Source of the DNA: Flavobacteriales bacterium | GTDB taxonomy: Bacteria > Bacteroidota > Bacteroidia > Flavobacteriales_D > UBA2798 | Reading direction: 5' to 3' | Length of the DNA stretch: 47,703 nucleotides | NCBI GenBank assembly: GCA_019694795.1 | Contig: JAIBBF010000023.1 | Coordinates: forward strand, 1-47,703 | Part shown: piece after piece, positions 1-47,703 of the stretch | Numbering within the stretch: the first letter of the stretch is position 1 | How the letters are laid out: each line of letters begins with the position of its first letter | Translations under genes and position numbers: made by a program | The notes under the pieces: model-generated | Databases searched by the model: none | Told to the model about the DNA's origin: nothing | The model's input: the letters and a program-made list of their open reading frames with translations, nothing else

Positions 1-636
1 AAGCTCATTCCCTTTATTAAAAAACAAAAAATAAAACTCATCGGCATCAGCGGTAATCCGAAAAGTACATTGGCCAATCATTCCGACTTTCATCTAAATG
101 TAAAAGTGCATAAAGAGGCTTGTCCACTCGAATTAGCCCCCACCTCTTCCACCACTGCTACACTGGCCATGGGTGATGCTATTGCTGTGGCCTTGATGAA
201 AGCGCGAAAATTCAAAAGCGAAGATTTTGCTCAATTTCATCCCGGCGGAAGTTTGGGAAGAAAATTACTGACCACCGTTGATCAGGTGATGTTCAAAGAA
301 AAATTGCCCTTATTAAAACAAGGTGATCCGTTCAGTAAAATCATTGATGTAATGACGAAAGGTCGTTTGGGTTTAGCTGTAGTGGTAAACAATAAATCTA
401 TCCAGGGCATCATCACCGATGGTGATTTAAGAAGAGCTATGGATAAATACAAAGCGGACTTATTCGAAGTGAGTGCGGGAGAAATCATGACGAAAAATCC
501 AAAGCGCATTTCTCGCGAAATGAAATTAGTGGAAGCGGAAGAATTAATGAGTAAACTAAAAATTACATCCTTACTGGTTGAAGACAAAAAACAACTGGTT
601 GGAATTGTTCAATTATACAGTATTACCAATGACTGA
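1..636 (+). CDS. kdsD: Arabinose-5-phosphate isomerase KdsD/KpsF family, 5' end missing
   Basis: The reading frame is already open at base 1, so the gene starts outside the window; the TTG at 70 is internal. The visible part begins inside the SIS sugar-isomerase domain. It carries the family signatures [19 protein letters not shown] and [11 protein letters not shown], followed by two CBS domains (roughly from VDQVM to the end). The family converts ribulose-5-phosphate to arabinose-5-phosphate, the first step of KDO synthesis for lipopolysaccharide, in the cytoplasm. The next gene, kdsA, uses this product and its start overlaps the kdsD stop by 8 bp, so the two are probably translationally coupled. 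Identification is firm; only the N-terminal half is unseen. Confidence 0.93.
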
Positions 637-1426
637 ATTATATCAAAAAATTAAATCCGGAAAATTTCTGATTGCCGGTCCCTGCATTATTGAGAATGAA
701 AAAATGGTGTTGGATCTGGCCGAACAATTAAAAACAATTGCAGAAAAAACCGGATTCACCTATATTTTTAAAGCATCTTTCGATAAAGCGAATCGCACCA
801 GCGTAAGTTCGTTTCGCGGCAATGGAATGGAAGAAGGATTACGCATTTTACAAAAAGTAAAAACGGAATTCGGATTACCGGTAACTACCGATATTCACGA
901 AAGCGACCAAGCTGCCATTGCTGGAGAAGTGATTGATGTTTTGCAAATACCTGCTTTTTTATGCCGACAAACCGATTTACTCGTAGCAGCAGGAAATACA
1001 GGCAGGATCGTAAACATCAAAAAAGCGCAGTTTTTATCGGGTGCAGAAATGAAATTTCCGGTGGATAAAGTAAAAAGCACCGGCAACGAAAAAATTATGC
1101 TCACCGAGCGGGGAACCATGTTTGGATATAACAACCTGGTGGTGGATTTCAGGAATATTGTGGACATGAAAAGTTTTGGTTATCCCGTATGCATGGACGT
1201 GACCCACTCCACACAAAAACCCGGAGGTGCAGGAGGTAAAAGTGGTGGTAACCGCGAATACGCACCCCTATTGGCAGCAGCAGCAGCAGCAGCGGGTGCC
1301 GACGGATTTTTCTTTGAAGTGCACCGCAATCCCGATGAAGCATTATCGGATGGTCCGAACATGATTCCACTTTCCGAATTTGAAGCCTTACTTCAACATC
1401 ACGTGCTGCCGCATTTGAAAAAATAA
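629..1426 (+). CDS. kdsA: 3-deoxy-8-phosphooctulonate synthase (KDO-8-P synthase)
   Basis: Condenses phosphoenolpyruvate with arabinose-5-phosphate to KDO-8-phosphate. The 265-residue protein starts at ATG 629 ([11 protein letters not shown]); a longer in-frame start at 578 would overlap kdsD by 59 bp and adds residues not typical of the family. Visible signatures include IAGPCIIEN near the N-terminus, [12 protein letters not shown], the TDIHE segment, [11 protein letters not shown] and [18 protein letters not shown]. The Cys in GPC (residue 19) is the residue that marks the metal-dependent class, in contrast to the Asn of the E. coli enzyme. The helix before FFFEVH contains seven consecutive alanines encoded by a (GCA)6 run. 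It follows kdsD with an 8-bp overlap, giving two consecutive pathway steps. Confidence 0.96.
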
Positions 1427-1457
1427 AACTATTTCTCTCCGGCGTTGTTATGTATGT

Positions 1458-1919
1458 ATGCATACCTACTCCGCCACACAAAAAATTCCGATCAGCTTAG
1501 AACAGGCCTGGGACTTTTTTTCGTCACCGAAAAATTTATCCCTTATTACGCCACCCGAAATGCGATTTGAAATCCAATCGGAGGTTCCTGAAAAAATGTA
1601 TTCCGGATTATTTATTCAGTATAAGGTTCGTCCGCTAATGAACATCCCCACCACCTGGGTAACGGAAATAAAACACGTTGAAGAACCACTGTATTTTGTC
1701 GATGAACAAATAGAAGGTCCTTATACCGTATGGCATCATCAGCATTTTTTTAAAGTGATTGATGGCGGAATAGAGATGACCGACATTGTCGATTATAAAA
1801 TTCCTATGGGAATCATCGGAAAATTCATGAACCGGCTTTTTATCCGAAAAAAAATAAATGCAATTTTCGAATACCGCCGCAAGAAACTCATTGAGCTATT
1901 CGGAGAAATAAAATATTAA
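1458..1919 (+). CDS. SRPBCC family protein
   Basis: A 153-residue cytoplasmic protein with no signal peptide. The start HTYSATQKIPISLEQAWDFFSSPKNLSLITPPEM is the usual opening of SRPBCC (START/Bet v 1-like) proteins, where a beta strand leads into the AWDFFS helix and a hydrophobic ligand cavity follows. The family binds lipids or other hydrophobic ligands; the ligand here cannot be told from sequence. Three overlapping ATGs occur at 1450, 1454 and 1458; only the last is in frame. It lies 31 bp after kdsA on the same strand and may be co-transcribed with it. It ends 3 bp from the convergent lipoprotein gene, with no visible terminator. Confidence 0.8.
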   Translation: MHTYSATQKIPISLEQAWDFFSSPKNLSLITPPEMRFEIQSEVPEKMYSGLFIQYKVRPLMNIPTTWVTEIKHVEEPLYFVDEQIEGPYTVWHHQHFFKVIDGGIEMTDIVDYKIPMGIIGKFMNRLFIRKKINAIFEYRRKKLIELFGEIKY

Positions 1920-1922
1920 ATC

Positions 1923-3524
1923 TTATTTCCACTCCAGCTCAAGATCCCAATTAGAGCGGATAGAAATTTCCTGATTAAATAAAATGACCTGCTCCGGTAA
2001 TATTCTGTCCGTAACAGAACCCGGCGACCATTCCCCGTTTCCGTCGGTATCTATAATGTACCGCAATTTATAATTGCCCGGTGCCAGCAATGGAAATTCA
2101 AGTATGGTAGAAGGAGGATTATTCCACTGCGTTCGGATTTGTCCTTTATCATTTATCAACTGCAAAATTCCGTTCGGATGATTCTCCAGTTTAAAATCGA
2201 GATACAGAGCACCGTAATAATCTTCATTTCTTACTTTAAAACGAAGCGTATCGGCCGAAATACTTCTTCCGAATACATCCTTCACCAAATTAGTCCCCAC
2301 TAGTAAAATTCCGCGGCTTCCGGGAGCCAAACGTTGAACGGGATGAATGAGGATGGTTTTCTCATCCACCTTTTCAATTTCTGCCTGAACACGAACGCTG
2401 TCGATCAATAATTGAAAATCGTTTCCGATGATATCGCAGGGGACATCAAACTTCAATTGAAGATCCTGCTTAATATCGAGATAAGGTGTAAAGTTATTCC
2501 GGTAAATCAAGGGTTGCTGCAGCGATTTTTCACGCTTTTTTTCATCGCGCAACAACATAATGGTATCCGTAAAAACATGCGCAGAATCTTCCTCAATCCG
2601 AACAATCAGCGATTGAACCAATGGATCGGAAAAGGAAATTTGTAGACTGTCGTCGTGCTTAATAAAATTTCTTACCGCCGTCGGTTGCCGGTCCGCGTTC
2701 ATCGAAAACAATTCGGGGACACCGTTATAGGGACGCGAAAAAATTAGATTCAGAATTCCGGGTTCGAAAAACTCGCGCTTCTGCACAAACAATTTTTCGC
2801 GCCGCTCTTTGATCAGGGAAATTTCAATGTTTCCTAACGACAATCCCCCATTTAAATGAATGGTGTCGGCAAAAAATCCGGCCTCTTCACCACTGGCGTC
2901 ATAACGATAATTGCCATTACTTTCTTTGAGTGCATAAAGTAAATAATCTCCGCTTTTCACATGACTGATCGAAAAATTTCCCTGCGCATCGCTGAAGCTT
3001 AAATAGGAAGGGAGTCCTTTAAAAAAAGCACTATCCTGATTCAATTCATACAAAGCAAGCATGACTCCCTTTTCGGGATTTCGGTTTAATGCGTTGATCA
3101 CTTTCCCATTCACCTGAAGCGAATCGAGAACGGGTCCCGTTGAAAAAACATAATTCAATCCCGCTGCCGGATTTCCTTCGGTAATATCTACCACTGCCGA
3201 ACCCATGTGCATGGTGTACGTGGTATTGGCTTGTAAATCGCCGTTGAAATGAATAAACAATGTTTTACCACGCAAAATATAATCAGGACTCGTGCTCAAA
3301 GCGGGAGAAAAAAAGATTTTGGAACGCGGATCGTTTAATTTTACATACTCATCAAACTCCAGTCGGATTTCTTTGGTATTAACATTTACGGAACCGTTTT
3401 TCGGGTAACAATGATCGTTGACCAATTGAGGAGGGACTACATCTTTATCCCCACCGGTAGGAACCGCCATTTGCGCGCAGGATGCTGCAAATACAATGAG
3501 GTATAAAAGGAGAAACTTTTTCAA
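1923..3524 (-). CDS. Lipoprotein with N-terminal Ig-like (SbsA/Big_5 type) domain
   Basis: Conserved Bacteroidota envelope lipoprotein, 533 residues from the preferred start. I chose the TTG at 3524: it gives a clean lipoprotein signal (MKKFLLLYLIVFAASC) and overlaps the stop of the upstream reductase gene as TTGA. An ATG further upstream (3566) adds a non-signal-like stretch inside the preceding gene. After the lipid-anchored Cys come the typical PTGGDKD..PP motif and a segment FDEYVKL..KTLFIHF..NTTYTMHMG..FSTG, which is an Ig-like beta-sandwich of the SbsA type. The remainder is beta-rich and carries further sandwich-like repeats. Exact function is unknown; a structural or assembly role at the outer membrane is an inference from location only. 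Confidence 0.78.
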   Translation of the reverse strand: MKKFLLLYLIVFAASCAQMAVPTGGDKDVVPPQLVNDHCYPKNGSVNVNTKEIRLEFDEYVKLNDPRSKIFFSPALSTSPDYILRGKTLFIHFNGDLQANTTYTMHMGSAVVDITEGNPAAGLNYVFSTGPVLDSLQVNGKVINALNRNPEKGVMLALYELNQDSAFFKGLPSYLSFSDAQGNFSISHVKSGDYLLYALKESNGNYRYDASGEEAGFFADTIHLNGGLSLGNIEISLIKERREKLFVQKREFFEPGILNLIFSRPYNGVPELFSMNADRQPTAVRNFIKHDDSLQISFSDPLVQSLIVRIEEDSAHVFTDTIMLLRDEKKREKSLQQPLIYRNNFTPYLDIKQDLQLKFDVPCDIIGNDFQLLIDSVRVQAEIEKVDEKTILIHPVQRLAPGSRGILLVGTNLVKDVFGRSISADTLRFKVRNEDYYGALYLDFKLENHPNGILQLINDKGQIRTQWNNPPSTILEFPLLAPGNYKLRYIIDTDGNGEWSPGSVTDRILPEQVILFNQEISIRSNWDLELEWK

Positions 3525-4006
3525 TGGAGCGATTGAATTAATCCGGCCACATTTTCCAATCCCCACTGATCCACTTCCGAAAAATCATTCAGCTGATCAC
3601 TATCCACATCCAGCACCAGCAACACATTTCCTTTGGCGTCCAAAACCGGAACTACAATCTCGGAACGGGAATCGGAACTACATGCGATATGTCCGGGAAA
3701 TGCATCTACATCCGGAACAATAATGGTTTTTTTCTCTTTAAAACAGGCACCGCAAACACCTTTTCCATAAGCAATCCGTGTACAGGCAATGGTTCCTTGA
3801 AAGGGACCCAGAACCAGTTCATTTTCTTTTACGAAATAAACACCTACCCAAAAAAACTGAAAAGTCGATTTTAAAGCGGCAACGATATTCGAAATATTGG
3901 CAATTAAATCGGGTTCGCCTTCCGTTAATCCCTTCAGCTGGGGCAATAGCGATTCGTATTTTTCTTTCCGACTCGCACTGACTTCTATGTGTAATTCTTC
4001 TGCCAT
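3521..4006 (-). CDS. msrC: Free methionine-(R)-sulfoxide reductase (GAF-domain fRMsr)
   Basis: A 161-residue single GAF domain from ATG 4006 (MAEELHIEV). It has the full fRMsr signature: LVLGPFQGTIACTRI, GKGVCGAC, VPDVDAFPGHIACSSDSRSEIVVPV and LDVDSD. Cysteines in IAC, GVC and HIAC match the three redox cysteines of the E. coli enzyme, in which the HIAC Cys is catalytic and the other two resolve the disulfide. The enzyme reduces free L-methionine-(R)-S-oxide, using thioredoxin. This signature separates it from sensory GAF domains. A TTG at 4033 also gives an open frame but adds residues absent from relatives. It lies between two envelope-protein genes on the same strand, overlapping the downstream one by 4 bp. 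Confidence 0.9.
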   Translation of the reverse strand: MAEELHIEVSASRKEKYESLLPQLKGLTEGEPDLIANISNIVAALKSTFQFFWVGVYFVKENELVLGPFQGTIACTRIAYGKGVCGACFKEKKTIIVPDVDAFPGHIACSSDSRSEIVVPVLDAKGNVLLVLDVDSDQLNDFSEVDQWGLENVAGLIQSLH

Positions 4007-4029
4007 TCGTAATGCAAATATGCAAATAT

Positions 4030-4644
4030 TCAATCTCCGAAATCTCCAAATTTTATAAAGGCATTCATGCTTAATCCACTCAGCGAATAACTATCCGCGC
4101 CCTGCATGCGCACACCGCCCACGGCACGGTAACCGAGTCCGAGTCCGAATTTCATATACCGAAAAACCTTTATGGTGGCATTGATATTCGGTTCTACCAG
4201 ATAATAACCGCTGTATTCGGAACCTGTACTTCCGAATCCTAAATCCGTTAATTCGGCAAAGCCATAACCCAGATGCAAAAGCGGATTTAACTGGACCGGT
4301 TTATCCTGAAAAAAAGTATAATCCACATAAACGGTGCTGTACATGGTAACGAGTTGCTGGCGATTGAGCAAACTGAAACTTTCATTGATTACCGTGCTGG
4401 CGAAATAAGAAGAAAATCCCAACACCCATTTTTCTTCACCATCCATGTACCATCCGCCCCGAATGCCATGCAAATAAGCAGGTTCATCGTTAAAATACGT
4501 GTACTTTAATTCATAGCCACCTTCCTCCCAGCTGAATATCATACGCAGCATTAAATCGGCACAGCCAAAATATTGCGCTCTGGAGGCATGAAATGAACCC
4601 AGCATGAACAGGAATATGAGAAGGCATTTTTTCAACAAGGCCAA
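4030..4644 (-). CDS. Probable outer membrane beta-barrel protein, unknown function
   Basis: I do not recognise this protein. It is about 200 residues, with a signal peptide (KKCLLIFLFMLGSFHASRAQ) and then alternating aromatic and polar residues in many short strands (for example YELKYTYF, MYSTVYVDYTFF, LHLGYGFAEL, MKFGLGLGYRAVGG). It ends with a strand in -FIKFGDFGD. This is the look of a small outer membrane barrel. There is no ATG at the signal peptide; TTG codons at 4644, 4638 and 4635 are candidates, and 4635 gives the neatest MKKC start. The gene is divergent from polA and leads the three-gene minus-strand cluster with the methionine sulfoxide reductase and the Ig-like lipoprotein. Confidence 0.65.
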   Translation of the reverse strand: MALLKKCLLIFLFMLGSFHASRAQYFGCADLMLRMIFSWEEGGYELKYTYFNDEPAYLHGIRGGWYMDGEEKWVLGFSSYFASTVINESFSLLNRQQLVTMYSTVYVDYTFFQDKPVQLNPLLHLGYGFAELTDLGFGSTGSEYSGYYLVEPNINATIKVFRYMKFGLGLGYRAVGGVRMQGADSYSLSGLSMNAFIKFGDFGD

Positions 4645-4698
4645 AATACGAAAAAACAGAAAGGCATTCTGCTTATCTTGTGGGGAGATTTTTACACC

Positions 4699-7506
4699 AT
4701 GCCAGAAAACGAAAAAAAATTATTTTTATTGGATGCCTTTGCGCTTATTTTCAGAGGATATTTTGCGCTTGCCTCCAATGCCAAATTTAATCCCGTTAAC
4801 TCTAAGGGGGTCGATACCTCTGCTGTTTTGGGATTTACCAATACACTGGTAGAACTGCTCAATAAGCAAAAACCCACTCATATTGCCGTAGTTTTCGATA
4901 CGGCCGCTCCAACTGTGCGCCACGAAGAATTTTCCGAGTATAAAGCCAATCGCGATGAAACTCCCGAAGCCATTATCGTTGGTGTTCCCTATATCAAAGA
5001 AATCATCAAGGCATTCCGTATTCCGGTAATTGAAACGGATGGCTATGAAGCGGATGATGTGATTGGAACGTTGGCAAAAAAAGCGGAAAAGCAGGGATAT
5101 GTTACGTACATGATGACCCCCGACAAAGATTTTGGTCAACTCGTTGATGAAAATATTCTCATTTATCGTCCGGGTCGTTTCGGTAATGAAGCAGAAGTAT
5201 TAGGTGTAGCGGAAGTCTGCGAAAAATTCGGCGTGGATCGTCCCGAACAGGTCATCGATATCCTCGGTCTCATGGGAGATGCGGTTGACAATATTCCGGG
5301 TGTTCCGGGAATCGGACCAAAAACAGCATCACAGTTGGTGAAGGAATATGGCAGCGTAGAAAATGTAATTGCCAATGCCGATAAATTAAAAGGAAAACTC
5401 AAGGAGAAAGTCGAACAACACAAAGACCAGGCATTGCTTTCGAAACGACTGGCCACCATCATTACCGATTCGCCGGTTGAATTTGATGAGCAGGATTTAA
5501 TTCTTGAAGAACCCGACAAAGAAAAAATTCTTGAACTCTTTACCGAACTCGAATTTAAAACACTTGCCAAGCGGGTATTGGGACAAGAACTGAAACCGGC
5601 TGTTCAAAAAGGCGATCAGTTTGATTTGTTCAGCACAGGTGATGCCAACGCAGAAGAAAACAATGAAGAACACGAAGGAGAAATTCGTTCGCTGGATAAC
5701 ATTACTACCGTAAAACACGAATACAAAATTGCATCATCCGATGAGGAAATCAATCACCTGGTGCAAACACTTAGCACATTGCGTGAATTTTGTTTCGATA
5801 CGGAAACCACATCACTCGAGGTGCTCGATGCGGAATTAGTGGGGATGTCCTTTTCCTGGCACCGCCACGAAGCCTGGTACGTTCCCTTTCCGGAAAATCA
5901 GGAAGAAGCAAAAGCGATACTGCAAAAATTTAAACCCGTATTTGAACAAACTGAAATACGGAAAATCGGACAAAATATTAAATACGATTTCATGGTGCTT
6001 GCGCAATATGGAATTGAAATAAAAGGTGAATTGTTCGACACCATGCTTGCTCATTATCTCATTGAACCTGATCAACGTCACGGAATGGATGAGCTGGCCG
6101 AAAATTTTCTGAACTATCAACCAGTTTCCATTGAGGAACTCATTGGTAAAAAAGGAAAATCGCAAGGCAGTATGCGCGATGTTGAATTATCGCAAATTGC
6201 AGAATATGCAGGAGAAGATGCCGATATTACCTATCAGCTAAAACTTCGTTTTGAACCCGAATTAAAATCGCGCGCTGCCGAAGCATTGTTTCAATCGGTG
6301 GAATGTCCGCTCGTTCCCGTTCTCGCTCACATGGAAATGGAAGGCGTGCATCTGGATATCGATTTTCTGCGCGAATACAGTGCTGAACTGGAAATAGAAA
6401 TTACCGGCATCGAAAAAGAAATTAATCAACTGGCAGGGACGCCCTTCAACATTAATTCGCCGAAACAACTTGGACAAATTCTCTTCGAGGTTTTAAAAAT
6501 CGACGAGAAAGCGAAAAAAACGAAAACGGGTCAATACGCCACCAGTGAAGACATCCTCGTGAAGTTGATGGACAAACATCCGATCATCGAAAAAATTCTC
6601 GATTACCGTGAAATCGGAAAATTAAAAAGTACGTATGTGGATTCCCTGCCGGAAATGGTGCATCCGAAAACGGGTCGCGTACACACCACGTTTATGCAAG
6701 CGGTTGCGGCAACCGGACGTTTGTCTTCCAACAATCCGAATCTGCAGAATATTCCTATTCGAACTGAACGCGGAAAAAAAATCCGGAAAGCATTTATCCC
6801 CAGAAACGAAGAATTTGTTTTAGTGTCGGCCGACTATTCCCAGGTTGAATTGCGGATAATGGCAGCATTGAGTCAGGATGAAAACATGGTCCGCGCCTTC
6901 AGCAACAACATCGACATTCACACTGCCACTGCTGCGAAAGTATTTGGCGTTGCCGAAGTAGATGTGATCAAGGACATGAGAAGTCGCGCGAAGGCGGTCA
7001 ATTTTGGAATCATTTATGGTCAAACCGCCTATGGTTTATCCCAAAACCTCGGTATTCCGCAAAAAGAAGCCAAAGAGATCATTGATAATTATTTTCAGCA
7101 ATATCCTTCCGTAAAAAAATATATGGAAGAAAGCATCCGAAAAGGACATGAGCTGGGTTATGTAGAAACCATCATGGGCAGAAGAAGGTATTTACCCGAT
7201 ATCGATTCCGGCAATGCCACGGTGAGAGGATTTGCCGAGCGAAATGCAATTAATGCCCCATTACAGGGATCGGCGGCAGATATTATTAAAATAGCCATGA
7301 TTAACATTCACGAAGAGATTAAAAAGCGCAAGCTGAAATCGAAAATGGTGCTGCAGGTCCACGATGAATTGGTATTTGATGCGCATCAGTCGGAACTGGA
7401 CGAACTGCTTCCGCTGATCAAGGACAAGATGGAACATGCCGTAGATTTGAGTGTGCCCTTGCTGGTAGAGATCGACAAAGGGAAAAACTGGCTCGAAGCC
7501 CACTAA
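4699..7506 (+). CDS. polA: DNA polymerase I
   Basis: Repair and Okazaki-fragment-processing polymerase of 935 residues, full length. ATG 4699 (MPENEKKLFLLDAFALIFRGYFAL) is preferred to the TTG at 4678. Domain order: 5'-nuclease with helix-hairpin-helix (GLMGDAVDNIPGVPGIGPKTA, about residues 190-220); 3'-5' exonuclease with intact motifs FDTET, GQNIKYDF and YAGEDAD, so proofreading residues are present; and the family A polymerase with motif A DYSQVELR (about 712), motif B RSRAKAVNFGIIYG and motif C LQVHDELVFD (about 885). It is transcribed alone. The 54-bp gap from the divergent outer membrane protein gene holds its promoter, though I saw no strong consensus there. Confidence 0.97.
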   Translation: MPENEKKLFLLDAFALIFRGYFALASNAKFNPVNSKGVDTSAVLGFTNTLVELLNKQKPTHIAVVFDTAAPTVRHEEFSEYKANRDETPEAIIVGVPYIKEIIKAFRIPVIETDGYEADDVIGTLAKKAEKQGYVTYMMTPDKDFGQLVDENILIYRPGRFGNEAEVLGVAEVCEKFGVDRPEQVIDILGLMGDAVDNIPGVPGIGPKTASQLVKEYGSVENVIANADKLKGKLKEKVEQHKDQALLSKRLATIITDSPVEFDEQDLILEEPDKEKILELFTELEFKTLAKRVLGQELKPAVQKGDQFDLFSTGDANAEENNEEHEGEIRSLDNITTVKHEYKIASSDEEINHLVQTLSTLREFCFDTETTSLEVLDAELVGMSFSWHRHEAWYVPFPENQEEAKAILQKFKPVFEQTEIRKIGQNIKYDFMVLAQYGIEIKGELFDTMLAHYLIEPDQRHGMDELAENFLNYQPVSIEELIGKKGKSQGSMRDVELSQIAEYAGEDADITYQLKLRFEPELKSRAAEALFQSVECPLVPVLAHMEMEGVHLDIDFLREYSAELEIEITGIEKEINQLAGTPFNINSPKQLGQILFEVLKIDEKAKKTKTGQYATSEDILVKLMDKHPIIEKILDYREIGKLKSTYVDSLPEMVHPKTGRVHTTFMQAVAATGRLSSNNPNLQNIPIRTERGKKIRKAFIPRNEEFVLVSADYSQVELRIMAALSQDENMVRAFSNNIDIHTATAAKVFGVAEVDVIKDMRSRAKAVNFGIIYGQTAYGLSQNLGIPQKEAKEIIDNYFQQYPSVKKYMEESIRKGHELGYVETIMGRRRYLPDIDSGNATVRGFAERNAINAPLQGSAADIIKIAMINIHEEIKKRKLKSKMVLQVHDELVFDAHQSELDELLPLIKDKMEHAVDLSVPLLVEIDKGKNWLEAH

Positions 7507-7512
7507 ATCCAT

Positions 7513-7542
7513 TTTGAATATCTGCGAATTCCCATATATTTG
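7513..7542 (+). promoter_or_regulatory. Bacteroidota-type promoter
   Basis: TTTTG at 7512-7516 and TATATTTG at 7535-7542 are separated by 18 nt, an exact fit to the phylum's primary-sigma consensus TTG-N17..20-TAnnTTTG. Predicted transcription starts near 7549, leaving a leader of about 14 nt before the lipoprotein start at 7563. Confidence 0.65.
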
Positions 7543-7562
7543 AGTAATCAAACCCCGAACTG

Positions 7563-8471
7563 ATGAAAAATCGAATAGTATTTTTGAGTTTAGCTGCTGT
7601 GGCTTTAACCTGGTCAGCCTGCGGTGGTGGAGAAGGCGATTCTGCGTTGAGCAATGTTGACAGCGCAAAAATTGCGAACGACACCATTGACGATACCAAA
7701 TCGAAAATTGAAGAAGCGAAAAAGGTGTATTACAGTATTCCATCCACTTCAGAAATGGCCGAACTCCTCAGCGATGCAGGTGCTAATTACGACATGAAGT
7801 TGTTAAACGACATCAACCTGGTTGATCGCTATACCACTTCCAGAAAGCAGGCACTCAACATCGGAATTTACGGGGCAGATCTCAACTATTGTTCCATTTT
7901 CGAACGCACCAACGAAACCATGTTCTACATGGAATGTACACGTTCACTGGCCGAGCGTTTGGGAATTGAAAACGCCATTAAAGACGAAACCATCACCCGT
8001 GCCGAAGAGAACATCGACAATCGCGATTCCATGTTGAACATCATCAGCGATATGTTTTATGAATTAGAAGAATACCTCGCAGAAAACGATAAAGACGATA
8101 TTTCTGCATTGGTTATCGGAGGCGGATGGATTGAAGGTTTGTACCTGGCATGTATGACGGTTAATGAGAAAAAACCGAATCAGGATATTCTCAACCGCAT
8201 TGCAGAGCAAAAGTTTTCATTATCTAACCTCGTAAAATTCGTGGAGCAGTATAAGGAAAACGAAGATGTAAAAGGATTGCACGAAGACTTACTCCGAATC
8301 GAAGCTGCATTTGCAGATATTACTGTAGAAAAACAAAGCACGGAGGTAAGTACCGACAATAACGGAACAACTGTAATCGGTGGTAAAACGAATATTAGCA
8401 TCACGCTGGATCAATTTAAAAACCTGAAAAAAGTGGTTAAAGAAATCCGCGAATCTTACGTTAAAATCTGA
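7563..8471 (+). CDS. Conserved hypothetical lipoprotein
   Basis: Function not recognised. It has 302 residues, with a lipoprotein signal ending in TWSAC followed by GGGEGD, so it is probably exported and lipidated, and the Asp-poor start of the mature part would allow surface exposure. The mature part is largely helical, with long charged helices (KIEEAKKVYYSIPSTSEMAELL, EEYLAENDKDDISALVIGGGWIEGLYLA) and a basic C-terminal helix (LKKVVKEIRESYVKI). No enzyme motif or repeat is visible. A good promoter lies just upstream. The following gene, a small secreted protein, starts 5 bp downstream and is surely co-transcribed, so the two products may act together at the cell surface. Confidence 0.8.
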   Translation: MKNRIVFLSLAAVALTWSACGGGEGDSALSNVDSAKIANDTIDDTKSKIEEAKKVYYSIPSTSEMAELLSDAGANYDMKLLNDINLVDRYTTSRKQALNIGIYGADLNYCSIFERTNETMFYMECTRSLAERLGIENAIKDETITRAEENIDNRDSMLNIISDMFYELEEYLAENDKDDISALVIGGGWIEGLYLACMTVNEKKPNQDILNRIAEQKFSLSNLVKFVEQYKENEDVKGLHEDLLRIEAAFADITVEKQSTEVSTDNNGTTVIGGKTNISITLDQFKNLKKVVKEIRESYVKI

Positions 8472-8476
8472 TCGTC

Positions 8477-8914
8477 ATGAAATTTATATATAGTTTAACC
8501 TTCGCAACATTGATGTTAATTGGCTTTGGAACCGAAGCCAGTGCGCAATGTAAAAGTTATGCAAAACGCCAATGTAAACCGGCTCTTGCTCCATTTCTGC
8601 ACAACGGACAATTAAACAATGCTGTGCTAGTTCCCGGCGATAAAGCGGAATTGTTGCTGACCTTTTTCTCCGGACAAGAATATCGTTTAATGATTTGCGC
8701 AATGCCGGTATTAGGAAAAGTCACTTTCCGAGTTCTTGATTCCGACAGAAATCAGATTTTCAGTTCAGAAAAAACGCCTGATAAAAATTATTTCGATTTT
8801 AAAGTGGCCTCTACCCAACAATTAATTGTAGAGATTAATGTCCCCGAAGCAAAAGCAACGAACGACATTGTGCCGGAAGGCTGTGTAACTGTTATGATCG
8901 GATTCAAAAAATAA
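8477..8914 (+). CDS. Small secreted protein, unknown function
   Basis: Function not recognised. It has 145 residues, with a signal peptide (MKFIYSLTFATLMLIGFGTEASAQ) and a mature part of about 120 residues. The mature protein starts CKSYAKRQCKPALAPF and contains four cysteines in total, so disulfides in the periplasm are possible. The rest looks like a small beta-sandwich (AELLLTFFSGQEYRLMIC, KVTFRVLD, QQLIVEINV, CVTVMIGF). It lies 5 bp after the lipoprotein gene and is followed by a hairpin terminator. Confidence 0.75.
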   Translation: MKFIYSLTFATLMLIGFGTEASAQCKSYAKRQCKPALAPFLHNGQLNNAVLVPGDKAELLLTFFSGQEYRLMICAMPVLGKVTFRVLDSDRNQIFSSEKTPDKNYFDFKVASTQQLIVEINVPEAKATNDIVPEGCVTVMIGFKK

Positions 8915-8933
8915 TAGTACTCCCGATAAAAAG

Positions 8934-8960
8934 AAAAGGCCGGATAACCGGCCTTTTATT
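8934..8960. terminator. Bidirectional rho-independent terminator
   Basis: Perfect 10-bp stem AAAAGGCCGG / CCGGCCTTTT around a 4-nt loop (ATAA), flanked by A-rich and T-rich ends on either side. It separates two convergent genes ending at 8914 (+) and 8963 (-), so it can serve both strands. Confidence 0.85.
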
Positions 8961-8962
8961 AT

Positions 8963-9475
8963 TTAATCATCATCGTGTTCACCATCTTCATGTTCATGCT
9001 CTTCTTCATGTTCATGTTCCGGAGAAGCAACAAAATCTTTTCGGATTTCGCTATGTCTGATTTCACCACCGGTGGTTCCTACTTTTCGAAGGAGATAAAA
9101 ATTACCGGCAGAAAGAAGCAAAACAGTGGTGGAAACATATATCGCCCACTTCTTCCCTTTCCATTCAGCAAACAAGCCTACCATCGAAATCAAAGCCACA
9201 ATTACGGAAACAATCAGCGCAACTTCGGCACTTTCTTCATGCTCGTGAATTAATTTATGATCTGCTCCCGGTAATGATTCTACCACTTCTTCTGCTCCTT
9301 CACCACTGAAGTTAGCAGGCATCGCCGTTAATCCTCCAAGAATTAATAAGAATAATCCCACTCTGCGTACTACCGAGCTGCGAAGCGCAAAACCTAGTGC
9401 AAGTACAATTAATCCAAATAAACTCCCCATGATGGGAAGATGGTTCACCAAAAGGTGAAAATGTGCCTCATTCAT
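8963..9475 (-). CDS. Small polytopic membrane protein with His/Glu/Asp-rich tail
   Basis: 170 residues with about four membrane segments: HLLVNHLPIMGSLFGLIVLAL, a Leu/Gly-rich second segment, VALIVSVIVALISMVGLFA, and WAIYVSTTVLLLSAGNFYLL. The HxxxNHLPIMG opening resembles DUF2231-like or cytochrome-associated membrane families, but I cannot assign one firmly. A loop between segments 2 and 3 holds HKLIHEHEE. The C-terminal 20 residues are almost only His, Glu and Asp, the kind of tail that binds divalent metals; metal handling is inference. It is a single-gene unit between two terminators. Confidence 0.72.
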   Translation of the reverse strand: MNEAHFHLLVNHLPIMGSLFGLIVLALGFALRSSVVRRVGLFLLILGGLTAMPANFSGEGAEEVVESLPGADHKLIHEHEESAEVALIVSVIVALISMVGLFAEWKGKKWAIYVSTTVLLLSAGNFYLLRKVGTTGGEIRHSEIRKDFVASPEHEHEEEHEHEDGEHDDD

Positions 9476-9553
9476 CGTTTTAAATTTTAAGCAATTTCAT
9501 AAAATTTTACCAAAAGCCTAACAGCTTGGTCGCAATTATCCGCTATCAGATAT

Positions 9554-9586
9554 AAAAAAAGCCCCTTCTCCATGAAAAGGGGCTTT
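9554..9586 (-). terminator. Rho-independent terminator of the metalloprotease gene
   Basis: Stem AAAGCCCCTT (9558-9567) pairs with AAGGGGCTTT (9577-9586). On the minus strand the hairpin is followed by a run of T (complement of the A-run 9554-9560), 17 bp after the stop of the gene at 9603. Confidence 0.82.
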
Positions 9587-9602
9587 CTGTTAAAGGAAAT
9601 CT

Positions 9603-11711
9603 TTATTCAAAAATCAGTTTCTTCACCACGGTGCGGTCGCCAACTAAAAGACGAACAAAATAAACACCTGCAGGTAAATCGCCACGTTGAATGTTAAACT
9701 GGTGATCGCCGTTGGACATATTTCCGAGTTGATGACTAGCAACAACCTGACCCAACATATCCGCCAATTCAATTTCTACCTGATCATTTCCGTAAGTATA
9801 AAATGCAACGGTAGAAAAATCGCGTGATGGATTCGGATAAACACTTACATGGAATGGGTCGCTGAGCTCATCAATGCCAACTGCACCGGAAATATTAATA
9901 TCGTCGATGTAAATATTATTTCCTCCTCCATTTTCGAACGAAATCTTAAACATAAAATTCTGCACGAGGTAAGAAGGAAGAATATTGGTAACGTCAACAT
10001 TTACCCATTGACCTGAATTCGGTGTAAATGCACCAGTTGTATTCGGAGCTGTATTGAAATTCGTTCCGGATAATGTTTTTCTCACCGACCAGCTTGCACC
10101 ACAATCGTTAGACACCATTACTTTTAATTTATCGGTATTGGAATTCGTTTTATACGCAAATGCATATTTAAATGAAAGTGTAACCGAACTGAAAGAAGAA
10201 AGGTCGTAGGTGGTAGAAATAATTTCATCAATCGTTCCTGTTCCACCAGCGTAATTGTTCATTTTAATGGATTTGCTTCCGGTAGCAGCAACACCGCTTA
10301 CTACCGACCAGGTTTGACCATCATCTGCATTGTAAACAAACCACTCATTGTTTGGAACTGCGGTTACGGTTTCAAATCCTTCAACGATAGGACCGGGAAT
10401 TCCCACATTTGGAATTACGGTAATGTAGTTGTTTACTGTAGATGTTACCGATTGCGCTCCATTACCCGAAGTAAGTGAAACGGTATATTGTCCAACATTC
10501 GGATACGTAATTCCCGAAGGATTTTCATCGGTGCTCGAAGATGGAGATGCGCCATTGAATGTCCAGCTCCATTGTGTAGGACCATGATACGATTGATCGT
10601 CGAAATTAATCGTTTCTCCGGCGCAAATAATGTAGCGGTTAGAACCGAAAGCTGCGGCACATAAATTATCAGGACCATCTGTTCCTGTGTTAGCAAGATT
10701 CGTGCTGGTCCATAATTGATTTCTTTGTCCAACAGTACTAATTAACGCTGCACGCATTCTGCTTTTTTGTCCGTTGGTAAACATTCTTGAGCAATAAGAA
10801 TACTCCATGTAGTTCTGAACATTATCAATTGTATTTCCGCAAGTAGCGCCATTGATATTACAGTTATCCCAACCTTCGGTTTGTGGTGTATCCGTTACAT
10901 TATCATCACCGCAGGAAACTCCCGGATTGTTGGTACTTCCCCATACATGCGATAGATTCAGCCAATGTCCAACTTCATGCGTAAGTGCGCGACTTTTTAC
11001 AACGGATGATGTACCGATTTCACCAATGTAATCATGATTGATCCAGATACCATCGTATTTCGCCTGGTTCCAGTTATTCGGATTCATGGTATATCCTGCT
11101 GCACCGCTTGCGTTTTTACATACCCAGATATTGAGGTAGTGATTACGCGGATATTTTACATTGTTGGAATTGGTAAGGCTATTATTGAGATGTTTATTTA
11201 CATCATCCACCATGGCATTATCACCATCATTGGTACGGGTAGAAAAAGTACGGGTAATTCCGCTCACACAGTTTCCGAGTTCATCGTATTGTGCTAAACG
11301 AAATTCAATTCCAACATCAGCAATATTATTTGCAAATGCAGAAACCACCATACTGGTATCGGAATTCAGTTTATTGTAATCGCGGTTTAAAATGCGTACT
11401 GCATCATACACTTGTTCGTCCGAAATATTTTCAGGTCCGCCTTCGTGCACAATGTGAAAAACAATGGGAATAACATAAATGGTTTGCGATCCGCGTTGTT
11501 CTCCTGCTTGTGAGGCGATGATTTGTTGAATTTCATTTTCATAAGCATCATCCATGGCCTGATGAACCGGACCATAGCCAACGGATTTTTTTACGCGCTG
11601 CTCAAAAGCAGGTTGTCCGCAATACTTAATGTGATCGTGATCGTCCTTTATCTGTGCAAAGGATAATGATGCTGTTAAAACTGACAGCGCAAGGGTAAAA
11701 ATTCTTTTCAT
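9603..11711 (-). CDS. Secreted M43-like zinc metalloprotease with PKD and T9SS sorting domains
   Basis: 702 residues from ATG 11711 (MKRIFTLALSVLTASLSFAQ, signal peptide). Domain order: an N-terminal region; a pappalysin-like (M43) catalytic domain with the zinc motif HEVGHWLNLSH (about residue 245) and the typical DTP..CGN..DNVQNYMEYSYCSRMFTNGQ segment supplying the Met-turn; a PKD-like domain (SYHGPTQWSWTFNGASPSSS..PNVGQYTVSLT); a jelly-roll domain (SVTLSFKYAFAYKTNSNTDKL..IYIDDINI); and a C-terminal type IX sorting domain (VSVYPNPSRDF...GVYFVRLLVGDRTVVKKLIF). It is therefore exported by Sec, then carried across the outer membrane by T9SS and probably anchored on the surface. All catalytic residues are present. 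The upstream SDR gene ends 5 bp before its start. Confidence 0.93.
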   Translation of the reverse strand: MKRIFTLALSVLTASLSFAQIKDDHDHIKYCGQPAFEQRVKKSVGYGPVHQAMDDAYENEIQQIIASQAGEQRGSQTIYVIPIVFHIVHEGGPENISDEQVYDAVRILNRDYNKLNSDTSMVVSAFANNIADVGIEFRLAQYDELGNCVSGITRTFSTRTNDGDNAMVDDVNKHLNNSLTNSNNVKYPRNHYLNIWVCKNASGAAGYTMNPNNWNQAKYDGIWINHDYIGEIGTSSVVKSRALTHEVGHWLNLSHVWGSTNNPGVSCGDDNVTDTPQTEGWDNCNINGATCGNTIDNVQNYMEYSYCSRMFTNGQKSRMRAALISTVGQRNQLWTSTNLANTGTDGPDNLCAAAFGSNRYIICAGETINFDDQSYHGPTQWSWTFNGASPSSSTDENPSGITYPNVGQYTVSLTSGNGAQSVTSTVNNYITVIPNVGIPGPIVEGFETVTAVPNNEWFVYNADDGQTWSVVSGVAATGSKSIKMNNYAGGTGTIDEIISTTYDLSSFSSVTLSFKYAFAYKTNSNTDKLKVMVSNDCGASWSVRKTLSGTNFNTAPNTTGAFTPNSGQWVNVDVTNILPSYLVQNFMFKISFENGGGNNIYIDDINISGAVGIDELSDPFHVSVYPNPSRDFSTVAFYTYGNDQVEIELADMLGQVVASHQLGNMSNGDHQFNIQRGDLPAGVYFVRLLVGDRTVVKKLIFE

Positions 11712-11716
11712 GGTTT

Positions 11717-12433
11717 TTAGCAATATTCTCTGAGGTTCACCACAGTGGTGGTGATGGTTTCAGGTTTCCGAAATATACCCAATAATTTTTCGGCAACAAA
11801 AGCAGGTGTGTGGAGTTCTCCTTTGTTTTTGTATTCCTGAAATCTGATTAATGAAGAAAACCCGGATGCATTTGCCGTGCGAATATGCGCTTGCATCGGT
11901 GTATCGATGATTCCGGGATAAAATGAAAACGCGCGAATATGATCTGCCCCAACTTCCTTTAATTCAACAGCTAACACTTCCGTGAATGCATCTACTGCCG
12001 CTTTTGATGCACAATAGGCAGCCCAGGAAGGAATAGCACTTTTCGCTGCTCCGGAACTGATGTTAATGATTAAACAAGGATAATTTTTATTTTTTGCGCG
12101 ACTTAGGAAACGGTCGCATAATTGGGTGAGCGCAATAACATTTAAATGAAAAAGTTGCTCATAATGCGAATTCGTCAGCGATCCAACCCGATCAATTTCA
12201 CCAATCATTCCCGCATTGTTGATGAGAACAACTTCATCCGACGAGGCAGGAAATTCCAACGCAATCTTTTCTACACTTCCCGGTTGCGATAAATCTGCCT
12301 GTATAAATGTAAAGTTCGGATGTGAAATGGAATTGCTTCTCGAAATACCGGTCACTTTGTGTTCGGACAATAACATTTCTGCCAGTGCTTTTCCTAAACC
12401 ACTTCCGGTACCGGTAATAAAATAATGTTTCAT
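11717..12433 (-). CDS. SDR family NAD(P)-dependent oxidoreductase
   Basis: 238-residue classical short-chain dehydrogenase. The cofactor loop is TGTGSGLG at residues 8-15, NNAG is at about residue 93, and the catalytic Ser and YCASK follow in INISSGAAKSAIPSWAAYCASKAA. The sequence around NNAGMIGEIDRVG is closest to the sepiapterin reductase/benzil reductase branch, but the substrate cannot be assigned. Its start and the stop of the upstream RCK gene share a base (TAATG), so the two are translationally coupled; the pairing has no obvious metabolic logic. Confidence 0.9.
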   Translation of the reverse strand: MKHYFITGTGSGLGKALAEMLLSEHKVTGISRSNSISHPNFTFIQADLSQPGSVEKIALEFPASSDEVVLINNAGMIGEIDRVGSLTNSHYEQLFHLNVIALTQLCDRFLSRAKNKNYPCLIINISSGAAKSAIPSWAAYCASKAAVDAFTEVLAVELKEVGADHIRAFSFYPGIIDTPMQAHIRTANASGFSSLIRFQEYKNKGELHTPAFVAEKLLGIFRKPETITTTVVNLREYC

Positions 12434-13134
12434 TATTGATTGATCTCAATAAAGCGGGCTACGTCGCGTGATGTTCCGAAAATAATTAAGGTGTCGGTGT
12501 GATAAACGACCGTTTCTGAACTTGGAACACCAAGTAAGTGATTTTCCTTAACCAATTCTTTTCCTTCTTTCTCGTCGAACAATCGTTTGATGGTAATTAA
12601 CGTAAGATGATATTTATCGCGCAATCCGATATCCTGCAAGGAGCGGTTTACAACATTTCGTGGCGCTTTTACTTCGGCAATTTCATAATCGTCGGGCAGT
12701 TGTAAAAACGAAACAATACTTGGATTAAGTAATCGCTCGGCAACAACAAACGCAACTTCTTCTTCTGGTAATAATATTTCTTTAACACCAATTTTTTCAA
12801 GAATCATTTTCTGTTGCAATCCATGTGCCCGTGCAATAACACGTTTAACTCCCAAATCAATTAAGTGGGCACAGGTAAGAATGGTCGCTTCAAAATTTTC
12901 TCCAATGGCAACTACTACACCATCCAAATCCGTAATGTTTTGCGAAATCAAGGCTTTGTCGTCGGTCGAATCCAAGGTTGCGGCATAGGCGACTTCATCT
13001 TTTACGTTATCGATTTTTTCTTCATCCATATCGTAACAAAACACCTCTGCACCTTTTTGGGCAAGGCGACGAGCAATATTGGATCCGTAGCGTCCAACTC
13101 CAATTACTGCAAACTTATTTCCCTGTAATGGCAT
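12433..13134 (-). CDS. TrkA/KtrA family potassium channel regulatory subunit
   Basis: 233 residues with two RCK domains. The N-terminal nucleotide-binding fold has IGVGRYGSNIARRLAQKGAEV and the acidic strand end FCYDMDEEKI; the RCK_C domain follows (ISLL-like NPSIVSFLQLPDDYEIAEVKAPRNVVNRSL...TLIIFGTSRDVARFI). Such proteins gate Trk/Ktr potassium channels in the cytoplasm in response to ATP/ADP or NAD(H) and cyclic dinucleotides. The membrane subunit is not in this window. It starts 9 bp after the sulfur-amino-acid enzyme gene and overlaps the SDR gene, so it is an internal operon member. Confidence 0.92.
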   Translation of the reverse strand: MPLQGNKFAVIGVGRYGSNIARRLAQKGAEVFCYDMDEEKIDNVKDEVAYAATLDSTDDKALISQNITDLDGVVVAIGENFEATILTCAHLIDLGVKRVIARAHGLQQKMILEKIGVKEILLPEEEVAFVVAERLLNPSIVSFLQLPDDYEIAEVKAPRNVVNRSLQDIGLRDKYHLTLITIKRLFDEKEGKELVKENHLLGVPSSETVVYHTDTLIIFGTSRDVARFIEINQ

Positions 13135-13143
13135 AATCTTTTT

Positions 13144-14301
13144 TTATTTTCCTAATGCTTGTTCTAAATCGGCAAATAAATCATTGATGTCTTCAACGCC
13201 TACACTTAAACGCAATAACGAATCAACCACCCCTGCTTTTTCTCGTTCTGCTTTCGGAATGGATGCATGCGTCATGGTTGCCGGATGATTGATGAGCGAT
13301 TCCACTCCACCCAGCGATTCTGCCAATGAAAACACCTGAAATGAAGAAGCCAGTTTAAATGTTTCTTCTACATTTCCTTTGTACACAAACGAAATCATTC
13401 CGCCAAATCCACGCATTTGCTTTTTCGCAATGGCATGATTCGGATGATCTTCGAAACCGGGCCAGTATACTTTTTCCACTTTCGGATGCTTACGCAGGAA
13501 ATGTGCAATTTTCTCACCGTTTTCACAGTGACGCTCCATTCGGAGATGCAAGGTTTTAATTCCGCGAATCACCAGGAAAGCGTCTTGCGGACCCGGCGTT
13601 GCACCGCATGAGTTATGAATAAAAGCTAAACGTTCAAACAATTTATCATCGTTCAACACCAAAGCACCCATTACAACATCGCTGTGTCCGCCCAGGTATT
13701 TGGTTACCGAATGCATAACAATATCCGCACCGAGATCCAGCGGATTTTGCAAATAGGGTGATGCAAAAGTATTATCTACGGCAAGCAAAATATTTTTCTC
13801 TTTCGCAATTTTTGCGCAAGCTTCAATATCGATGATCTGCATGGTGGGATTGGTTGGTGTTTCCACCCAGATCAGTTTTGTTTTTTCATTGATAAAATTC
13901 CGGATGTTTTCCGCATTGGTCATATCCACAAAATGAAATCGGATTCCAAATGGTTCAAACACTTTCGTGAACATGCGGTAAGATCCGCCATATAAATCAT
14001 CGCCGGTAATCACTTCATCGCCGGGTTGCAATAATTTTATCACTGCATCCATAGCTCCCATTCCGGATGAAAAGCATAAACCATGTTTCGCTTTTTCCAA
14101 TGCAGCAATGTTTTTTTCCAAAGCAGCCCTCGTCGGATTTTTACCGCGCGCATAAGCATAACCCTTGTGTTTACCGGGCGACTCCTGCACAAATGTTGAG
14201 GTCTGGAAAATCGGAGTCATAATTGCTCCGGTGGAAGGATCAGGCTCCATGCCTGCATGAATGGCTCTGGTACCAAAGCCCAGTTTAGAAGTGTCTTTCA
14301 T
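13144..14301 (-). CDS. Trans-sulfuration PLP enzyme (cystathionine gamma-synthase or lyase type)
   Basis: 385 residues of the Cys/Met metabolism PLP-dependent family. Visible signatures: GFGTRAIHAGMEPDPSTGAI at the start; AYARGKNPTRAALE; the cofactor-binding GDDLYGGSYRMF; VDNTFASPYLQNPLDLGAD; and the PLP-lysine motif MHSVTKYLGGHSDVVMGAL. The C-terminal SLGGVESLINHPATMTHASIP..LLRLSVGVED is characteristic. The family includes cystathionine gamma-synthase, beta- and gamma-lyases and O-acetylhomoserine sulfhydrylase; sequence reading favours cystathionine gamma-synthase/lyase without settling the reaction. It leads the minus-strand run into the RCK and SDR genes. Confidence 0.92.
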   Translation of the reverse strand: MKDTSKLGFGTRAIHAGMEPDPSTGAIMTPIFQTSTFVQESPGKHKGYAYARGKNPTRAALEKNIAALEKAKHGLCFSSGMGAMDAVIKLLQPGDEVITGDDLYGGSYRMFTKVFEPFGIRFHFVDMTNAENIRNFINEKTKLIWVETPTNPTMQIIDIEACAKIAKEKNILLAVDNTFASPYLQNPLDLGADIVMHSVTKYLGGHSDVVMGALVLNDDKLFERLAFIHNSCGATPGPQDAFLVIRGIKTLHLRMERHCENGEKIAHFLRKHPKVEKVYWPGFEDHPNHAIAKKQMRGFGGMISFVYKGNVEETFKLASSFQVFSLAESLGGVESLINHPATMTHASIPKAEREKAGVVDSLLRLSVGVEDINDLFADLEQALGK

Positions 14302-14342
14302 AACGCGACTAAATTACATAAAAGGAAAGCATGTGGGCTAAA

Positions 14343-15530
14343 TTATTCCCGATTTTCATCATCGCCCCCTAACCAGCGAGGGAGGACAATTGCTCCAATC
14401 AGCAAATAAGGATAATAGGAGATCAAACGCCAAAGCACCGCAAACAATCCGGCCAGACCGAAAGGCACAAAATCACTCAGGAATCCGGAAAAAACAAACT
14501 CTGCAATTCCGCTCCCGCCGGGGGTTGGACTAACCAGCAAAATCACCCACATGGAAAGCTGCCGGGCAAATATCACCAGGTGATCGGTAAAAGGAACAAT
14601 GGAAAACAACAGAAAATTAATCACCAGAAAACGGGCCGTCCATGAAATTGCCGTCGCCATAAACGCCTTTACCCAAAATGAAAAAGCTTTGTTTTTAAGT
14701 TCAGCGGAGGTAACAATGATATCCTGTTTTAATCGTTCGGCACGGTGAGAAAAGCGATTTAAAAAAGGCAAACGGCAAATAAAAATCAGAAACGATCCGA
14801 AAGAAGAAGGACTCACAAATACAGCAAAAAACAACAGGAAAGTAATTAAGGCAATAAATGAAAATGCAATCCAAAACAATCCGACCACATGCAGATCCAG
14901 TCCGAAAATCGATTTGGTTAAGTCAATCGGAAAAAGCGCTGCCGTTCCAGCTATGAGTAATAATATAGGGACCACCAAAATATAGAACAATTCATCGAGC
15001 AATGCGGTAATCATCACCAAGGCGGTGGCTCTTCCCATTTCTATTTTTTCTTTATTCAGAATGAACATGGCTACTGCTGCACCACCTACTACACCCGGAG
15101 TAACGGCAGAGGCAAATTCCCATATCATTATCACCCTAAAAGACTGCCTCCAGGTCAATCGCTTTTCGGTGAGTAACCGAATCCGCCACATATAAGCCAA
15201 ATCGCGAACCATCATCATCACGAAAGCCATAAAAATTCCCAGCACACTCATCCATCCCCAATCTAATTTTCCAATGGCATCCGTAAAACGTTGCCGGGAA
15301 TAACTTCCGCAGCAGGTGGAGAGTTTAAATTCGGAAGGATCCGAAAAATCGACAAGTCCATTCTGATTATTATCCACCCATTCATAATTTCCATTCGGGT
15401 CTGCAATAAATTTTTCTTCCCGGATAGCCGACATGATCATGTACACCGCAACAGCTATTCCAATCAGGACAGGAATCCAGATTTTCCATCCCGAGCGTAT
15501 CGATAATCTTCCGTTATTTGCAGTTGTCAT
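14343..15530 (-). CDS. Flippase-like membrane protein (LPG_synthase_TM / UPF0104 family) with EF-hand-like loop
   Basis: 395 residues from ATG 15530 (MTTANNGRLSIRSGW); the open frame continues upstream to 15596 but would run into the divergent gene. About eight membrane segments are visible. Family features are WEFASAVTPGVVGGAAVAMFILNKEKI in the middle and LLVSPTPGGSGIAEFVF near the end, as in lysylphosphatidylglycerol synthase/flippase domains and AglD-like proteins. No soluble synthase domain follows, so a lipid flippase-like role is inferred. Unusual is a loop after the first membrane segment (residues 44-64) with DNNQNGLVDFSD, a good EF-hand calcium loop, followed by a CC pair. It is divergent from the ArsC-like gene with only 41 bp between the starts. 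Confidence 0.85.
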   Translation of the reverse strand: MTTANNGRLSIRSGWKIWIPVLIGIAVAVYMIMSAIREEKFIADPNGNYEWVDNNQNGLVDFSDPSEFKLSTCCGSYSRQRFTDAIGKLDWGWMSVLGIFMAFVMMMVRDLAYMWRIRLLTEKRLTWRQSFRVIMIWEFASAVTPGVVGGAAVAMFILNKEKIEMGRATALVMITALLDELFYILVVPILLLIAGTAALFPIDLTKSIFGLDLHVVGLFWIAFSFIALITFLLFFAVFVSPSSFGSFLIFICRLPFLNRFSHRAERLKQDIIVTSAELKNKAFSFWVKAFMATAISWTARFLVINFLLFSIVPFTDHLVIFARQLSMWVILLVSPTPGGSGIAEFVFSGFLSDFVPFGLAGLFAVLWRLISYYPYLLIGAIVLPRWLGGDDENRE

Positions 15531-15571
15531 GCTTAAGCGTGAGGTATCAATTAGTGAACATTGTCCGAAAG

Positions 15572-15925
15572 ATGAAAAAAATATATCACTTATCAAGCTG
15601 CTCTACCTGCAAACGAATCATTAAGGAATTAAATCTTCCTTCGGATTTTATTTTCCAGGATATTAAAACGGAAAAAATTACTCCGGAACAGTTGGATCAA
15701 ATGGCTGAGCTGGCAGGAAATTATCAGTCCTTGTTTTCTAAAACAGCACTAAAATACCGGGCACTGGGTTTAGACAAAAAAGAACTCCGGGAAGATGACT
15801 ACCGAAAATGGATTCTGGAAGAGTACACCTTTCTGAAAAGACCGGTGATGATTATTGGGAAAAAAATAGTCATTGGTAATTCTAAAAAAGCTATCGAGGA
15901 AGCAAAAACATATCTTCGCGGGTAA
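15572..15925 (+). CDS. ArsC/Spx-family thioredoxin-fold protein
   Basis: 117 residues from ATG 15572 (MKKIYHLSSCSTCKRII). The fold and length match the ArsC/Spx/YffB family: N-terminal CSTC motif, QDIKTEKIT linker, LFSKTALKYRALGL (the helical insert) and FLKRPVMIIGKKIVIGNS (the cis-Pro strand and loop). True arsenate reductases sit in ars operons; none is here, and the CxxC favours a Spx- or glutaredoxin-like redox role. The stop TAA is followed directly by the ATG of the transporter gene, so both are co-translated. Confidence 0.85.
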   Translation: MKKIYHLSSCSTCKRIIKELNLPSDFIFQDIKTEKITPEQLDQMAELAGNYQSLFSKTALKYRALGLDKKELREDDYRKWILEEYTFLKRPVMIIGKKIVIGNSKKAIEEAKTYLRG

Positions 15926-16798
15926 ATGTCGAAATCCCTCCTTGCACACCTCGCCATTTTTTTAGCGAACCTGATCTACGGAATAAATTATACCGTAGCA
16001 AAGGAAGTCATGGGACATTACATCGATCCTTTCGGGTTTATTCTACTTCGGGTTTCGGGTACCATTTTGTTGATTTGGACTACTGCTCTTCTCTTCAAAA
16101 ATGAAAAAGTAGCCTCCTCCGATTTCAAATTACTTTTTCTCTGCGGTTTATCAGGCGTAGGAATCAATCAAATGCTTTTTTTCTGGGGACTATCCCTCAC
16201 CTCGCCCATTAATTCTTCCATCATCATGGTTACCACACCACTTCTGGTAATGGTGATGGCTTCCATTCTTTTAAAGGAACGTTTTCACGGTTTAAAAATT
16301 ACCGGTCTGTTTCTCGGATTGGGTGGCGCAGTGGTATTGTTGTTGCTTCGACCATCCTCCGGTGGCAGCGGTAATTTATTTGGCGATTTTGTGACCTTCC
16401 TCAATGCATGTTTTTATGCCATTTACCTGGTCATCGTAAAACCTTTGATGAAAAAATATCACCCGATTACCGTGATGAAATGGGTGTTTTTATTCGGACT
16501 TATACCGGTAATTCCTTTCGGTTTTCAGGAATTTATGGCAATTGAGTGGCACTCCTTCCCGGCTCACATCATCTGGTCGGTCCTTTTTGTAGTAGTGGGG
16601 ACCACCTTTCTTGCATATTTGTTAAACACCTATGGATTGGTCAATTTAAGTCCCTCGGTAGTCAGTGCTTATATTTACCTGCAACCTGCATTAGCAGCAA
16701 TGATTGCGGTAATGGCGGGTAAGGACCAGTTGGATGCGATCAAGATTATTTCCACACTCTTTATTTTTGCCGGTGTGTACCTCATTAACAGAAAATAA
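15926..16798 (+). CDS. DMT-superfamily (EamA) transporter
   Basis: 290 residues with about ten hydrophobic segments arranged as two EamA repeats. The first is FLANLIYGINYTVAKEVMGHYIDPFGFILLRVSGT to LLLLRPSS; the second starts GDFVTFLNACFYAIYLVIVKPLM and ends with the conserved VVSAYIYLQPALAAMIAVMAGKDQ and FIFAGVYLINRK. Such transporters export amino acids or other small metabolites at the inner membrane; the substrate is not predictable. The start is immediately after the preceding stop codon. Confidence 0.93.
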   Translation: MSKSLLAHLAIFLANLIYGINYTVAKEVMGHYIDPFGFILLRVSGTILLIWTTALLFKNEKVASSDFKLLFLCGLSGVGINQMLFFWGLSLTSPINSSIIMVTTPLLVMVMASILLKERFHGLKITGLFLGLGGAVVLLLLRPSSGGSGNLFGDFVTFLNACFYAIYLVIVKPLMKKYHPITVMKWVFLFGLIPVIPFGFQEFMAIEWHSFPAHIIWSVLFVVVGTTFLAYLLNTYGLVNLSPSVVSAYIYLQPALAAMIAVMAGKDQLDAIKIISTLFIFAGVYLINRK

Positions 16799-16818
16799 AA
16801 TTGGTAAAGGGAATTGCT

Positions 16819-16826
16819 TATTTTCG
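16819..16826 (+). promoter_or_regulatory. Possible -7 element before yicC
   Basis: TATTTTCG, one mismatch from TAnnTTTG, 15 nt before the yicC start; the same octamer lies before the M23 peptidase gene. The nearest upstream TTG (16801) is only 15 nt away, shorter than usual, so this is weak. Confidence 0.25.
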
Positions 16827-16841
16827 TAAAAATTCTCTCTT

Positions 16842-17714
16842 ATGATCCAATCGATGACCGGATTCGGAAAAGCAACGGGTGCTTATGGTAACCGTAAAAT
16901 CAGTGTTGAAGTACGATCACTCAACAGCAAGCAACTTGATTTGAATTTACGTCTCCCGTCGATGTTTAAAGAGAAGGAAATGGAGTTGAAATCGAAAATT
17001 GCAACAGAAGTTGAGCGCGGAAAAGTGGATGTATCCATTTACTACGAAAACTTCGGAGAAGAAAAAAACTACAGCATCAATACAGCACTGGCAGAAAGTT
17101 ATTACAACGATTTACGCGGACTCTGCGACAAACTTCAGCTGAAAGAAGGAGAAATCTTGTCGACCCTGATGCGCCTACCGGAAGTCGTTTCTTCTGAGCG
17201 CAAAGAATTTGATGAAAAGGAATGGTCGGTCATTGCAGAATTATGCCAAAACGCCATCGAAAATTTTAAATCATTCCGCAAATCGGAAGGAGAAAAATTA
17301 TTTGAGGATTTACGGGGTCGTGTAGCTTTAATTGAAAAATTACTGATTGATACGGAGCCGTTCGACAAAGAACGAATGGAAGGTGTACGCAGTCGTTTGG
17401 ATCGGTCACTTCAGGAATACCTCGGTTCGGAGAACATCGATAAAAACCGTTTTGAGCAGGAGTTGATTTATTACATGGAGCGATTGGATGTGTCGGAAGA
17501 AAAAGTGAGACTTCGTTCGCATTGTGGTTATTTCGTAGAGACAATGGAAAAAGAACATCATCAAGGAAGAAAACTGGGATTCATTTCGCAGGAAATGGGA
17601 AGAGAGATAAATACCCTCGGATCCAAAAGTAATCATGCCGGCATGCAAAAAATTGTGGTGTTGATGAAAGATGAATTAGAGAAAATAAAAGAACAGGTGT
17701 TAAACGTGTTGTAA
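16842..17714 (+). CDS. yicC: YicC/YloC family endoribonuclease
   Basis: 290 residues, the family's usual length. The N-terminus IQSMTGFGKA and the segment SVEVRSLNSKQLDLNLRLP are hallmarks, as is the C-terminal GRKLGFISQEMGREINTLGSKSN. Members are cytoplasmic RNases linked to RNA turnover and stationary-phase survival. It is followed after 4 bp by gmk and then nadD, a gene order common in this phylum. Confidence 0.93.
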   Translation: MIQSMTGFGKATGAYGNRKISVEVRSLNSKQLDLNLRLPSMFKEKEMELKSKIATEVERGKVDVSIYYENFGEEKNYSINTALAESYYNDLRGLCDKLQLKEGEILSTLMRLPEVVSSERKEFDEKEWSVIAELCQNAIENFKSFRKSEGEKLFEDLRGRVALIEKLLIDTEPFDKERMEGVRSRLDRSLQEYLGSENIDKNRFEQELIYYMERLDVSEEKVRLRSHCGYFVETMEKEHHQGRKLGFISQEMGREINTLGSKSNHAGMQKIVVLMKDELEKIKEQVLNVL

Positions 17715-17718
17715 AAAA

Positions 17719-18285
17719 ATGGAAGGAAAGTGCATCATATTTTCAGCCCCTTCCGGCGCAGGCAAAACTACGATTGTGCATCATTTGCTTAGTCTTGATC
17801 TCGGATTGGAATTTAGCGTTTCAGCGTGTAGCAGAGCAATGCGGCACAATGAAAAAAACGGGGTGGACTATTACTTTTTATCCGTTGAAGAATTTAAATC
17901 TAAAATTTCCCAAAACGCCTTTATCGAATGGGAAGAAGTGTATACCGATAATTTCTATGGCACACTGAAATCGGAAATTGAACGCATTTGGTCGCACGGT
18001 AAACATGTGATTTTCGATGTAGATGTAGTCGGTGGACTCAATCTGAAAAAAGCATTTGGTCACCGCGCCTTATCGATCTTTGTAAAGGCACCCAGTCTGG
18101 CACATTTGGAAGAACGATTAAAATCCAGATCCACCGAAACACCGGAAAGTATTGCGCGCCGAATGGGAAAAGCAGAAAAAGAAATGGCCTATTCCGAAAA
18201 ATTCGATCACGTTTTATTAAATGATAACCTGGAACGCGCCTTTGCGGAAGCAGAACAGGTTGTTCGAAATTTCTTACAAGGATGA
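17719..18285 (+). CDS. gmk: Guanylate kinase
   Basis: Phosphorylates GMP to GDP with ATP in the cytoplasm. 188 residues. The P-loop APSGAGKT is at residues 10-17; SACSRAMRHNEKNGVDYYFLS is the GMP-binding region; EVYTDNFYGTLKSEIE, DVDVVGGLNLKK and the lid ERLKSRSTETPESIARRMGKAEKE complete the fold. The TGA stop overlaps the nadD start as ATGA. Confidence 0.96.
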   Translation: MEGKCIIFSAPSGAGKTTIVHHLLSLDLGLEFSVSACSRAMRHNEKNGVDYYFLSVEEFKSKISQNAFIEWEEVYTDNFYGTLKSEIERIWSHGKHVIFDVDVVGGLNLKKAFGHRALSIFVKAPSLAHLEERLKSRSTETPESIARRMGKAEKEMAYSEKFDHVLLNDNLERAFAEAEQVVRNFLQG

Positions 18286-18890
18286 ACATCGGACTTTATT
18301 TCGGAACCTTCAATCCCATTCACGTTGGCCATTTAATCATCGCCAACCACATGGCCGATTACACGGAACTGGATAAAGTATGGCTGGTGGTTTCACCGCA
18401 AAACCCGCTGAAAGAAAAAAATTCGATGTTGCCCGATTATCATCGGCTGGCTTTGGTAAAAACAGCAATTGAAGATAATCCCAATCTATTAGCGAGCGAC
18501 ATTGAATTTGAATTACCCAAGCCGTCCTATACAGTTGCGACACTTGCCTACCTCGAAGAAAAATTTCCGCAACATGAGTTTTCATTGATTATGGGAGAAG
18601 ATAATCTGAGAACCTTCCATAAATGGAAAAATCATGAACACATTATTTCCAGACATAAACTCTACGTTTATCCACGGGTTTTAACCGAATCGGAAATCGA
18701 TGAACTCAAGGAATTTCATATCGACAGTCCATTCTTAAATCACCCCAATGTAATTATGTGTGATGCCCCGGTGATGAAAGTATCTTCCAGTTTCATCCGA
18801 AAAGCCATCCGCGATAAAAAAGATGTACGATATCTCTTAACCGATCCTGTTCATCGCTACATTAAGGAAATGCATTTTTACGAAAAATAA
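18282..18890 (+). CDS. nadD: Nicotinate (nicotinamide) nucleotide adenylyltransferase
   Basis: Makes deamido-NAD from nicotinate mononucleotide and ATP. 202 residues, with the nucleotidylyltransferase motif GTFNPIHVGHLIIANH at residues 8-23 (HxGH catalytic), the FSLIMGEDNLRTFHKW substrate region, and the second motif VSSSFIRKAI. Third gene of yicC-gmk-nadD, overlapping gmk by 4 bp, and followed by a hairpin terminator. Confidence 0.96.
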   Translation: MNIGLYFGTFNPIHVGHLIIANHMADYTELDKVWLVVSPQNPLKEKNSMLPDYHRLALVKTAIEDNPNLLASDIEFELPKPSYTVATLAYLEEKFPQHEFSLIMGEDNLRTFHKWKNHEHIISRHKLYVYPRVLTESEIDELKEFHIDSPFLNHPNVIMCDAPVMKVSSSFIRKAIRDKKDVRYLLTDPVHRYIKEMHFYEK

Positions 18891-18919
18891 AAAGTCCCGT
18901 CGTTTGACAGGACTTTTTT
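18890..18919. terminator. Rho-independent terminator between convergent genes
   Basis: Stem AAAAGTCC (18890-18897) and GGACTTTT (18910-18917), extended by an inner GTC/GAC with one mismatch around a GTTT loop. T-run on the plus strand, A-run upstream. Serves nadD and possibly the convergent gene ending at 18938. Confidence 0.8.
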
Positions 18920-18937
18920 GATTAATTCAATTAATTA

Positions 18938-19570
18938 TTAAATCATATCCAGCACGCGAAGCAATGCCAATACCACAGCGATTAACCATAATCCGCCATA
19001 GTAACCGGCATATCCAAAAAACAATCCTCCACCTAAAATGCAAAGAATTAAGGTTAACCAAAATAATCCGGTAACCGAACCATCTTTCAGATAAACGGCT
19101 AATGGTGGAATTAAAAAAGCAAGAATAATCATCAATACAAACATTGCATCTGCATCTGCAGTTACATCTCTTGAAGTACTTTCTTTTACCGATTCAACAG
19201 CAGCAGGATTAGATTCCTGGTTGGAAGTTTCATTCACCACCGCATCGGTAGTTACCACTTCGTTTGAAGTAGTATTGATTTCCACTTCTGAATTTCCTTC
19301 TTTGTTCACGATCACCGATTCGGTAATTACTGCTGCCTTTTTTTCTTCTGCAATAGAAGCTTTCACCACTTCTTCATTGGCAGATTGCGAAAACACAACT
19401 TTATCTTCTTTCGATTTTTCATAAGGAACTTCTTGTTCAGCTTGTACTGATCCAACTTTCACCCAGCTTCTGTTACCGTAACGCGAATGAGTAAAACGCG
19501 AAGAACCGCATGACACGAGAATTGCCGACAGCAAAACCAATGCAGAAATTTTAGAAATCAATTTAGTCAT
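18938..19570 (-). CDS. Lipoprotein with C-terminal YqaE/Pmp3-like membrane domain
   Basis: 210 residues in three parts. First, a lipoprotein signal (LVLLSAILVSCGSS). Second, a low-complexity, Glu/Val/Asn/Thr-rich linker of about 115 residues with no predicted fold (for example EVVKASIAEEKKAAVITE). Third, a hydrophobic end (about 143-210) that begins FVLMIILAFLIPPLAVYLKDG, the signature of YqaE/Pmp3 small membrane proteins, followed by two or three more segments rich in Gly and Tyr. Pmp3 proteins affect membrane potential and stress tolerance; what the fusion does is unknown. It lies 12 bp after purQ on the same strand and may be read from the purQ promoter. Confidence 0.78.
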   Translation of the reverse strand: MTKLISKISALVLLSAILVSCGSSRFTHSRYGNRSWVKVGSVQAEQEVPYEKSKEDKVVFSQSANEEVVKASIAEEKKAAVITESVIVNKEGNSEVEINTTSNEVVTTDAVVNETSNQESNPAAVESVKESTSRDVTADADAMFVLMIILAFLIPPLAVYLKDGSVTGLFWLTLILCILGGGLFFGYAGYYGGLWLIAVVLALLRVLDMI

Positions 19571-19582
19571 AGTGTGTTGTTT

Positions 19583-20275
19583 TTATTTTAAAACCATAGA
19601 AACGATGGATTCGAAAATTCCTCTTCCATCGGTATTTTTTAACTCAGGATCGGAAGCGCGTTCAGGATGCGGCATCATGCCAAACACATTCTTTTTCGCA
19701 TTGCATACGCCGGCAATGTTTTCCAACGAACCATTCGGATTAGCTGCTTCAGTAATGTTTCCTTCAGCATCGCAATAGCGAAATAAAATCTGATCGTTTT
19801 TTTTCATGGATGCAAGTGTATCGGCATCGCAGAAATAATTTCCTTCACCGTGTGCAATCGGAATTTTATAGGCTTTCTTAAGGTCCAGCGCAGAAGTCAC
19901 CAGTGAATCGGTGGTTTGGGGACGCATATAAATATTCTTAGAGATAAAGCGGCGATCGGTATTGTGCAACAAAGCTCCTGGCACCAGATGGGCCTCGGTT
20001 AAAATCTGAAATCCGTTACATACCCCCATCAGATAACCTCCTTTTTCTGCGTGATCAATCACCTTATCCATAATGGGAGAAAAGCGGGCGATAGCACCGG
20101 AGCGGAGATAATCTCCATAAGAGAATCCGCCTGGCAATACGATGAAATCACAACCTTTCAAATCGCGGTCTTTATGCCATAAGCGTTCAACTTTTTGTCC
20201 CATAATGGTAGAAAGAACATAAACCATGTCCTCATCACAATTGGATCCCGGGAAAACAACAACACCAAATTTCAT
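19583..20275 (-). CDS. purQ: Phosphoribosylformylglycinamidine synthase, glutaminase subunit PurQ
   Basis: Supplies ammonia from glutamine for the fourth step of purine synthesis. 230 residues; the class I amidotransferase has nucleophile Cys in GYLMGVCNGFQIL, the oxyanion-strand PGGFSYGDYLRSGAIARFSP, and the His-Glu pair in MMPHPERA. It is a stand-alone subunit, so it must work with PurL and PurS encoded elsewhere. purD of the same pathway lies about 1.3 kb away on the same strand. A -7 promoter element is at 20291-20298. Confidence 0.96.
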   Translation of the reverse strand: MKFGVVVFPGSNCDEDMVYVLSTIMGQKVERLWHKDRDLKGCDFIVLPGGFSYGDYLRSGAIARFSPIMDKVIDHAEKGGYLMGVCNGFQILTEAHLVPGALLHNTDRRFISKNIYMRPQTTDSLVTSALDLKKAYKIPIAHGEGNYFCDADTLASMKKNDQILFRYCDAEGNITEAANPNGSLENIAGVCNAKKNVFGMMPHPERASDPELKNTDGRGIFESIVSMVLK

Positions 20276-20290
20276 GGAGATAATTTTTTA

Positions 20291-20298
20291 CAAAACTA
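20291..20298 (-). promoter_or_regulatory. -7 promoter element of purQ
   Basis: Minus-strand TAGTTTTG, an exact match to TAnnTTTG, 15 nt before the purQ start. At the -33 position (19 nt upstream) the sequence is CTGG rather than TTG, so the distal element is weak. Confidence 0.5.
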
Positions 20299-20346
20299 AG
20301 GATTTAAGAGAGAATAGCCAGACGAAAATCCGACTGTGAAAAAAAA

Positions 20347-21321
20347 TCACCCGAGGGGTGCAATTCGCGACAATAGAAATAATCCAATGGCCGCATAAAA
20401 GAGTAAATCTGTAAGCCACTGAAAGGCAGAATGCACCAGCAAAAAGGAGATGGAAAGGGCAAAGGGTATCACCAATAATTGCATCCCATTACCAACATAC
20501 ATGGCGTTCACCGTAATGGAAATCAGAATCATGATAATGAAAAAATAAAGCAACACCTGTCGCTGCCTGCGCACCCGGATGATGCTTCCGCTAAATCTTC
20601 CCAATAGGGAAAATAGTCCCAACACCACCATTACCAGCAGAAAAATGGAAAACATCATCGTACTGCGATCCGCGCCCAGTGGATTGGTGGTCCAATGCTC
20701 CATTTCAAATTGCGGCACTACAATTGACCATTGTCCGTACACGGCAAAATAAATCGCCTCGAAGGTCCACCACGGAAATAAAAACGCAATGATAAACAAG
20801 AGCCACTCGCGCCAGTAAAACGTTTTAAGGGTGTTCATGGCCAGCAAAGCCCATGCGACCAGCGGAACAACATACCATGAAAATAAAAATGCAATCCCCA
20901 GTAAAAATCCGCTGATAAATGCTTCTTCTTTGGCCGAATTCTGCCGGTAAACCTGCAATAAAGTATGGATCGTTTGGAGGATAAAATAATTGCTCAGGGA
21001 TGACCATTGGAAAAGTCCATTCGGAATGAGCATAAAGGCAACTAAAACATAAATCAGCGAAGGCACATAACTAATGCGATCGAATAATTCGAGATCATTA
21101 ATAATCCGGTTAAAAACTATGGCTTCGAGAAGGACCAATGCCATTTGTAAAACCTGCCACACCCACATCGGCCATTCGGGCTGAAAGGTGAACCATTGAG
21201 GAATGGCGGAAGGCGCCGGAGCGATGGGGAAAAAGAAGTGAAGCGACCAAAACACAACCGCAATCAGGGGCAATCCTAATTGAATGATGGACTGGTTGGT
21301 TCTATATAATCTGATAATCAC
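20347..21321 (-). CDS. Polytopic membrane protein (DUF6427-like), unknown function
   Basis: 324 residues with about nine hydrophobic segments, rich in Trp and Phe. The middle RIINDLELFDRISYVPSLIYVLVAFML and the later SWYVVPLVAWALLA are like a Bacteroidota-only family that I recall as DUF6427, usually next to purD; that assignment is from memory. Its function is not known. It is divergent from the small membrane protein at 21389 and the two starts are only 67 bp apart, with interleaved promoters. Confidence 0.72.
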   Translation of the reverse strand: MIIRLYRTNQSIIQLGLPLIAVVFWSLHFFFPIAPAPSAIPQWFTFQPEWPMWVWQVLQMALVLLEAIVFNRIINDLELFDRISYVPSLIYVLVAFMLIPNGLFQWSSLSNYFILQTIHTLLQVYRQNSAKEEAFISGFLLGIAFLFSWYVVPLVAWALLAMNTLKTFYWREWLLFIIAFLFPWWTFEAIYFAVYGQWSIVVPQFEMEHWTTNPLGADRSTMMFSIFLLVMVVLGLFSLLGRFSGSIIRVRRQRQVLLYFFIIMILISITVNAMYVGNGMQLLVIPFALSISFLLVHSAFQWLTDLLFYAAIGLFLLSRIAPLG

Positions 21322-21349
21322 CCCTTTAAATTTATTTTTCTTTTTTCCG

Positions 21350-21379
21350 CGAAACTATTACATTTGAGCCGTTAACAAA
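21350..21379 (-). promoter_or_regulatory. Promoter for the DUF6427-like gene
   Basis: On the minus strand TTTG (complement of 21376-21379) is followed after 18 nt by TAGTTTCG (complement of 21350-21357), one mismatch from TAnnTTTG. Predicted start is near 21344, about 20 nt before the gene. It overlaps the -7 element of the opposite gene. Confidence 0.5.
21359..21366 (+). promoter_or_regulatory. -7 promoter element for the small membrane protein
   Basis: TACATTTG, an exact TAnnTTTG, with TTT rather than TTG at the expected distal position. Predicted start near 21373, 16 nt before ATG 21389. It lies inside the spacer of the minus-strand promoter 21350-21379. Confidence 0.5.
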
Positions 21380-21388
21380 TTCAAAACT

Positions 21389-21571
21389 ATGGATTGGCTG
21401 GTATACCCACTTGGAGATCTTTTCGTTTGGACATTCGGAATTTTAGAATGGGCCGATAATCTTCCTAACAACATTTTCATTCTCGTTGGCTTTGCCGGAC
21501 TTTTTTACTGGCTTTGGTTACAAGGCAAGTTTAACAAAGAAGCCGCTGCAAATCCTAATCAATTAAAGTGA
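21389..21571 (+). CDS. Small single-pass membrane protein (DUF6341-like)
   Basis: 60 residues: MDWLVYPLGDLFVWTF, then a linker, one membrane segment (NIFILVGFAGLFYWLWLQ) and a short charged end (KFNKEAAANPNQLK). It resembles small Bacteroidota proteins found between DUF6427 and purD genes, which I recall as DUF6341; function unknown. Support for it being real: its own promoter element, a hairpin terminator after it, and the conserved neighbourhood. Membrane topology and any partner remain open. Confidence 0.72.
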   Translation: MDWLVYPLGDLFVWTFGILEWADNLPNNIFILVGFAGLFYWLWLQGKFNKEAAANPNQLK

Positions 21572-21592
21572 TTTAAATCTGCATATTTTTCG

Positions 21593-21625
21593 AATGCCCC
21601 ACAGTTAAGCCTGCTGGGGCATTTT
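21593..21625. terminator. Terminator hairpin overlapping the purD 3' end
   Basis: AATGCCCCA-CAG (21593-21604) pairs with CTG-C-TGGGGCATT (21611-21623) around a 6-nt loop, followed by TTTT on the plus strand. It ends the small membrane protein gene on the plus strand; the right arm lies within the last codons of purD. Confidence 0.65.
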
Positions 21626-22897
21626 CATTAGGTCCTGGCCAATATCTTTCCGGTAATAGGCCTTTTCAAATCGAATCAATCCTGCATTCATCATTGAGCG
21701 TTCTGCTGCAGATTCAATATCCTTTCCATAGGAAGTAACCGCAATTACACGTCCCCCGTTACTTACCACTTTACCGCCTTTCTCAATGGTACCAGCGTGG
21801 AAAACCAGACTATCACTGATGTTTTCATGTCCGGTAATTACTTTGCCTTTTTCATAATCTTCCGGATATCCGCCGGACACCATCATAACGGTAACGGCTG
21901 TTTTCTCATCGAACTGAACATCGCGTTCGGATAAAGTTCCTGTTGCAACACCTTCGAATAAATCGAGTAAATCACTCTTAACACGGGGAATGACCACTTC
22001 TGTTTCCGGATCTCCCATTCTGCAATTGTACTCAATTACATAAGGCTCATTCTTCACGTTGATTAATCCGAAAAAGATAAATCCTTTGTAAGGAATATTT
22101 TCTTGTTGCAATCCTTTAACGGTTGGAATAATCACTCTGTTTTCCACCTTCTCCATAAAATCGGTGTTGGCAAATGGCACGGGTGATACTGCACCCATTC
22201 CACCGGTATTTAATCCTTTATCACCTTCGCCGATGCGTTTGTAATCTTTTGCTTCTGGAAGAATTTTGTACGATTTTCCATCGGTCAAAACAAATACCGA
22301 TAATTCCACACCTTTCAGAAATTCTTCAATAACCACCTTGCTGGATGCTTCTCCGAATTTCGCATCCGCCAACATGGCTTTTAATTCCTTTTTCGCTTCT
22401 TTTAAATCATTTAAAATCAAAACGCCTTTCCCTGCTGCTAATCCGTCTGCTTTTAACACATAAGGCGGATTGAGCGACTCCAGAAATTTTTCTCCTTCTT
22501 TGAGTGTATCCTTGGTGAAACTTTGGTATTTGGCCGTAGGAATGGCATGTCGCTGCATGAAAGCCTTTGCAAAATCTTTACTGCCTTCCAATTGGGCGGC
22601 TTGTTGCTGCGGACCAATCACGGGAATATGTTTTAATTCCTCCTGCTCCAAAAAGAAATCATGAATTCCTTTTACCAAAGGATCTTCCGGACCAACCACC
22701 ACCAGACGAATATCATTCTCCAGTACAAATTTCTTGATGGCTTTAAAGTCGACCGGAGAAATATTCACGTTCGTGGCAACAGAAGAGGTGCCTGCATTAC
22801 CGGGTGCAACAAAAAGTTTATCCAATTGAGAACTTTGCGAAATTTTCCATGCCAGCGCATGTTCGCGACCACCGGAACCAAGAATCAGAACATTCAT
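21605..22897 (-). CDS. purD: Phosphoribosylamine-glycine ligase
   Basis: ATP-grasp enzyme for the second step of purine synthesis. 430 residues. Signatures: [36 protein letters not shown], the ATP-grasp core [26 protein letters not shown], and [16 protein letters not shown] with the metal-binding Asp/Glu. The C-terminal domain ([18 protein letters not shown]..) is present. Intact and in usual length. Convergent with the small membrane protein gene. Confidence 0.97.
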
Positions 22898-23027
22898 TTT
22901 GTCTATTTAGAAAAACAAAGAAAAAAAGAATGACAGTCCCAATAAAATTATCTTATCAACAGACGGTGAAAAACCCCTGTCGTTTGACTTTGTTCAGCAA
23001 TAAAAATCCGCCAGTAAACTAGGCTAA

Positions 23028-23960
23028 TTATTTCGATAAGTAAAAACCGGCCTTTATTTCCAGTTGATTAACGATTAAATCGCTGGTAACAGGGTGTGAA
23101 ACTGAAGAAGGACCCGAATAATCGAGCGCCGTAAATTCTGTTTTCCCTTTCAAAAAATGATACGCGAACTGAAGTGTAACTCCTTTATCCGCTCCTAAAA
23201 ATAAATTCAGGTTAATATAAGGATTCACCATCTGACGCTTGAATTTTTCATCGGCAAAAATATTGGGGAGATAATTCACACCCAAAAAGGATGTAAAACA
23301 AATTTTCTCAGAAATATTCTTTCGAATTCCCATAGATGGCCCAATATAAAACCTAAAACCGCGATCGCCTCCCGGGCCGGAATCGTGATAGGAATACGTG
23401 TTAGAGGTGTCGTTAAATGAAGTGCCGGGGTAGGTAAATCCAATTGCCTTCCATCCCAAATCGAAACCCCAGGTAACGGCTTTGTCACCAAAGGTTGCAT
23501 TTACATCCACAAAATTAAAACACCAAAACCGTTTGTCGCGCGATATATCGCTAGCTGCATGTACACTTTGAATTTGCGGCGAAGGGGTAGAGAACAAAAC
23601 ATCGAATTTACCTGGCTTAAACCGATCCGGGTAATTGCTGTTTTTCCCTTCAGCAATAATTCCCACGAGATAAATTACTCCATCAAGATTTATACTCATT
23701 AAACCATTATCAGAAGAGCCCATCAGGCGAAATTCCGGTGTAAATACATTACCTTTTTCTTTTACCAAAGTATAATCATTGTAATTGGCAAAAGGATTAC
23801 CCGCTGATGTTGGAGTGATGGATGATTTAACATAATAGCCGTAGTGACTTGTAGATTTTATTCCTCCCGTAATGGAAATAACACTAAAATCATTGGCATC
23901 GATTTGGGAAAATCCTACCAGAGAATAAAGAAGAAAGAATACACTTAATATAGATTTCAT
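23028..23960 (-). CDS. Probable outer membrane beta-barrel protein, unknown function
   Basis: 310 residues, with a signal peptide (MKSILSVFFLLYSLVGFSQ). The rest is made of alternating strands ending in KAGFYLSK, as in outer membrane barrels; segments such as GFRFYIGPSMGIRKNI, CFTSFLGVNYLPNIF, YINLNLFLGA and TLQFAYHFL are typical. No ligand or enzyme motif is visible. It follows the response regulator on the same strand after a 147-bp gap that has a palindrome, so it could be a target of that regulator (inference). Confidence 0.7.
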   Translation of the reverse strand: MKSILSVFFLLYSLVGFSQIDANDFSVISITGGIKSTSHYGYYVKSSITPTSAGNPFANYNDYTLVKEKGNVFTPEFRLMGSSDNGLMSINLDGVIYLVGIIAEGKNSNYPDRFKPGKFDVLFSTPSPQIQSVHAASDISRDKRFWCFNFVDVNATFGDKAVTWGFDLGWKAIGFTYPGTSFNDTSNTYSYHDSGPGGDRGFRFYIGPSMGIRKNISEKICFTSFLGVNYLPNIFADEKFKRQMVNPYINLNLFLGADKGVTLQFAYHFLKGKTEFTALDYSGPSSVSHPVTSDLIVNQLEIKAGFYLSK

Positions 23961-24082
23961 AGGTGCAAGTATTATTCCGGATATCCCCTTTCGACCTTTT
24001 GTTTTGGAACCTTAAAATGTCGTATAGACGATACCCGGAATTGTTTTAATAATAAAACGAAATTGATAAAAAAGAAAAACGT

Positions 24083-24106
24083 GGTAAATACGGTAAATAC
24101 CGTAAA
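24083..24106. repeat. Tandem 9-mer with embedded 16-bp palindrome, possible operator
   Basis: GGTAAATAC occurs twice in tandem (24083-24091, 24092-24100) followed by CGTAAA. The second copy and its continuation form a perfect palindrome TACGGTAAATACCGTA (24089-24104). It lies directly after the response regulator stop and upstream of the outer membrane protein gene. There is no T-run, so it does not look like a terminator. Confidence 0.45.
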
Positions 24107-24107
24107 A

Positions 24108-24761
24108 CTAACTATTGATTAAGCCATTGCGAATAGCAAAACGGATGAGTCCCGCAATGTTGTGTACATCGAGTTTTTTCATCAGATTGGTACGGTGGGT
24201 GTCCACCGTGCGGTGAGAAATAAAAATTTTATCGCCGATTTCTTTGTTCGACATTCCATCGGCAATGAATTTTAACACTTCCACTTCCCGGTCGGTTAAC
24301 TGCGCCAGCAAAACGGCATCGGTGGGACGAAGCTGAAAACTATCCGGCACGCCGGGTGATGAAAGTTGCTTCAATACTTTTTCAGAAAAATAATTTTTAC
24401 CGGATAAAACCTGACGAATAGCATCGATCAATTCTCCCTGATCGGAATTTTTCAATAAATACCCGTTGGCTCCAATATCCATGATGCGCTTAATTAAAGC
24501 GGCTTCATCGTGCATGGTCAGAATGATGATTTTACAATCGGGACTTTGTTTTTTGATTTGCTGCGAAGCTTCCAGTCCGTTCATTACAGGCATATCAATA
24601 TCCATCAATAACAAATCGGGTTTTAAAGTACTGCAATACTGCAATGCCTTTGCGCCATCGTTGGCTTCTGCCACAATGGTTAAATCTGATTCATTTTCTA
24701 TAATGGATTTTAATCCATCCAATATCAGTTGATGGTCGTCAACCAGGATGATCCGTGCCAT
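24108..24761 (-). CDS. NarL/LuxR-type response regulator
   Basis: 217 residues. The receiver domain has acidic residues D8-D9, phospho-acceptor D54 (LLLMDIDMP), the Thr in IIILTMH and the Lys in YLLKNSD. A LuxR-type helix-turn-helix follows (LTDREVEVLKFIADGMSNKEIGDKIFISHRTVDTHRTNLMKKLDV). It is a DNA-binding transcription regulator, probably phosphorylated by the kinase encoded 63 bp upstream. A -7 element in that gap suggests that it may also be transcribed alone. Confidence 0.95.
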   Translation of the reverse strand: MARIILVDDHQLILDGLKSIIENESDLTIVAEANDGAKALQYCSTLKPDLLLMDIDMPVMNGLEASQQIKKQSPDCKIIILTMHDEAALIKRIMDIGANGYLLKNSDQGELIDAIRQVLSGKNYFSEKVLKQLSSPGVPDSFQLRPTDAVLLAQLTDREVEVLKFIADGMSNKEIGDKIFISHRTVDTHRTNLMKKLDVHNIAGLIRFAIRNGLINS

Positions 24762-24779
24762 GCATTATTCTTAAGGTTC

Positions 24780-24787
24780 CAAAAATA
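24780..24787 (-). promoter_or_regulatory. Possible internal promoter (-7 element) of the response regulator
   Basis: Minus-strand TATTTTTG, exact TAnnTTTG, 18 nt before the response regulator start. The distal element is not clear. Confidence 0.35.
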
Positions 24788-24824
24788 AAATTAGGAAAAA
24801 GAAGGAAATAAAAATTGATTAAAA

Positions 24825-26810
24825 TCACGAAATCGGAACTCTTACCGTTGCTACGGTTCCACTTCCCGGTCCGGCTTCGAAATTGACATCCCCGTTGATG
24901 GTATTGATCCGTGTTGCAATATTCATCATGCCGATGCCCTCCCGTTTTGCGCCTGCATCAAATCCTTTTCCGTTATCCTCCACCATCATGATTAAAAATC
25001 CCTTGTTCCGGAACAATTGCACCACCACCTGATCGGCGCCTGAATGCTTAACGATGTTATTGATGAGTTCCTGACAAATCCGGTATAAACTAACCTCCAC
25101 CTTCTCCGAAAAGCGTCCTTCAATTCCGAACACTTCAAATTCGTAACGAATGGAGGAATGTCCCAACGATTTTGCCAGCATATCTTCCAATGCAGGAACC
25201 AAGCCGATTTCCTGCAGAACTTTTGGCATCATTTGGTGCGATATAGAGCGAACTTCAGTGGCAGAATCATCGATAATTTTAGTGAGATCAGCAATGGTTT
25301 TTTCTTCCCCGGGCAGATCCGTACTAATTCGCTGATGTAATTTTTGTATAGCCAGTTTTAGTCCACCTAATTGCTGACCAATCCCGTCGTGCAATTCACG
25401 TGCAATTCGTTTGCGTTCTTCTTCCGTAGCCAGAATAACTGCTTCAATTCCTTTTTCACGCTCAGCGATAATCTCAGCATCCTTTTGTGCTTGTATGGCA
25501 CGGCGTCGCTTTTGTTCGAAGAATAAAACCATGAACAAAACCGCAACGGAAGCAAATCCAATTCCCCAGATCCATTTGGTACGATTCGATGCCTTCAGAT
25601 CAGCATCTTTTTTCTTCAATTCCAAATCGGCATTTACCGCCTTCGCTTCGAGTAATTCCTTTTCCTTTTTTTCAGTTTCAAAACGGGTTCTCATTTCTGC
25701 CACCTGATTTTTTAAATCATCATCAAAAATGGAATCCTTCAATAAACTGTATTGCTCCATGTAGAAATAAGCACTATCCGGCTGAGCAATCATCGTTTTT
25801 AATTTCGCCAGTTTCATATAGGCAAAAAGGATTTCATGCTTCGTTCTTATCTCTTTAGAAATGGACAAGGCTGCATGCAAAGAAGAAGAGGCATTTTTAA
25901 AATCCTTTAATCCCATTTGCGCTTCACCGAGTGAAATTAATACAGATGAAATGGCTTTTTTATCGTTTAACCGACTCCTGATTTCAAAGGCTTCCTGAAG
26001 TATGGGAAGAGATAAGCGGTACTGCCGGCGTGTAACGTATAAACCGCCCAGATTATTTAATTGCACGGCCAGTTCTTCGGGTTTATCCATTAAACGAAAT
26101 TCCGAAATGGCCAGTTTCCAGTTTTCAATCGCCTGTGTGCTGTCGCCCGATTCATAATACACATTGGCCAGGTTTCCATGTGAAGCAGCCATGCCGTATT
26201 GATCACCAATTTCGATGCGAAGCTTGAGCGCGCGCTGATGCATTTCGAGTGCTTTCTTGTATTCCCGCAAATTGAAATGAAGCACGCCCAGGTTATTTAA
26301 CACATAGGTGAGGTAAAATTTTTGCTGTAATTTTTCATAGATCGCCAGCGCTTTGTAATTATACTCTAGAGCTTCTTTCAACTGAAAACGTTCCTGGTAA
26401 ATAATTCCCAATTTATTATATACCGCTGCTTCACCCAATTCATCGTTTAAGCGTTTGCGAATTTCAAGTGAAAGATGCAACAGGGTTATAGCTTCATCGT
26501 ATTCATTTTTGTCAATGTAAACAATGGCGATATCGTTGTATGCTTGTGCAATTCCTTTTTCCCAATTTAATTTTTGGGCAAGTAACAAGGCTTGTTTTCC
26601 GAAATTTAAAGCTGTATCCGAATGCACTGAACGGTGATAAAAACATAAATCCGACAACAATTTCACCTTGTTGGAGTCCTCGGGCATTTGCCGCGCAACG
26701 GTTACAAGGCTATCGAGTTGACCAGCTCTAACGTCAATGCAAAAACTCTTTGCGAGGGATAATCCCAGCAACAAAACACAACGAAAAAAAAGTTGCAAGC
26801 AGGATTTCAT
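24825..26810 (-). CDS. TPR-containing HisKA_3 sensor histidine kinase
   Basis: 661 residues. N-terminal signal; then about six to seven tetratricopeptide repeats over residues 40-360 (AYNDIAIVYIDKNEYDEAITLL, VLNNLGVLHFNLREYKKALEM, QLNNLGGLYVTRRQY...); a coiled-coil; one membrane segment (WIWGIGFASVAVLFMVLFF); a second coiled-coil; HisKA_3 with ARELHDGIGQQLGGLKL (phospho-His about 474); and HATPase (ELINNIVKHSG, DNGKGFD, GIGMMNIATR). The TPR part is probably periplasmic and the kinase cytoplasmic. Partner is the NarL-type regulator downstream. Its start shares a base with the stop of the acyl-CoA carboxylase gene (TAATG). Confidence 0.95.
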   Translation of the reverse strand: MKSCLQLFFRCVLLLGLSLAKSFCIDVRAGQLDSLVTVARQMPEDSNKVKLLSDLCFYHRSVHSDTALNFGKQALLLAQKLNWEKGIAQAYNDIAIVYIDKNEYDEAITLLHLSLEIRKRLNDELGEAAVYNKLGIIYQERFQLKEALEYNYKALAIYEKLQQKFYLTYVLNNLGVLHFNLREYKKALEMHQRALKLRIEIGDQYGMAASHGNLANVYYESGDSTQAIENWKLAISEFRLMDKPEELAVQLNNLGGLYVTRRQYRLSLPILQEAFEIRSRLNDKKAISSVLISLGEAQMGLKDFKNASSSLHAALSISKEIRTKHEILFAYMKLAKLKTMIAQPDSAYFYMEQYSLLKDSIFDDDLKNQVAEMRTRFETEKKEKELLEAKAVNADLELKKKDADLKASNRTKWIWGIGFASVAVLFMVLFFEQKRRRAIQAQKDAEIIAEREKGIEAVILATEEERKRIARELHDGIGQQLGGLKLAIQKLHQRISTDLPGEEKTIADLTKIIDDSATEVRSISHQMMPKVLQEIGLVPALEDMLAKSLGHSSIRYEFEVFGIEGRFSEKVEVSLYRICQELINNIVKHSGADQVVVQLFRNKGFLIMMVEDNGKGFDAGAKREGIGMMNIATRINTINGDVNFEAGPGSGTVATVRVPIS

Positions 26811-28354
26811 TAAAGTGGAATGTTTCCGTGTTTTTTACGAGGAAGATTCACCACTTTATTCTCGAGCATTTTAAAGGCACGTATTAATTTTTCGCGGGTT
26901 TGTTCAGGACGTATAACTTCATCGATAAATCCGCGTTCTGCAGCTTTATACGGATTTGCAAAAAGACGATTGTACTCATCTTCTTTCTCCTTTAGTTTTG
27001 CAGCCTGATCTTTCGCTTCACTGATTTCTTTTCTGAAAATAATTTCAGCAGCACCTTTAGCACCCATCACTGCAATTTCTGCCGATGGCCATGCATAATT
27101 CATATCCGCTCCAATGTGTTTCGAATTCATTACATCATAGGCACCACCGTAAGTTTTGCGGGTAATCACCGTAATACGGGGAACTGTTGCTTCAGAAAAG
27201 GCATACAACAATTTTGCACCATTGGTGATAATCCCATGCCATTCCTGATCCGTTCCGGGTAAAAATCCGGGGACATCTTCAAACACGAGCAATGGAATAT
27301 TAAAGCAATCGCAGAAACGCACAAAACGCGCTCCTTTGGTTGAACTCTTAATATCTAAAACTCCTGCTAAATAAGCGGGCTGATTAGCAACAACACCGAT
27401 ACTTCTGCCACCGATGCGTGCAAATCCAACTACAATATTTTCTGCAAAGTCTTTATGCACTTCAAAAAATGAATCCCCATCCACCACATTCGAAATCACT
27501 TCACGGATGTCGTAAGGCTGATTCGGATTTTCAGGAATGATTTTATTCAACGCGGGACGTAATTCATTTCCATCGGAAGTGTAAGGAACGAATGGAGGTT
27601 GCTCTTCGCAATTGAGTGGAACGTACGACAAAATCGATTTGATTTGCTGAATACATTCCATTTCATTGGCTGCGGTAAAATGTGTAACGCCCGACTTACT
27701 TGCATGCGTCATGGCACCACCTAATTCTTCACTGGTCACTTCTTCATGCGTTACCGTTTTCACCACATTCGGACCGGTAACAAACATGTAACTCTGCTGT
27801 TCTACCATCAAAATAAAATCCGTTAATGCAGGCGAATAAACCGCACCACCGGCACAGGGACCCATAATAGCAGAAAGCTGCGGAATAACTCCCGAGGCTA
27901 AGGTATTTCTGTAAAAAATATCGGCATATCCTGCCAATGAAACTACACCTTCCTGGATGCGCGCACCACCTGAATCGTTAAGACCAATAACCGGACAACC
28001 ATTCTGCATGGCAAGATCCATGATCTTACAAATTTTCTCAGCATGGGTTTCAGAAAGTGAACCACCGAAAACAGTAAAATCCTGTGCAAACACATACACC
28101 TGTCTGCCATCCACTGTTCCATATCCCGTTACCACACCATCACCTAAATATTTTTCTTTATCCAATCCAAAATCAACTGCACGGTGCGAAACCAATGCGC
28201 CGATTTCTTCGAAAGAACCCTCATCGAGCAAAAAATGAATGCGCTCGCGGGCGGTTAATTTTCCTTTTTTATGCTGTGCATCAATACGCGCTTGTCCACC
28301 CCCCAATTGAGCTTCGGCTAACTTAGCGTTTAACAAATCGATCTTCTCTTGCAT
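26810..28354 (-). CDS. pccB: Acyl-CoA carboxylase beta subunit (propionyl-CoA carboxylase type)
   Basis: 514 residues, carboxyltransferase subunit. Signatures: [102 protein letters not shown] and [15 protein letters not shown], ending KHGNIPL as in propionyl-CoA carboxylase beta. Transfers carboxyl from biotin to propionyl-CoA (or another acyl-CoA). No biotin carboxylase or carrier is in the window, so the alpha partner is encoded elsewhere. It is first in an operon with the histidine kinase. Confidence 0.94.
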
Positions 28355-28371
28355 GATGTAAAATTAGGCTT

Positions 28372-28401
28372 TAAAAATAGCGAGGATTTAGCACTTACAA
28401 A
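28372..28401 (-). promoter_or_regulatory. Promoter of the pccB-kinase operon
   Basis: Minus-strand TTTG (complement of 28398-28401), 18-nt spacer, then TATTTTTA (complement of 28372-28379), one mismatch from the consensus. Predicted start near 28366, about 12 nt before the gene. Confidence 0.45.
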
Positions 28402-28488
28402 GCGAAAAAAGCAAAAAAAGACCGAAAAAGAGCAAAATCGGAAATACATATAAAGCACTATTATTCAATAATTTAAATGCCAATACGC

Positions 28489-28518
28489 TTGAATTATTTA
28501 GCCCGTGCATAACATTTG
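28489..28518 (+). promoter_or_regulatory. Possible promoter of the DUF3108 gene
   Basis: TTG at 28489-28491, 18 nt, then TAACATTTG, which has one extra base relative to TAnnTTTG. It lies in the 205-bp divergent gap from pccB, 41 nt before ATG 28560. I saw nothing else in the gap beyond A-rich tracts. Confidence 0.35.
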
Positions 28519-28559
28519 GAACGCTTTTTGCGTTTTCATTCTCAGAAAAACACACGATT

Positions 28560-29363
28560 ATGAAACGCTCAGTCCTTTTACTCGCCTTTGCTTTTACTGC
28601 TTATGCTGCAGGAGCTAATACGCAGGATCAAAACAACGAGGGTAGTTTTAGAAAAATAAATAACGTCTCCTTTAAACCAGGCGAAGAATTACGTTACCGT
28701 ATGCACTACGGATTTGTAGATGCAGGAGAAGCCACCTTAAAGGTGAAGGATTGCGACCGCAAAATGAACGGAAGAAAAATGCTTCACGTTGAGGGAGTGG
28801 GTAACACCATTTCTGCATTCGACTGGTTCTTTAAAGTGCGCGACCGCTATGAGTCGTACATCGATGCAGAAGGTGTGTTCCCCTGGTTGTTCATACGCCG
28901 TGTAAATGAAGGCGGATATGTCATTAATCAGGATTATACCTTTTTACAACACAAGAAAAAAGTGGATAACGGCGAAGGAAAAACCTTTGAAACACCGGAA
29001 ATGGTTCAGGATATGATCTCCGCTTTTTATTACGCCCGAACACTCGATTTTCAGAATGCAAAAAAGGGTGATGAATTTACCATTCCCATGTTTTACGACA
29101 ATACCAACTTCCCTTTAAAAATTAAATTCGTGGGCAGAGAAACCATCAATGTACGAATGGGAAAATTCAGATGTCTGAAATTTGCTCCCGTGGTGGAAAA
29201 AGGACGCGTATTTAAATCGGAAGAAGATTTGGCGGTTTGGGTGACCGACGATAACAATAAAATTCCACTATTAGCAAAAGCGAAAATCCTTGTGGGATCC
29301 ATTAAAATGGAAGTGGTGGAATACAAAAATCTGGCATCGCCTATTTCTAAAGTGACAAAATAA
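28560..29363 (+). CDS. DUF3108 domain-containing exported protein
   Basis: 267 residues with a signal peptide (MKRSVLLLAFAFTAYAAGA). The mature part begins FKPGEELRYRMHYGFVDAGEATLKV and has WFFKVRDRYESYID, FIRRVNEGGY and PMFYDN, all recognisable for DUF3108, a periplasmic family of beta-rich proteins with a possible lipid or cell-wall-related role that has not been proved. It is a single-gene unit with its own terminator; the next gene is a cell-wall peptidase. Confidence 0.86.
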   Translation: MKRSVLLLAFAFTAYAAGANTQDQNNEGSFRKINNVSFKPGEELRYRMHYGFVDAGEATLKVKDCDRKMNGRKMLHVEGVGNTISAFDWFFKVRDRYESYIDAEGVFPWLFIRRVNEGGYVINQDYTFLQHKKKVDNGEGKTFETPEMVQDMISAFYYARTLDFQNAKKGDEFTIPMFYDNTNFPLKIKFVGRETINVRMGKFRCLKFAPVVEKGRVFKSEEDLAVWVTDDNNKIPLLAKAKILVGSIKMEVVEYKNLASPISKVTK

Positions 29364-29381
29364 TTTTCTCTCCATCAACTG

Positions 29382-29412
29382 AAAGCGAAATCAATACGGT
29401 TTCGCTTTTTTT
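29382..29412 (+). terminator. Rho-independent terminator after the DUF3108 gene
   Basis: AAAGCGAAA (29382-29390) pairs with TTTCGCTTT (29400-29408), followed by a T-run to 29412. Confidence 0.82.
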
Positions 29413-29477
29413 ATTCGCAAATAATTGTCCACAACCCGCTCTTGATAATTCAAACCAATTCAAGCCTTCGATTTTTC

Positions 29478-29485
29478 TATTTTCG
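29478..29485 (+). promoter_or_regulatory. Possible -7 element of the M23 peptidase operon
   Basis: TATTTTCG, one mismatch from TAnnTTTG. It would start transcription near 29491, 17 nt before ATG 29508, and supports that ATG over the ATG at 29442, which is upstream of the element. No TTG at the right distance. Confidence 0.35.
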
Positions 29486-29507
29486 TAAGCAAGATCATTT
29501 GGAAATT

Positions 29508-30809
29508 ATGGGTATAAAATCAGGAATAGCATCAATTGTAACTTTTATTGTTTTAACGAGCATCTTCCACACCTCGTGTTCCGAAAATCAGCAAGAAAGC
29601 ATTCCCGAAAAAGATACCCTTCCAAAATACGAACCCCGCATCGAATACGGATTCCTTTTAGATACCTTTAATGTGGTGCAGGATAAAATTAAAAGCGGAA
29701 TGACCCTTTCGCATTTGTTTAGTCCCTATGGAATCTCTCAGCAAAAAATTAATGTTGCCGATCAATTAGGAAGAGACAGCGCAGGCTTGAAATTTATCAC
29801 CGAAGGAAATAAATACACTGTATTGCGAAATAAAAAAGATTCTTCGAAAACCTATTATTGCATTTATGAAAAAAACCGGGTAGAATATATCATTTTCGAC
29901 TTCCGCGATTCGGTGAATGTTACATTGGTAAAACGTCCTGTTACCATTACACAAAAAGAAATCGGAGGAGAAATTGCCAAAAACTCGAACCTGGTTTTTA
30001 CTATAAAAGATCAATTAGGCGATGATGCCGTTGCGGGGGAACTTGCAGAAAGTATTGCACAGATTTTTGCATGGACCATCGACTTCTTTAAACTTTATCC
30101 CGGAGATAAATTCAAAGTAATTTATGAGGAAAAACAAGTGGAAGGAGAACCCTATGGCATTGAAGAAATAAAAGCCGTGTATTTCTTTAACATCTCTGCC
30201 GAATATTACGCCTTCCGTTATACGCAAAATGGCGAAGTCGGATATTGGGATCAAAACGGAAAAGGGATGAAACGCCCTTTCCTAAAAGCGCCGCTTAAAT
30301 TTTCAAGAATGACATCCGGATATACCATGCGTCGTTTTCACCCGGTGCAGAAAATATACAAAGCACATCTTGGTACGGATTATGCAGCACCTACTGGAAC
30401 ACCCATTATGGCAACGGCCGACGGAACAGTGGAATCGGCAGGATATACATCAGGGAATGGAAATTTTGTGAAGTTATACCACAACAAAACATACCAGACC
30501 GCCTACCTGCATATGAGTAAAATTGAAGGTGGAATGCACAAAGGAATAAAAGTGAAACAAGGACAAATAATCGGTTATGTAGGATCCACCGGATTAGCAA
30601 CGGGTCCGCATGTATGTTACCGCTTTTGGAAAAACGGACAACAAGTTGATCCGCGTGCTGAAAAATTTCAGGCAACAGAACCGATTAAAGAAACCGAACT
30701 TGCTGCTTTCAAAGAACACATTAATCCTTTATTGCAAAAATTAGATTCCATTAAAATTACTCCGGCAAAAGAAGTTGCTCCCGAACCTGAAAACGATAGT
30801 CTGCAATGA
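29508..30809 (+). CDS. M23 family peptidase lipoprotein (LytM type)
   Basis: 433 residues from ATG 29508 with a lipoprotein signal ending SIFHTSC. Domain order: an OapA/LysM-like N-terminal domain (SGMTLSHLFSPYGISQQKINV), a middle SH3-like region, and a LytM endopeptidase domain with HLGTDYAAPTGTPI (H287, D291), AYLHMSK and TGPHVCYRFW. Normally the last motif is HxH; here the second His is Cys (H368, C370). The enzyme probably cuts peptidoglycan cross-links in the periplasm, or is a regulator if the Cys change inactivates it. The next gene overlaps by ATGA. Confidence 0.88.
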   Translation: MGIKSGIASIVTFIVLTSIFHTSCSENQQESIPEKDTLPKYEPRIEYGFLLDTFNVVQDKIKSGMTLSHLFSPYGISQQKINVADQLGRDSAGLKFITEGNKYTVLRNKKDSSKTYYCIYEKNRVEYIIFDFRDSVNVTLVKRPVTITQKEIGGEIAKNSNLVFTIKDQLGDDAVAGELAESIAQIFAWTIDFFKLYPGDKFKVIYEEKQVEGEPYGIEEIKAVYFFNISAEYYAFRYTQNGEVGYWDQNGKGMKRPFLKAPLKFSRMTSGYTMRRFHPVQKIYKAHLGTDYAAPTGTPIMATADGTVESAGYTSGNGNFVKLYHNKTYQTAYLHMSKIEGGMHKGIKVKQGQIIGYVGSTGLATGPHVCYRFWKNGQQVDPRAEKFQATEPIKETELAAFKEHINPLLQKLDSIKITPAKEVAPEPENDSLQ

Positions 30810-32167
30810 GAAAACTAATTCCATATCTGTTTCTCTTATGGAGTACAATTGCCTCGGCGCAAAGTCCCTGTTCTGTGCTTGAAAACTACATTCCAACCGG
30901 AGATGAACCGGAAGTAATTATCAAAGTAAAACTTCACATCGTTCAATACGCAGAAAATGATCCGCGCAACTATACCATCAAAGACACTTCCTTATTGCGG
31001 GAACAGATAAATCTGATTAATTCATTTTACACTGCACTCGATGCTCCAACACTTTTACCACCCGCTGAAGTAGATCACCTAAGAAATGCACACATTCGTT
31101 TTAAAATTATTGGTTTTAAATTCCATGTTAATCCCGATTTGTGGGACCGCATAGCTTATGAACCATTGTACAATAAACAATTTCCAATTGCGATCGATTC
31201 TCAACTCAACACTAAAAACACATTTTACATTAAAGGTCAACACGGATTTCGCTTTAGAAGAAACACGGATGTTTTACTCATTGATGCGAACAAAAAAAGT
31301 TTTCAGTCTAAAATCGACACCGCCTATTTCGATAAAAGCGTAAAAAAAACAGTGATTAAAACAGTGAGCTCCTGCGCAGCGGATTTTCAACCGGCAGAGC
31401 TAACCTATTTCGCTGAAAACAATCGCAATTGCAGCGATGATTTATTTAAGCAGTTAACCCATAGCGATAGCTCATGTCTCCATATTTTTTACACCGGATC
31501 CAGCATGAAAGAGTCGGCATTCGGTTGTGGTCCCTCCCCTTTTTATCTGAATGTATCCAACTACCTGAAAGGTGGCGACTGGGCCAATGCGCAATTATCG
31601 GCGCATGAATTGGGACATTGCCTGGGATTATCCCATACCGATCGACCGCAATTCGATGATCTTCCTAAAAAAGATAAATTCGGCTTTATCGATTGTGATA
31701 GTGTTGAAGTATCCAACAACATTATGGGATATAATAAATGCAGGAGATATTTATCGCCCAAACAAATTGCATTTATCCATCAGGAATATTCGCTTAAACC
31801 ATACCGTATCCGTACAACCGTGTATTGTGATTATGATCCGCAATACAATTTTGAAATCCGTAAAAACACCACATGGAACCGGGCTATGGTGATTGGTGGA
31901 GATTTAATCATCCGCAAAGGAAAAACCTTAACCGTAAATTGCATGGTTTCCTTACCGGATGGCGCAAACATTATTCTGGAAGAAGGATCGCAGCTGATTG
32001 TAAATGGAAATGTAATTACCAATAATTGCGGATCCACCTGGGATGGAATTTTATTTTGCTCGAAGTATACCGGAGACAAAACAAAAATGACTCCTCCCAA
32101 AAAGACAAAGGGAGAAGTCAAATTACAAAACGGGGGACGACTAGAGCGTGTAAAAAATAATCCCTGA
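30806..32167 (+). CDS. Secreted metzincin-type zinc metalloprotease
   Basis: 453 residues with a signal peptide (RKLIPYLFLLWSTIASAQ). The catalytic motif is HELGHCLGLSH (first His about 267), with the Met-turn in NNIMGYNKC, so a complete metzincin active site. The propeptide/N-terminal region (VIIKVKLHIVQYAENDPRN..) resembles M43 proteins. The C-terminal 90 residues (MVIGGDLIIRKGKTLTV..NIILEEGSQLIVNGN) look like a short beta-helix, as used in surface proteins; there is no T9SS sorting signal. Overlaps the M23 gene by 4 bp and ends 1 bp from convergent cysS. Confidence 0.82.
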   Translation: MRKLIPYLFLLWSTIASAQSPCSVLENYIPTGDEPEVIIKVKLHIVQYAENDPRNYTIKDTSLLREQINLINSFYTALDAPTLLPPAEVDHLRNAHIRFKIIGFKFHVNPDLWDRIAYEPLYNKQFPIAIDSQLNTKNTFYIKGQHGFRFRRNTDVLLIDANKKSFQSKIDTAYFDKSVKKTVIKTVSSCAADFQPAELTYFAENNRNCSDDLFKQLTHSDSSCLHIFYTGSSMKESAFGCGPSPFYLNVSNYLKGGDWANAQLSAHELGHCLGLSHTDRPQFDDLPKKDKFGFIDCDSVEVSNNIMGYNKCRRYLSPKQIAFIHQEYSLKPYRIRTTVYCDYDPQYNFEIRKNTTWNRAMVIGGDLIIRKGKTLTVNCMVSLPDGANIILEEGSQLIVNGNVITNNCGSTWDGILFCSKYTGDKTKMTPPKKTKGEVKLQNGGRLERVKNNP

Positions 32168-32168
32168 A

Positions 32169-33638
32169 TTATTCAAGCATCCATTCCACACCCTCTTTGG
32201 TGTCTTTAATTACAATTCCTGCTTCTTTCAGTTTATCGCGAATAGCATCACTTGCTGCCCAATCTTTATTTTCACGTGCTTTTTTCCGCATTTCAATAAT
32301 CATTTGCATAACGGCATCTAAAGCAGCGTTATTTCCGCCAGATTTTACCTCAGAACGAAATCCTAAAATATCCGTTACCATCGATTTGAAAAATGCGATG
32401 AATTCTTCAAGATCCTTCGCTGTTAATCCCGCTTTATTTTCGAGCATGAGGTTAATTTGTTTCACTCCTTCAAATAAAATCGCAATTAAAATCGGCGTAT
32501 TAAAATCGTCGTTCATTGCCGCATAACATTCTTTCTTAAAATCGGCAACACTGAATGTAGAAGATGTAGCAGGATTTATTTTTTGCAATGCATCCACGGC
32601 AATCATAAAGCGCTTAAACCCTTTTTCTGCAGCCTTTAATGCTTCATTCGAAAAATCGAGCGTAGAAGCATAATGCGATTGCATCATAAAAAAGCGAACG
32701 GTCATTTCCGAATATCCTTGTTCAAGAACGGGATGTGTTCCATGAATCAATTCATGCGGTAAAAACGAATTGCCTTTCGACTTACTCATTTTTTCTCCGT
32801 TAACAGTAAGCATATTTCCATGCAGCCAATAGCGAACAGGACCATGTCCCACGCATGCGGTATTCTGCGCAATTTCCGATTCGTGATGCGGAAACTTTAA
32901 ATCCATTCCACCACCGTGAATATCGAATTCTTCGCCCAGGTATTTAGTGCTCATGGCAGAACATTCTAAATGCCATCCCGGAAAACCATCACCCCAGGGT
33001 GAAGGCCAGCGCATAATATGTTCTGGTGATGCTTTTTTCCATAATGCAAAATCTGCAAAAAAGCGTTTTTCGTCCTGACCATCCAAATCCCGCGTATTTT
33101 CAAAAAGCTCCTCTACATTTCGGCCACTCAATTCACCATACTTATGTTTTTGCATATAAGCACGCACATCAAAATAAACCGAACCATCCACTTCATAGGC
33201 AAAACCATTATCAAGAATTTGTTTTACCATTTCTATTTGCTCAATGATATGCCCGGTAGCGGTAGGCTCTATGCTTGGTGGCAGACAGTTAAATTGTAGC
33301 AATACATCATGAAAATTATTTGTGTATTTCTGCACGATTTCCATTGGTTCTAACTGCTCCAATTTCGCTTGCGTTCCTATACGATCTACCCCTTCATCAA
33401 ACTCGGTAGTGATATGTCCCACATCCGTGATGTTGCGTACATAACGGACTTTATACCCCAGGTGATGCAAATAACGAAACACCATATCGAAGGTGATAAA
33501 GGTTCTGAGATTACCAAGATGCATGTAATTGTAAACGGTGGGACCGCAGACGTACATGCCTACAAATGGACTTTTAATCGGAACAAATTGTTCCTTTTTG
33601 CGGGTAAGGTTATTGTATACAAATAGCGGATGTTCCAT
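32169..33638 (-). CDS. cysS: Cysteine-tRNA ligase
   Basis: Charges tRNA-Cys with cysteine. 489 residues, class I synthetase. [22 protein letters not shown] holds the zinc-binding Cys and the HIGH-type motif (MHLGN); [12 protein letters not shown] and HHESEIAQN hold other zinc ligands; [11 protein letters not shown] is the KMSKS motif. The C-terminal helical domain ends in [14 protein letters not shown]. Complete and of usual length. Confidence 0.97.
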
Positions 33639-33692
33639 GATGTAAAGTTAATTCAAAAATTTTCCGCTCTGCGAAAGAATGATCTGTTAAGC

Positions 33693-33722
33693 AAAAAAAA
33701 AGCCCCGAAGTCTCGGGGCTTT
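33693..33722 (-). terminator. Rho-independent terminator of the MORN-type gene
   Basis: AAAGCCCCGA / TCGGGGCTTT around a 4-nt loop. On the minus strand a T-run (complement of the A-run 33693-33700) follows. It separates the MORN-type gene from cysS on the same strand. Confidence 0.85.
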
Positions 33723-33739
33723 CTATTTTTTTAGAAGGA

Positions 33740-34621
33740 TTAGTCAATCTGACCGTCACCAACATATTTTCCGTTTTTGTACATCTCGATTTTAAGAAGG
33801 AGACCATTTTTGTCGTATTTGTACCATTTACCATTGTACAATTTACCGCCTTTAAATTCTCCGTCCTGCACCAAGCGCTTCTGGTCGTCGTAAAGTTTGT
33901 TATAACCATCCTTCACTTTCACATCTGCTTCATTGGCTTTCAGATTTGGATCTGTTGAAGCAACTTTATCAGGTATTCCATCATCCAGTGTTACCGGAGG
34001 ATTTACCATTTTAAATTCTTTTTCAGTTCCTGCATTTACTTTTCCGCCGGCAAATGTTTTCTTTTCTTTTACATCACCATTGGGATAGTAGCGTGTCATT
34101 TCTCCTTCTTCAACTCCATTATTAGAAGTAAACTCTAATTCTTTTTTTCCGTTGGAATAGTAGTAAACAACTTTACCTGCAGTTTTTCCAGCTTCATTAA
34201 AGGTTTTTTCCTGAGCTACTTGTCCATTGGGATAATAACGTTTAAAGCCCCCGGTATTGGCATTGTTTTTCCAATTTCCTTCTTCTTCAACTTTTCCGTT
34301 ATCGTAATAGGTAACGTATTTTCCGTTTGGACGATTGTTTTTGTACTCCACTTCACTTTTGGTGTTTCCATTGGAGTAATAGGTTTTCCACATTCCAACT
34401 TTCTTGTTGTCTTTGTAGTCACCTTCCTCAACAGGTTGTTCAGGTTTGAACCCCGGAGTAGCTTTCATGGATGCAGTAATCACCCAGTGACCCTGACGCC
34501 AGCCATTGGCATCGGTTTGGTTTATTTGTCCTTGACCGGCAGCTTGTACATTTACCGTGCTTACCAGTAAAAACAGCATACCCAAAAAAGGTAGTATAAG
34601 TTTCCTCATATCAAATCCCAT
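33740..34621 (-). CDS. Exported MORN/YwqK-type repeat protein
   Basis: 293 residues with a signal peptide (MRKLILPFLGMLFLLVSTVNVQA). At least five repeats of the form xxYYxNGxxxxE run from about residue 75: YYSNGNTKSE, YYDNGKVEEE, YYPNGQVAQE, YYSNGKKELE and YYPNGDVKEK, plus a related C-terminal unit KYDKNGLLLKIE. Databases often name these YwqK antitoxins, but no toxin gene is near, so I treat it only as a repeat protein exported to the periplasm or surface. The ATG at 34621 has GAGG about 6 nt upstream; ATG 34609 is the alternative. Confidence 0.8.
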   Translation of the reverse strand: MGFDMRKLILPFLGMLFLLVSTVNVQAAGQGQINQTDANGWRQGHWVITASMKATPGFKPEQPVEEGDYKDNKKVGMWKTYYSNGNTKSEVEYKNNRPNGKYVTYYDNGKVEEEGNWKNNANTGGFKRYYPNGQVAQEKTFNEAGKTAGKVVYYYSNGKKELEFTSNNGVEEGEMTRYYPNGDVKEKKTFAGGKVNAGTEKEFKMVNPPVTLDDGIPDKVASTDPNLKANEADVKVKDGYNKLYDDQKRLVQDGEFKGGKLYNGKWYKYDKNGLLLKIEMYKNGKYVGDGQID

Positions 34622-34767
34622 TTTTATCCTCGCTTCAATTTACATCTTTTAATGCCTCGTCGACCTGATTTTCGCCCATCGGAGATGAATTGTCGACCAA
34701 CGCTGGCTTCAATAAGACGTTATCATTTGGTTTCGGTTGTTTAAAGATAGTTACGAATTTAACATTT

Positions 34768-35715
34768 TCAAAGTTTCCAAAGTTTCGGGATGTTTGTTAA
34801 CATCGTTTCAACCATTCTATTCAAATCATATGCCGCTTTCCAGCCCCAATCCTTTTGCGCCACCTCATCATTAATACTTTTCGGCCAGGAATCGGCAATG
34901 GCCTGACGAAAATCTGGTTTGTAAGAGATTGAAAAAGAAGGGATATGCTGACGAATAGCGGCTGAAATATCTTCCGGTGTAAAGCTGATTCCCCCCAAAT
35001 TATAACTCGACCAAACTGTCAATTTCTCCGTCGGAGCCTGCATTAATTCAATGGTGGCCCGGATGGCATCTTCCATGTACATCATCGGCAACGCCGTTTC
35101 GGGGCCCAAAAAGCATTCATAAGAACCCGATTTTAAGGCCTGATGAAAAATATCTACCGCGTAATCGGTTGTTCCACCGCCAGGAAGTGCTTTATAGCCA
35201 ATTAAACCGGGGTAACGAATGCCACGCACATCTACACCAAACTTATTGTGATAGTATTCGCACCAGCGTTCACCGGCTTGCTTACTGATTCCGTATACCG
35301 TAGAGGGTTCCATTACGGTGTACTGAGGAGTCATCACCCGAGGGGTGGTGGGACCAAAAACGGCGATAGAACTCGGCCAGTAAATTTTTTGAATCAAGCC
35401 TTCCTTCGCCATTTCCAACACCGAAAACAGACTTTCCATATTGAGTTTCCAGGCAAAAGCAGGATTTTTTTCGGCGGTGGCCGAAAGTAGAGCAGCTAAA
35501 AGATAGACCTGGGTAACCTGGTGCTTTTTCACGATTTCGAGCAGGCGATCCTTATTCAAAACATCAAGCTGTTCATAGGGAGAATCGCTTTTATCGTCCT
35601 CTTTCAGATCAGAAGAAATCACCTGATCCTGACCATAAATTCTTCTCAACTCCTCCACCAATTCGGTTCCGATTTGTCCACGAGAACCGATAACCAAAAT
35701 TTTTTCCTTTTTCAT
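34768..35715 (-). CDS. tdh: SDR-type L-threonine 3-dehydrogenase family epimerase/dehydrogenase
   Basis: 315 residues, extended SDR fold. The NAD loop is IGSRGQIGTELVEEL at the N-terminus; YLLAALLSATAEKNP, WPSSIAVFG and YGISKQAGERW (YxxxK catalytic) follow. The substrate-region motif YPGLIGYKALPGGGTTDYAVDIF, and PMMYMEDAIRATI, match the bacterial SDR-type threonine dehydrogenase rather than sugar epimerases. It makes 2-amino-3-oxobutyrate from threonine. The 2-amino-3-ketobutyrate ligase is not in the window. Confidence 0.86.
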   Translation of the reverse strand: MKKEKILVIGSRGQIGTELVEELRRIYGQDQVISSDLKEDDKSDSPYEQLDVLNKDRLLEIVKKHQVTQVYLLAALLSATAEKNPAFAWKLNMESLFSVLEMAKEGLIQKIYWPSSIAVFGPTTPRVMTPQYTVMEPSTVYGISKQAGERWCEYYHNKFGVDVRGIRYPGLIGYKALPGGGTTDYAVDIFHQALKSGSYECFLGPETALPMMYMEDAIRATIELMQAPTEKLTVWSSYNLGGISFTPEDISAAIRQHIPSFSISYKPDFRQAIADSWPKSINDEVAQKDWGWKAAYDLNRMVETMLTNIPKLWKL

Positions 35716-35800
35716 TGCTAGTGCATTGAGCGGTAAAAATAGGATTATTTCGATATGGGAAAACAGGAAAAATGAAATGCCCTAAAGATTAAAAGCAGGT

Positions 35801-35831
35801 TTTGCACCCTGTGATGAATTCCTTAATTTTG
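35801..35831 (+). promoter_or_regulatory. Promoter of trhO
   Basis: TTTG (35801-35804), a 19-nt spacer and TAATTTTG (35824-35831): an exact Bacteroidota consensus. Predicted start near 35838, so the usable start codons are 35847 or 35856 rather than the upstream ATG at 35802. Confidence 0.7.
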
Positions 35832-35846
35832 CACTTCACCATATTC

Positions 35847-36926
35847 ATGCAAAATATGGCATTACTGCACAATAAATATGACAAGGCGACCCTGAAAAAA
35901 CGCCTTGAGGCTGAGCCTTTTCATCGCCATACCATTTCGTTTTACCGGTATGTGATTATTAGCGACCCCCATCTGCTGCGCGATGAGCTCTATGCGGAAT
36001 GGAGCAAACTGGGCGTATTAGGAAGAATATATGTGGCCAAAGAAGGAATTAATGCCCAAATGAGTGTTCCCTATCCGAACATGGAACAATTCACCGAAAA
36101 ATTATATGCCCGAAAAGGATTTGAAAACATTCCCTTTAAGCATGCGGTGGATGGCGACGGAGAAGGTTTTTTGAAGCTTACTATTAAAGTAAGAAACAAA
36201 ATTGTGGCCGACGGATTAGACGATAACAGTTTCGATGTTACCAATGTAGGAAAACACCTCAGTGCAAAAGAATTCAATGAAGCACTGGAACTCCCCGATA
36301 CCATTGTGGTAGATATGCGGAATCAATATGAAAGTGAAGTTGGAAAATTTGTAGGAGCAATAACCCCTGATGCAGATACGTTTAAAGAAGAGCTCCCCAT
36401 GGTATTGGAGCAATTAAAAGGACAGGAAAACAAAAAAGTACTGCTCTATTGCACCGGTGGCGTTCGCTGCGAAAAAGCCAGTGCGTTTTTAAAGCACCAC
36501 GGTTTTAACGATGTTAACCAATTACACGGAGGAATTATTGACTATGTACGGCAGATAAAAACTGAAAATTTGCCTTCTAAATTCATTGGCAAAAACTTCG
36601 TTTTCGATAACCGCTTGGGGGAAAGAATTACCTCCGATATCATTGCGCAATGTCACCAATGTGGTGCCCCCTGCGACGACCACACCAATTGCGCCAACGA
36701 TGCTTGTCACCTTTTATTTATTCAATGTCCCTCCTGCAAAGAAAAATATGAAGGATGTTGTACTCCGGGTTGTATGGAAGTATTGCATTTACCCGAAGCA
36801 GAACAGGAAAAGATCAGAAAGGAAATGGGGAAACACGATTCGCTGAGCATGTATAAAAGCAGAATCCGTCCCGATCTAAAAGCCTTGCTTGCAGCAGGAA
36901 AAACCAGCTGGAGAGAGAAGCTCTGA
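35847..36926 (+). CDS. trhO: tRNA uridine(34) hydroxylase TrhO (YceA, rhodanese-related)
   Basis: 359 residues from ATG 35847, chosen because the promoter places the transcript start after the more distal ATGs. N-terminal [30 protein letters not shown], the central rhodanese domain with the active Cys in [17 protein letters not shown], and [37 protein letters not shown] plus a cysteine-rich end match E. coli YceA closely. The enzyme hydroxylates U34 of tRNA to 5-hydroxyuridine with O2. The C-terminal cysteines probably bind zinc. Confidence 0.95.
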
Positions 36927-36929
36927 CAC

Positions 36930-36960
36930 TTGCGCAAGGTCCATCTTTTTCGTAGTTTTG
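36930..36960 (+). promoter_or_regulatory. Promoter upstream of hmgA leader region
   Basis: TTG (36930-36932), 20-nt spacer, TAGTTTTG (36953-36960), an exact -7 element. Predicted start about 36966, just at a short ORF; hmgA begins 158 nt further on. Confidence 0.6.
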
Positions 36961-36967
36961 TAAAACC

Positions 36968-37042
36968 ATGACCGGAAGATATACCTCTTCTCGATTTAAC
37001 ATTACGGATTTAAAGCAGGTTACCAAACGCAATCCGGAATGA
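36968..37042 (+). CDS. Possible 24-residue leader ORF before hmgA
   Basis: ATG to TGA encoding 24 residues (starting MTGRYTSSRF, ending TKRNPE). It begins within a few bases of the transcription start predicted from the promoter 36930-36960, so it would be leaderless or nearly so. It is basic, with no signal peptide and no run of Tyr or Phe. I do not recognise it. Chance is possible at this length; the promoter position and the hairpin behind it are the only support. Confidence 0.3.
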   Translation: MTGRYTSSRFNITDLKQVTKRNPE

Positions 37043-37046
37043 TTTT

Positions 37047-37090
37047 GCTATCCTGAATTATCAGGCGGATAGCTCTTATCCAATTTTTTT
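37047..37090 (+). other. Bulged hairpin followed by a T-run upstream of hmgA
   Basis: GCTAT (37047-37051) pairs with ATAGC (37069-37073) and CCTGA with TCAGG, with a 3-nt bulge and ATTA loop. A T7 run at 37084-37090 follows after 10 nt, too far for a canonical terminator. It may be an attenuator, a processing signal, or the end of a short transcript. Confidence 0.4.
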
Positions 37091-37124
37091 CATTATTTTT
37101 TGATCATCCAAAAACAGGAACAAT

Positions 37125-38282
37125 ATGCCCATATACCACAAACTGGGGAAGTTCCCCCAAAAACGTCATACCGTTTTCCAGCAAGAAAACAAGCGACATT
37201 ATTACGAACAACTTTTCGGAACGGAAGGCTTCAGTGGAATGTCGTCTCTTCTCTACCATGTGCATCGTCCCACACAGGTAAAAGAAGTGCTGAAATCATA
37301 CGATGTAAGTCCGAAAATTGCCATCGATAAAAACATCAAATCATTATTGCTGAAAGGATTTGAACTTGCTCCTGAAAACGACTATCTGCAAAGCCGGAAA
37401 ACAGTTTTAATGAATAGCGACTGTTCCATTATTCTTGCAGCTCCGAAGCAATCGCAACGTGAATATTTCTACAAAAATGCCGATGCCGATGAAATGATTT
37501 TCATTCACAAAGGGAGTGGAAAATTGCGCACTATGATGGGGAATATTCAATTTGAATATGGCGACTACCTGATTGTGCCACGGGGAATGATTTACCAGAT
37601 GGAATTTGATACCGAAGACAATCGTTTGTTTATTGTAGAATCGTTCCATCCTTTTTATACACCGAAACGATATAAAAATTCGCACGGTCAGTTATTGGAA
37701 CATTCTCCCTTCTGCGAACGCGATTTTAAACTTCCTACCGAGTTGGAAACAAACGATGAAAAGGGTGATTTTCTGATTAAAATAAAAAAGGAAGGCATGA
37801 TGCATGAAGTTGTTTATGCAACTCATCCTTTTGACGTAATTGGTTGGGATGGATACAATTTCCCCTGGGGATTTTCCATTCACAATTTTGAACCCATCAC
37901 CGGAAGAGTGCATCAGCCACCACCGGTACATCAAACCTTTGAAACAAATGCCTTCGTAGTGTGTTCGTTTTGTCCGCGACTTTACGATTACCACCCACAA
38001 GCAATTCCTGCTCCTTACAACCACAGCAACATCGATAGTGATGAAGTGCTGTATTATGTAGATGGTGATTTTATGAGCAGAAATAATATTAAGCAGGGAC
38101 ATATTACACTGCATCCAAAGGGCATTCCGCATGGACCTGCACCGGGAGCGATGGAGCGTTCCATCGGACAAAAAGAAACCCAGGAACTTGCCGTGATGGT
38201 GGACACCTTCCGTCCGCTAATGGTAACCGAAGAAGCCATGCGCTTAGATGATGGTCAATATTACAAAAGCTGGGTAGAATAA
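37125..38282 (+). CDS. hmgA: Homogentisate 1,2-dioxygenase
   Basis: Opens the ring of homogentisate to maleylacetoacetate in tyrosine breakdown, using non-haem Fe(II) and O2. 385 residues, cupin fold, of the shorter Bacteroidota type. Signatures: GMSSLLYHVHRPTQV, DEMIFIHKGSGKL, DYLIVPRGMIYQ, ESFHPFYTPKRYKN, HEVVYATHPFDVIGWDG, and the metal-site region APYNHSNIDSDEVLYYVDG and ITLHPKGIPHGPAPG. The likely ligands are His300, the following Glu and the His in GIPHGP. hppD, the preceding pathway step, starts 34 bp downstream, so the two form an operon. Confidence 0.95.
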   Translation: MPIYHKLGKFPQKRHTVFQQENKRHYYEQLFGTEGFSGMSSLLYHVHRPTQVKEVLKSYDVSPKIAIDKNIKSLLLKGFELAPENDYLQSRKTVLMNSDCSIILAAPKQSQREYFYKNADADEMIFIHKGSGKLRTMMGNIQFEYGDYLIVPRGMIYQMEFDTEDNRLFIVESFHPFYTPKRYKNSHGQLLEHSPFCERDFKLPTELETNDEKGDFLIKIKKEGMMHEVVYATHPFDVIGWDGYNFPWGFSIHNFEPITGRVHQPPPVHQTFETNAFVVCSFCPRLYDYHPQAIPAPYNHSNIDSDEVLYYVDGDFMSRNNIKQGHITLHPKGIPHGPAPGAMERSIGQKETQELAVMVDTFRPLMVTEEAMRLDDGQYYKSWVE

Positions 38283-38316
38283 TTTTTTAATGTTAAACTG
38301 AACAATACAAAATACA

Positions 38317-39477
38317 ATGGCTAAAGAAGTAAAAAGTGTAGAATACGGTTTGGAAAAAATATTTGAAGGAGCTCAGGATTTCCTTCCTTTATTAGGAACC
38401 GACTATGTAGAATTTTATGTGGGAAATGCCAAACAGGCAGCGCATTATTATAAAACGGCATTTGGGTTTCAGTCCTACGCCTACTCCGGCTTAGAAACCG
38501 GAAACAGAGAAAGTGTTTCTTATGTTTTAAAGCAAGATAAAATCCGCTTAGTGCTCACTACGGCATTACATTCCAATTCACCCATTGGTGAGCATGTAAA
38601 AAAACATGGGGATGGTGTTAAAGTAATTGCGCTTTGGGTAGAGGATGCGCGCAAATCGTGGGAAGAAACTACGAAACGTGGTGCTAAATCATTTATGGAG
38701 CCAACCGTAGAAAAAGATGCCCATGGTGAAGTAGTGCGCAGTGGTATTTACACCTATGGTGAAACCGTTCACATTTTTGTTGAGCGCAAAAATTATAAAG
38801 GTTTGTTTTTACCCGGATTCATGGAATGGAAAAGCGATTACAATCCAAGTCCCGTAGGATTAAAATTCATCGACCACATGGTTGGTAATGTAGGATGGAA
38901 TCAGATGAACACCTGGGTAAAATGGTATGAAGATGTAATGGGTTTTGTAAATTTCTTATCGTTCGACGACAAGCAAATTCATACTGAATACTCTGCTTTA
39001 ATGAGTAAAGTAATGAGTAACGGAAATGGAAGAATAAAATTCCCCATTAACGAACCTGCAGAAGGCAAAAAGAAATCGCAAATTGAAGAGTACCTCGATT
39101 TTTATGAAGATTCCGGCGTACAGCACATTGCTGTCGCTACTGATGATATCATAAAAACCGTAAGCGAATTAAAAGCCCGTGGCGTAGAATTTTTACCTCC
39201 TCCACCCCAGGCCTATTACGATGAAATTCCAGCCCGTTTAGGAGTTCACCGCGATATGATGAAGGAAGACATCAAAGAATTACAAAAACTCTCCATTCTG
39301 GTTGATGCAGACGAAGAAGGTTACCTCCTTCAAATCTTCACCAAACCGGTAGAGGATCGTCCAACCCTGTTTTTTGAAATCATTCAACGCATGGGTGCAA
39401 AAGGATTTGGTGCAGGGAATTTTAAAGCCCTGTTTGAGAGTATCGAACGCGAACAAGCACTTAGAGGGACGCTCTAA
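38317..39477 (+). CDS. hppD: 4-hydroxyphenylpyruvate dioxygenase
   Basis: Converts 4-hydroxyphenylpyruvate to homogentisate, the substrate of HmgA. 386 residues, two VOC domains. Fe ligands are seen in KFIDHMVGNV, SGVQHIAVATDDI and LFFEIIQRMGAKGFGAGNFKALFESIEREQ, the last being the family's C-terminal signature. The start ATG 38317 gives the usual N-terminus. It follows hmgA by 34 bp and is closed by a strong terminator. Fumarylacetoacetase and the isomerase are not in this window. Confidence 0.97.
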   Translation: MAKEVKSVEYGLEKIFEGAQDFLPLLGTDYVEFYVGNAKQAAHYYKTAFGFQSYAYSGLETGNRESVSYVLKQDKIRLVLTTALHSNSPIGEHVKKHGDGVKVIALWVEDARKSWEETTKRGAKSFMEPTVEKDAHGEVVRSGIYTYGETVHIFVERKNYKGLFLPGFMEWKSDYNPSPVGLKFIDHMVGNVGWNQMNTWVKWYEDVMGFVNFLSFDDKQIHTEYSALMSKVMSNGNGRIKFPINEPAEGKKKSQIEEYLDFYEDSGVQHIAVATDDIIKTVSELKARGVEFLPPPPQAYYDEIPARLGVHRDMMKEDIKELQKLSILVDADEEGYLLQIFTKPVEDRPTLFFEIIQRMGAKGFGAGNFKALFESIEREQALRGTL

Positions 39478-39494
39478 TTCGGTTTAACCGCAAG

Positions 39495-39523
39495 AAAAGC
39501 CCCGAAGCATCGGGGCTTTTTTT
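39495..39523 (+). terminator. Rho-independent terminator of hmgA-hppD
   Basis: AAAAGCCCCG (39495-39504) and CGGGGCTTTT (39511-39520) around a 6-nt loop, then more T. Nearly the same stem as the terminator at 33693-33722. Confidence 0.9.
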
Positions 39524-39592
39524 ATGGCTTTATCAACATGTAATTGCTTTATTCCCGAAATAAGGCAGATAAATTGTAATTTGGTATTTGCA

Positions 39593-39826
39593 ATGAAAAA
39601 ACGAATCCTCACCTCACTGATGCTCGCTTGTATGAGCCTTGAATTACTGGCACAAACCAGTGTTTCGGACAGCACCGTTGTTAAGGCCGAAGATGTTGCT
39701 TCCAATCCCGCACCGGCTGAGGGAGGGGGACATAAAATGCTCTATTTTGCCATTGCCGTAGTAGTGGTTGGGGCATTGGTTATGATTAGAGAAAACAAAA
39801 AAAACAAATCGACAGATCATGAATAA
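39593..39826 (+). CDS. Small exported protein with one membrane segment
   Basis: 77 residues from ATG 39593 (MKKRILTSLMLACMSLELLAQ, signal peptide). A short polar part with EGGGH follows, then one membrane segment (MLYFAIAVVVVGALVMI) and a charged end (RENKKNKSTDHE). Function not recognised. Its stop overlaps the next gene by 8 bp, so it is coupled to the MORN-type lipoprotein. A longer reading frame starting at 39524 would overlap the terminator and is not preferred. Confidence 0.6.
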   Translation: MKKRILTSLMLACMSLELLAQTSVSDSTVVKAEDVASNPAPAEGGGHKMLYFAIAVVVVGALVMIRENKKNKSTDHE

Positions 39827-40244
39827 AATCATTTTCTCAGGACTATTTTATTTCTTTTTTGGTGCATTACTTATTTCCTGCGGAGGAGAAAGTAAAAATG
39901 AAGAAATCAAAAAAGATACAGTTGCCAACCATACTGAAAAGTACAATCCCGCAAAAGGAATGAGTGAGGGGATGAATATTACTTATTATCCCAATGGACA
40001 ATTAAAAATGAAAGGGGAAGTGCTGCAGGGAAAACGTCACGGTATCTGGACCACCTGGTATGAAAACGGAATGAAGTGGAGTGAAAACGAATACAACCTT
40101 GGAGCCTTGGATGGTAAAACCGTGAGTTACTACAAAAACGGTCAGGTGCATTACATCGGATATTACCGTGGCGATAAAAAGAATGGAAAATGGACCTTCT
40201 TCGACGAACAAGGAACCATGACCAAGGAAGAGGAGTTTAAATAA
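39819..40244 (+). CDS. MORN/YwqK-type repeat lipoprotein
   Basis: 141 residues, lipoprotein signal ending LLISCGGE. Four repeat units follow: YYPNGQLKMKGE, WYENGMKWSENE, YYKNGQVHYIGY and FFDEQGTMTKEEE, with GKRHGIW and GKW elements between, as in MORN-type proteins. The role is unknown. It is the second such protein in the window. The dnaG start follows its stop directly (TAA ATG). Confidence 0.78.
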   Translation: MNKIIFSGLFYFFFGALLISCGGESKNEEIKKDTVANHTEKYNPAKGMSEGMNITYYPNGQLKMKGEVLQGKRHGIWTTWYENGMKWSENEYNLGALDGKTVSYYKNGQVHYIGYYRGDKKNGKWTFFDEQGTMTKEEEFK

Positions 40245-42221
40245 ATGATTCCAAAGGAGACAGTTGAATTAATAACGGAAACCGCTCGCATTGATGAAGT
40301 GGTTGGCGACTATGTATCCTTAAAAAAAAGAGGTGCTAACCTGATGGGGCTTTGTCCCTTTCACAATGAAAAAACGCCTTCGTTTACTGTTTCTCCTGCA
40401 AAAGGAATTTACAAATGCTTTGGTTGCGGTAAAGCCGGCAATTCGGTCAACTTTATTATGGAGCAGGAACATGTTTCCTATCCGGATGCTTTGCGTCACT
40501 TAGCCAGAAAGTACAACATCACCATTGAGGAAGAACAACGAAGTGTAGAGGAAATACAACAGGAAAGTGAAAAAGAAGCTTTATATGTAGTTTCACAATA
40601 CGCGCAAAAACACTTCACACATAATTTGATGGAAACCGAAGAGGGTCGGTCCATCGGTTTATCTTATTTTAAAGAAAGAGGTTTTTCCTTACCCACCATT
40701 GAAAAATTCCAACTGGGATTTGCCATTGATTCGTATGAAGATTTATTGGTGCATGCAAAAGAAAATGGTTATAGCATCGATTTATTGGAAAAATGCGGTT
40801 TAATAAAAACGCGCGACGATGGAAAACAATTTGATTTCTTCAGAGGAAGAGTCATTTTCCCCATTCATAATGTAACCGGTAAAGTAATTGCATTTGGCGC
40901 CCGTACATTAAAAAGCGATAAGAAGGAACCGAAATATTTAAATTCTCCCGAAACTGAAATCTATGTAAAGAGCAATATTCTCTATGGAATATCCTTTGCA
41001 AAGCGAGCCATCATATCGAATGATAATTGCTTTTTGGTGGAAGGTTATACGGACGTGATTTCACTTTCGCAAACCGGGATTGAAAATGTGGTGGCTTCAA
41101 GTGGTACATCTTTAACCACGGGACAAATCCGACTGATAAAACGCTATACGCAAAACATCACCATTCTTTACGATGGAGACAGTGCCGGTATTAAGGCATC
41201 GTTCCGTGGAATTGATATGATTCTGGAAGAAGGAATGAATGTACGTGTACTTTTATTCCCCGATGGAGAGGATCCGGATTCATATGCCAGAAATCACTCC
41301 ACCGAAGAAGTTCACCAATTCATCCGTGAGCATTCTGAAGATTTTATCCTTTTTAAAACAAAAATTCTACAACAGGAAGCCGACCAGGATCCTGTAAAAA
41401 AAGCAGCATTAATCCGCGATTTAATTGCAAGTATTGCATTGGTTCCCGATGCCATTACCCGTTCGGTTTACATTAAAGAATGCAGCAAGCTGTTTGAAAT
41501 TGCTGAACAAACGCTCATCAATGAGCTGAACAAATTTCGTCGCACAAAATCTGCCAAAGAAAGCGGCGCAGATTTGCCCTATACGGAAATACCGGAGAAG
41601 AAACAGGAAGTCACCCGTGAGGAAGAAAGCGTTAATGAATTATTGCCCCAGGAAAAAGATTTAGTCCGCATCCTGCTCAATTATGGCGAACGCGATCTGG
41701 AATATGAGATAACCGTTACCGAAGAAGAGATTGGTCCCGACGGAAAACAAAAAATACATAAGGAGATTTTGCAGACAACGGTGGCGGAATTTATTGTTCA
41801 CCAATTACTGAGCGACGGACTCGAATTTGAGCAAAGCGAATTTGCAGCGATACTAGGCGACTATGCGCTTGCGCTGGAAGGCGGATTAATTTTAAAACAA
41901 AATCACTTTTTACAACAGGCAGAAGAAATCGGTAAAACGGCAGTTGATCTGGTTGTAACCCCTTATTCGCTCAGTGCAAAATGGCGCGACAAGCACATGA
42001 TTTTTACAAAGCTGGAAGAGGAAAAATTATCCTACATGGTAAAAAATGCCGTGTACTCCTATAAATTAAAAAAAGTAATGCAGTTTATTCAGAACATTCA
42101 GAAAAAACTGAAAAACGACATTACAGAAGAGGAAGTCAATCAATTACTCGAAGATCAGATGGCTTTATTTGAGGTAAAGAAAAAACTATCTGAGGAATTG
42201 GGAAGAGTCATTATCCGCTAA
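40245..42221 (+). CDS. dnaG: DNA primase
   Basis: Makes RNA primers at the replication fork. 658 residues. CHC2 zinc finger (CPFHNEKTPSF..YKCFGCGKAGN), the catalytic core with TOPRIM (FLVEGYTDVISL, SSGTSLTTGQ, LYDGDSAGIKA), and a C-terminal helicase-interaction domain. All motifs are present. It sits in a tightly packed run: its start is directly after the MORN lipoprotein and its stop shares a base with the channel gene (TAATG). Here the neighbours are envelope and signalling genes rather than the usual rpsU-dnaG-rpoD order. Confidence 0.97.
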   Translation: MIPKETVELITETARIDEVVGDYVSLKKRGANLMGLCPFHNEKTPSFTVSPAKGIYKCFGCGKAGNSVNFIMEQEHVSYPDALRHLARKYNITIEEEQRSVEEIQQESEKEALYVVSQYAQKHFTHNLMETEEGRSIGLSYFKERGFSLPTIEKFQLGFAIDSYEDLLVHAKENGYSIDLLEKCGLIKTRDDGKQFDFFRGRVIFPIHNVTGKVIAFGARTLKSDKKEPKYLNSPETEIYVKSNILYGISFAKRAIISNDNCFLVEGYTDVISLSQTGIENVVASSGTSLTTGQIRLIKRYTQNITILYDGDSAGIKASFRGIDMILEEGMNVRVLLFPDGEDPDSYARNHSTEEVHQFIREHSEDFILFKTKILQQEADQDPVKKAALIRDLIASIALVPDAITRSVYIKECSKLFEIAEQTLINELNKFRRTKSAKESGADLPYTEIPEKKQEVTREEESVNELLPQEKDLVRILLNYGERDLEYEITVTEEEIGPDGKQKIHKEILQTTVAEFIVHQLLSDGLEFEQSEFAAILGDYALALEGGLILKQNHFLQQAEEIGKTAVDLVVTPYSLSAKWRDKHMIFTKLEEEKLSYMVKNAVYSYKLKKVMQFIQNIQKKLKNDITEEEVNQLLEDQMALFEVKKKLSEELGRVIIR

Positions 42222-43297
42222 TGCTAAGTTATCCCATCATAACATTCAGTTCTGATTTTAGTATTACTATACTAAATGTCATTTTATTTCTATTGTTATG
42301 GATATTATCCCGACTGGGAAGAAAACATGCGAAAGATTTAGTGCGTCCCTTTTTTAAAAAGGAAAAAATAAAAGTGGGCGACCGTGAACTGGCCACCATC
42401 ACGCTGGTGAAACAATTCATTAATATTCTCGCCATTGTTTTAGCCATTGAAAGTTTATCGGTCAATAATAAAAATGTCGGCTTTACCGAGTTATTGGAAT
42501 TCGATTTGATTCGTATTGACAAATTCCACATTTCGATTTACAATATTTTATTGGTAGCCATTTTTGTGATTAGTGCGCGAATTTTAACCTCCACCATTCG
42601 TATTTGGGTATTGCGAAGCGTAAAAGAAGAACGTGAATCGCAGAACAAAGCACATACGATGATTCGTTTGCTGCAATATTTCATTTATACGCTGTTTATT
42701 GTTCTGGCCATTCAGAGTTTTGGAATCGACATTACCATTCTGATTGCATCGTCTGCTGCTTTATTTGTTGGATTGGGATTAGGTCTGCAAAAAATATTCG
42801 CCGATATCATTTCCGGCTTTATTTTATTGTTTGAAGGAAGTATTAAAATTGGTGACGTAGTAGAAGTTGACAAAATGATGGCCAAAGTGATTGAAATCAA
42901 CATCCGCACTTCCACTGTAAGAACCCGCGATGGAAATTACCTGATAATTCCCAATTCGAAACTAACCTCCGAAAACCTGAACAACTGGTCCTACAACCAA
43001 AAATCCACCCGTTACTTTATTCAAATCTCCACAAAAAATGAAACTGATCCGGAACTAATCCGATCGCTATTATACCAATGTGCATTGCAACATCATTTAA
43101 TCGATAAGAAAAAACCGATCCAGGTATTTCTCGAAGATTTTGGCGATAGCAGCATTAAATTTCAATTGAGTTACTGGACCTCTCACGCCTGGGAAGTACA
43201 GCGCATACAAAGTGATCTTCGTTTTTTAATCGACAAATCACTACGCGCAGAAGGAATTCATCCGGTGGCTTCGAATAAGAAAGGAGATGAGCAATGA
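42221..43297 (+). CDS. MscS-type mechanosensitive channel
   Basis: 358 residues with four membrane segments followed by the MscS pore and beta domain: DITILIASSAALFVGLGLGLQKIFADIISGFILLFEGSIKIGDVVEVD. The Gly/Ala-rich pore helix is followed by the conserved IISG and GDVVE segments; IKVIEINIRTSTVRTRDGNYLIIPN-type residues complete the domain. It releases solutes at hypo-osmotic shock at the inner membrane. Starts in dnaG's stop (TAATG) and ends in the SpoIIE gene's start (ATGA). Confidence 0.95.
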   Translation: MLSYPIITFSSDFSITILNVILFLLLWILSRLGRKHAKDLVRPFFKKEKIKVGDRELATITLVKQFINILAIVLAIESLSVNNKNVGFTELLEFDLIRIDKFHISIYNILLVAIFVISARILTSTIRIWVLRSVKEERESQNKAHTMIRLLQYFIYTLFIVLAIQSFGIDITILIASSAALFVGLGLGLQKIFADIISGFILLFEGSIKIGDVVEVDKMMAKVIEINIRTSTVRTRDGNYLIIPNSKLTSENLNNWSYNQKSTRYFIQISTKNETDPELIRSLLYQCALQHHLIDKKKPIQVFLEDFGDSSIKFQLSYWTSHAWEVQRIQSDLRFLIDKSLRAEGIHPVASNKKGDEQ

Positions 43298-45654
43298 GGT
43301 GGATGAATACTTTACTATTAGCATTATGCTCCCTCTTTGCGTTGGCACAAACAGGAGAAATTGAAAAGCTGGAAAAGAAATTAAAAGCGGCCAAAACAGA
43401 AAAAGAGAAATTAGAAATCAGCGTTACGCTTTCTAAAACCTGGCTGATGGTTGATTTCGACAAAGGAAAAAAAATGGCCGAGACCGGTTATCAGACTGCC
43501 ATAAAAATTAAAAACAAAGATTTAGAAGGTCAGTTTTTAAATGTCCTGGCCATAGTAGAAATGTATTCGGGAAATACCGATTCTGCGTTTGTTCTTTTTA
43601 GAAAAGGGATTTCGACTTCCCGCATTGCAAAAAACAAATTAACCGAAGAAAAGATTTATGCCAACATGGGTAGTCTTTTCGAATTTATAGGAGAATACGA
43701 TAGCGCATTTTATTATTTCGACCGATCATTAAAAATGTCGATCGCCCGAAAGGATACGGTTTACATTGCAGACACCTATAATAGCATTGGATTATCCTAT
43801 TCCAATATTGGACAATTCGATTCTTCCTACACCTACCTTCAGCGATCCTATCAGTTGTACCAGTTGATCGGGAAAAAAGAAGGAATGGCAGATGCAACTT
43901 TTAATATTGCCAACATCTATTTTTACCAGAACAAATTCAATAAATCACTCGACCTGTTTATTGAGGCTCGCGATATTTACGACAGCTTACATGTAGAAAA
44001 TAAAGCTTCGCAAGCAAGGATGAACATTGCACAAATCATGTTCAATTCCAAAAAGTATGAAGATGCACGAAGAGAACTTTATGTCATTCTTCCTGTTTTT
44101 AAACGCTCCGAAAACAACCATGATCTGGGGAATGTCCATTTCATTCTTGCCAACACGTTCGAAGAAGAACAACAATACGATAGTGCCAGCTTCCATTATC
44201 AGAAAGCACAGGAAGCTTTCCGGAAAGCAGAAGATAAAAACGGATTGGGATCGGCATTATCCTCCATGGGTATTATGCTCTTGCACCAGGGGAAAACGGA
44301 TGAAGCAATTGTGTTTTTTAAGGACGCATTAAAAAATAAAATTCAGGCGCAGGACCCCGAAGGAATGGGAGCAATACATAATGGATTATCCGAAGCCTAC
44401 CAACGCAAAAAACAATTTGATTTAGCCTTGTATCATTGTTTGGAAGGAATAGGATACCTGGAAAAAACGGGAGCAAAAGGCGGACTATCTCAAATGTATC
44501 TCCGGGCGGCGGATTTGAGTCAGGAACAAGGAAATTTTGCGAATGCTTACGGTTATATCCGGAAACATTTAAGTCTTAGAGATTCACTGGAAAGTGAAGA
44601 AGACCGAAATGCATTAGCAAAACTGGAAGCGCAATACAACACCAAAGAAGAAAAAAATAAAAACGAATTATTGCGTCAACAAAATCTCGCTAAGGATGCA
44701 GAAATAAAACTGAAAGATGAAGAGGAACATAAAAAGAACATTCTTCTTTATGGTGCATTAACCATTGTTTTGTTATTTGTTGTGTTACTCAGCATTATTA
44801 TCCGCGCCAACCGGCAGCGAAAACGAGCGAATGAAATTCTGGCCATTCGCAACGAAGAAATTATACGTCAAAACACCAACATCCTGCTTCAAAAAGATAT
44901 TATTGAAGAAAAACAAAAAGAAATTACCGATTCCATCAATTATGCAAAACGAATTCAGTTTACGCTTTTAGCACATGATGCATTGATGAAGGAGCACTTG
45001 CCTGAACATTTTGTTTTATTTCTGCCTAAGGACATTGTATCGGGTGATTTTTACTGGGCAACACATACTGAAAATGGAAAATTCTTTATGGCCGTTTGCG
45101 ACAGTACCGGACATGGCGTTCCCGGAGCTTTTATGTCGCTGCTTAATATCTCATTTCTCAATGAGGCCATCAATGAAAAACACATCCACGATCCCGGTAA
45201 AATACTGGATCATGCAAGAGCTAATCTGATTGAACATATTTCACAACAGGGACAAAAAGATGGAATGGATGGCGTTGTTTTTTGTTGGGATAAAAAGAAC
45301 CTGATCTATTCCGCCGCACACAATAATCCAATAATCGTGCGACAGGGAGAAATTATTGAACTAGCCGCAGATAAAATGCCGGTTGGAATGGGCGAACGCG
45401 AAGATCCGTTTAGCACTCATTCACCCGAATTGAAAAAGGGCGACATGATTTATTTCTTTACCGATGGATTTGCCGATCAGTTTGGTGGACCAAAAGGGAA
45501 AAAGTTCAAATACTCCAATTTCTATCAGTTACTCGCTTCCAATGCAGAACTCTCCTGCACCGAACAAAGCCAAAAACTGGAGCATGAATTTAAGTCCTGG
45601 AAAGGTGACCTGGAACAAATTGATGATGTTTGTGTACTCGGAATGAGAATATAA
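43294..45654 (+). CDS. TPR-containing SpoIIE-type PP2C phosphatase
   Basis: 786 residues. Signal peptide (NTLLLALCSLFALAQ), then about eight tetratricopeptide repeats to residue 440 (IYANMGSLFEFIGEYDSAFYYF, TYNSIGLSYSNIGQFDSSYTYL, ..), coiled-coil, one membrane segment (ILLYGALTIVLLFVVLLSIII), another coiled-coil and a C-terminal SpoIIE domain with DIVSGDFYWAT, AVCDSTGHGVPGAFMS and DDVCVLGMRI. These carry the metal-binding Asps. It is probably a transmembrane sensor whose phosphatase acts on an anti-anti-sigma-type protein, none of which is in the window. Overlaps the channel gene by 4 bp. Confidence 0.93.
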   Translation: MRWMNTLLLALCSLFALAQTGEIEKLEKKLKAAKTEKEKLEISVTLSKTWLMVDFDKGKKMAETGYQTAIKIKNKDLEGQFLNVLAIVEMYSGNTDSAFVLFRKGISTSRIAKNKLTEEKIYANMGSLFEFIGEYDSAFYYFDRSLKMSIARKDTVYIADTYNSIGLSYSNIGQFDSSYTYLQRSYQLYQLIGKKEGMADATFNIANIYFYQNKFNKSLDLFIEARDIYDSLHVENKASQARMNIAQIMFNSKKYEDARRELYVILPVFKRSENNHDLGNVHFILANTFEEEQQYDSASFHYQKAQEAFRKAEDKNGLGSALSSMGIMLLHQGKTDEAIVFFKDALKNKIQAQDPEGMGAIHNGLSEAYQRKKQFDLALYHCLEGIGYLEKTGAKGGLSQMYLRAADLSQEQGNFANAYGYIRKHLSLRDSLESEEDRNALAKLEAQYNTKEEKNKNELLRQQNLAKDAEIKLKDEEEHKKNILLYGALTIVLLFVVLLSIIIRANRQRKRANEILAIRNEEIIRQNTNILLQKDIIEEKQKEITDSINYAKRIQFTLLAHDALMKEHLPEHFVLFLPKDIVSGDFYWATHTENGKFFMAVCDSTGHGVPGAFMSLLNISFLNEAINEKHIHDPGKILDHARANLIEHISQQGQKDGMDGVVFCWDKKNLIYSAAHNNPIIVRQGEIIELAADKMPVGMGEREDPFSTHSPELKKGDMIYFFTDGFADQFGGPKGKKFKYSNFYQLLASNAELSCTEQSQKLEHEFKSWKGDLEQIDDVCVLGMRI

Positions 45655-45694
45655 TCATCTGATTTTCAATATGTAAAAATTATTTTGCTCTTCG

Positions 45695-45725
45695 CTGTAA
45701 CAAGTGACTCACTTGTTCGTCCTAC
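45695..45725 (+). promoter_or_regulatory. ECF-type promoter of the sigma gene
   Basis: CTGTAACA (45695-45702), a 15-nt spacer and CGTCCTAC (45718-45725). The GTAAC and CGTC elements are of the ECF type. Spacer and elements match the promoter at 47516. The spacer here also holds a 7-bp inverted repeat ACAAGTG-ACT-CACTTGT that the other copy lacks. Confidence 0.75.
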
Positions 45726-45740
45726 CTTTAACGTTGCAAA

Positions 45741-46226
45741 ATGACTACTTCGGAATACAATAAAAGTGTAGATCAGTTTTCGGACAATCTCTATCGCTTC
45801 GCCCTCAAGAATCTGAGAGATGATGATAAGGCGAAAGATATTGTTCAGGAAACGTTTATGCGCTTGTGGACGAAAGTAGAAGATGTTTCTTTTGAAAAGG
45901 TAAAGTCCTATCTCTTCACAAGCTGTTACCATGCGATCGTGGATTTAAGTCGCCGCGAAAAAAAGCAAGGTGAATACAATGAGACCACCGTTAGGAGAAT
46001 GGGTCACAATGAACAGTATTCCGATCTAAAAGAAATATTAAATGAAGCCTTAACCCGATTACCGGAAATTCAGCGTTCGGTAATTATGCTTCGCGATTAT
46101 GAAGGATACAGTTATGAGGAGATTGGTGAGATTACCGGATTAAATGAATCGCAGGTAAAAGTTTACATCTTCAGAGCAAGAAAATTTTTAAAGGATTACA
46201 TCGGATCCATGGAAAGTGTGATATAA
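45741..46226 (+). CDS. ECF-family RNA polymerase sigma factor
   Basis: 161 residues. Region 2 has YRFALKNLRDDDKAKDIVQETFMRLW and the region 2.4-like VKSYLFTSCYHAIVDLSRRE; region 4 is LTRLPEIQRSVIMLRDYEGYSYEEIGEITGLNESQVKVYIFRARKFL, a clear helix-turn-helix. Directs transcription in response to a signal held by the membrane protein encoded just after it (start codon directly after its stop). It is likely self-regulated, since an ECF-type promoter precedes the gene. Confidence 0.95.
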   Translation: MTTSEYNKSVDQFSDNLYRFALKNLRDDDKAKDIVQETFMRLWTKVEDVSFEKVKSYLFTSCYHAIVDLSRREKKQGEYNETTVRRMGHNEQYSDLKEILNEALTRLPEIQRSVIMLRDYEGYSYEEIGEITGLNESQVKVYIFRARKFLKDYIGSMESVI

Positions 46227-47507
46227 ATGGAAATCAACAGAAACAATTACGAAGCTTGGTTCCTCGATTATATAGAGGGAAATCTTTCTACGGAAAGAGA
46301 AGCAATGCTTTTGTTGTTTCTGGAGCATAATCCGGATTTAAAACAGGAACTCGAAGGCTTTGAAATGATTTCACTGAGCGATGATCAACCTTCATTTGAA
46401 TTAAAAGATACCCTGAAAAAAACCGATGAAAAAACACTGGAACGTTTTGAATCTTTAAGCATCGGCTCCCTTGAAAATATAAATTCGGCTGAAGAAAGCG
46501 ATGAGTTAAACCGCATGCTCAAAGAAATGCCGGCACTGGAAAAGGAACTTCTTCAATTTTATAAAACAAAAATCCAGGCTGAATCAGTTTCTCTTGATGA
46601 AAAAGAATTGTATTTAAAAAATACATCCTTATTTCAATCCGCCGCTTCCAATCGCGATTTATTAATTATTGGTTTTCTCGAGGGGTGGTTTACAGAATCG
46701 GAAAACAAAAAAATTGAAAAACACTGTAAAGAAAACACTGAGCTCGGTGCATTACTTAGTGCTTATTCCAAAACCAAACTATCGAAAGAAGAAGTAGTTT
46801 TTTCAGATAAAAATTCGCTGTATAAAAAAGAAGGAAAAATTGTTGTATTCCAGCGGTCCACCCTTTACAGAATTTTTGCCGCTGCTGCGGTGGTTACCTT
46901 AATCTTCACACTGTGGCCGAAGCAGGATGAATATAAAAATGAACTTTCTGCTCAAAAGAAAAACAACACCATTCCAGCGGAAGACAACAGAGACTCCCTC
47001 CCAATGAATACCACTGAATGGTCGACCGAAAACAATCAGTTTGCCGAAAGCAATAGTATTCGTTCTAAACAGAATCCGATCAATAAACAACAGCATGTTG
47101 CCGTTAATGAAAATCCGATTCAGGAAATTGCCAACGAAGACCGGAAAGAATTGAAGGATACAATTATTACTACACATTCACCACAGGAAAATGTTGCCCA
47201 ACAAAATAATCCGAAAGACAGTGCTGCGGTAAACGTGCAACAAACAACCGAAGATCTGGCCCTCCAAAACAATGCGAATTCAAACGATGAGTTCATGAGT
47301 GTTGGAGAATACCTGAAGAAAAAAACGAATGAAAAATTATTCGGTAAAGAAGAGGTGAATAAAAACGATGTTCAACAAAGCATCAGCAATACCGCCTCTA
47401 AAATTACAGGAACCAATGTTGCCTTTGCTTCAAATGCGGGCGACGAATACAAAGAGACCTATTTCGAGATCGGAAAATTCTCTTTTCAGCGAAAAACAAA
47501 AAAATAA
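46227..47507 (+). CDS. Membrane anti-sigma-like protein with three internal repeats
   Basis: 426 residues, starting directly after the sigma factor stop codon. The N-terminal 200 residues hold three divergent copies of one repeat (about 10-66, 74-133, 144-201), for example WFLDYIEGNLST..NPDLKQEL, then LNRMLKEMPALEKELLQFYKTK and IIGFLEGWFTES..NTELGALLSAYSKTK. One membrane segment follows (LYRIFAAAAVVTLIFTLW, 213-230), then an Asn/Gln/Lys-rich extracytoplasmic stretch and a short ordered end. No zinc-binding anti-sigma motif is seen. Role as the anti-sigma is inferred from position and topology. Confidence 0.7.
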   Translation: MEINRNNYEAWFLDYIEGNLSTEREAMLLLFLEHNPDLKQELEGFEMISLSDDQPSFELKDTLKKTDEKTLERFESLSIGSLENINSAEESDELNRMLKEMPALEKELLQFYKTKIQAESVSLDEKELYLKNTSLFQSAASNRDLLIIGFLEGWFTESENKKIEKHCKENTELGALLSAYSKTKLSKEEVVFSDKNSLYKKEGKIVVFQRSTLYRIFAAAAVVTLIFTLWPKQDEYKNELSAQKKNNTIPAEDNRDSLPMNTTEWSTENNQFAESNSIRSKQNPINKQQHVAVNENPIQEIANEDRKELKDTIITTHSPQENVAQQNNPKDSAAVNVQQTTEDLALQNNANSNDEFMSVGEYLKKKTNEKLFGKEEVNKNDVQQSISNTASKITGTNVAFASNAGDEYKETYFEIGKFSFQRKTKK

Positions 47508-47515
47508 TTTTTTGG

Positions 47516-47546
47516 CTGTAACATCTCAGGGACTTGTTCGTCCTAC
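47516..47546 (+). promoter_or_regulatory. ECF-type promoter of the gene at 47612
   Basis: CTGTAACA (47516-47523), a 15-nt spacer and CGTCCTAC (47539-47546), with ACTTGTT in the spacer exactly as in the promoter at 45695. It lies 65 nt before the next start codon. Confidence 0.75.
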
Positions 47547-47580
47547 ATTAAAACAAACGAAATCTCTTTTGAAACGATAC

Positions 47581-47594
47581 GACGAGAAATCGTC
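47581..47594 (+). other. Short 5' UTR hairpin with GAAA loop
   Basis: GACGA-GAAA-TCGTC, a 5-bp stem with a GNRA-type tetraloop, 18 nt before ATG 47612. No T-run, so it is not a terminator; it may affect mRNA stability or be chance. Confidence 0.3.
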
Positions 47595-47611
47595 ACTAAA
47601 AAACGAACACC

Positions 47612-47703
47612 ATGAAAACGAAAAACACATTTGCCACTTTAGTTATGAGCTGTCTGAGTGTGATGGCAATGGCACAGGAAGTACCAACTCCACCCGAACC
47701 GCC
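47612..47703 (+). CDS. Start of a secreted protein gene, 3' end missing
   Basis: First 30 codons only. A signal peptide (MKTKNTFATLVMSCLSVMAMAQ) is followed by EVPTPPEP, a Pro-rich start. The gene runs off the window. The ECF-type promoter upstream makes it a probable target of the sigma factor at 45741. Function cannot be stated from this part. Confidence 0.6.
   Translation, partial: MKTKNTFATLVMSCLSVMAMAQEVPTPPEP

Follow-up and report, generated by a model that had tools for sequence, protein, structure and literature searches.

Twin ECF-type promoter sites at a sigma factor gene and a predicted outer-membrane barrel gene in a Flavobacteriales bacterium and its relatives

Related systems and the layout of the locus

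Sigma-E and AlgU, with RseA and MucA, are autoregulated ECF sigma factors with a membrane anti-sigma factor and envelope targets. The locus described here would have a similar circuit plan and one of its units superposes on MucA, but its anti-sigma-like protein carries several units in tandem, whereas MucA and RseA have one anti-sigma domain each. The closest known system is Dma (dual membrane-spanning anti-sigma) with its ECF21-type Das sigma factor, from Bacteroides thetaiotaomicron, with a similar pair in Phocaeicola vulgatus. As outlined in two reports, Dma joins an anti-sigma unit, a transmembrane (TM) helix, a long linker and a beta-barrel in one chain, and its own operon is among the most induced genes (PMC13088901, PMC9308784). 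To go by these outlines, our locus shares with Dma a Bacteroidota ECF sigma factor beside an anti-sigma protein (cytoplasmic domain, TM, disordered tether) and an outer-membrane barrel. It differs in that the barrel has a gene to itself, which carries a promoter copy and is sometimes unlinked in relatives, and in that the anti-sigma protein has several tandem units and lacks a C-terminal barrel.

Two further comparisons place the locus among Bacteroidota systems. Transcript-start mapping in Flavobacterium psychrophilum is described as defining a CGT-box class of ECF promoters that includes a sigma/anti-sigma pair (PMC9723704). The SM6 promoters and the THC0290_1774/1773 operon resemble the window in their CGT-box -10 and sigma/anti-sigma arrangement, there with mapped starts; unlike the window, the published list as given there holds T9SS parts and Band-7 proteins, and TGTAAC and GTAAC as words are absent from the main text (PMC9723704). 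A survey of ECF factors, as summarised by its authors, found a class I anti-sigma domain close to only 6% of those from Bacteroidetes, compared with 32% of the whole set, and raised the possibility of other anti-sigma classes (PMC7406223).

By "the window" we mean the whole stretch of DNA analysed, 47,703 nucleotides. This stretch makes up a complete contig of a 3.45-Mb assembly, and gene 3, the last gene in Table 1, is therefore cut at its start. The sigma factor has the ECF (group IV) sigma-70 layout of regions 2 and 4 only in about 160-200 aa: Sigma70_r2 (41.6 bits) and Sigma70_r4_2 (66.4 bits) score over their cut-offs and TIGR02937 gives 91.8 bits over a cut-off of 42.9. It scores below the cut-off of 130 for NF058625 (sigma_PG0214 / GFO_1088), at 129.6 bits (128.7 in the genome search). 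That family is like the window in having TGTAAC and CGTC upstream in 21 of 27 over-cut-off loci (9 or 10 of 10 bases, spacers of 14-17 allowed) and unlike it in that an anti-sigma unit lies downstream in 1 of 25 loci, with a weak match (E 6e-3).

Table 1. Features of the locus, in positions of the window
Feature	Position	Strand	Description
TPR protein with SpoIIE-type phosphatase domain	43294-45654		just 5' of site 1
Site 1	45695..45725	+	ECF-type promoter, CTGTAACA-N15-CGTCCTAC; ends 15 bases 5' of sigma start codon
Site 1 boxes	CTGTAACA 45695-45702; CGTCCTAC 45718-45725	+	15 bases between boxes; read directly
ECF sigma factor	45741..46226	+	161 aa, regions 2 and 4 only; ATG at 45741
Anti-sigma-like membrane protein	46227..47507	+	426 aa; three tandem units, one TM, disordered tether, C-terminal alpha/beta domain
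Anti-sigma-like unit 1	46245..46430	+	aa 7-68
Anti-sigma-like unit 2	46446..46628	+	aa 74-134
Anti-sigma-like unit 3	46650..46835	+	aa 142-203
Predicted single transmembrane helix	46857..46913	+	aa 211-229
Site 2	47516..47546	+	matching promoter; 8 bases past anti-sigma stop, 65 bases before gene 3 ATG
Site 2 boxes	CTGTAACA 47516-47523; CGTCCTAC 47539-47546	+	15 bases between boxes; read directly
Gene 3 (start)	47612..47703	+	signal peptide, predicted outer-membrane beta-barrel (OMP_b-brl_2 in relatives); ATG at 47612; first 30 codons only, cut by contig end

The circuit that we propose is that the sigma factor would drive, from site 1, the operon that encodes it and its anti-sigma partner and, from site 2, the separate barrel gene, the most constant other member of its putative regulon; the anti-sigma-like protein would keep the sigma factor bound by its cytoplasmic helical units, and a signal from the envelope would free it. 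We consider this whole circuit very probable.

The promoter pair and its conservation

The preliminary description of this sequence had reported the twin sites with equal spacing and a common ACTTGTT, and direct reading finds both where it had placed them, with ACTTGTT directly 5' of CGTC each time. Within the window, GTAACA-N13-17-CGTC has 3 matches against 0.19 expected, a number that none of 100 shuffles reaches; the third match is on the minus strand at 36219-36241, with a spacer of 13.

Conservation was assessed in 60 whole genomes, 41 of which, our own included, hold a close sigma ortholog (E 2.2e-45 or better). TGTAAC-N16/17-CGTC stands 36-86 bases before the sigma start in all 41 of these order orthologs at 9 or more of 10 bases, 35 of them at 10/10, while equal 85-base windows of the same loci gave 11 of 4949 at 9/10 or better and 1 at 10/10. 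The corresponding background for the site-2 scan, in 285-base windows, was 26 of 1428, some of these overlapping true sites. The search of named genomes yielded 80 loci, mostly from Bacteroidales and Flavobacteriales MAGs and also from Carboxylicivirga, Marinifilum, Labilibaculum, Ancylomarina and Labilibacter, and site 1 was present in 78 of the 79 loci that could be scored. Judged from these comparisons, the window pair is a real pair of predicted promoters that is conserved in relatives, and the retention of site 1 predicts the self-activation of the sigma gene that had been proposed at the outset.

The element was derived over 119 site-1 and 79 site-2 sequences. Its constant letters are GTAAC, CGTC, a T 5' of GTAAC and an A three bases past CGTC, although only place and flanking positions count as independent here, since the sequences were chosen by similarity to the consensus. 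Most site-1 sequences have T directly after GTAAC; the GTAACA first described is a local form in which the final A is dispensable. The spacer in relatives is 15 or 16, counted after TGTAACN. Both sites have the same spacer length in 36 of 39 order genomes and in 22 of 40 named loci, the latter being at chance level, and we therefore rejected spacer agreement as proof that the sites co-evolved. The ACTTGTT that had been listed as a shared feature before the -10 does not hold up in relatives, where it is not generally kept (G002 and G012 have it in common with the window, at site 1 only), and is treated as incidental to the element. The TPR-SpoIIE gene was likewise dropped as a part of the module because just 2 of 44 further loci, with upstream flanks of about 0.2-1.4 kb, have it beside the sigma gene.

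The barrel gene and other candidate targets

Although only the start of gene 3 lies in the window, its nature can be assessed from relatives, and the C-terminal piece of a gene-3-type gene opens another contig of the same assembly (G000:C102:1-123). Three of five scanned homologs pass the Pfam gathering score for OMP_b-brl_2 (PF13568), and the predicted model of one homolog (L201) matches the OmpA, NspA and PagL barrels with Z of 13.6-13.2. Among the site-2 genes of L198, L212, L227, L240, L261, L264 and L267 are some of 482-544 aa with an extra N-terminal region before the barrel, which we take to resemble a head-GIN (DUF2807-like) domain; in L198 such a head-GIN-like domain is encoded as a separate gene.

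Site 2 is present in 25 of 41 order genomes and in 41 of 69 named loci, those with no room or no clear anti-sigma frame having been left out of the latter count. The 63 genes that follow a site 2 fall in one homology cluster, and two more site-2 loci gave none. Of 110 loci, 62 have both site 2 and an adjacent, co-oriented barrel gene and 39 have neither, with the gene only in 5 and the site only in 4, two of which stop at a contig end. The site is thus found in 62 of the 67 loci with an adjacent barrel gene and in 4 of the 43 without. The five barrel-adjacent loci that lack site 2, the order genomes G013 and G040 among them, count against the proposed circuit.

The link becomes most apparent where the barrel gene has moved away. 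In 14 order genomes the sigma locus has no barrel gene and a close homolog lies elsewhere in the genome; the site stands upstream of this unlinked gene in 14 of 14 cases, 12 of them at 10/10, while weaker barrel paralogs have it in 0 of 12. Taken together, the barrel gene is under a sigma-type promoter in 39 of 41 order genomes. The 19 relatives in which no close sigma ortholog was detected hold 17 barrel homologs, with the site only in G019, where the contig begins inside an apparent anti-sigma gene. None of 28 further barrel homologs outside the order has the site; L328, listed first with them, lies within the order. The second site, as far as these comparisons reach, follows the barrel gene and not its genomic place, and this tracking, linked or unlinked, is the strongest evidence that both sites belong to one regulon. 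Self-activation together with an obligate barrel target is strongly supported by these sequence patterns, in keeping with the local target that the preliminary description had predicted. In another family of the class (L331, L334, L335, L339 and L342), an ECF sigma gene lies near a barrel homolog that does not have the promoter, which suggests that the pairing of sigma and barrel genes may be older than the promoter sequence.

Other targets were sought across our 3.45-Mb genome. TGTAACA-N15-CGTCCTA has 3 exact matches, at sites 1 and 2 and at C87:2051-2079, the last some 10 bases ahead of a gene for an S41-type peptidase. Two more matches with one mismatch precede a TonB-receptor-like gene and a gene for a T9SS-sorted protein, the latter followed by a FadL-like gene. 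The S41-type gene was rejected as a conserved regulon member, as no close homolog was found in 23 relatives. The shorter GTAACA-N15-CGTC had been offered as a probe for the regulon elsewhere in the genome and fails in this role. With spacers of 13-17 it is not enriched, at 15 matches genome-wide against 51 for the reversed-pattern control, and with up to three mismatches the whole genome gave 170 against 453; it is a poor probe, and we discarded it, because the reversed control exceeds the matches.

TGTAAC-N16/17-CGTC-N-Y-A is, on these counts, the better regulon probe, with 17 matches against 4 for the reversed control over three genomes and eight against two in our own. It adds three matches: one precedes an M61-type peptidase gene, one falls within a different gene that runs on the opposite strand, and one is near a selD-like gene whose start is ambiguous. 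The relative G001 has seven matches, one inside a gene and one ambiguous; among the others, one precedes a TonB-type gene homologous to ours (44% identity) and one a gene for a second T9SS-sorted protein that is similar in its C-terminal 77 residues. The expectation that envelope genes elsewhere would be targets fits the S41- and M61-type peptidases and the TonB-receptor-like and T9SS-sorted/FadL-type genes.

The partner protein and a possible split sensor

The anti-sigma-like protein matches no Pfam or NCBIfam family. NCBIfam anti-sigma models matched 5 of 26 relatives weakly and did not match the window protein, and a PDB sequence search with the anti-sigma profile gave no credible match. 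Its repeated make-up was found with an HMM of the N-terminal part of relatives' partners, about 62 residues long. This detected a later copy in 87 of 111 partner proteins (89 of 111 with tails alone); as controls, 111 shuffled tails, 111 reversed tails and 109 periplasmic parts gave no copy at all. With an iterated second HMM, most partners have two units before the TM, the window protein three, one protein four and a few one. Exactly one TM is predicted in 36 of the 41 order partners. In the predicted structure of the window protein, three three-helix units stand apart from one another, modelled with high confidence, and are followed by the membrane helix, a disordered tether at aa 247-357 (pLDDT under 50) and a small folded C-terminal end at aa 359-425 with two helices and three strands.

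Residues 70-117 of the unit 2 model superpose on the cytoplasmic domain of MucA in the AlgU-MucA complex (Z 5.3, rmsd 1.7, 48 residues). The MucA chain is the best of 980 and the only match at Z of at least 5, although a Z of 5.3 can reflect a common small-helical arrangement, and a Foldseek search of the model returned nothing at E 0.001. Given that small helical domains score low, we read the match as support and not as proof. The partner probably restrains the sigma factor. The units may not be equivalent: conservation is highest in unit 1, with a mean identity of 0.43 or 0.36 compared with 0.25-0.30 in the units after it, and these may bind differently or not at all.

Set beside Dma, the protein has an N-terminal cytoplasmic anti-sigma-like domain with a predicted sigma-binding role, supported by the MucA-like fold and by an HMM that also finds the unit in the Dma-like paralog described next, and a single TM helix followed by a long disordered tether; the same-chain C-terminal beta-barrel is absent, with no Pfam barrel and a non-barrel C-terminal model. 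The genome also holds a Dma-like paralog, C98 (L147, G000:C98; also L148, L149 and L150), in which a sigma gene is accompanied by a 616-aa fusion protein of one unit of the window anti-sigma family (2e-15), a TM helix, a long linker and a PorP_SprF barrel (7.3e-23). The fusion gene is followed by a separate PorP/SprF-looking gene, and the locus has a promoter-like TGTAAC with a different -10, of the GGTTAC type.

By analogy, the locus may encode a Dma that is split in two and multi-headed, which would extend the proposed circuit. The barrel would supply the half of the sensor that sits in the outer membrane and would dock on the periplasmic end of the anti-sigma protein, so that sigma factor, anti-sigma protein and barrel would work as a single signalling unit, with feedback through the site-2 promoter. 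This joint reading is possible and we hold it tentatively. In its favor, C98 has all of these parts in one chain, the barrel gene nearly always stays under the sigma-type promoter in the order, and the window anti-sigma protein ends in a tether and a small folded domain. Against it, the barrels are of different Pfam families (PF13568 for gene 3, PF11751 for C98), and the gene-3 HMM does not match the C98 barrel, for which reason we rejected direct homology of the two. The more specific form, a two-piece Dma whose sensor consists of a separate barrel and an anti-sigma protein with 2-4 units on one anchor, both made from the twin promoters under the sigma factor, we regard as doubtful. In a literature searched mostly by title and abstract, no earlier description of a tandem-unit anti-sigma protein or a split Dma was found.

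Specificity among ECF factors and implications

Several ECF genes of our genome share a TGTAAC box, combined with a similar or a different -10, so that cross-reading by another ECF factor is possible. Among the 20 ECF genes, only the window sigma gene has a 10/10 site, and three of the other 19, on C17, C12 and C26, reach 9/10, which also counts against the proposed circuit. Those on C17 and C12 combine TGTAAC with CGTTTAG, and the one on C26 (C26:21199) has AGTAAC-N16-CGTCTCAC. A TGTAAC-like box lies upstream of the ECF genes of L301, L305, L307, L311 and L312, whose -10 boxes differ (CGTTTAG, TTGTTTTAC, GGTTAC and CGTCTCAC). It looks as if the -10 sequence sets ECF specificity in this genome. 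Downstream of one further ECF sigma gene (L318, G000:C120) lies a short open frame that encodes a single anti-sigma unit.

These shared boxes give some room to the alternative that another ECF factor, or several with overlapping specificity, reads both sites and that the window sigma gene is only a target; the F. psychrophilum study, as far as its account goes, also allows several ECF factors to share the CGT-box class (PMC9723704). We consider this very unlikely, since the site travels with orthologs of the window sigma factor in nearly every locus of both surveys, barrel homologs lack it where no sigma ortholog was found, G019 apart, and no other ECF gene of the genome has the full site. That the two sites are alike by chance, which the lack of enrichment of the short pattern in the genome might favor, is practically impossible and already refuted by their fixed-place conservation in dozens of diverged genomes and their retention at unlinked barrels.

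The anti-sigma family is widespread and, as neither Pfam nor NCBIfam has a model that matches the window protein, could fill part of the class I gap in Bacteroidetes. If several units per anchor do bind, one anti-sigma protein would titrate several sigma molecules and give the positive loop a sharp threshold. The split arrangement would make the reading of the outer membrane by Dma-type systems testable with separate parts, and the promoter pair, together with the test at unlinked barrels, offers a ready regulon probe across a little-studied order.
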